This document shows positions 1 to 33,495 of a stretch of DNA of 33,495 nt, piece after piece. The notes under the pieces were generated by a model. That model saw nothing but the letters and a program-made list of their open reading frames with translations. It made no database searches and was not told the origin of the DNA. The translations under genes and the position numbers were made by a program. Position 1 is the stretch's first letter, and each line of letters begins with the position of its first letter. The stretch is from an uncultured Persicitalea sp. (GTDB taxonomy: Bacteria; Bacteroidota; Bacteroidia; Cytophagales; Spirosomataceae), in contig CATMVR010000003.1 of assembly GCA_950075905.1 (NCBI GenBank), positions 1 through 33,495 of the forward strand, written 5' to 3'.

Positions 1-969
1 GGAGCGGTGGTGGCGACGGCGTCGTCGCTGCTGGGGACGGTCGTGACCGCGCTCGCCGGGGACCCGGGAGCCGCGGGCGGGCCGGGTGTCTCGGGGGCCG
101 GCCTGGCGGAGCGGCTGCTTCCGGCTCTGGTCCGTGACCCGGACCGGGCACCCGCGCCGGCAACGGCCGGACACGTCCGCGCCGCGCTGGTCCTGCTCGC
201 CGACCACGGCCTGGCGTCGTCGACGGTCGCGGCCCGGGTCGCCGCGAGCACCCTGGCCGACGTGCAGGCGCTGCTGATCCGCAACCGGGCCGAGACGGCG
301 TCCTTGCGGGAGCAGCTCCGCGCCATCACCAACAGCCCCGTGCTTCTCTTGCCGGACAGCAGCGGCGCGCTGCGGCGCGACCTTGCGGCGGCCCTGGCGG
401 ACACGGCAGGAATTTCGTCCAACCCCTACCTGCGGCTCGCCCGGCAGGAGCTCCTCATCGCGAGCCGGTCCACGGACCTGGAAAAAACGACCCTGCTTCC
501 CCAGTTCAAAGTGGGGTACCTCAACCAGTCGCTGATCGGCGATTACCGCCGCAACGGTGCGGACGTGTTCTATGGGGCGGGCAAACGCTTCCACAGCGTC
601 GAGGCGGGGCTGGCCATACCCATTTTCCGGGGCGCGTTTAAAGCGCGGATCGAGGCGGGCAGGATCAGCGAGGAACTCGCCCGCAATCAACTGGCCGTGG
701 CGGAGATTCAACTCGGCACCCAACTGAGGCAGGCGGTGCGTGCTTACCAGGCCACCGAACAGAGCCTGACTCTGTACGAGGAGCAGAACCTGCCTCTGGC
801 TGGGGAGATCCGGGCGAAAGCCACTCTGGCCTACGAGGCGGGTGAGATCGGCTATCTCGAGTTCGCCCAGGCCCTCAACCGGGCGCTGGACATTCAGTCG
901 CGGTACCTGGACCTGCTCGATGAACACAACCGGGTCGTCATCGAAATAGAATTCCTGCTGGGCCAGTGA
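1..969 (+). CDS. CzcC/TolC-like outer membrane efflux factor, C-terminal part; N-terminal ~85 codons are foreign (citrate synthase-like), so the 5' end is chimeric
   Basis: From about codon 86 the ORF is a coiled-coil OMF (AVEIQLGTQLRQAVRAYQATEQSLTLYEEQNLPLAGEIRAKATLAYEAGEIGYLEFAQALNRAL). It is followed directly by a CzcB-like gene. Codons 1-85 contain ALVLLADHGLASSTVAARVAASTLAD, typical of citrate synthase. Confidence 0.75.
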   Translation, partial: GAVVATASSLLGTVVTALAGDPGAAGGPGVSGAGLAERLLPALVRDPDRAPAPATAGHVRAALVLLADHGLASSTVAARVAASTLADVQALLIRNRAETASLREQLRAITNSPVLLLPDSSGALRRDLAAALADTAGISSNPYLRLARQELLIASRSTDLEKTTLLPQFKVGYLNQSLIGDYRRNGADVFYGAGKRFHSVEAGLAIPIFRGAFKARIEAGRISEELARNQLAVAEIQLGTQLRQAVRAYQATEQSLTLYEEQNLPLAGEIRAKATLAYEAGEIGYLEFAQALNRALDIQSRYLDLLDEHNRVVIEIEFLLGQ

Positions 970-1017
970 CCAGCCCGCGCATACACCCCATTTTTTATAC
1001 ATAAAGACAAGAACCAA

Positions 1018-2193
1018 ATGAAAAACCTACTGATTATCCTGGCCCTGCTGGCGGGCCTTTTCGCCTGTGACAATACCCCGACGACGGAAGTCGAGGGCGG
1101 GGAGGCCACCTCAGCACCCCATGAGGAGGGGGACGAAAACCGGGTCGAGCTGACCAAAGCGCAGTACGAGACGGCGGGGATCGCCACCGGCCTGGTGACG
1201 GAGCGCAGCCTGAGCGGCACGGTGGTGGCCAACGGCGTCATCGACACTCCCCCCCAGAACCTGGTCAGCATTTCGGCCCCTTACGGCGGCTTCGTCCGCA
1301 GCACCGACCTGCTGCAGGGCAAGCGGGTGCGGAAAGGGCAGGTGGTGGCCACCATCGAGAACCCCGACCTCATCAAGATGCAGCAGGACTACCTCGAGAC
1401 GGCCAGCCAACTGGAATACGCCGAACTCGAACTCGCCCGCCAGACCGAACTGAGCCGCGAGAACGTCAACGCCCGCAAGGTGCTGCAGCAGGCCACGGCG
1501 GACGCCAAGACCCAGAAAGCCCGGCTGGCGGGATTGAAGGGGCGGCTGCAAATCGCCGGCATTAGCCCCAAGTCGTTCGCCGACGGCAACCTGGTGACCC
1601 GATTCCCGGTCGTTTCGCCCATCAGCGGGTCGGTGACGGTGGTCAACGTCAACCTGGGCATGTACGTCAACCCGACCGATGTCATGTTCGAGATCGTGGA
1701 CACGGAGCATTTGCACGTGGAAATTTCCGTGTTTGAGGACGACGTTCCGAAAATAAAGATCGGCCAGACCATCCGCTTCACGCTCAGCAACGATCCGGCG
1801 AAACAGCACCTGGCCAAGGTGTACCTGATCAACCAGAAAATAAACGAGGACCGCACCGTCAGGATCCACGGCCACCTCGACCACGACGACCACGGCATGC
1901 TGCCCAACAACTTCGTGCGGGCCGTGATCGAGACTGGTGCCAGCCCGGTGCCCGCCCTGCCGGAGGAGGCGATCGTGGACTTCGAGGGCAGGCCCTACAT
2001 CTTCGTCCGGGCCGATTCCGCCGAAAGCCGCACCTTCGAGATGGTGGAGGTGGCCCGGGGCGTGACGGAAAACGGCTACGCGCAGGTGACGCTGCCGAAG
2101 GATTTCGACCGAAGCCGTGAAGTTGTAATGAAGGGAGCTTACGCCCTGCTGTCGAAACTTAAAAATTCGGAGGAGGAGGGGGAAGGCCACTGA
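1018..2193 (+). CDS. Efflux RND transporter periplasmic adaptor subunit (CzcB/CusB-type lipoprotein)
   Basis: Lipoprotein signal MKNLLIILALLAGLFAC; barrel-sandwich and hairpin architecture (SISAPYGGFVRSTDLLQGKRVRKGQVVATIENPDLIKMQQDYLE; VVSPISGSVTVVNVNLGMYVNPTDVMFEIVD). Confidence 0.9.
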   Translation: MKNLLIILALLAGLFACDNTPTTEVEGGEATSAPHEEGDENRVELTKAQYETAGIATGLVTERSLSGTVVANGVIDTPPQNLVSISAPYGGFVRSTDLLQGKRVRKGQVVATIENPDLIKMQQDYLETASQLEYAELELARQTELSRENVNARKVLQQATADAKTQKARLAGLKGRLQIAGISPKSFADGNLVTRFPVVSPISGSVTVVNVNLGMYVNPTDVMFEIVDTEHLHVEISVFEDDVPKIKIGQTIRFTLSNDPAKQHLAKVYLINQKINEDRTVRIHGHLDHDDHGMLPNNFVRAVIETGASPVPALPEEAIVDFEGRPYIFVRADSAESRTFEMVEVARGVTENGYAQVTLPKDFDRSREVVMKGAYALLSKLKNSEEEGEGH

Positions 2194-2202
2194 CAATGAC
2201 CC

Positions 2203-2823
2203 ATGGAACAAATCATTCTGGGCGGCATCGTCCTCAGCTTCATCCACGCGGTAATCCCCAGCCACTGGCTGCCCTTCGTCACGATTGGCAACGCCCGGGG
2301 CTGGGACCGGGCGACCCTATTGCGAACCACTTTCCTGGCGGGTACCGCCCACACGCTGAGCACCACGATTTTCGGCCTGCTGGTCAGCTACGCGGGGTTC
2401 CAGCTCACCGGCAGCCAGCAACTGATCGCCGGGCGAATTGTCCCGCTGCTGCTGCTGATCCTCGGGCTGTGGTTCGTCATGCAGCATTACCTGGGCCACT
2501 CCCACACCCATCTGGAAGCGGGGAATGCAAGGGGCAGAAGCCACCGACGGCTGCTGCTGTCGCTGGTGGTCGTCATGTTCTTTTCGCCCTGTTTCGAGAT
2601 CAGCGCTTATTTCCTCAGCGCGGGGACGATGGGCTGGCGCGCCGTGGCCGTGTTGGCGGCCTTATACAATGTCCTCACCCTGGCCGGCATGCTCGCAATG
2701 GTCGGGCTGGGACAGCGGGGGCTGGAGAAGCTGGACATCGGCTGGCTGCGGCACAACGAGCAACTCATCACCGGGATGACGCTCTGCGGGCTGGCGACCT
2801 TTAATTTTTTCACTGAATTTTAA
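2203..2823 (+). CDS. Polytopic membrane protein, UreH/TauE-SafE/NicO-like putative metal transporter
   Basis: Hydrophobic helices; IVLSFIHAVIPSHWLPFVTIG...AGTAHTLSTTIFGLLVS; His loop HSHTHLEAGN; in operon between CzcB and a Zn/Cd ATPase. Confidence 0.6.
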   Translation: MEQIILGGIVLSFIHAVIPSHWLPFVTIGNARGWDRATLLRTTFLAGTAHTLSTTIFGLLVSYAGFQLTGSQQLIAGRIVPLLLLILGLWFVMQHYLGHSHTHLEAGNARGRSHRRLLLSLVVVMFFSPCFEISAYFLSAGTMGWRAVAVLAALYNVLTLAGMLAMVGLGQRGLEKLDIGWLRHNEQLITGMTLCGLATFNFFTEF

Positions 2824-2838
2824 GAAACCCAATAAACC

Positions 2839-4746
2839 ATGACACAAAAACCAGTAAAAAAACACGATTCCCACCGCCACGGGGGCGAGGCCAGCGACTG
2901 GCTCACCCACTGGCCATTGCTGCTGTCGTTGCTCATCCTGGCGGTGATGCTCACCGCCGAATACGGCTTCGGGGCCGTGCCCGGCGAACTGCCGCGCCTG
3001 GCAATTTACCTTACCGCTTACTTATTGGCAGGTCACAAGGTGCTGGACTTGGCCTTTAGGAAGGCCAGGCGACTCGACATATTCAACGAGTTCTTCCTGA
3101 TGAGCGTGGCCACCCTCGGCGCGTTCGCCATCGGGGAGTACAGCGAAGGCGTGGCGGTCATGGTGTTCTACGCCATCGGCGAGTGGTTCCAGGACGCCGC
3201 CGTGAACCGGGCCAAGCGAAGCATCAAGGCCCTGCTCGACATCCGGCCCGACACCGTGGATGTGATCCGTCAGGGCAGGGTGCAGACGGTGGAACCCTCC
3301 GAAGTCGAGATAGGCGAGGCCATCCAGGTGAAGCCCGGCGAGAAGGTGGCGCTGGACGGTGAGCTGCTGTCCGAGCGGGCCACCTTCAACACAGCCGCCC
3401 TGACGGGTGAGAGCAAACCCGATTCCAAAGAAAAGGGCGAGCAGGTGCTGGCCGGGATGATCAACCTGAACACCGTGGCCGAGGTGAAAGTCCGCGCCCT
3501 GTTCCGCGACAGCAAGCTCAGCCGCATCCTGGAAATGGTGCAGGACGCCACGGCCCGCAAGTCCCGCACCCAGCTTTTCATCTCCCGGTTCGCCAAAGTT
3601 TACACGCCCATCGTGTTTGCGCTGGCTGTCCTGCTGGTGGTGCTGCCCTACTTCTTCGTTTCCGACTACGTCTTCCGGGACTGGCTCTACCGGGGCCTGG
3701 TCTTTCTGGTGATAAGCTGCCCCTGCGCCCTGGTGGTCTCGATCCCGCTGGGTTACTTCGGGGGCATCGGGTTGGCTTCGAAGAACGGCATCCTGTTCAA
3801 GGGTTCCAACTTCCTCGACGTGATGACGGGAGTGGACACGGTGGTCATGGACAAGACCGGAACCCTCACCAAAGGGGTGTTCAACGTGCAGGAAATGGTG
3901 GCCGACGGCATTGACGAAAAGGAACTGGTCAGGCTCACCGCCGCCATTGAGAGCAAGTCTACTCACCCGATTGCGCTGGCCGTCACCCGTTACGCCGGGA
4001 ATAGACCGGAAGGGGCCGATGTAGGGGACGTGGAGGAAGTGCCGGGCCACGGCTTGAAAGGAACCGTGGACGGCAGGGAGGTGCTGGCCGGAAACACCAG
4101 GCTGCTGCGCAAGTTTGGGGTGAAGTACGACGGGGCCATCGACCGGGAGGCCGATACGGTGGTGGTCGTAGCGGTGGACGGGCGGTATGCGGGCTACATC
4201 CTCATTTCTGACGAGATCAAGGAAGATGCGAAACAAACGGTCGAACAACTCAGTGAAATGGGCATCAGGTCGGTCATGCTGAGCGGCGACAAGCAGAGCG
4301 TGGTGGAGAAGGTGGCCCGCACGGTCGGGGTGGACGAGGCCTTCGGCGACTTGCTGCCCGAGGACAAGGTGAAAAAGGTCGAGGTGCTGAAAAACGAGGG
4401 GAGGCACATCGCCTTTGTCGGCGACGGGGTCAACGACGCCCCGGTGATCGCCCTGGCCGACGCCGGGATTGCCATGGGCGGCCTGGGCAGCGACGCCACC
4501 ATCGAGACGGCGGACATCGTCATCCAGAACGACCAGCCCGCCAAAATCGTGACAGCCATTAAAATTGGCAAGATCACCAAGGGCATCGTGTGGCAGAACA
4601 TCGGACTGGCGATGGGAGTGAAGGTGATTGTGCTGCTGCTGGGGGCAGGCGGCGTGGCCACACTCTGGGAGGCCGTCATCGCCGATGTCGGCGTGGCCCT
4701 GCTGGCCATTATGAACGCGGTCAGGATCCAGAGGAAATCGGTCTGA
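2839..4746 (+). CDS. Heavy-metal translocating P-type ATPase, P1B-2 (Zn/Cd/Pb) type
   Basis: ISCPCALVVSIPLGYFGGIG (CPC), DKTGTLTKG, GDGVNDAPVIALADAGIAMG, TM8 DVGVALLAIMNAVRI. No N-terminal GMTCxxC domain. Confidence 0.93.
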   Translation: MTQKPVKKHDSHRHGGEASDWLTHWPLLLSLLILAVMLTAEYGFGAVPGELPRLAIYLTAYLLAGHKVLDLAFRKARRLDIFNEFFLMSVATLGAFAIGEYSEGVAVMVFYAIGEWFQDAAVNRAKRSIKALLDIRPDTVDVIRQGRVQTVEPSEVEIGEAIQVKPGEKVALDGELLSERATFNTAALTGESKPDSKEKGEQVLAGMINLNTVAEVKVRALFRDSKLSRILEMVQDATARKSRTQLFISRFAKVYTPIVFALAVLLVVLPYFFVSDYVFRDWLYRGLVFLVISCPCALVVSIPLGYFGGIGLASKNGILFKGSNFLDVMTGVDTVVMDKTGTLTKGVFNVQEMVADGIDEKELVRLTAAIESKSTHPIALAVTRYAGNRPEGADVGDVEEVPGHGLKGTVDGREVLAGNTRLLRKFGVKYDGAIDREADTVVVVAVDGRYAGYILISDEIKEDAKQTVEQLSEMGIRSVMLSGDKQSVVEKVARTVGVDEAFGDLLPEDKVKKVEVLKNEGRHIAFVGDGVNDAPVIALADAGIAMGGLGSDATIETADIVIQNDQPAKIVTAIKIGKITKGIVWQNIGLAMGVKVIVLLLGAGGVATLWEAVIADVGVALLAIMNAVRIQRKSV

Positions 4747-4770
4747 AACATCCGGTCTTCCGGCACCCCC

Positions 4771-4941
4771 ATGATTGAAAAAGGGGAAATACATTTTATA
4801 GATTACAAACCGTTCGGCGTGAGCCGGGAGTACGAGCAATTCCGTCCCTGGAAGTCGGTGGAAAAGTCCATGAAGACAGTCGAATTCGAGGAACTGTACC
4901 TGGGGGCTGCCTACCGCTGCACGGGTGAAAGAAGACCCTGA
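4771..4941 (+). CDS. Short hypothetical ORF (56 aa), possibly truncated
   Basis: ATG at 4771: MIEKGEIHFIDYKPFGVSREYEQFRPWKSVEKSMKTVEFEELYLGAAYRCTGERRP*. Not in the ORF track (length cutoff) and not recognised. Confidence 0.35.
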   Translation: MIEKGEIHFIDYKPFGVSREYEQFRPWKSVEKSMKTVEFEELYLGAAYRCTGERRP

Positions 4942-5049
4942 ATCGTCAGGCCTGGCAGGGTGACGATGGTAGCTACCCACAGCTCCAAGCAGTTTTCTCT
5001 GCTGGACACGCAGGTCATCATTGGCGGGCAGTATTCACCTACAAAAAAG

Positions 5050-6312
5050 TTAGAAATAAGTAGAGAAGCCAACCTGAAAGGTGGCCGTGCGGGCGGGCGG
5101 GTTGCCCAGTATATCGGTGTCCCACTGGTAGCGGTAGTTGGCCCGAATCACCGTGGTGGGCGACGGACGGAAACTAATGGCGGGTACAACGGACCAGATT
5201 TCATCGTAGATGTTTTCATTCGTTTCGTTGAATGTGCCTACGTTATAGTCCACACGCTCTAAGCGGGCCGCCACGTTCAGTGTGGCCGTGTTCCAGCCCA
5301 GCATCCGGCCCCGCAGCACCGGCTGCACCACATCAAGCCAGCCCCCCTGCTGACGACGGCCAAACTGCTGTGAATAGGTGGAAGGTACATCTACCCGCGC
5401 CCAGACAAACTCGCCATTAAGATACGTGCGCGAGCCGGGCAGCACCGTATTGAAATCCACCGCCCATACATCGACCCGCCTACGCTGATCCAGAACCAGG
5501 CCGTCGTCCCGAAATTTATTGTACACGCCCCCCATCCACGACAAACCAATTTCCCCGAATTTGCGCCGTTTTACGGCTGCTTTCAGCGTAACCAGAGGCA
5601 CCCCGTTGAAACTCTCCTCGAATCGGTTGGGGTTGACCTTGGCTGCGGGCAGGAACGTCCGGTTTTGCGTATTGGCGATGATTGAATTGTCAAAGCCGTT
5701 GGTCAGGTAACCTTCGTAGGCAAATACCCAGTTGCGGGTGTATTTTTTTCCGTATAGCCCAAATCCCACGTTACTGAAGGTGGAGGGAATAATACGGGTG
5801 GATGAGAGGGGCCGGTCAACGAATTCCCATTTGGGGCCGTCGTGATTCTGGTTGAACGAGCCAATCGGATTCATCACGATGCCGGTACGCAGGTTGAGCA
5901 GGGAGTTGAACTGGAAATCGACCGAGGCAAATTCGATATTGATTTCTTTGGTACCGTCTTCAAACTCGATTTCGGTCAAAAACTTGATGCGCCGGTTGAT
6001 GGTCGCGGCCATGAAAATCGTCATCCGGGGCATTTGAAACGACAGCCCCTCACTAACCCCGTCGGTATTTGCGTACTGCGTGTTGGCTTCTACATAGCCC
6101 CCTATTGAAATGGGCAGTTTGCCGGTCCGCAGAAAGGGGCGGTTGTAAGCGGCATCGAGGTTCATCTTTTCGTCTTTGGGCGTATGCAGCGTCGTATCCC
6201 GGCCAAACAGCGCATCCATTTTGGCATTGCTGGTCGTATCGACCGCGACCGGAACCTGACCAAAGACCGATGTGGCGACCAGCAGGCATACGGGTAAAAG
6301 TTTGTTTCGCAT
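5050..6312 (-). CDS. Outer-membrane porin (Bacteroidota phosphate-selective porin O/P-like)
   Basis: Signal peptide MRNKLLPVCLLVATSVFG; beta-barrel pattern (ISIGGYVEANTQYANTDG, SFQMPRMTIFMAATINRRIKFLTEIEFEDG, NYRYQWDTDI) ending in a terminal F. Confidence 0.82.
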   Translation of the reverse strand: MRNKLLPVCLLVATSVFGQVPVAVDTTSNAKMDALFGRDTTLHTPKDEKMNLDAAYNRPFLRTGKLPISIGGYVEANTQYANTDGVSEGLSFQMPRMTIFMAATINRRIKFLTEIEFEDGTKEINIEFASVDFQFNSLLNLRTGIVMNPIGSFNQNHDGPKWEFVDRPLSSTRIIPSTFSNVGFGLYGKKYTRNWVFAYEGYLTNGFDNSIIANTQNRTFLPAAKVNPNRFEESFNGVPLVTLKAAVKRRKFGEIGLSWMGGVYNKFRDDGLVLDQRRRVDVWAVDFNTVLPGSRTYLNGEFVWARVDVPSTYSQQFGRRQQGGWLDVVQPVLRGRMLGWNTATLNVAARLERVDYNVGTFNETNENIYDEIWSVVPAISFRPSPTTVIRANYRYQWDTDILGNPPARTATFQVGFSTYF

Positions 6313-6317
6313 ATAAG

Positions 6318-6779
6318 TCAGGCGATAAGGATGTAAATTTTCTGGTCATCAGCCGTTACGCGGTAGGCTGTGAGGTCCCGGTCGGCGGGGCCTTCCGTTA
6401 CGTGGCCCTGCGCATCGTATTCACTACCGTGGGCCGGGCAGGTGAGAAAGCCCTCGTGGGCGTTCAGCTCGTTGCCCTGGTGCGAACACTTCATCAATAC
6501 AGCCGTGAAGGCGTCGCCCGTGCGGTGCAGATAAATAGGAAAGGTCTGACCCGGCAGCTCCACCAGCACGTAGTTGCGCAGCGTGGTCACTCCCTTTTTG
6601 CTCACCTGCTCGAATTCGCTCCGGCTGAGTTCAATGGTTTTCCCTTTTAAGACGGGCTTCTGTGCGTAGTACACGCTTCTGCAACTGCTCACCAGCACCG
6701 GAAGCCCCGCTGCTGCCAGGCAAACGGCTCCGCAGGTCTTCAAAAATGTTTGCCGGTCGAGTTTATCTGGTGTCCTCAT
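6318..6779 (-). CDS. Rieske [2Fe-2S] domain protein, exported
   Basis: CSHQGNELNAHEGFLTCPAHGSEYDAQGHVTEGPA matches the Rieske CxH...CxxH pattern; N-terminal signal/lipobox-like segment. Confidence 0.88.
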   Translation of the reverse strand: MRTPDKLDRQTFLKTCGAVCLAAAGLPVLVSSCRSVYYAQKPVLKGKTIELSRSEFEQVSKKGVTTLRNYVLVELPGQTFPIYLHRTGDAFTAVLMKCSHQGNELNAHEGFLTCPAHGSEYDAQGHVTEGPADRDLTAYRVTADDQKIYILIA

Positions 6780-6790
6780 GAAGAATAGGC

Positions 6791-7990
6791 TTAGAGTGAT
6801 TTAAGAAATGCAATGACATCAGCTTGACTGGCAGCGGGCATTTCCTCGAAACGCTTTTGAATGCTGGCAGCCTCACCACCGTGCATCCTGATGGCTTCCC
6901 TAATACTGCGTGCCCGTCCGTCGTGCATAAGATACACCTGCCCGCCCTGCGAATTTTGGGCCAGCCCCAGCCCCCACAGCGGGGGAGTACGCCACTCGGC
7001 TCCGCCAGCGGAGCCTTCCGTGTAGCCATCGTCCAGGCCCGGCCCCATGTTGTGCAGGAGCAGGTCTGTGTAGGGATGAAATTCGGTGTTGGCCAAGGCA
7101 GCCACGGGCGAGTATCCCGTTTTCAGCGTTTGTTTGTGGCAGCTTTCACAACCTGTTTGCACGAACAACTGCTGGCCTCTCAATACGGCAGGGTCATCAG
7201 GGTTGCGCTGGATGGGTGCTTTTAGCGTTTGCAAGTAGAAGACTACATCCCGCACTTTCCTGTCCGATACTTCGGGATCGATGGATTTGAGCGTGTACAC
7301 GTCACTCGGATCAAAAGTCGACGTGATGCCCATGTCCTGGTTGTAGGCTACCACCGTCTGATGAAACAGGTTGTAAACACTGCCTTTTTTACCAAAGCGC
7401 GTTATATACCGATCTCCCTGCCGCCTGCTGTTCGGGCGGGGCGTAACGTAGCCGGGCAACAGGTTCCAGTTTGGGTGTCCCCGCACCCCATCGGGGTTCT
7501 TGGCGTTGGCAGCGGCCATACCCAGAATATCTTCGTCGCTTACCAGTTCAAGGTAGCCCAGCCCGGAGTTGCTGGGCGGGGTAAACTTAGCAAAGGGAGT
7601 TCCTTCGGGCAGTTGCTCAGGTTCATAGCCCGGAATGGCCCGGTTCTGTATTTGAAACCCGTGGTCGAACTCGTTTTGACCCAAGCTATCGGTGTGGCCA
7701 AAGCGAATCAACGTGGTAAAGGGATGTCCTTTACCATCACCAGGGTGGCAACTGCCGCAGCTATTGGCCACGAACACCGGCCCAAGTCCCGTCTCAGGCG
7801 TGAATATTTCATCGTTGAAGGCAATGTCACCAGCCAGGTGCCGGGCCGATTGCGCCGGGGTAAGTCCTGCTACCGGACCATCGAGTAGTTCGTCTTCCCT
7901 GGGGGCGGTGGGACCCATTTCCTTGCAGGCAATAATGGCAAAGACAAACGACGCGACACTAAGTAGAAATGAAAGAGTAGTTTTTCTCAA
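6791..7990 (-). CDS. Di-heme oxidoreductase (DUF1111/DHOR) family cytochrome
   Basis: Two CxxCH motifs (CGSCH, CESCH); TTLIRFGHTDSLGQNEFDHGFQIQNRAIPGYEPE and TPPLWGLGLAQNSQGGQVYLMHDGRARSIREAI typical of DUF1111. Confidence 0.88.
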   Translation of the reverse strand: MRKTTLSFLLSVASFVFAIIACKEMGPTAPREDELLDGPVAGLTPAQSARHLAGDIAFNDEIFTPETGLGPVFVANSCGSCHPGDGKGHPFTTLIRFGHTDSLGQNEFDHGFQIQNRAIPGYEPEQLPEGTPFAKFTPPSNSGLGYLELVSDEDILGMAAANAKNPDGVRGHPNWNLLPGYVTPRPNSRRQGDRYITRFGKKGSVYNLFHQTVVAYNQDMGITSTFDPSDVYTLKSIDPEVSDRKVRDVVFYLQTLKAPIQRNPDDPAVLRGQQLFVQTGCESCHKQTLKTGYSPVAALANTEFHPYTDLLLHNMGPGLDDGYTEGSAGGAEWRTPPLWGLGLAQNSQGGQVYLMHDGRARSIREAIRMHGGEAASIQKRFEEMPAASQADVIAFLKSL

Positions 7991-8091
7991 AATAAACTGA
8001 TCGTATGTGGTTGAATGCCAATGGTTAAATAGGGTAAGATTAACAGCGGGGTTAACGAAACCATCAGCAAATGTAGCAAGAATATTTATAA

Positions 8092-8109
8092 TCTAAATAT
8101 AATTTTAGA
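8092..8109. promoter_or_regulatory. Candidate operator: TCTAAA-TATAAT-TTTAGA inverted repeat upstream of the DHOR-Rieske-porin unit
   Basis: Perfect 6-bp inverted repeat with 6-bp spacer in an AT-rich intergenic region. A minus-strand TACATTTG (8075-8068) fits the Bacteroidota -7 box TAnnTTTG just downstream. Confidence 0.5.
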
Positions 8110-8222
8110 CTAGCCAAAAAAATAATCAGAACTTGATAGAAAATTATTTTCGACTTGCCGATTTATTCTACTGCCATATTGAGCCCATCGTCTGGCAAAA
8201 CAAGAAGTTCAGAGGTAACAAC

Positions 8223-8259
8223 AAAACACCCCGCAACCTGTGGGATTGCGGGGTGTTTT
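8223..8259. terminator. Bidirectional intrinsic terminator-like hairpin
   Basis: Perfect 14-bp stem AAAACACCCCGCAA / TTGCGGGGTGTTTT with a 9-nt loop, downstream of the CDF gene. Confidence 0.8.
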
Positions 8260-8319
8260 TGGCCTACCCTACGGGCTGGTTGCGGTGTTCAGGCGAGATC
8301 GGCAGATGACGGCTGGCGT

Positions 8320-9369
8320 TTACAGCTTATGCTGTTCCATTTCCGCCTGGACGATGGCCCGCTCCAGAGCCTCCTCCCTGCTGCAGTTCGTCCGGGCGTG
8401 GCGGTCCTCAGCCAAGCGCAGCACCTTGTTGCGGACACCGTCCTCCAGCGGGTCGAGCCGGTGTGCCTGGTTCTCGAAGAGTTTTTCAACGTACCGGGTG
8501 AACTCCTCGAAGTCGATGGTAACGTGTTCCGTGTCCAGATCCCCGAAAACACCCAGAATCTCCTGCCTGAGGGCTTTCTGTCGGGCCGGGGTCAGATCCC
8601 CGGTCTTAACATGGAGGGTGACCACCAGTTTCTTCTGGGTCAGCCCCCAGACGTGGAAGTGGCGGATTAGCTCCACCCCGTCCAGGCACAGCACCTTTTG
8701 CTCAAGCAGAGGCACGTTCACGCCTTCCGGCACCCTTTGAAGAAAAATCTTCACCACATCGACCAATTTGAACGAGATCATGACCAGCACCGCCAGGTTG
8801 ATGACAATGGCCAGGATGGGGTCGAGGATGGGCAGTTCCTTGAACAGCAGGATAATGCTGACGGCCAGTACCGCCAGCCAGCCGAGCGAATCCTCCAGCA
8901 GGTGGATGGTCATGACCTGCTTGTTGAGGGATTTGCCTGATCTGAGTTTCCAGACCCCGATTCCGTTCAGGACGATGCCCAGCACGGCGATTCCGATCAT
9001 CCACGGCACGTCGGGCATCTGCGGGTCAAGGATGCGCCGGATGCTGGCGTAGAATATGTAAACGGCCCCCAGCACCAGCACGAGTGCGTTCACCAGGGCA
9101 CCCAAAAGGGAAAAACGCTGATAGCCGTAGGTGTACCGCTCGTTGCTTTTTTCCTTTTCGGCTTTATGCTCGAAGTACCAGCCCAGCCCCAGGGAGAGGC
9201 TGTCGGCGAAATCGTGCAGCGAGTCGGCGATGATGGCGATGCTCCCGGAGATCAGCCCCCCGGCCAGTTCCAGCACGGTGAAGGCCAGGTTAAGGAAAAA
9301 GGCCGTTTTGGTGCTGCTGCTTTTATTGTCTTTCGGCATCGGGTTTAGTGCGGGTTGTGAAAATAACAA
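8320..9369 (-). CDS. Cation diffusion facilitator (CDF) family transporter
   Basis: FLNLAFTVLELAGGLISGSIAIIADSLHDFADSLSLGLGWYFEHKAEK...YTYGYQRFSLLGALVNALVL is a CzcD/ZitB-like CDF core. The true start may be the internal MPKDNK. Confidence 0.92.
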   Translation of the reverse strand: MLFSQPALNPMPKDNKSSSTKTAFFLNLAFTVLELAGGLISGSIAIIADSLHDFADSLSLGLGWYFEHKAEKEKSNERYTYGYQRFSLLGALVNALVLVLGAVYIFYASIRRILDPQMPDVPWMIGIAVLGIVLNGIGVWKLRSGKSLNKQVMTIHLLEDSLGWLAVLAVSIILLFKELPILDPILAIVINLAVLVMISFKLVDVVKIFLQRVPEGVNVPLLEQKVLCLDGVELIRHFHVWGLTQKKLVVTLHVKTGDLTPARQKALRQEILGVFGDLDTEHVTIDFEEFTRYVEKLFENQAHRLDPLEDGVRNKVLRLAEDRHARTNCSREEALERAIVQAEMEQHKL

Positions 9370-9393
9370 TCAGCGGTTTCAGGCTCCTCATTC

Positions 9394-11910
9394 CTATTTC
9401 TTGTAAGCCAACAACCTGAGGGCGTTGAAGACCACTAGCAGGGTTGAGCCTTCGTGAACGACCACCGCGATGCCGATATTGGCCACGCCCAGGATCGTCG
9501 CCGGGATGAGCATGGCCACGATGCCCAGGCTCACCCACAGGTTCTGCCGGATAATGGCCCGCGCCTTCCGGCTGAGGCCGATGGCGAAGGGCAGCGTTTC
9601 GAGCTTGTCGGCCATCAGGGCGATGTCGGCGGTTTCCAGGGCCACGTCCGACCCGGCGGCTCCCATCGCAATGCCCACCGTGCTGTTGGCCATTGCGGGG
9701 GCGTCGTTGACCCCGTCGCCGACCATCGCCACCTTGGCTTCTTCCTCTTTGAGCTTTTTGATCGCATCCACCTTTTCTTCCGGCAGCAGGCTGCCCCAGG
9801 CGTCGGTCAGGCCGATCTCTTTGGCTACGGCGTCGGCGACCTTCTGGTTGTCGCCCGTGAGCATGATCATCCGGCGGATGCCCAACTCTTTCAACTCGGC
9901 CAGCGTATCCTTGGCTTCCGGGCGGGGCGTGTCCATCAGGGCTAGCGCGCCGATGTAGTCGTCGTTGCGCCGGATGAGCATGGTCGTCTGCCCCGCCGCT
10001 TCCAGGCCACGTATCTTCTGCTCGACCTCCGGCGACGGCTTTTTGTCGTCCAGGGTTTCGAATAGTTCCAGGTTGCCGATGTAAATTTTATCCTGCCCCA
10101 GTGTGGCCTTGATTCCCTTGCCCTGCACGGCTTCCAGATTTTTGGCCTCGGGGATACTGGTTTCTGGCAGGCGTTCCTTCCCGTCGCGCACCACGGCTTT
10201 GGCCAGCGGGTGGTCGCTCAGGTTTTCGACGGCCACCGCTGTTTTGATCAGGTCGTCCTCCGTCACTTCGCCAAAAGGCACCACTTCGGTGAGTTTGGGT
10301 TTGCCCTCGGTCAGGGTGCCGGTTTTGTCGAAGGCCAGGGCCTTCAGCACGCCCAGGTCTTCCAGGGGGCGACCACCCTTGATCAGAACGCCGCCCCGGG
10401 CGGCCCGCGCTACGCCGCTCAGCACCGCGCTGGGCGTCGAGATCGCCAGGGCGCACGGGCTGGCCGCCACCAGCACGGCCATCGCCCGGTAGAAACTGGT
10501 GCTGAACGGCTCGTCCATTACCAGGAAGGCCAGATTGAGGAGGGCGACCAGCCCCAGCACCGACGGGACGAAGTACCTCTCGAACTTGTCGGTGAAGCGC
10601 TGGGTGGGCGATTTCTGGGTCTGGGCTTCGTTGACCAGCCTCACCAGCCGCGAGAGCGTGGAGTCGCTGGCAGCCTTGATGACTTTCACTTCCAGGGTGT
10701 TGTTGCCGTTGATCGTCCCGGCGAACACCCGGTTTTCGTCTTTGATATCGTCCTGGGCTGTGTATTCTTTGGCCGGGTCGGCCACGGCGGTTTTGTCCAC
10801 CGGGACGCTTTCACCCGTGATGGGGGCCTGGTTGACGCTGGAACTGCCGTCCACCACCACGCCGTCGGCGGAGATTTTGCTGTTGGGCTTCACCACGATG
10901 ATATCGCCCACGGCCAGGGTCTCGATGCCTACCTCTTCGGTTCTGCCGTCCTTTTTCAGCAGAGCCGTTTTGGGGGCCAGGTTGGCCAGGGCGGCGATGG
11001 ACTTGCGGGCCCTGCCCATTGCGTAGTTTTCCAAAGCATGCCCCAGGCTGAACAGGAACAGTAGCAGGGCCCCTTCGGCCCACTCGCCCAGAATGGCCGC
11101 CCCGATGGCGGCCACCAGCATCAGGAAGTCGATCTCGAAGCCCCCCGCCCGGATCGTTTCGACGGCCTCCTTTGCCGTGAAGTACCCGCCGAAGCCGTAA
11201 GCCCCGACGTACAGCGCCAGACTAACCCAGGCGGGTACCGAGTCCACGTACGAAAGTCCGAAACCTACGCCCAGCAGCGCGCCGCAGATGAGCGAAAAGT
11301 AGAGTTCCGTATTCTTACCCAGAAATCCGCCGTGATCGTGATCGTGGCCATCGCCCTCGCTGTGCTCGTGTGCCTCGTCCTCATCATGGTCGTGTCCGTC
11401 GCCTTCCTTGTGAACGTGGTCGGCGGATTCCGCGAGGGTGGTTTTCTGGGTATCGGCTGTTTCTTCGTCTGTTACCAGCAAACCTTCATCCCGCAGCAGT
11501 TGCCGAACGGCCGCGACGCTGGTGACCGTTTTGTCGAATTCGATCCGCACCGGGCCGGAGGCCGAAACGGAAACGTCCAGCAGGCCCCCGTGCCTGCGCA
11601 GTCTACGCTCGATTTGCCGGGCGTGGCGGGTGTGCCGTACGCCTTCTACTCCCACCAACAGGTGGCCGAAATCGCGGGTGAGGTCTTCACCCTCCTGCTG
11701 CGCGATCGAGCGGATGCGGTCCATTGAGATAACGCCGGGATCGTAGTGAAAGCAAAGCTGTGGACCCTGCCCGTCTTTGCCTTCGGCTACGTGCGCTTTC
11801 TGAATGGCTTCCTGCTGCTCCATCCGGTGGATGAGCCGGGTCACGCACGCGTCCTTTTCGTCAGGTACCCCGGGCAGGACGACGGGGATTTGCATCTTAA
11901 TCTTTTCCAT
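9394..11910 (-). CDS. P1B-4-type metal P-type ATPase with a Cys-poor N-terminal domain and His-rich linker
   Basis: VAASPCALAISTPSAVLSG (SPC), DKTGTLTEGKP, MVGDGVNDAPAMANSTVGIAMG, VVHEGSTLLVVFNALRLL (HEGST). N-terminal linker HVHKEGDGHDHDEDEAHEHSEGDGHDHDHGG. Confidence 0.92.
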   Translation of the reverse strand: MEKIKMQIPVVLPGVPDEKDACVTRLIHRMEQQEAIQKAHVAEGKDGQGPQLCFHYDPGVISMDRIRSIAQQEGEDLTRDFGHLLVGVEGVRHTRHARQIERRLRRHGGLLDVSVSASGPVRIEFDKTVTSVAAVRQLLRDEGLLVTDEETADTQKTTLAESADHVHKEGDGHDHDEDEAHEHSEGDGHDHDHGGFLGKNTELYFSLICGALLGVGFGLSYVDSVPAWVSLALYVGAYGFGGYFTAKEAVETIRAGGFEIDFLMLVAAIGAAILGEWAEGALLLFLFSLGHALENYAMGRARKSIAALANLAPKTALLKKDGRTEEVGIETLAVGDIIVVKPNSKISADGVVVDGSSSVNQAPITGESVPVDKTAVADPAKEYTAQDDIKDENRVFAGTINGNNTLEVKVIKAASDSTLSRLVRLVNEAQTQKSPTQRFTDKFERYFVPSVLGLVALLNLAFLVMDEPFSTSFYRAMAVLVAASPCALAISTPSAVLSGVARAARGGVLIKGGRPLEDLGVLKALAFDKTGTLTEGKPKLTEVVPFGEVTEDDLIKTAVAVENLSDHPLAKAVVRDGKERLPETSIPEAKNLEAVQGKGIKATLGQDKIYIGNLELFETLDDKKPSPEVEQKIRGLEAAGQTTMLIRRNDDYIGALALMDTPRPEAKDTLAELKELGIRRMIMLTGDNQKVADAVAKEIGLTDAWGSLLPEEKVDAIKKLKEEEAKVAMVGDGVNDAPAMANSTVGIAMGAAGSDVALETADIALMADKLETLPFAIGLSRKARAIIRQNLWVSLGIVAMLIPATILGVANIGIAVVVHEGSTLLVVFNALRLLAYKK

Positions 11911-11994
11911 ATGTATATATATACGATTAGGTCTTTTTTATAATGATTGAATTGTCTTTTCCCTTCCAAAGCGGAAGAACAATGGGGGCGGCGG

Positions 11995-12726
11995 TTAGCC
12001 CGGCAGCAGCATGAACAGCAGAAACCCGGCGAAGAAGGCCGCCGTGATCAGCGGTGACTGGCTACTCTCGTGTGCCTCTACGAGCAGTTCCTCGGTGACC
12101 AGGAAAAGCAACGCCGCCAAACCGAAGGAAAGCACGATTTCCAGGTAGGCGTCCGGGATGCCCCCCAGCAGCCACGCACTCAGCACGGCGCTGACGAAGA
12201 CGAGCAGGGCGAGTCCCACCAGGCACAGCACGGCGGTTCTAGTGGTCACCCTCCGGCTTCCCAGTGAGGTGGCGGTGGCCATGCCCAGCGCGGCCAGCTC
12301 GATGGAAATGGCAACCGCCAGCAATGTGCCGGTTTCCGTGCCGGATATGAACCCGATCCCCATGATTACGCCGTCCACCAGCAGATCGACGACGATGATG
12401 GCGATGAGCGCGGTGGGAAATCCCCCGCCGTCGGGGGCTTCTTCGGCGGGTTCAAGGAAGTACCGCAGGGCCAGCATCAGCACCACGCCCGCCCCGAAGC
12501 CGACGACGATCTCCCACACGACGTGCCGCTCCATGATGTCGGGCAGAAGCTCGACGGCCACCACCGAGAAGATCACGCCCGCCGCGAAGTGCAGGATGAC
12601 GCTCCTCATGCGGAGGCCCGGCTTTCTCAGGATGGCTACAATGCCACCTGCCAGTAGGGCAGTGGCGGCTATTGAGGCGTAATTCGCTACGCTCGAAAGG
12701 TTTTCCACGCCTGAAGGGTTGGGCAT
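11995..12726 (-). CDS. ZIP-family-like metal transporter
   Basis: About 8 hydrophobic helices; LHFAAGVIFSVVAVELLPDIM and LLVDGVIMGIGFISGTETGTLLAVAISIELAALGMATATSL resemble the ZIP TM IV-V region. Confidence 0.75.
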   Translation of the reverse strand: MPNPSGVENLSSVANYASIAATALLAGGIVAILRKPGLRMRSVILHFAAGVIFSVVAVELLPDIMERHVVWEIVVGFGAGVVLMLALRYFLEPAEEAPDGGGFPTALIAIIVVDLLVDGVIMGIGFISGTETGTLLAVAISIELAALGMATATSLGSRRVTTRTAVLCLVGLALLVFVSAVLSAWLLGGIPDAYLEIVLSFGLAALLFLVTEELLVEAHESSQSPLITAAFFAGFLLFMLLPG

Positions 12727-12729
12727 TAT

Positions 12730-13095
12730 GTTTAGAGAAACTACTACGATACTTTGGGTTTAAGAAACGGTCGATATATTCCTGACCAGGGTACAAATAT
12801 TGTTCCATAAGCGCTTCGACGATAGCCATCTTAAGTGAATTATTCGGCAAAATCTCTGTAAAGGAAGAAGGCCCACACAACCCACTCGTCTACAATGAAA
12901 ACCAATCCAAACCGGTTTTGCTCTTTCGAAGATTCTTATAATTCGGCCTTTTGTTTAGCATCTAGGACAACCTGAGACGGAATGAATTTGATGACCAGGT
13001 AAATGGCAATTTGCAGGAGAACCAAGTAGTTCAGCAAACCCAGCACGGTTTGAATTTCAGTCGCGTGGCGCGGTAGAAAAGCCTTCTTTGCCAGG
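12730..13095 (-). pseudogene. Unidentified gene remnants
   Basis: Several coding-looking minus-strand fragments without proper starts: FLAKKAFLPRHATEIQTVLGLLNYLVLLQIAIYLVIKFIPSQVVLDAKQKAEL*, RFGLVFIVDEWVVWAFFLYRDFAE*, MAIVEALMEQYLYPGQEYIDRFLNPKYRSSFSKHN. Confidence 0.35.
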
Positions 13096-13146
13096 AATCT
13101 GTATTATTCATTCCTGATTTTTTTGTATCCTTAAAAATCTGAAACC

Positions 13147-13590
13147 ATTAAAGCATTACTCATACTATCGATCCTGTTTTTCGTAAACCCACAAAGCAAA
13201 GTGAACTCCGACCAGGTGCTGGGCCGCTGGATGTCGGAAGGCAAAGACCTGGAAGTGGAGGTGTTTAAAGTCGATGACCGCTACGCCGCCCGCATCGTGT
13301 GGTTCGAATGCAACGAGGCTACGCCCCGCAAGCTGGCGGCCCACCGCGACACCGAAAATCCCAATCCCAAACTGCGCGGCCGCTCGTGGTTGGGCATGGT
13401 GGTGGTCGATGACTTGCAGTTCGATAAAGCAGATAATGAATGGAGCGGCGGCAACATCTACGATCCCAACTCGGGCCACACATTCAAGTCGGTGGCCCGG
13501 CTTAGTTCGCCCCATGAAATGGTCGTGCGGGGGTATTGGGGATTCGAGGTGTTTGGCAAAAGCGTACATTTCAGTCGAGTGGAAAAGTGA
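13147..13590 (+). CDS. DUF2147-like exported protein; start codon uncertain (ORF track starts at the internal GTG 13201)
   Basis: LGRWMSEGKDLEVEVFKVDDRYAARIVWFE...WSGGNIYDPNSGHTFKSVARL typical of DUF2147. The frame extends upstream into a signal-peptide-like TIKALLILSILFFVNPQSK without an ATG. Confidence 0.7.
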   Translation: MKALLILSILFFVNPQSKVNSDQVLGRWMSEGKDLEVEVFKVDDRYAARIVWFECNEATPRKLAAHRDTENPNPKLRGRSWLGMVVVDDLQFDKADNEWSGGNIYDPNSGHTFKSVARLSSPHEMVVRGYWGFEVFGKSVHFSRVEK

Positions 13591-13655
13591 GTCGTGGCGT
13601 CTTTGTTCACTGATTAGGGTTACTACCCGACAAAAATTTTTCTGTGATCCTGACA

Positions 13656-13702
13656 TACAAAGAGGGAGTCAAGTGCTGCAGGTGCTTGACTCCCTCTTTG
13701 TA
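13656..13702. terminator. Bidirectional terminator hairpin between convergent genes
   Basis: Perfect 18-bp stem TACAAAGAGGGAGTCAAG / CTTGACTCCCTCTTTGTA with 11-nt loop TGCTGCAGGTG. Confidence 0.85.
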
Positions 13703-13719
13703 AAAAGACCAGGCCTGGC

Positions 13720-14133
13720 TTAGTCCATCTTGACGGCCTTGCCGCTGGCGTCGAAGATCAGGTCCTTGCCGCCGACTTCAGCCTCGTAATAGGTTTTACC
13801 GCCTTTCTTGATGATGGCGGCTTCTTTTACCTTTTTGCCTTTAAGGGCGGCTTGTACGGCAGTGGGCAGTTTCGAGGTGGAGATTTCGGTTTCGACTTCC
13901 TGCTCTACACCCTGCGGGTTATACACCACCGACATTTCTTCTGTACCCTGCTCGAAGTTTACTTCAAAATCGCCGTTTTTTTCTTTCTCCCACTCCACAT
14001 CACTGGCGTTGGGGTAAGCTTTCGTGAAGGCCGTCTTGACAGTGGCGGGTACTTTGTCGGCTTTCACTTTCTGGGCGTTGGCGCTGAACATAGAGGTTGC
14101 GGCCAGGAGGGCCACTAGAATCATGCGTTTCAT
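13720..14133 (-). CDS. PepSY-like periplasmic protein
   Basis: MKRMILVALLAATSMFSANAQ signal peptide; two repeats of the type VPATVKTAFTKAYPNASDVEWEKEKNGDFEVNF and LPTAVQAALKGKKVKEAAIIKKGGKTYYEAEV. Confidence 0.8.
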   Translation of the reverse strand: MKRMILVALLAATSMFSANAQKVKADKVPATVKTAFTKAYPNASDVEWEKEKNGDFEVNFEQGTEEMSVVYNPQGVEQEVETEISTSKLPTAVQAALKGKKVKEAAIIKKGGKTYYEAEVGGKDLIFDASGKAVKMD

Positions 14134-14337
14134 AGTTTGGATTGTTTTAAAGTGAATTAATGATACAAGAATACGGCTCAATTCTGGTGCAAATCTGGAA
14201 AGGGGCGTAGACTTAGACATTTCAAAAAAAAGGTTCTCCCATTGGCAAATACAGAAATTCTACAGGTTTGGTGATTTGGTTTGCCCAGACTTGACTGTCT
14301 CCCATTTCAAAATCGCCCATCGCCAATTCATCATAAA

Positions 14338-14931
14338 ATGAAAGCACTTCGTTTCTATTGTCTGCTTACTCTGACGATTTTCTCCACCGCCTCGGCCCAA
14401 AACGCCGATATCCGGCTGCTGCGTGATATTAACCTGAATCGCAACACCCAACTCGACGGCTTTTTCAAGGGCGTGACCAATACGACCGTACTCGTTGCTT
14501 TCAGCGTCCCGGTGATCGTAATGGGTGTTGGATTAATCAAAAACGATGTTCCCACGCAACGAAAAGCGGTCGTGATCGGTGCCGGGTTGGTGGCATCGTC
14601 GGGGATTACCTACGTGATGAAAAGGGCGATCAATCGACCCCGGCCTTTCGTCACCTACCCCGGCATCCAGAAACTGACCGATGGCGGCAGTCCCTCTTTC
14701 CCTTCAGGCCACACGTCCCTAGCCTTTGCTACAGCTACGTCACTGAGCCTGGAAAATCCCAAATGGTACGTCATAGTTCCTTCCTACGCTTGGGCCGGGG
14801 CGGTCGGCTACTCGCGGATGCACCTGGGCGTCCACTACCCGAGCGACGTACTGGCGGGGGCGGTCACCGGAGCCGGTTCTTCTTTTGTGACTTATAAAGT
14901 GAATCGCTGGTTGCAGGGACGGAAAAAGTGA
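14338..14931 (+). CDS. PAP2-family phosphatase
   Basis: KRAINRPRPF ... SPSFPSGHTSLAFA ... YSRMHLGVHYPSDVLAGA are the three PAP2 motifs. Confidence 0.93.
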   Translation: MKALRFYCLLTLTIFSTASAQNADIRLLRDINLNRNTQLDGFFKGVTNTTVLVAFSVPVIVMGVGLIKNDVPTQRKAVVIGAGLVASSGITYVMKRAINRPRPFVTYPGIQKLTDGGSPSFPSGHTSLAFATATSLSLENPKWYVIVPSYAWAGAVGYSRMHLGVHYPSDVLAGAVTGAGSSFVTYKVNRWLQGRKK

Positions 14932-15170
14932 GGGTTATTTTAGGTTCGGCTCCATATTTCTGGAAACGAGGTCAAACCCGGAAAAAACCTGTTTCGCTCA
15001 GGCAACCCTGCCGAAATTTATCTGCCTCATGGATATATCGTATTTTGCGATTTAATAAGTATAACATTAGACGAAGCGCTTGTTGAACATTGGCGCACCG
15101 TCGCTCGACGCAATGTCATTGTGTATCGTACCCATTTTTTATTCGACTCGGATTGCCCCATAGGGCAAAA

Positions 15171-15343
15171 GTCGGTCGTCCCAAGGGACTAGCTATGAAA
15201 TATCATTAGATGTCCCCTTGAATAAGGACCTTTATGAACTAGGGCAGAAATCAACAGCTCAGACTATGAATCGCAAGACATTGTACAAAAAACTTCGTCA
15301 CGCCGGAGTCAGCATCATACCGATTGGGCGCTCAAAACATTAA
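15171..15343 (+). pseudogene. Possible remnant of a serine recombinase/resolvase C-terminus (frameshifted)
   Basis: KVGRPKGLAMKYH* in one frame, then ISLDVPLNKDLYELGQKSTAQTMNRKTLYKKLRHAGVSIIPIGRSKH* in another. This resembles the GRPKG...HTH tail of resolvases. Confidence 0.4.
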
Positions 15344-15577
15344 GTTGATTAAAATCCCCTAGCGAACATCCCGAGTTATCGGCTGTTTGAACCCCAATTT
15401 CTCACAATCTTCGCCAGCCAAGATCGGTTTTATTCCCTATCTTAACAATTATCACCAAACATACGAGAACCCATTAAGAAAATGGTTGTAAAGTGTTATC
15501 AAACCGGATTTGTCAAATCTAAAGAGTTCGAATCATTTGTCTTTTTAACAGGAACTAATTAAAAGAATTTTGGGTAC

Positions 15578-15599
15578 TATTTAAGTAATTGCTTAAATA
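15578..15599. promoter_or_regulatory. ArsR/SmtB-type operator upstream of the regulator gene
   Basis: TATTTAAG-TAATTG-CTTAAATA, perfect 8-bp inverted repeat with 6-bp spacer, ending 12 bp before the ATG at 15612. Confidence 0.75.
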
Positions 15600-15611
15600 A
15601 AAAATAAGCTT

Positions 15612-15977
15612 ATGAAAAAAAGTGAATGCATACGAGTAGTAGCTGACCGAAACCAATTAAACCAATGCAAACTTGAGCTAGTCATTGCCGAAACGGAAAT
15701 TCGGGCTTTATCAGACATTTTGAGCTTAGCCGGAAATGAGGTCCGGCTGAAGATACTGTATCTACTTAATCAGGAAGGGCAGATGTGCCCCTGTGATCTC
15801 AGTGATGTACTGGACATGAGCATGCCGGCGATATCGCAGCACCTGCGCAAAATGAAGGATAAAGATTTAATCCGTTATAAAAAAGTAGGACAGACCATCT
15901 TTTATTCTCTGAACGAAGACCTTTCCGATTTGCTGAATCTTCTTTTTAAACGACTCAAAAAAACACAACTAGTTTAG
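15612..15977 (+). CDS. ArsR-family metalloregulator
   Basis: LAGNEVRLKILYLLNQEGQMCPCDLSDVLDMSMPAISQHLRKMKDKDLIRYKKVGQTIFYSL winged HTH, with a CxC-D motif in alpha-3. Confidence 0.92.
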   Translation: MKKSECIRVVADRNQLNQCKLELVIAETEIRALSDILSLAGNEVRLKILYLLNQEGQMCPCDLSDVLDMSMPAISQHLRKMKDKDLIRYKKVGQTIFYSLNEDLSDLLNLLFKRLKKTQLV

Positions 15978-15980
15978 CCC

Positions 15981-16190
15981 ATGGCCGTACAACTCGAATC
16001 AACGATTACCTGCCCGGAGTGCCAATACCAGAAAACCGAACAAATGCCGGAGGATGCCTGTCAGTTTTTTTATGAATGCGAGCAGTGCAAAACCGTTTTG
16101 CGCCCTCAGTCAGGCGACTGTTGCGTCTATTGCTCCTATGGTACAGTACCTTGCCCGCCCATTCAGCAGGATAAATCCTGCTGTCAATAA
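15981..16190 (+). CDS. Small Cys-rich protein (GDCCVYCSYG family)
   Basis: 69 aa with CPEC, CEQC, GDCCVYCSYGTVPCPP and terminal CC; 3 bp after the regulator and before merT. Confidence 0.75.
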   Translation: MAVQLESTITCPECQYQKTEQMPEDACQFFYECEQCKTVLRPQSGDCCVYCSYGTVPCPPIQQDKSCCQ

Positions 16191-16211
16191 CCCCCTGTTT
16201 TATACACTGAT

Positions 16212-16835
16212 ATGGAAACCAAAAACAATTCAGGTAAGCTTTTTATAGCCGGCACCCTGACGGCGCTCGGCGCTTCCCTCTGCTGCATCACGCCGGTGCT
16301 GGGGGTAATGGCTGGTATAGGAGGAGCGGCGTCGACCTTTTCCTGGCTGGAACCCTTCCGGCCCTATTTGATTATTCTTACGTTGGGCATGCTGGGCTGG
16401 GCCTGGTACCGAACACTGAATCCCCAAAAACAGGCCATGGACTGTGCCTGTGAAGAGGATGTGAAGAAACCTTTCATGCAGAGCAAAACCTTTTTGGGAA
16501 TCATGACGGTGGTGGTTCTGCTGCTAATGGCTTTCCCCTACTATTCCGGAGCTGTGTTACCTTCCCCATCAACCTCATTGGCCGTGGCTTCGGATATTCC
16601 GCTCCGGCAGGCCCGGCTGGATATCCGGGGTATGACCTGCTCAGGGTGTGAAAGTAGTGTCACGCATGCCTTGTCTTCCAAAAAAGGGGTGACGAAAGCT
16701 ACCGCCAGCTACGAAGCGGGCCTGGCCCGGGTAACCTATGATCCGAGTATGGTAAGCCCTGAAGTCCTGAAAAAAGCCATCGAGGAAGAAGTAGGTTATA
16801 CGGTAACCAATTTTGAACTATCAGATAATCACTAA
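16212..16835 (+). CDS. merTP: Mercuric transport protein MerTP (MerT fused to a MerP-like HMA domain)
   Basis: MerT: GTLTALGASLCCITPVLGVMAGIGGAAS...LEPFRPYL; C-terminal HMA: LDIRGMTCSGCESSVTHALSSKKGVTKA. Confidence 0.9.
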   Translation: METKNNSGKLFIAGTLTALGASLCCITPVLGVMAGIGGAASTFSWLEPFRPYLIILTLGMLGWAWYRTLNPQKQAMDCACEEDVKKPFMQSKTFLGIMTVVVLLLMAFPYYSGAVLPSPSTSLAVASDIPLRQARLDIRGMTCSGCESSVTHALSSKKGVTKATASYEAGLARVTYDPSMVSPEVLKKAIEEEVGYTVTNFELSDNH

Positions 16836-16849
16836 TCCAACAAACTTAT

Positions 16850-17182
16850 ATGAAAACTCTAATTGTAGGACTTGTAGTTGCCTTCGTCAGCCTAACGTCT
16901 TCGTTGGCCCAAAGCACAGCAAACCAAAAAACCGAAACAAAAAAGCCGGAAACCTCCCAATGGGTAACCTTGAAAGTGACGGGTATGACCTGTGCGGGCT
17001 GCGCCAGTCATATTCACAAAGCCCTTTCAGAAAAAGCGGGGGTATTGGATCAGGAAGTAAAATATCCGGGTGATTTGGTCCGGGTGAAATTCGATCCTGA
17101 CAAAATAAAAGGGCCGGAAGTACAGCGGACCATCGAGACGCTGGGATACAAAGTCAGTGAAGCAAATGCCCCACCTAAATAA
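16850..17182 (+). CDS. Periplasmic heavy-metal-associated (MerP-like) protein
   Basis: Signal peptide MKTLIVGLVVAFVSLTSSLAQ; VTGMTCAGCASHIHKALSEKAGVLDQEVKYPGDLVRVKFDP. Confidence 0.87.
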   Translation: MKTLIVGLVVAFVSLTSSLAQSTANQKTETKKPETSQWVTLKVTGMTCAGCASHIHKALSEKAGVLDQEVKYPGDLVRVKFDPDKIKGPEVQRTIETLGYKVSEANAPPK

Positions 17183-17257
17183 ACTTTCGTAACCAGGAAG
17201 CGTCGGTGTTGGTATAGTGTTTTAGCTGGTAAGGGAGTTTACTAAACCAAAATTCCA

Positions 17258-18604
17258 ATGAAAGAGTACGATCTGTTTGTGATCGGTACAGGAATGGCCG
17301 GAGTAACCATCGCCACCAAATGTGCCAAAAAAGGGTTAAAAGTTGGTATTGCCGACTACAGGCCCTACGGGGGTACCTGCGCCTTGCGTGGGTGCGACCC
17401 AAAAAAAATCCTGCTGGACGTAGCCAAAGCTAAAAAGGAGATCGATACCTATAAGGGCAAGGGGCTGAAGGGCGAAGGAAGTATAAGCTGGCCTGAGCTG
17501 GTGAAGTTTATGCGGGGGTTTACCGACCCCATGCCGGAGAAAATGGAGAAGAGTTATCAGGAGGCGGGGATCGATACTTACCACGAAGCGGCTTTTTTTA
17601 CCGGAGAAAACACGTTACAGGTTGGAAATACAACGATCAAAGCGGCTAAAATCGTGATTGCTACCGGGGCGCGCCCGCGTACTCTGGACATGCTCGGGGC
17701 GGAGTTTATGCTGGTAAGTGATGATCTGTTTCAGCTGGACGAGCTTCCTGAGAGTATTACGTTTTTAGGGGGTGGGTATGTCGCTTTCGAATTTGCCCAT
17801 CTGATGGCGTTGGCGGGGGTGAAGGTGACGATCCTCGACAGGGGAGAGAGGCCCCTGAAGCACTTTGAAGAAGAGCTTGTGCAGCATGTGGTAGAAGCTT
17901 CCAAAGCACTTGGAATAAAAATCTTGACCCGAACAGAAGCTGTAGAAGTCCAAAAATCGGGCGATAAGCTACGGGTTATTGCCAGAACGGAGCAGGGCGA
18001 AGAGACTATTGAAAGCCAACGGGTGGTCAATGCCGCTGGTCGGGTTCCTGAAATTGACCGTCTGGATCTGGAAAAAGGACAGGTAGCCTTTGGAAAGAAG
18101 GGGATTCAGGTGAACGAATATCTACAAAGTACTACCAACCCGAATGTATATGCAGCCGGCGATATCGCCGAAAGTAAGGGCCTGCCCTTAACTCCGGTGG
18201 CCGTGAATGAAGGACATGCCGTGGCGGCCAACATCCTTAAAGGAAACCACAAAGCTCCCGCCTATATTGAGATGCCAACGGTGGTCTTTACGATTCCGGA
18301 AATAGCCCGGGTGGGCTTGTCCGAAGCGCAGGCCAGGGAGCAGAACATTGCCTATAAAGTGAAATCCGGTGATGGCGCCGGCTGGTACAATGCCTACCGT
18401 TCGCAGGCGGATGCCTATGCCTATAAAGTTTTAATCAGCAAGGAGGAGGGTACTATTCTGGGGGCCCACCTGGTGGGACCCGCGGCAGGCGAAACCATCA
18501 ACCTGTTTGCGATGGCCATAAAAGGGAAACTCACGGCAAAGGACCTGAAAAGCATGATGTACAGCTACCCTTCCTGGGCGTCCGATCTGGGTCATATGGT
18601 TTAA
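17258..18604 (+). CDS. FAD/NAD(P) disulfide oxidoreductase, MerA-like position but without canonical MerA motifs
   Basis: FVIGTGMAGVTIATKCAKKG (FAD), GGTCALRGCDPKKILLD (redox pair), VYAAGDIAESKGLPLTPVA. No N-terminal HMA and no C-terminal Cys-Cys. Confidence 0.87.
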   Translation: MKEYDLFVIGTGMAGVTIATKCAKKGLKVGIADYRPYGGTCALRGCDPKKILLDVAKAKKEIDTYKGKGLKGEGSISWPELVKFMRGFTDPMPEKMEKSYQEAGIDTYHEAAFFTGENTLQVGNTTIKAAKIVIATGARPRTLDMLGAEFMLVSDDLFQLDELPESITFLGGGYVAFEFAHLMALAGVKVTILDRGERPLKHFEEELVQHVVEASKALGIKILTRTEAVEVQKSGDKLRVIARTEQGEETIESQRVVNAAGRVPEIDRLDLEKGQVAFGKKGIQVNEYLQSTTNPNVYAAGDIAESKGLPLTPVAVNEGHAVAANILKGNHKAPAYIEMPTVVFTIPEIARVGLSEAQAREQNIAYKVKSGDGAGWYNAYRSQADAYAYKVLISKEEGTILGAHLVGPAAGETINLFAMAIKGKLTAKDLKSMMYSYPSWASDLGHMV

Positions 18605-18644
18605 GGGTTGATTATACCGACCTCTCCCCGCATCATTTTATTTT

Positions 18645-19292
18645 TTATACCCGTCGGGGGGGAGTGGGTTGCATGGCGCGCGACATACCCTGCTGGACAA
18701 ATTCCGAAACGGCTTTATGGTCATGCTGTTGTATCAGCTTAACTACCTGCGGATCGTCGGAGGTTTCCACAACCACGATGCCGTTCTCAATGTCTTCATA
18801 ATCAATCTTTATTTTATCGGCCTGGTCGAATAGTTCGCGAAAGAGGGGGTCCATTTGCCGGATAGGCTTCTTCTCTTCCATTCTCTCTTTCATCTGCCGC
18901 ACATGCTGTTGGATAACGGAGGGCAGTTGAGGGTCATCAGAAGTCGTCCAGGTCTTTACCCCATTAGGCAGATTCTCCATCCGGCGGGAAATCTTGCCGT
19001 GCTCCATCAACAGTTGCCGGATACTCCTCATGTCCTCCATCATGCCGGGGCCCATTTTGCCAGACATCATAGCCTCATGCATTTCTTCGGTCATCATGCC
19101 TTCTCCCTGCATCATGTGTTCTCCGTCCATCATACCGCCCCCCATCCCCTCATGGGATGGCCCTTCACTCCTGGTAGCAGGAGGTTGGCTTTCCGACTGG
19201 TCATTATCAGAACCACACCCAAGCAGGACCAGGGTTGAGAGCGCCAGCAGCAGGAAACAGGCTTTTACCGTTACAAATTGGAATCGCTTCAT
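18645..19292 (-). CDS. Met/His-rich lipoprotein, putative metal binding
   Basis: Lipobox STLVLLGC; GMGGGMMDGEHMMQGEGMMTEEMHEAMMSGKMGPGMM; two TSDDPQ...(V)IQQH segments. Confidence 0.75.
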   Translation of the reverse strand: MKRFQFVTVKACFLLLALSTLVLLGCGSDNDQSESQPPATRSEGPSHEGMGGGMMDGEHMMQGEGMMTEEMHEAMMSGKMGPGMMEDMRSIRQLLMEHGKISRRMENLPNGVKTWTTSDDPQLPSVIQQHVRQMKERMEEKKPIRQMDPLFRELFDQADKIKIDYEDIENGIVVVETSDDPQVVKLIQQHDHKAVSEFVQQGMSRAMQPTPPRRV

Positions 19293-19433
19293 AGGGATTA
19301 AAATGAATTTATATAGGCGTTACCTGATTACTACGGTGCTTTTCCGTGTCGAAAAAAGGGAGGACTCAATCCCAATACATAGCATGGTTTTCGAAAGGAA
19401 GAAATAGTAGGGAGAGCCCATTTTCTCACTAAC

Positions 19434-19886
19434 TCATTTTTGAAGCCGATCGAGCATCGCTTTCATCTGAGCGATCTCCTTTTCCTGGGCCTTGATAATG
19501 TCGTCGGCAAGTTGTCTGACTTCCGGGTCTTCAATCGAAGCATTCTGGCTTGTTAAAATAGCGGAGGAGTGGTGCGGTATCATGGCCTTCATGTACTGCA
19601 CGTCCCCCACAAACGTTTGATTTCTCAATAACGCAAACACCCCCACAAACACACTGATACTGGTGATATAAATAGCAGTGTTGATTTTTTTATCTTTATA
19701 CATATCTCCCATGAAAATCAGCATGAACAAACCCATGGGAGATACCATCAGCAGCGTCATATAAAGCCGGTTCAGGCTAAGATAGATGTGATCCACGCTA
19801 TCTACATTCAGGAACATAACGGAATACATCACAACGAACGAAACCGCCAGCATTAAGGCGAATTTTGAATAAGGGTTGCTTTTCAT
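19434..19886 (-). CDS. DUF305-family membrane protein
   Basis: MIPHHSSAILTSQNASIEDPEVRQLADDIIKAQEKEIAQMKAML is the DUF305 signature, after TM helices. Confidence 0.85.
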   Translation of the reverse strand: MKSNPYSKFALMLAVSFVVMYSVMFLNVDSVDHIYLSLNRLYMTLLMVSPMGLFMLIFMGDMYKDKKINTAIYITSISVFVGVFALLRNQTFVGDVQYMKAMIPHHSSAILTSQNASIEDPEVRQLADDIIKAQEKEIAQMKAMLDRLQK

Positions 19887-19992
19887 TGGATAAAGATGTT
19901 TGGTAAAAAAATGGTTTAAAATACCGATATGGAGTATCCTTAAATGAATCTAACTTTCGGGAATTCACTTTGCCGCTCCCCGGTTTTTTTAC

Positions 19993-20024
19993 ATGCCTGA
20001 CTCCTTTAAAAGGAAGTCAGGCAT
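19993..20024. terminator. Hairpin at the end of the DUF2911 gene
   Basis: ATGCCTGACT / AGTCAGGCAT 10-bp stem, extendable with one bulge. Weak U-tract on both strands. Confidence 0.45.
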
Positions 20025-20030
20025 TTGTGT

Positions 20031-20588
20031 TTATTTATTCTGAAAGGGCAGGGAAATGCTAAGTTTGTCCCAATGCATTCTTATTTCGCCTTTCTTTTTT
20101 CCTTCGGGCACTACCTCGTAGGTAAGGGCCTCGGTTACGTTCTGGTGCATTTCGGGTTTTACCTGTACCCGTACCATATCCTGCTCGGGCTTGTAATCAT
20201 CGGCCAGGTGCATGTCCCAGTCCTTGCTCAGGATGAGCGTCCACTCCTTGGGACCAGGAATGGTAAAAAAACCATACTTACCCTTGGGAACCAGCTTGCC
20301 GTTGATGGTAACGTCCTGAGAGAAATCGATCCAGGTCGCTTTGTGGGCACCCGAGGCCCATACCTGGTCGTAGGCCACCAGCCCGTTCCAAATTTGTCGC
20401 CCCCGCACACTGGGCGATCCATAATCGACATGAACGTGGTTGTCACCCACCATGGCCATGGCGGATTGCCGTGGACTTTTGGGCTTGGGTTTGGCCGTTT
20501 CAGATTCGGCCGGTTGATGATGCTCGTGCTGGGCATAGGTAGCGCTGCTAATCAGGACGGCTACAAAGACATGGAGGATGGTTTTCAT
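20031..20588 (-). CDS. DUF2911 domain protein, exported
   Basis: SPRQSAMAMVGDNHVHVDYGSPSVRGRQIWNGLVAYDQVWASGAHKATWIDFSQDVTINGKLVPKGKYGFFTIPG. Confidence 0.85.
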   Translation of the reverse strand: MKTILHVFVAVLISSATYAQHEHHQPAESETAKPKPKSPRQSAMAMVGDNHVHVDYGSPSVRGRQIWNGLVAYDQVWASGAHKATWIDFSQDVTINGKLVPKGKYGFFTIPGPKEWTLILSKDWDMHLADDYKPEQDMVRVQVKPEMHQNVTEALTYEVVPEGKKKGEIRMHWDKLSISLPFQNK

Positions 20589-20593
20589 ATAAA

Positions 20594-22657
20594 CTATTGG
20601 ATTTGGTTGGTTTTGATTTGTTTCTTTAAAAGTTGGGCATTGATGGCCACAACGATCGTACTCAGGCTCATGAAGACGGCCCCGATGGCCGGTCCTAACA
20701 CGAAACCCGATGAGTAAAACACCCCGGCAGCCAGGGGGATAGCGAACACATTATAGCCCGTTGCCCACACCAGATTCTGGATCATCTTCCGATACGTGGC
20801 CTTGCCGAACAGGATCAGGTTGGCTATATCCTGCGGATTGCTATTGACGAGAATGATATCGGCCGTTTCGGCCGCTACGTCGGTTCCTGAACCAACCGCA
20901 ATGCCCACGTCGGCCTGGGCCAGCGCGGGGGCGTCGTTGACTCCGTCGCCCGTCATGGCTACAAACTCGTTTTTCGATTGTAGTTCTTTTACAATCTCCA
21001 CTTTCTGGTGGGGAAGTACCTCGGCGTAGTAGCCATCCAGCCCGAGATGATCACTGACCGCTTTGGCGGTTTTCTCGTTATCACCGGTGGCCATCAGTAC
21101 TTTGATATTATTCCGTTTAAAGACCGCGATGGCCTCTTTGGATTCGGGACGGATCTCGTCGGCCAGGGCGATGTAGCCGGCTAATTTTCCTTCGACCAGT
21201 ACAAATACAATGGTTTCGGCGGCATCGCCGGAAGCCGCTTCCGGGAGCGCAATATTCGCATCCCGCAGGTAGCCCGGACTCACCACTTTCACTTCTTTCC
21301 CTTCCACTATTGCCTCAACCCCCTTGCCCGTAATGGCATGGAAGTTTTCCGGCTTTGGTACGTCTATCTCATCTTCTTTTACTTTCCGCATGATGCCTAC
21401 GGCAATGGGGTGTTCGGAACTTTGCTCCAAAGCACTCGCCAGCCTGAGCAGTTCTTTGGAGGTATAGGCGGGATCAACGGATTCGAGCCGGGTTACGCCA
21501 AAATTGCCCCTGGTAAGGGTACCCGTTTTGTCAAAAAGCAGGGCGGTAATCTTGCGGGATTCCTCAAAGGCGGTCCGGTTGCGGATGAGCAGCCCGTTCT
21601 GAGCCGATACTGACGTGGATATGGCTACAACCAGAGGAATAGCCAGACCCAGGGCGTGCGGACAGGTTATGACCATGACGGTGACCATTCGTTCCAGGGC
21701 GTAGACGAAAGGAAAACCGAGTAATAGCCACACGGCCAGGGTGCCAAAGCCGACCGCCAAAGCGATGTAGGTGAGCCATTTGGCGGCCTTGTCCGACAGG
21801 TTTTGCATCCTGGACTTGGATTTCTGAGCCTCCTGGACCAGGGTAATTACCTTCGTCAGGTAGCTGTCTTTTCCGGTATGCAGCACCCGAACCCTCAGGG
21901 AGCTGTTGCCATTGATCGAACCCCCGATTACCCGGTCGTTTATCTCTTTTTTAGCGGGCTTTGACTCTCCCGTCAGCATGGACTCATTCAGGTAGCCGGA
22001 GCCTTCGACCAGAAGTCCATCGGCGGGTACCTTTTCACCGGGCTTCACCAGAATGATGTCTTCTTTTTGTAATTCTTCCAGCTTGATATCTTCTATACTA
22101 TCACCCCTTACACGGTGGGCTTCGGCCGGCATCATGCTCACCAGCAGTTCCAGCGATTTGGAGGCTCCGAGTACGCTTTTCATTTCGATCCAGTGCCCCA
22201 GTAGCATAATGGCGATCAGGGTAGCCAGCTCCCAGAAGAAGTCCATGCCCGGCAGGCCAAATACCGTGGCGGTACTGTAAAAGTACGCCACGCTGATGGC
22301 CATTGCAATCAATGTCATCATACCAGGTGCTCCCTGCCGCACCTCATCCCGGAAACCCTTGATAAACGGCCATCCTCCATAAAAGTACACTATGGTGGAA
22401 AGGGCAAAAAGAACGTAATTACTACCGGGAAATGTATACTCGTAGCCGAAGAATCCCTGGATCATGGGCGAGAGAAACAGGATGGGAACCGTAAGTGCCA
22501 GCGTTATCCAGAATCTCTTCTTGAAATCTTCAATCATCATCCGGTGATGGTCATGACCCATGTGGCCATGACCCGGATTGGACGAATGCGACATCTGACC
22601 ATGATCCATTTTTGAATGATCCATCGGCTGCTGCACTGTATGCTTATGGTTTTCCAT
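20594..22657 (-). CDS. copB: Copper-translocating P-type ATPase, CPH (P1B-3, CopB-like) type
   Basis: ITCPHALGLAIPLVVAISTSVSAQNGLLIRNR (CPH), DKTGTLTRG, TGDGVNDAPALAQADVGIAVGSGTDVA, YNVFAIPLAAG, MSLSTIVVAINA; His-rich N-terminus. Confidence 0.94.
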   Translation of the reverse strand: MENHKHTVQQPMDHSKMDHGQMSHSSNPGHGHMGHDHHRMMIEDFKKRFWITLALTVPILFLSPMIQGFFGYEYTFPGSNYVLFALSTIVYFYGGWPFIKGFRDEVRQGAPGMMTLIAMAISVAYFYSTATVFGLPGMDFFWELATLIAIMLLGHWIEMKSVLGASKSLELLVSMMPAEAHRVRGDSIEDIKLEELQKEDIILVKPGEKVPADGLLVEGSGYLNESMLTGESKPAKKEINDRVIGGSINGNSSLRVRVLHTGKDSYLTKVITLVQEAQKSKSRMQNLSDKAAKWLTYIALAVGFGTLAVWLLLGFPFVYALERMVTVMVITCPHALGLAIPLVVAISTSVSAQNGLLIRNRTAFEESRKITALLFDKTGTLTRGNFGVTRLESVDPAYTSKELLRLASALEQSSEHPIAVGIMRKVKEDEIDVPKPENFHAITGKGVEAIVEGKEVKVVSPGYLRDANIALPEAASGDAAETIVFVLVEGKLAGYIALADEIRPESKEAIAVFKRNNIKVLMATGDNEKTAKAVSDHLGLDGYYAEVLPHQKVEIVKELQSKNEFVAMTGDGVNDAPALAQADVGIAVGSGTDVAAETADIILVNSNPQDIANLILFGKATYRKMIQNLVWATGYNVFAIPLAAGVFYSSGFVLGPAIGAVFMSLSTIVVAINAQLLKKQIKTNQIQ

Positions 22658-22771
22658 TGTCTTTTTATTTTTATGATTCTCTATTTTACAGAAGCGTAGA
22701 AGGTACTAATTGATTAGCCAGTCTTACTGAATTACCACTTTGAGAAATCGGCACCATTTAAGTTGCCCATG

Positions 22772-23323
22772 CTACGGTTTCAGGCCTTGTTTTGGAGTCT
22801 TTTTTTTCAAATGAAAACTTAGCCAGTACACCAGAGCTGGCAAAAGGGTAAACTGTAACACCGGGGATAATCCTACCTCTACAAAAGGCAAAAGAGGCAT
22901 GGATGCTGCATAGGCCCAGTTGCCTTCCCAGGTGTGCCGTATTTCCGCCAGAATGGCTCCCAAAGCCCCTACGCTCATCAGGGCAAGTACCCGCCCCACG
23001 GTAGGGCTTCCCATCCAAAAGGGCTCCTTCAAAATGGAAGCAAAACCCTGATAAAGCAGGAGTACCATTAGTACATCGGCTAAGGAAGCCAGGGTACAAA
23101 AGCTGATATGCTGAAAATCGTAGACATACCCTTCGTACAGGGGTCCTTGGGCCAGCTCCCAGGTTAGGTTAAGCACAAAGGCCAGAATGGCGATCCGGGC
23201 CATCAATCGTTTAAAAAAAGATTGATCTTCCGTTTTTTTCAGCAGGTACACATATGTTCCTATCACCAGTGAGAGTACAATCACCGGAACAATAAACAAG
23301 CTTACATGGAGGTCTTTTAGCAT
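22772..23323 (-). CDS. Polytopic membrane protein of unknown function
   Basis: About 5-6 hydrophobic segments; AILAFVLNLTWELAQGPLYEGYVYD. Confidence 0.65.
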   Translation of the reverse strand: MLKDLHVSLFIVPVIVLSLVIGTYVYLLKKTEDQSFFKRLMARIAILAFVLNLTWELAQGPLYEGYVYDFQHISFCTLASLADVLMVLLLYQGFASILKEPFWMGSPTVGRVLALMSVGALGAILAEIRHTWEGNWAYAASMPLLPFVEVGLSPVLQFTLLPALVYWLSFHLKKKTPKQGLKP

Positions 23324-23332
23324 ACGTACTGC

Positions 23333-24028
23333 TTAATGGCTATGCTCTTTTTCTGATTCCAGATAGTGCCCCTGAGGGCCAACCCCTTCAATGAACACCA
23401 GCTGAGCCCCGTGGTGTCCGGCCATACTTACGGTGTAGGCAGCGGCCAGCAATGTTAAGGCCACCACTGCCTCCGCCCAGGTTTTTCGGTGAAATACAAA
23501 ATGACTCAGTCCTTTCATCACGGTGGCAATGCCGCTTAGCCAGAGGGTCCATTGGGCGTAGGTATCGTGGGTTTCGTATACCTTTCGGGCCTGTTCCGTC
23601 AGGTCGCTTACGTGGGGGTGGGTCCACACGGCGGCGGCATAGGCGCCGACAAAGCCCACCAGAACAGCTCCCATGACGATCCAGCTCAGCGCTTCCCTGA
23701 AAACAAAGAATGAAATCAGCTGAAGCATGGCGGCAAAAACCAGCAGCATAATGGGTATGTGTACTACCAGCGGGTGAAGGTTAGGAAAGTCACTCAGCTC
23801 GGCGGTGCCGGTAATAGGATGTTCTGAATGCATGGATTCTGCCTCTCGCTGGTGTTGTGTAGCGGCCTGTATCGATTCGGTAGTGTCCTGATGTTTGTCC
23901 GAATCGTTGTCGTGGGCTAAGGCTGCCGTGGAAAGAAACAGCAGCATCAGGATTCTTCTGTTCAATACACTGATTGCTTGTAACATACCTGTTATTTTTT
24001 GTGAATAAAAAGTACCACCTATCGGCAA
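23333..24028 (-). CDS. DUF2231-like membrane protein
   Basis: DFPNLHPLVVHIPIMLLVFAAMLQLISFF and subsequent TM helices. First residues of the ORF may not be the true start. Confidence 0.75.
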   Translation of the reverse strand: MPIGGTFYSQKITGMLQAISVLNRRILMLLFLSTAALAHDNDSDKHQDTTESIQAATQHQREAESMHSEHPITGTAELSDFPNLHPLVVHIPIMLLVFAAMLQLISFFVFREALSWIVMGAVLVGFVGAYAAAVWTHPHVSDLTEQARKVYETHDTYAQWTLWLSGIATVMKGLSHFVFHRKTWAEAVVALTLLAAAYTVSMAGHHGAQLVFIEGVGPQGHYLESEKEHSH

Positions 24029-24042
24029 AGTAAACGTGCTTA

Positions 24043-24315
24043 TTAGGATTCAGGCCTGAGCCTGTCCACGAATTTCTCTTTCAATTCGGTAAGTGAGGCG
24101 TGCAGGAACTGGTTGCTATCTCCTGAAAGCTCCATCATTTTTTCAGATAGCTCTTTTTCAAAGACCTCCCGTTGCTTTCGATAGGCTTCTTCTTTCATAT
24201 CAACAGAAGAAAGTTCCCTATCCTGGTAGCGCGTTTGTAGTTCACGTTTGTGCTTTTCCAGTTCAGCTTCGGCGTACGTCCGGAATGTTTCCAGGGGTTG
24301 TGTGTTCTTTTCCAT
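24043..24315 (-). CDS. Small charged coiled-coil protein
   Basis: 90 aa, Glu/Lys/Arg-rich helical: TYAEAELEKHKRELQTRYQDRELSSVDMKEEAYRKQREVFEKELSEKMMEL. Confidence 0.5.
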   Translation of the reverse strand: MEKNTQPLETFRTYAEAELEKHKRELQTRYQDRELSSVDMKEEAYRKQREVFEKELSEKMMELSGDSNQFLHASLTELKEKFVDRLRPES

Positions 24316-24403
24316 TGTTTTTAGTCTAAAGGTTTAGTATTCTAATTAGCATGGGTACGGGTCTTTACCGTAAAGCCCGGGACTGTTCAGTCCGGAGGGT
24401 GGG

Positions 24404-26995
24404 TCAAAACCGAACCGTCAGGCCACCCCCTGCCCCGAAACGGTTGTCGTAACTTCCCATGAGTGAGACATTCCGGGACAGAAAGTACTCCATACCCACC
24501 GTCCAGGTTACCTCCTTACTGAAACTACATGCCCCCGGTACTCTTTCGCGCTCCGGGCGTTTTATCCACCCGAAATCGGCCCGGTATTCAAATTCTCCGA
24601 ACAGATTGGTGCGGGGGAAAATCATGAGCTCGCGGCTCAGGCGCAGTTCGGGCCGCAGGCGACTATCCAGCCGTAGGTCCAGATTGATCAGGTAGGGGGT
24701 CAAGAAGCGTATACCGCCGATGGCCGTAACCACCCTGTCCTCGGGGGCACCGCCGCGCTCGTTCTCGACATTGACCCCGCCAAAAATCCGGAAGTAGTCA
24801 TACAGGTAGCGCTCATAGGTGACCTCCGCTTCCATGGCTTTGTTCCAGCCATATTCGGCCCGCAGGTTAAACTGGTTGCGGATATTGGAGGACACCAGAT
24901 TGATGTGAGCCATGTGGGAGGCGACATCCGCCACACCCCAGGTATAAAAATGATTGCCTTCGTTGAGTAGTTTTTTCAAAGGATACCGCGCCATGCGGGG
25001 ATCGCGCAGGGTATCATAGCTGTACACCCGCGCCATGCCGGCCATCATATGGTACAGGACATGACAATGAAAAAACCAGTCTCCGTATTCCCGTGCATCA
25101 AACTCGATGGTGATTTTTTGCATAGGTGCCACATTGACGGTATGCTTTAAAGGCGAATAGTCCCCGTTTTCATTGAGAACGCGGAAAAAATGCCCGTGTA
25201 GGTGCATGGGGTGGTGCATCATGGTCAGGTTATTGAGCGTGATGCGTACCACTTCACCCTTTTTAATTTTTATCTTATCCGCCTCCGAGAGGGGGACGCC
25301 GTTCATGCTCCAGATGTACCGCCACATGTTTCCGGTGAGGTTGAGCAAAATCCGCCGTACGGGCCTTTGCTCGTCTGGGTCCGTGGGGATGGTCGTTTTC
25401 TCCGGAGATTTCAGGTAGTCGTAGTTGTATTCCGAAAACATGCCCATGTCCATCCCTGAATGATCCATGCCGGGCATCGCCATGCCGGGCTTTTCCGTCC
25501 CAGAATGGTCCATGCCGGGCATTTCGCCCTTTTTCATGGGTTCTTTCCTATCTTCCTTATCGGCGTGTTTCATCTTGGCCATGGAACTATCCGGCTTCGG
25601 GGACATTGCCGAGTGATCCATTTTCGAATGATCCATACCGGGCATGGCCATGCCGGGCATTGCCATGCCGGGCATCTCTTTGTTTTGGTCAGCCTTCTTT
25701 CTGTGGTTCATCCCTTTCATCCCGGAATGATCCATTCCCGGCATATCCTTTCCTGGCATTGATCCGCCTTCCGAAGCCATGTCACCCTCCATTTTCATCC
25801 CCCAGTTGTTCATCATTTCTTTCGGTTCTTCGCGGGCTGGGTTGAATTTCATGGCCGGTGCCCCCATGCGCATATCCATGGCTGCCATCTGCTTCATCAT
25901 CGCATACTGATCGGGCCGGGGAAGTACCGGAGCGGCTACTACTTCGCCCTTACCCAGGTAGGTGGAGGTGTGACCGGACCCGTCCTGGGCCATGGCCCTG
26001 ATTTCCAATTTCCCACTTGCAGGAAGGGTTGTAATAAAGTCGTAGGTTTCGGCAATGGCGATGAACGTCTTGTTGCGCCGGACGGGCACCACATCCAGGC
26101 CGTCGGCGGATACCAGCAGCGGATCTTCACCTCCGAACGTGAGCCAGAACTGGGAGGAAGCGGCCGCGTTGATGATCCGGACCCGGACCTTATCACCGGG
26201 GTTGAATTCGGGATAGTCGTGTACCTGCTGACCATTGCTCAGGAAGGCAGAATAGTAGACGTCGGCAATGTCCATGCTTTCCATTCGCTGTTTCCAGAAG
26301 TTGAGCTGCGCTTTGAAAGCCCCCCTGGCAATCACCCGGTTGAGTGGAGTGGTGGTGTTCTTTCTAATGTTGTACCACTCGTTTTTGCGCTTCAAATTAC
26401 GTAGTACATTCCTGGGTTGCTGGTTGGTCCAGTCCGATAGCACCAGCACCAGGTCTTTATCATAGTCCAGGGTTTTTTCTTTCGGTTCGATTACGATGGA
26501 GCCATATACGCCACTCTGCTCCTGAAGCATGGTATGGGAGTGGTACCAGTAGGTGCCCGATTGTATAAGCTCGAATTCGTACTTGAAGGTAGTGCCCGGC
26601 GCAATGGGCGGCGTGGTGAGGTAGGGTACTCCGTCGAAGAAGTTGGGAAGCAGGATGCCGTGCCAGTGGACCGAAGTCTCTACGTCCATCGTATTCTTAA
26701 CGTAAATCACCGCGTACTCTCCTTCGGTAAAGCGAAGGGTGGGCCCCGGTATGCCTCCGTTCACGGTCATACCCGTTACGGGCTTTCCTGCCAGCTGCAC
26801 GGTTTCCCTGGAAATGACAAGCGTATATTCACGGACGGGTAAATTGTTCTTATTCTGGGCAGAAACGGGGACTTGACATATAGCGGAGAGGATCAGCAGG
26901 CTAAAAAGGGACCTCCGTAACCACCCGAACAGCAGGGTATGTAGTAATGCATTCATGTTTTTTCTATTTGATGTGATGACGCGAGGCTGAAGCAT
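24404..26995 (-). CDS. CopA-type multicopper oxidase with Met/His-rich repeat insert, fused to a C-terminal CopB-like outer-membrane barrel
   Basis: MCO: SVHWHGILLPNFFDGVPYLT, TYWYHSHTMLQEQSGVYG, HHPMHLHGHFFRV, WFFHCHVLYHMMAGM. C-terminal ~190 aa has alternating beta-strand pattern ending in F. Confidence 0.9.
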   Translation of the reverse strand: MLQPRVITSNRKNMNALLHTLLFGWLRRSLFSLLILSAICQVPVSAQNKNNLPVREYTLVISRETVQLAGKPVTGMTVNGGIPGPTLRFTEGEYAVIYVKNTMDVETSVHWHGILLPNFFDGVPYLTTPPIAPGTTFKYEFELIQSGTYWYHSHTMLQEQSGVYGSIVIEPKEKTLDYDKDLVLVLSDWTNQQPRNVLRNLKRKNEWYNIRKNTTTPLNRVIARGAFKAQLNFWKQRMESMDIADVYYSAFLSNGQQVHDYPEFNPGDKVRVRIINAAASSQFWLTFGGEDPLLVSADGLDVVPVRRNKTFIAIAETYDFITTLPASGKLEIRAMAQDGSGHTSTYLGKGEVVAAPVLPRPDQYAMMKQMAAMDMRMGAPAMKFNPAREEPKEMMNNWGMKMEGDMASEGGSMPGKDMPGMDHSGMKGMNHRKKADQNKEMPGMAMPGMAMPGMDHSKMDHSAMSPKPDSSMAKMKHADKEDRKEPMKKGEMPGMDHSGTEKPGMAMPGMDHSGMDMGMFSEYNYDYLKSPEKTTIPTDPDEQRPVRRILLNLTGNMWRYIWSMNGVPLSEADKIKIKKGEVVRITLNNLTMMHHPMHLHGHFFRVLNENGDYSPLKHTVNVAPMQKITIEFDAREYGDWFFHCHVLYHMMAGMARVYSYDTLRDPRMARYPLKKLLNEGNHFYTWGVADVASHMAHINLVSSNIRNQFNLRAEYGWNKAMEAEVTYERYLYDYFRIFGGVNVENERGGAPEDRVVTAIGGIRFLTPYLINLDLRLDSRLRPELRLSRELMIFPRTNLFGEFEYRADFGWIKRPERERVPGACSFSKEVTWTVGMEYFLSRNVSLMGSYDNRFGAGGGLTVRF
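25450..25765 (-). repeat. Coding repeat encoding MPGM/MDHSGM metal-binding motifs
   Basis: Repeated catgccgggcat-type units encoding PGKDMPGMDHSGMKGM...EMPGMAMPGMAMPGMDHSKMDHSAM...EMPGMDHSGTEKPGMAMPGMDHSGMDMGMF. Confidence 0.85.
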
Positions 26996-27094
26996 AGCCG
27001 GGATGTCTGGTTAAGGCCTCACATCGTAACTGTAGGTTGGGGCAAAACTCCCTTACCCCACCATCAGGTGGATGGCAGAACGCCAATTACGGCA

Positions 27095-27520
27095 TCAAAT
27101 AAGAAAAGTCTGGAAAAGTACCTGCACATCCCGGGCAGGCAGGGACGGCGGTGGATATAGAGAAGCTTTCTGAAATTTTCTCCCGATAAGCAGCTTTTCA
27201 GAGAGGAAGATGTAAAGGGGCGGGGTCAATCCGCCATGGCTACCTTGAACCAGGGAGGTTGCTTCAGTGGGGTGGTTATCATCGGTTTGAAGTACCCGCT
27301 GCTGATTGTCGCAGCAGCGCCCTGCCTTCAGATTATGCCCTGGCCGGTCGCATTCGAGGGACGCAGTGCTTTGCTCACCCATGCCACAGTCCAGCGTAGT
27401 CCCGCCCAGCGAAAGCGCACTCTTCACCGCATGCCCCCCACAGAAATGGGTGGTCAGGGAGAAGCCCACATTGCTTAGCAACAGGACCAGCGATAGCGAT
27501 ATGGCAATGATTTTTTTCAC
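27095..27520 (-). CDS. HYC_CC_PP-type small exported Cys-rich protein (GTG start proposed)
   Basis: VKKIIAISLSLVLLLSNVGFSLTTHFCGGHAVKSALSLG...GRCCDNQQRVLQTDD; HFCGG and CCDN spacing. Confidence 0.65.
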   Translation of the reverse strand: MKKIIAISLSLVLLLSNVGFSLTTHFCGGHAVKSALSLGGTTLDCGMGEQSTASLECDRPGHNLKAGRCCDNQQRVLQTDDNHPTEATSLVQGSHGGLTPPLYIFLSEKLLIGRKFQKASLYPPPSLPARDVQVLFQTFLI

Positions 27521-27553
27521 CGAATCAAATGTACATTTCGTCCCCTGGAATTG

Positions 27554-27589
27554 TATTACATAATTTTTAATCTTTATTACATAATTTTT
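27554..27589. promoter_or_regulatory. Tandem 15-bp direct repeat (TATTACATAATTTTT), 21-bp period, candidate regulator binding sites
   Basis: Copies at 27554-27568 and 27575-27589. Each contains the dyad ATTA-CA-TAAT. Located just upstream of the proposed GTG start. Confidence 0.5.
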
Positions 27590-27657
27590 GTGCCACTGCA
27601 AGGACTTTCCGCAAAATTCTTTCGAATTATACATAGGTGCTAAACACTAGATTTGGC

Positions 27658-28728
27658 TTACTCTACCCCTGCCAGTACCTTCCCCCGGATGGTTCCCCCG
27701 TCCTCCCAGACACAAAAAGCCCGGTTGCCAGAAAGCGGGACTACCCGTGGATACCGGCCATTTCCTATCATTTCCGGGCTGTCTTTTCCGGGCATCAGGC
27801 TCCATACCTGCCCGGTCTGATGCCACGCCAGGAAGGTGGATTCGCCACTAACGGCCAGGGTGGCGTTACGGCCCTGGGCGATACGTTGCTCTTGCTCGCC
27901 AGCCCGGGTAAGGTACAGATCATTATTCCGGCGCCACACGGCGGCAAGCTCATTCTCCCGCCCCACCTGGAGGTCTCCCCCGTCCATAGGACAGGCGTTG
28001 AGCTTCCAGGTACCTTCCCCCAGCTTGCGGGGGGCCCCGAAGCTCACTCCCCCGTCCGTCGAATGAATCACGTACATATCCCGCGCCCCGTCGATCCAGT
28101 TCCTGAACATAACGTAGACGTGCTTCCCTTTCATAACTGCGGTGGGCTGGCAGCATTCGCACACGGTCGAATCCGGCGAGCGGTAGACAAGCCGGTTCTT
28201 GCTCCAGGTCTTGCCACCATCCTCCGAGGTTGCCCCGAAAATCTTGTTTTTCTTATCGCTGCGGAGATCGAGCCAGGTTACGAAAAAACGCCCCCTCCCA
28301 TCCCCGGTCAGGGCGTTAAAACCTTCCCTGGCTACCTCGGGAGCATCGTTTACCTTGCGGCGGGGCCCCCACGTGCCCTTGCGACGGTCGAGGGTGTATG
28401 CATACAGATCACCCTTTCGGTCAATGGCCGTGATGACTACCGTGCGTCGGGACGAAGCAATCCGTGGTCCCCGCGATGCTCCCAGATGCAATCCGGGCAG
28501 GGAGTCGACCAGCACGGGAGTCGAAAAAGTCCGGCCCTCGTCGTCAGAATGGGAATAGTAGATTTCGTTAGACTTCCCGAATACCAACTCAAGGGTACCA
28601 TCCGCTCCCGTATACAGGGCGGGCTGCTGACCCTGCGTGGAAAATAAGGGATGTTGCGCCCGGGCCGGGGTAGCACCCGCCAGTAGTAAAAGGAAGAATA
28701 GGACCAAAGACCTGCTGCGCTGATGCAT
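27658..28728 (-). CDS. BNR/sialidase-like beta-propeller protein, exported, with CECC motif
   Basis: Asp-box-like repeats HSDDEGRTFS, SEDGGKTWS, STDGGVSFG; VCECCQPTAVMKGKHVYVMFRN; signal peptide LVLFFLLLLAGATPARAQ. Confidence 0.8.
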   Translation of the reverse strand: MHQRSRSLVLFFLLLLAGATPARAQHPLFSTQGQQPALYTGADGTLELVFGKSNEIYYSHSDDEGRTFSTPVLVDSLPGLHLGASRGPRIASSRRTVVITAIDRKGDLYAYTLDRRKGTWGPRRKVNDAPEVAREGFNALTGDGRGRFFVTWLDLRSDKKNKIFGATSEDGGKTWSKNRLVYRSPDSTVCECCQPTAVMKGKHVYVMFRNWIDGARDMYVIHSTDGGVSFGAPRKLGEGTWKLNACPMDGGDLQVGRENELAAVWRRNNDLYLTRAGEQEQRIAQGRNATLAVSGESTFLAWHQTGQVWSLMPGKDSPEMIGNGRYPRVVPLSGNRAFCVWEDGGTIRGKVLAGVE

Positions 28729-28757
28729 GCGGCTATTTGTTTAGGGTTTGAAAAACT

Positions 28758-30242
28758 TTACTTCACTTCATAGTTGAGCATCATGCCATCGTCCTCATGT
28801 TCGAGGTTGTGGCAATGGAACACAAACTTGCCGGGGCGTTGAAAACGCACAATGACCCGGACGGTTTCTTTGGGCATTACCAGCACGGTATCCTTCCAGC
28901 CCTTCTCGTGTGCCATCAGGCTGCCCCGCCCCCCCGAGCGGCTTACGACCTGAAACAGGGTACCATGCAGGTGCATGGGGTGCGGCTCATCGCCCATACT
29001 GTTGTCAAACTCCCAAACTTCGGTACTATTCAGCGCAACACTCTCGTCAATCCGGGCAGCGTCGTAGGTTTTGCCATTGATTGTATGCATACCGGCCATG
29101 GGCTTTTTGTTCGAATGCCCACCAGCCCCGTGCATGGCGTCCCCAATGGCAAACTTGCGAGTTTTGGCTGCGGATGCGGTAGACAGAGTGGCAAGTGCAG
29201 GAAAAGAAGCAGGCATTTTAAATGAATCGGCCTCGCTGCGGTTTACTACAAATTTCACCAGCTTAAAGGTCTGGCTTCCCTGGGAGTCAACGCCACTGAA
29301 CGCATTACTTTGCAGGAACACCTCGCTATTCAGCGCGGTTTTACTGAAATCGACCAGCAAATCCACCCGCTCGCCAGGAGCTAGTAGTAGGCTGCTGACC
29401 CGTTCGGGGGCCGGCAGCAGGCCACCGTCTGACCCTATGACGTGAAAGGCATCGCCATTGCTCAGCGCCAGGTTATAGATACGGCCGTTGGAGCCGTTGA
29501 GCAGCCGGAGTCGGTAAGTCCGGGTAGCCACCGAATGGAAGGGGGCATTCACGCCGTTTACGACAATGGTGTCTCCCATGTAGCCCACCATAATCTCCGG
29601 CATGGTAGGATTGTAAACCGGAGCACCGGCTGCGCTCAGGCGTTTGTCCTGAATCACCAGGGGAAGCTCGAATTCACCGGAAGGTAGTTTGAGGGCTCTT
29701 TCTTCTGGAGAATCGACAATGAATAACCCGGCCAGGCCCATATATACCTGCTTGCCCGTTTTCATGTGGGGATGCGGATGGTACCAGGCCATGCCCGCCG
29801 GCTGATCGAGGGTAAAGGAGTACGTAAAGGACTGCCCCGATTTGACCAACTGATCGGGGTGTCCGTCCATACTGGCGGGCACCACCAAACCGTGCCAGTG
29901 AACGTTGGTATCTTCGGTAAGGGAATTGGTAAAAGGAATCGTGACCGGTACCCCGCGCTCCACCCGGAACACAGGCCCCAGCATACTATCGTTGTAGCCC
30001 AGTACATTGGCTGGCTTGCCCTGCACGATGGCGTGGGTCTGGGTGCCGGCTTTGAGGCTTGTTCCCGAAGCCACTGTTTTCATCACAGGAAGAGGCGTAG
30101 TGAAAGCCCCCTCCTGAATGGTGGGTGCCACGGCACTCATCGCCGCCATATCATGATTCATGCAGCTGGTCAGCAGGCTTTGGCCGGCTCCTACGGCTAC
30201 CACTCCGAATCCCAGCGTTTTTAAAAACTCTATTCTGTTCAT
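28758..30242 (-). CDS. Multicopper oxidase family protein (CueO/SufI-like)
   Basis: TNVHWHGLVVPASMDGHPDQ, AWYHPHPHMKTGKQVYMGLAG, PHPMHLHGTLFQV, FHCHNLEHEDDGMM. Confidence 0.92.
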   Translation of the reverse strand: MNRIEFLKTLGFGVVAVGAGQSLLTSCMNHDMAAMSAVAPTIQEGAFTTPLPVMKTVASGTSLKAGTQTHAIVQGKPANVLGYNDSMLGPVFRVERGVPVTIPFTNSLTEDTNVHWHGLVVPASMDGHPDQLVKSGQSFTYSFTLDQPAGMAWYHPHPHMKTGKQVYMGLAGLFIVDSPEERALKLPSGEFELPLVIQDKRLSAAGAPVYNPTMPEIMVGYMGDTIVVNGVNAPFHSVATRTYRLRLLNGSNGRIYNLALSNGDAFHVIGSDGGLLPAPERVSSLLLAPGERVDLLVDFSKTALNSEVFLQSNAFSGVDSQGSQTFKLVKFVVNRSEADSFKMPASFPALATLSTASAAKTRKFAIGDAMHGAGGHSNKKPMAGMHTINGKTYDAARIDESVALNSTEVWEFDNSMGDEPHPMHLHGTLFQVVSRSGGRGSLMAHEKGWKDTVLVMPKETVRVIVRFQRPGKFVFHCHNLEHEDDGMMLNYEVK

Positions 30243-30371
30243 ACTCTGTTTGCCCGAATGAAGTTGGCCCTGATTTTTAGTATACTACCTTCTTTCTTTC
30301 AAATGAATACGGTGGGTCCACAAAGCAGGCACTTGTCACAGCACCCGCTTCATGAACCCGCATCCGGTTTG

Positions 30372-30968
30372 TTATTGGATGCTTTCCTTGTTTTCGCCAC
30401 AGGACATCATCTTCTCTCCCATGTACGGATTTCTGATTTCTTCGGTTGAGCTCAGCCAGGAGGCACCCTTGTTGTCAAAAGCCATAGGGCAATACTGCAC
30501 GTAAACTTTGCCTTCGGAGAGCCCAGACTGCTTCACCATTTTCATCATGTCGTTACTCATGGTTTCGTAGGCTTCGCGTTGGACTTCTACCGAAGAGGCC
30601 GACGAGATCTTCGAAGCCGCCGCCGCAAGGCTATTTCCGCCCGACACCTCTTTGGCACCCGCCTCGATGGCATTGGCAGCCACTTTGGCCTCGGCCATAT
30701 CGGCCCGGGTCAGGGCGGTGGTCAGGTGCATGTAGTGCTGGTAAACGGCATTCAGCTTATCGTCTTTGAGGACCACCGGACCAGCCATGGCGCCCATCGA
30801 TTCTTTATTATTCATCATCGATTCGTTATGCTCCATAGCCGCATGGTCGTGGTTGTCGGCATGGTCATCCTCTTTGTTGCCACAGGCAGACACCATCAGT
30901 GCCAGCGCGAGCGGCATGGCTACTCTCAATACATTTTTCATAGTTTGCATGAATTTATTGGTTGACAT
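30372..30968 (-). CDS. DUF3347-type periplasmic protein
   Basis: LNAVYQHYMHLTTALTRADMAEAKVAANAIEAGAKEV ... VQYCPMAFDNKGASWLSSTEEIRNPYMGEKMMSCGE. Confidence 0.85.
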   Translation of the reverse strand: MSTNKFMQTMKNVLRVAMPLALALMVSACGNKEDDHADNHDHAAMEHNESMMNNKESMGAMAGPVVLKDDKLNAVYQHYMHLTTALTRADMAEAKVAANAIEAGAKEVSGGNSLAAAASKISSASSVEVQREAYETMSNDMMKMVKQSGLSEGKVYVQYCPMAFDNKGASWLSSTEEIRNPYMGEKMMSCGENKESIQ

Positions 30969-31009
30969 TTATTATTGATTAACAGGGTAATACGTACAAG
31001 AACTGTTCC

Positions 31010-32209
31010 TCAGTGATTATGCTCTCCGGCGGGTACCTTCCCTTTCTTCAGCACATATTCGCTGTACAGAAGATACGCACCCGACAGCACGGCAACCTCT
31101 CCTTCCTTCAAACCTTCTTTGATTTCGACCCGGTTGAAGTTCTCGGCTCCCAGCCGCACCGTTCGTGCCTGAAAAATACCGGGCTCGGTCTCCAGCCAGA
31201 TATGCGCTCCGTTGCCGTCCCGAATGACGGCATCCACGGGGAGGGTGAGGGCGGCGGAGCTACTACTGACCGGAACCTGCACAAACACCTGCATACCGGG
31301 ACGGTACTGCCTACCGGCGTTGGACAAGCTGCCCCGCAACGTAAGCAACTGGCTACCGGCCTGAAGGGCCGGCTCAATGAATTCGATCCGCATGGTGCGG
31401 GTTTCGTTTTCATTCCCGGCCACCCGCACTTTCACCTCCTGCCCCCGGGTAATCAGGCCGGCTTCGGAGGGGTACACATCCGCTTCAATCCATACGTTCT
31501 GGTATCCTTCGAGACGCATGATAGAGCCTCCCTCGGGAACATACTGGCCTTCGGAAACAAACAGCTCGGCGACCACCCCGCTGGCGGGGGAAGGATACGC
31601 TACGTAGGGATTGGTTTTTCGGCCGGTTCGTAAATCCTCAATTTGCCGGGCTGACTGATCGTAGAGTAGCAATCGTTGCCGGGCGGCCTCCAGAATACTC
31701 TGGAACCGGGCATTGTCGGGAAACTGCTCGGCCTGCGCCGCTGCCACCAGGTATTCCTGCTGCAGAGAGGCGAGCTGTTCAGAATAAATTCTATACAAGA
31801 TCTGACCTTTCTTTACCGATACCCCCGTTTCTCTGACATATAGGTTTTCAATCCGTCCGGGTACCCGGCTGGTTACGTATTCAATTTGTGAAGGGTCGAG
31901 CGCCACGCGGCCATTCAGCTGCCGGGATGACGAAAAAGTGCCTGTCCTGATGGTGTCCGTAGTAACGTTGGCCAGTAAGCGCTGGCTTTCGCTGAGCATC
32001 AGACTGGCCTGGTCGGCGTTTCGATCCACCGGCACCAGGTCCATGCCACAGATGGGACAGGTACCCGGGGCCGTCTGCACGATTTGTGGATGCATGGGGC
32101 AGGTGTAGCTGGGTCCATTGGCAGCATCGGTCTTTTCCTGCTTTTCTTTACAGAAAAGCAGAGAGGTACCTAGAAACACAAGAACAAGGAAGTTCAGTAG
32201 CTTTTTCAT
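31010..32209 (-). CDS. Efflux RND periplasmic adaptor (CusB-type) with N-terminal heavy-metal-binding domain
   Basis: [70 protein letters not shown]. Start MKKLLNFLVLVFLGTSLLFC proposed. Confidence 0.9.
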   Translation of the reverse strand: MKKLLNFLVLVFLGTSLLFCKEKQEKTDAANGPSYTCPMHPQIVQTAPGTCPICGMDLVPVDRNADQASLMLSESQRLLANVTTDTIRTGTFSSSRQLNGRVALDPSQIEYVTSRVPGRIENLYVRETGVSVKKGQILYRIYSEQLASLQQEYLVAAAQAEQFPDNARFQSILEAARQRLLLYDQSARQIEDLRTGRKTNPYVAYPSPASGVVAELFVSEGQYVPEGGSIMRLEGYQNVWIEADVYPSEAGLITRGQEVKVRVAGNENETRTMRIEFIEPALQAGSQLLTLRGSLSNAGRQYRPGMQVFVQVPVSSSSAALTLPVDAVIRDGNGAHIWLETEPGIFQARTVRLGAENFNRVEIKEGLKEGEVAVLSGAYLLYSEYVLKKGKVPAGEHNH

Positions 32210-32213
32210 ACGA

Positions 32214-33495
32214 TCAAAAATCGGCCGGAGCCCGGATAAAACTTTCACTATCTACCAGGTAGCTAGCGCTTTTGGCTACCTGCCACCCGGTTATATCGTC
32301 GAGTATATGTACTACCCCCTCTGCCCGTAGCCCGGTCTGCACGTATATGGGCTTAAATACTTGCCCTTCTTTCCTGAAAATCACGGAGTTGGTACCCAGG
32401 CCCACCACGGCACTCTGGGGGAGCCAGGCTCCTTTTTCTTTTACCACCGGAATCTCGGCAGTGAGGAGTTGGCCGGGGTGTAGCGCACTATTCCGCAGGT
32501 ACATACGCGCTACGGCAAAACTCTCCCCCCCCCGCTGGACGGGCTCCACGAGGCCGATTACCCCTGGCTGCAGGTCGGCGGCTCCGGTCGTGGAGGTATA
32601 CAGGATCTTTTGTCCACGCTTTACCTCCCGGGCCAGGGCCGGATCCAGATAAAAATCAGCTACCAAACTACTGGCCTTGTAAATAGTAAAGACGGCTTCG
32701 CCGGCGTTGACATACTGTCCTTCCCGAATCAGCACGGCGGTATTTTTGGGGGCCTGGGGGGCTGGTGCGGATGGGGCGGAAGGCGCACCTCCCATCCCGC
32801 TCATGCCCGCGCCGCCCGACGTACCACCACTCATAGAGGCAGCAAAAGGCTCGGTAGCGGGGGCCTCCAGTACCGATTGATCGACAATGTACCCGCTGGA
32901 CGGGCTGTAAACGGGCACCCGGTACAAGGGCTTCCCGGATTGGGTTACTTTGTCTATCTGTGCATCCGACATGCCCAGTAACTGAAGCTTTTGCCGCACC
33001 CCTTGCCGGAGCGCCGGATTGTTGTCCTGCTGATGGATGTAGATCAGTTCACGCTGGGCGGCTACCAGCTCGGGAGAATAGATTTCCATCAGCAACTGGC
33101 CCTTCCGGACGGGCTGGAAATTGTACCGGATGCTTACCCGTTCGATCCGGCCCGCCACCCGGCTGGACACACTGACCTGCTGGCGGGTATCGTAGGCTAC
33201 TTTGCCCTGCACCGAAAGGGTCACGATGCGGGTACCGGTTTGGGGCCGGACGGTAGGGATGTCAGAAATCACCTGCGCATTGGTCGCTTTGAGCAGGGGG
33301 CGCAGTGCACTATCTATAGGCATGTCATCCCCAGCGGCCATGGGTACCAGGTCCATGCCGCAGATCGGGCAGCTGCTGGGCTTATCGCGCACAATCTGCG
33401 GATGCATCGGGCAGGTATAGCGGGTAGAATGCTCATGAGCTGTTTCAGACCCGGAGTCGCAGCCCAGCGCTACCCCCAGCAACAGCCATACCAGC
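32214..33495 (-). CDS. Second CusB-type adaptor, lipoprotein, 5' end beyond the window
   Basis: [71 protein letters not shown]. The open frame continues to the window edge ([12 protein letters not shown] lipobox). Confidence 0.9.

Follow-up and report, generated by a model that had tools for sequence, protein, structure and literature searches.

A conserved DHOR-Rieske-porin operon of Bacteroidota with a putative DtxR/MntR-type control site, a candidate module for manganese acquisition

Which metal, and what kind of redox chemistry, might be served by an operon that places a di-heme cytochrome and a Rieske protein next to an outer-membrane porin? The cytochrome belongs to the DHOR (DUF1111) family, which is otherwise known from iron operons and for which, to our knowledge, no activity has been settled. 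The triad studied here lies in a contig of an uncultured Persicitalea sp. (CATMVR010000003.1); 'the window' below means the whole stretch of 33,495 nucleotides that was analysed. All three genes are on the minus strand, separated by gaps of 5 and 11 bp, and these positions and gaps match exactly those given in the first-pass annotation, which had been made from the letters alone. The features of the locus are:

5050–6312, minus strand: porin gene; 420 aa, outer-membrane porin with a predicted 16-strand barrel.
6318–6779, minus strand: Rieske gene; 153 aa, [2Fe-2S] lipoprotein, Pfam PF00355, alignment of 37 sequences.
6791–7990, minus strand: DHOR (DUF1111) gene; 399 aa from a TTG start, di-heme lipoprotein, Pfam PF06537.
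8068–8075, minus strand: −7 promoter element TACATTTG of Bacteroidota type (TAnnTTTG), seen in the sequence.
8092–8097, minus strand: TTTAGA (TCTAAA on the plus strand) in the −33 region, the left arm of a dyad noted earlier, seen in the sequence.
8104–8119, unstranded: DtxR/MntR-type operator TTTAGACTAGCCAAAA, found with a de novo motif at 16.5 bits; putative control site.

The DHOR product matches PF06537 at 3e-58 (198 bits against a cut-off of 22) and has two CxxCH heme motifs, Cys78/81-His82 and Cys281/284-His285, together with a lipobox cysteine at position 22. Both CxxCH motifs and the lipobox cysteine are invariant across 52 homologues, as are Met315, His313, His356 and His370, which are candidate ligands. 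MauG and bacterial di-heme peroxidases are among the top fold matches, although weakly (E 0.008–0.02, low TM), and PDB sequence searches with DHOR and with the porin gave no useful relative. The Rieske protein matches PF00355 at 3e-9, with a lipobox at Cys33 and cluster ligands in the arrangement CSH...CPAH. Its signal is Tat-like, reading DRQTFLK in the window and RR/RK-x-FIK in homologues; as Gln occupies the position of the second arginine in the window, we regard Tat export of this member as probable. It shares the Rieske domain and the CxH...CxxH ligands with the Rieske proteins of bc1 and b6f complexes, but differs from them in being a Tat-type lipoprotein and in that the bc1-type disulfide cysteines are missing from most members of the alignment of 37. 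Assignment as a bc1/b6f Rieske subunit was rejected, with a score of 37.8 bits against a cut-off of 250 and an operon that holds no cytochrome b gene. The porin gene product has no Pfam match of its own, and 19 of 50 homologues show a weak match to BBP2. AlphaFold predicts a barrel of 16 strands for it (pLDDT 86), with OprP/OprO as the nearest structures, and the loop between strands 5 and 6, the region where porins usually have their constriction site, carries the near-invariant motif NPIGxFNQNHDGPxWEFxDRP.

Is the triad a unit, or an accident of this stretch? Among 148 relatives, a full-length DHOR of the triad type is present as 18 copies in 16 genomes, and a Rieske homologue adjoins it in all 18; a seventeenth genome (G106) has a DHOR fragment alone, with no adjoining Rieske. 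When 85,462 species genomes were scanned, 251 relatives emerged, and the best 80 of these 251, which were kept, are by their record titles all from Bacteroidota or Ignavibacteria and range from Chitinophagaceae through Flavobacterium. The loci of these 80, others from Spirosomaceae and further relatives, and the window itself make up a set of 97, two of which (L095 and L143) come from one genome. Throughout this Bacteroidota-wide set the order DHOR-Rieske-porin is constant and tightly packed, often with a 4-bp overlap of the Rieske and porin genes, and both order and spacing are kept in about 95 Bacteroidota loci. Rieske is found in 94 of the 97, being absent only from L119, L138 and the truncated L158, and the porin is missing only at contig ends (L073, L087, L088 and L100) and in L158. 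Since L119 and L138 manage without it, the Rieske protein may be dispensable. A second, independent sample covered 145 genomes of the class, and of the 22 loci fetched from it, 21 held the complete triad. Rhabdobacter roseus DSM 105074, Pedobacter sp. PLR and Flavobacterium terrigena DSM 17934 are examples of cultured environmental strains that have it. The neighbourhood survey suggested in the first-pass annotation thus finds the triad far outside the window, and lack of conservation, which had been named there as grounds for refutation, does not refute it.

What, then, switches the operon on? The promoter element TACATTTG fits TAnnTTTG, the −7 consensus of Bacteroidota. Upstream of it the bases of the earlier dyad are present as described (8092–8109: TCTAAA at 8092–8097, TATAAT, and TTTAGA at 8104–8109), and the left arm falls where the −33 region is expected from TACATTTG. 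As an operator, this dyad is not by itself above chance, at least one perfect 6-bp dyad occurring in 58% of dinucleotide shuffles of the AT-rich stretch. A de novo palindrome search over 43 regulator/DHOR intergenic regions yielded ATTAG[AG][CT]WW[AG][CT]CTAAT, which is the DtxR box, and the window promoter carries this 14-bp palindrome: TTTAGACTAGCCAAAA at 8104–8119 is the top-scoring DtxR-type site of the whole window at 16.5 bits, a score reached in 2 of 5000 shuffles. The box overlaps the dyad through the right arm only, the dyad consisting of one arm of the DtxR box and another half-site. Loci that have no adjoining regulator were left out of motif discovery; ahead of DHOR, 31 of these 45 have a box of at least 13 bits, as do 11 of 1100 control upstreams. 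A strong box is absent from four Spirosomaceae triads (L146–L149) and from about ten other loci. Because a scan of five genomes with the box pattern hardly exceeded its reversed control, the evidence is restricted to sites between fitting genes, a restriction that is partly post hoc. From its sequence, 8104–8119 is the probable control site of the triad.

The first-pass annotation had taken the dyad for a candidate Fur-like operator. We rejected this, since a Fur-type motif taken from a sister operon gives the window 1.9 bits and the DtxR/MntR motif gives it 16.5 bits; across the triads, the Fur-type 19-bp palindrome reaches at least 13 bits in 1 of 97. The sister operon is found in many Bacteroidota (L250, L254, L255 and L256–L285) with the order porin-Rieske-imelysin-DHOR. 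Partial DHOR matches in the relatives (40–47%, about 460–470 aa) were likewise rejected as triad members, because they form a separate, imelysin-linked family. The sister porin and Rieske are homologous to those of the triad (profile E about 1e-19 and 1e-31), and the porin has NENHLPTTFNxNDRP at the same place in its loop, whilst the Rieske tree keeps the triad and sister kinds apart with 100/100 support. The sister palindrome, ATTTAGAATnATTCTAAAT, has the 9-1-9 symmetry of the Fur type and reaches at least 15 bits in 18 of 23 upstreams when scored with a motif derived from those upstreams; a DtxR box above 9 bits is found in none of the 23. From the form of this palindrome and its link to imelysin we infer binding by Fur. 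No imelysin gene (PF09375) was found in the window operon or among the recurrent neighbours of the triad. The Fur idea fits the sister operon and not the triad, and, judged by their sequences, these two related redox-porin modules appear to be wired to different metals. DUF1111-imelysin operons for iron uptake have been published (PMC3143127), and we found no description of the porin-Rieske-imelysin-DHOR operon in the open-licence papers searched. The DHOR family is common to the imelysin-DUF1111 operons (for example PA4370–PA4373), their Bacteroidota sister and the triad, but the triad differs in its lack of imelysin, in a DHOR of about 400 rather than 465 aa, in its reversed gene order and in having a DtxR/MntR box instead of a Fur-type one, besides the full support for separate Rieske groups.

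Proteins of the DtxR family are able to sense iron as well as manganese, so iron retains some probability as the metal. A DtxR-family gene is present at 48 of 96 loci, in 46 of these directly upstream and divergent; the window's own genome has one regulator homologue, on another contig (G000:C43:9962-10609), with the box TTTAGGTGAGTCTAAA upstream. The nearest solved structures to the regulator are 5zr4 (a metal-dependent regulator, which we take to be mycobacterial MntR), ScaR and SloR. At the position of DtxR Cys102, where Glu is a mark of manganese sensors, the regulator has Glu in 50 of 51 sequences, and Glu104 and His105 are nearly always kept. The box also lies between mntR and a divergent mntH, encoding an NRAMP transporter, in G086 and in the Rhabdobacter genome with the 97%-identical island described below (G023), and the regulator gene is followed directly by mntH at 21 of 30 loci. 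At L231 and L239 an mntH-mntR pair is divergent from the triad; in Hufsiella ginkgonis (L086) mntR-mntH-DHOR-Rieske-porin follow five in a row. On the strength of the regulator's relatives and its Glu, the box at mntH, the mntH genes that follow the regulator and the mntR-mntH pairs beside the triad, we consider manganese the probable metal. Further DtxR-type boxes are upstream of a ZIP transporter gene (L183) and of TonB-receptor/DoxX pairs in the window's own genome (L175) and in G086 (L181), and the TonB receptor at these last two loci is a possible manganese receptor. The window's own genome, which is 82% complete, gave no NRAMP match at E 1e-20. The earlier suggestion of metal-dependent control, with iron as the example, is supported as to control by a metal; the regulator linkage and the presence of the box at mntH favour manganese over iron or copper.

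We consider that the triad is probably a Bacteroidota envelope module for manganese acquisition, repressed through DtxR/MntR when manganese is sufficient and active when it is scarce. A regulator of this family would bind the box and repress the triad at sufficient manganese, and scarcity would relieve the repression. Mn(II) would cross the outer membrane by way of the porin, and MntH, which shares the box where it occurs, would move it across the inner membrane. Next to the porin, DHOR and Rieske would pass electrons along a short chain, the most likely task of which would be to keep or make manganese as Mn(II), for example by reduction of Mn(III)/Mn(IV). Reduction is preferred because Mn(II) is the form accepted by the importer of the inner membrane, and because oxidised manganese could receive electrons from a high-potential Rieske/heme chain. 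More tentatively, and with doubts of our own, such a surface or periplasmic di-heme/Rieske chain with a dedicated porin under MntR might be an assimilatory Mn(III/IV) reductase, of which the Fur-controlled imelysin version would be the counterpart for iron. The broader earlier proposal, a compact envelope operon for redox and metal uptake under metal-dependent control, gains support from the conserved triad, its operator and the regulator linkage.

Could the triad nonetheless acquire iron? An iron-responsive repressor like DtxR or IdeR, both of which sense iron, might control a DHOR/Rieske pair that shifts the redox state of iron and a porin that admits it. DHOR partners imelysin in iron-uptake operons (PMC3143127). 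In Bizionia argentinensis two adjoining locus tags for a cytochrome c and a Rieske protein (BZARG_RS03000/RS03005) go down along with iron- and manganese-uptake genes when a regulator is mutated, and this mutant is low in Fe, Mn and Zn (PMC9478572). The decrease of the pair ranked with the strongest seen in it, and the two genes were interpreted in that study as respiratory parts (PMC9478572); the pair may itself belong to such a triad. Nevertheless, the triad lacks both imelysin and, with the one exception in 97, the Fur-type box that the sister operon has, and its own box is shared with mntH under a regulator that resembles MntR, ScaR and SloR. We therefore regard an iron role as unlikely.

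The genomic setting argues against the manganese reading in another way. Positions 411–13046 of the window (12.6 kb) are 96.9% identical to Rhabdobacter roseus, which the genome grouping used places in a different genus, and most of this segment is 95–98% identical to Persicitalea jodogahamensis; it contains a CzcB-like adaptor, a 206-aa membrane protein, P1B ATPases, the triad, a CDF and a ZIP gene. Given such identity across genera, the triad seems to have moved recently together with a metal-resistance island. Of 96 triads, 45 have a P1B ATPase nearby and 36 an RND pump, and their frequent location in Cd/Zn/Cu resistance islands could mean a resistance role. In that case DHOR might be a di-heme peroxidase, fed by Rieske, that guards the periplasm at times when Cd, Zn or Cu upset manganese, as its weak likeness to MauG and the di-heme peroxidases would allow. 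However, half of the triads adjoin an mntR-type gene, some with mntH, instead of sharing an operon with resistance genes, the top-scoring promoter site is of the DtxR/MntR type, and a porin for which a peroxidase has no need is kept at nearly all loci, so that we find a defence role quite improbable. An outer-membrane electron conduit for energy metabolism (iron or manganese oxidation), as in PioABC, has gene content, the same three kinds of component, as its sole support, as does a respiratory reading or the earlier one of envelope electron transfer, and is very improbable indeed, since two hemes are insufficient to span a membrane, the 16-strand barrel resembles substrate porins, and a manganese-type box suits nutrition over respiration.

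The comparison with known systems can be made more precise. PioABC and other porin-cytochrome systems combine, as the triad does, a cytochrome, a porin and a high-potential iron-sulfur protein, but the triad has two hemes rather than about ten, a substrate-type barrel and a Rieske protein instead of a HiPIP; the multiheme cytochrome threading a large barrel that defines MtrAB/PioAB-type conduits is not seen with two hemes and 16 strands. With the MntR/DtxR regulons (MntR-MntH, ScaR, SloR) the triad shares the regulator family, the 14-bp box and the mntH target, whereas a DHOR-Rieske-porin target of such a regulon was found in none of the open-licence papers searched; nor, among these papers, did we find one that joins DUF1111 with Rieske. 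Outer-membrane porins for manganese are on record as MnoP and OmpU (PMC9334652). MnoP of Bradyrhizobium and OmpU of Vibrio resemble the triad porin in being outer-membrane porins proposed for manganese entry; they differ in lineage, and the triad porin is apparently co-transcribed with two redox lipoproteins.

DHOR/DUF1111 has so far been interpreted through iron and imelysin. A widespread version without imelysin and with a manganese-type switch suggests that the redox-porin core is separable from iron, and provides a candidate path by which manganese could cross the outer membrane of Bacteroidota. The matched pair of operons, one with a Fur-type box and imelysin and the other with an MntR-type box and no imelysin, makes metal specificity testable by comparison. 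Rieske and cytochrome genes like those of the triad are also easily misread as parts of respiratory complex III.

Three smaller observations may be added. The second-best DtxR-type site of the window (15508–15523, 12.5 bits) lies upstream of an ArsR gene at 15612 and may be due to chance. On another contig of the same genome (L175; G000:C210), a box of 16.0 bits at position 2337 lies between the genes for a 755-aa TonB receptor and a DoxX-like protein. Finally, a further Persicitalea locus (L067) has a near-identical DHOR in two pieces with stops between them, next to intact Rieske and porin frames.
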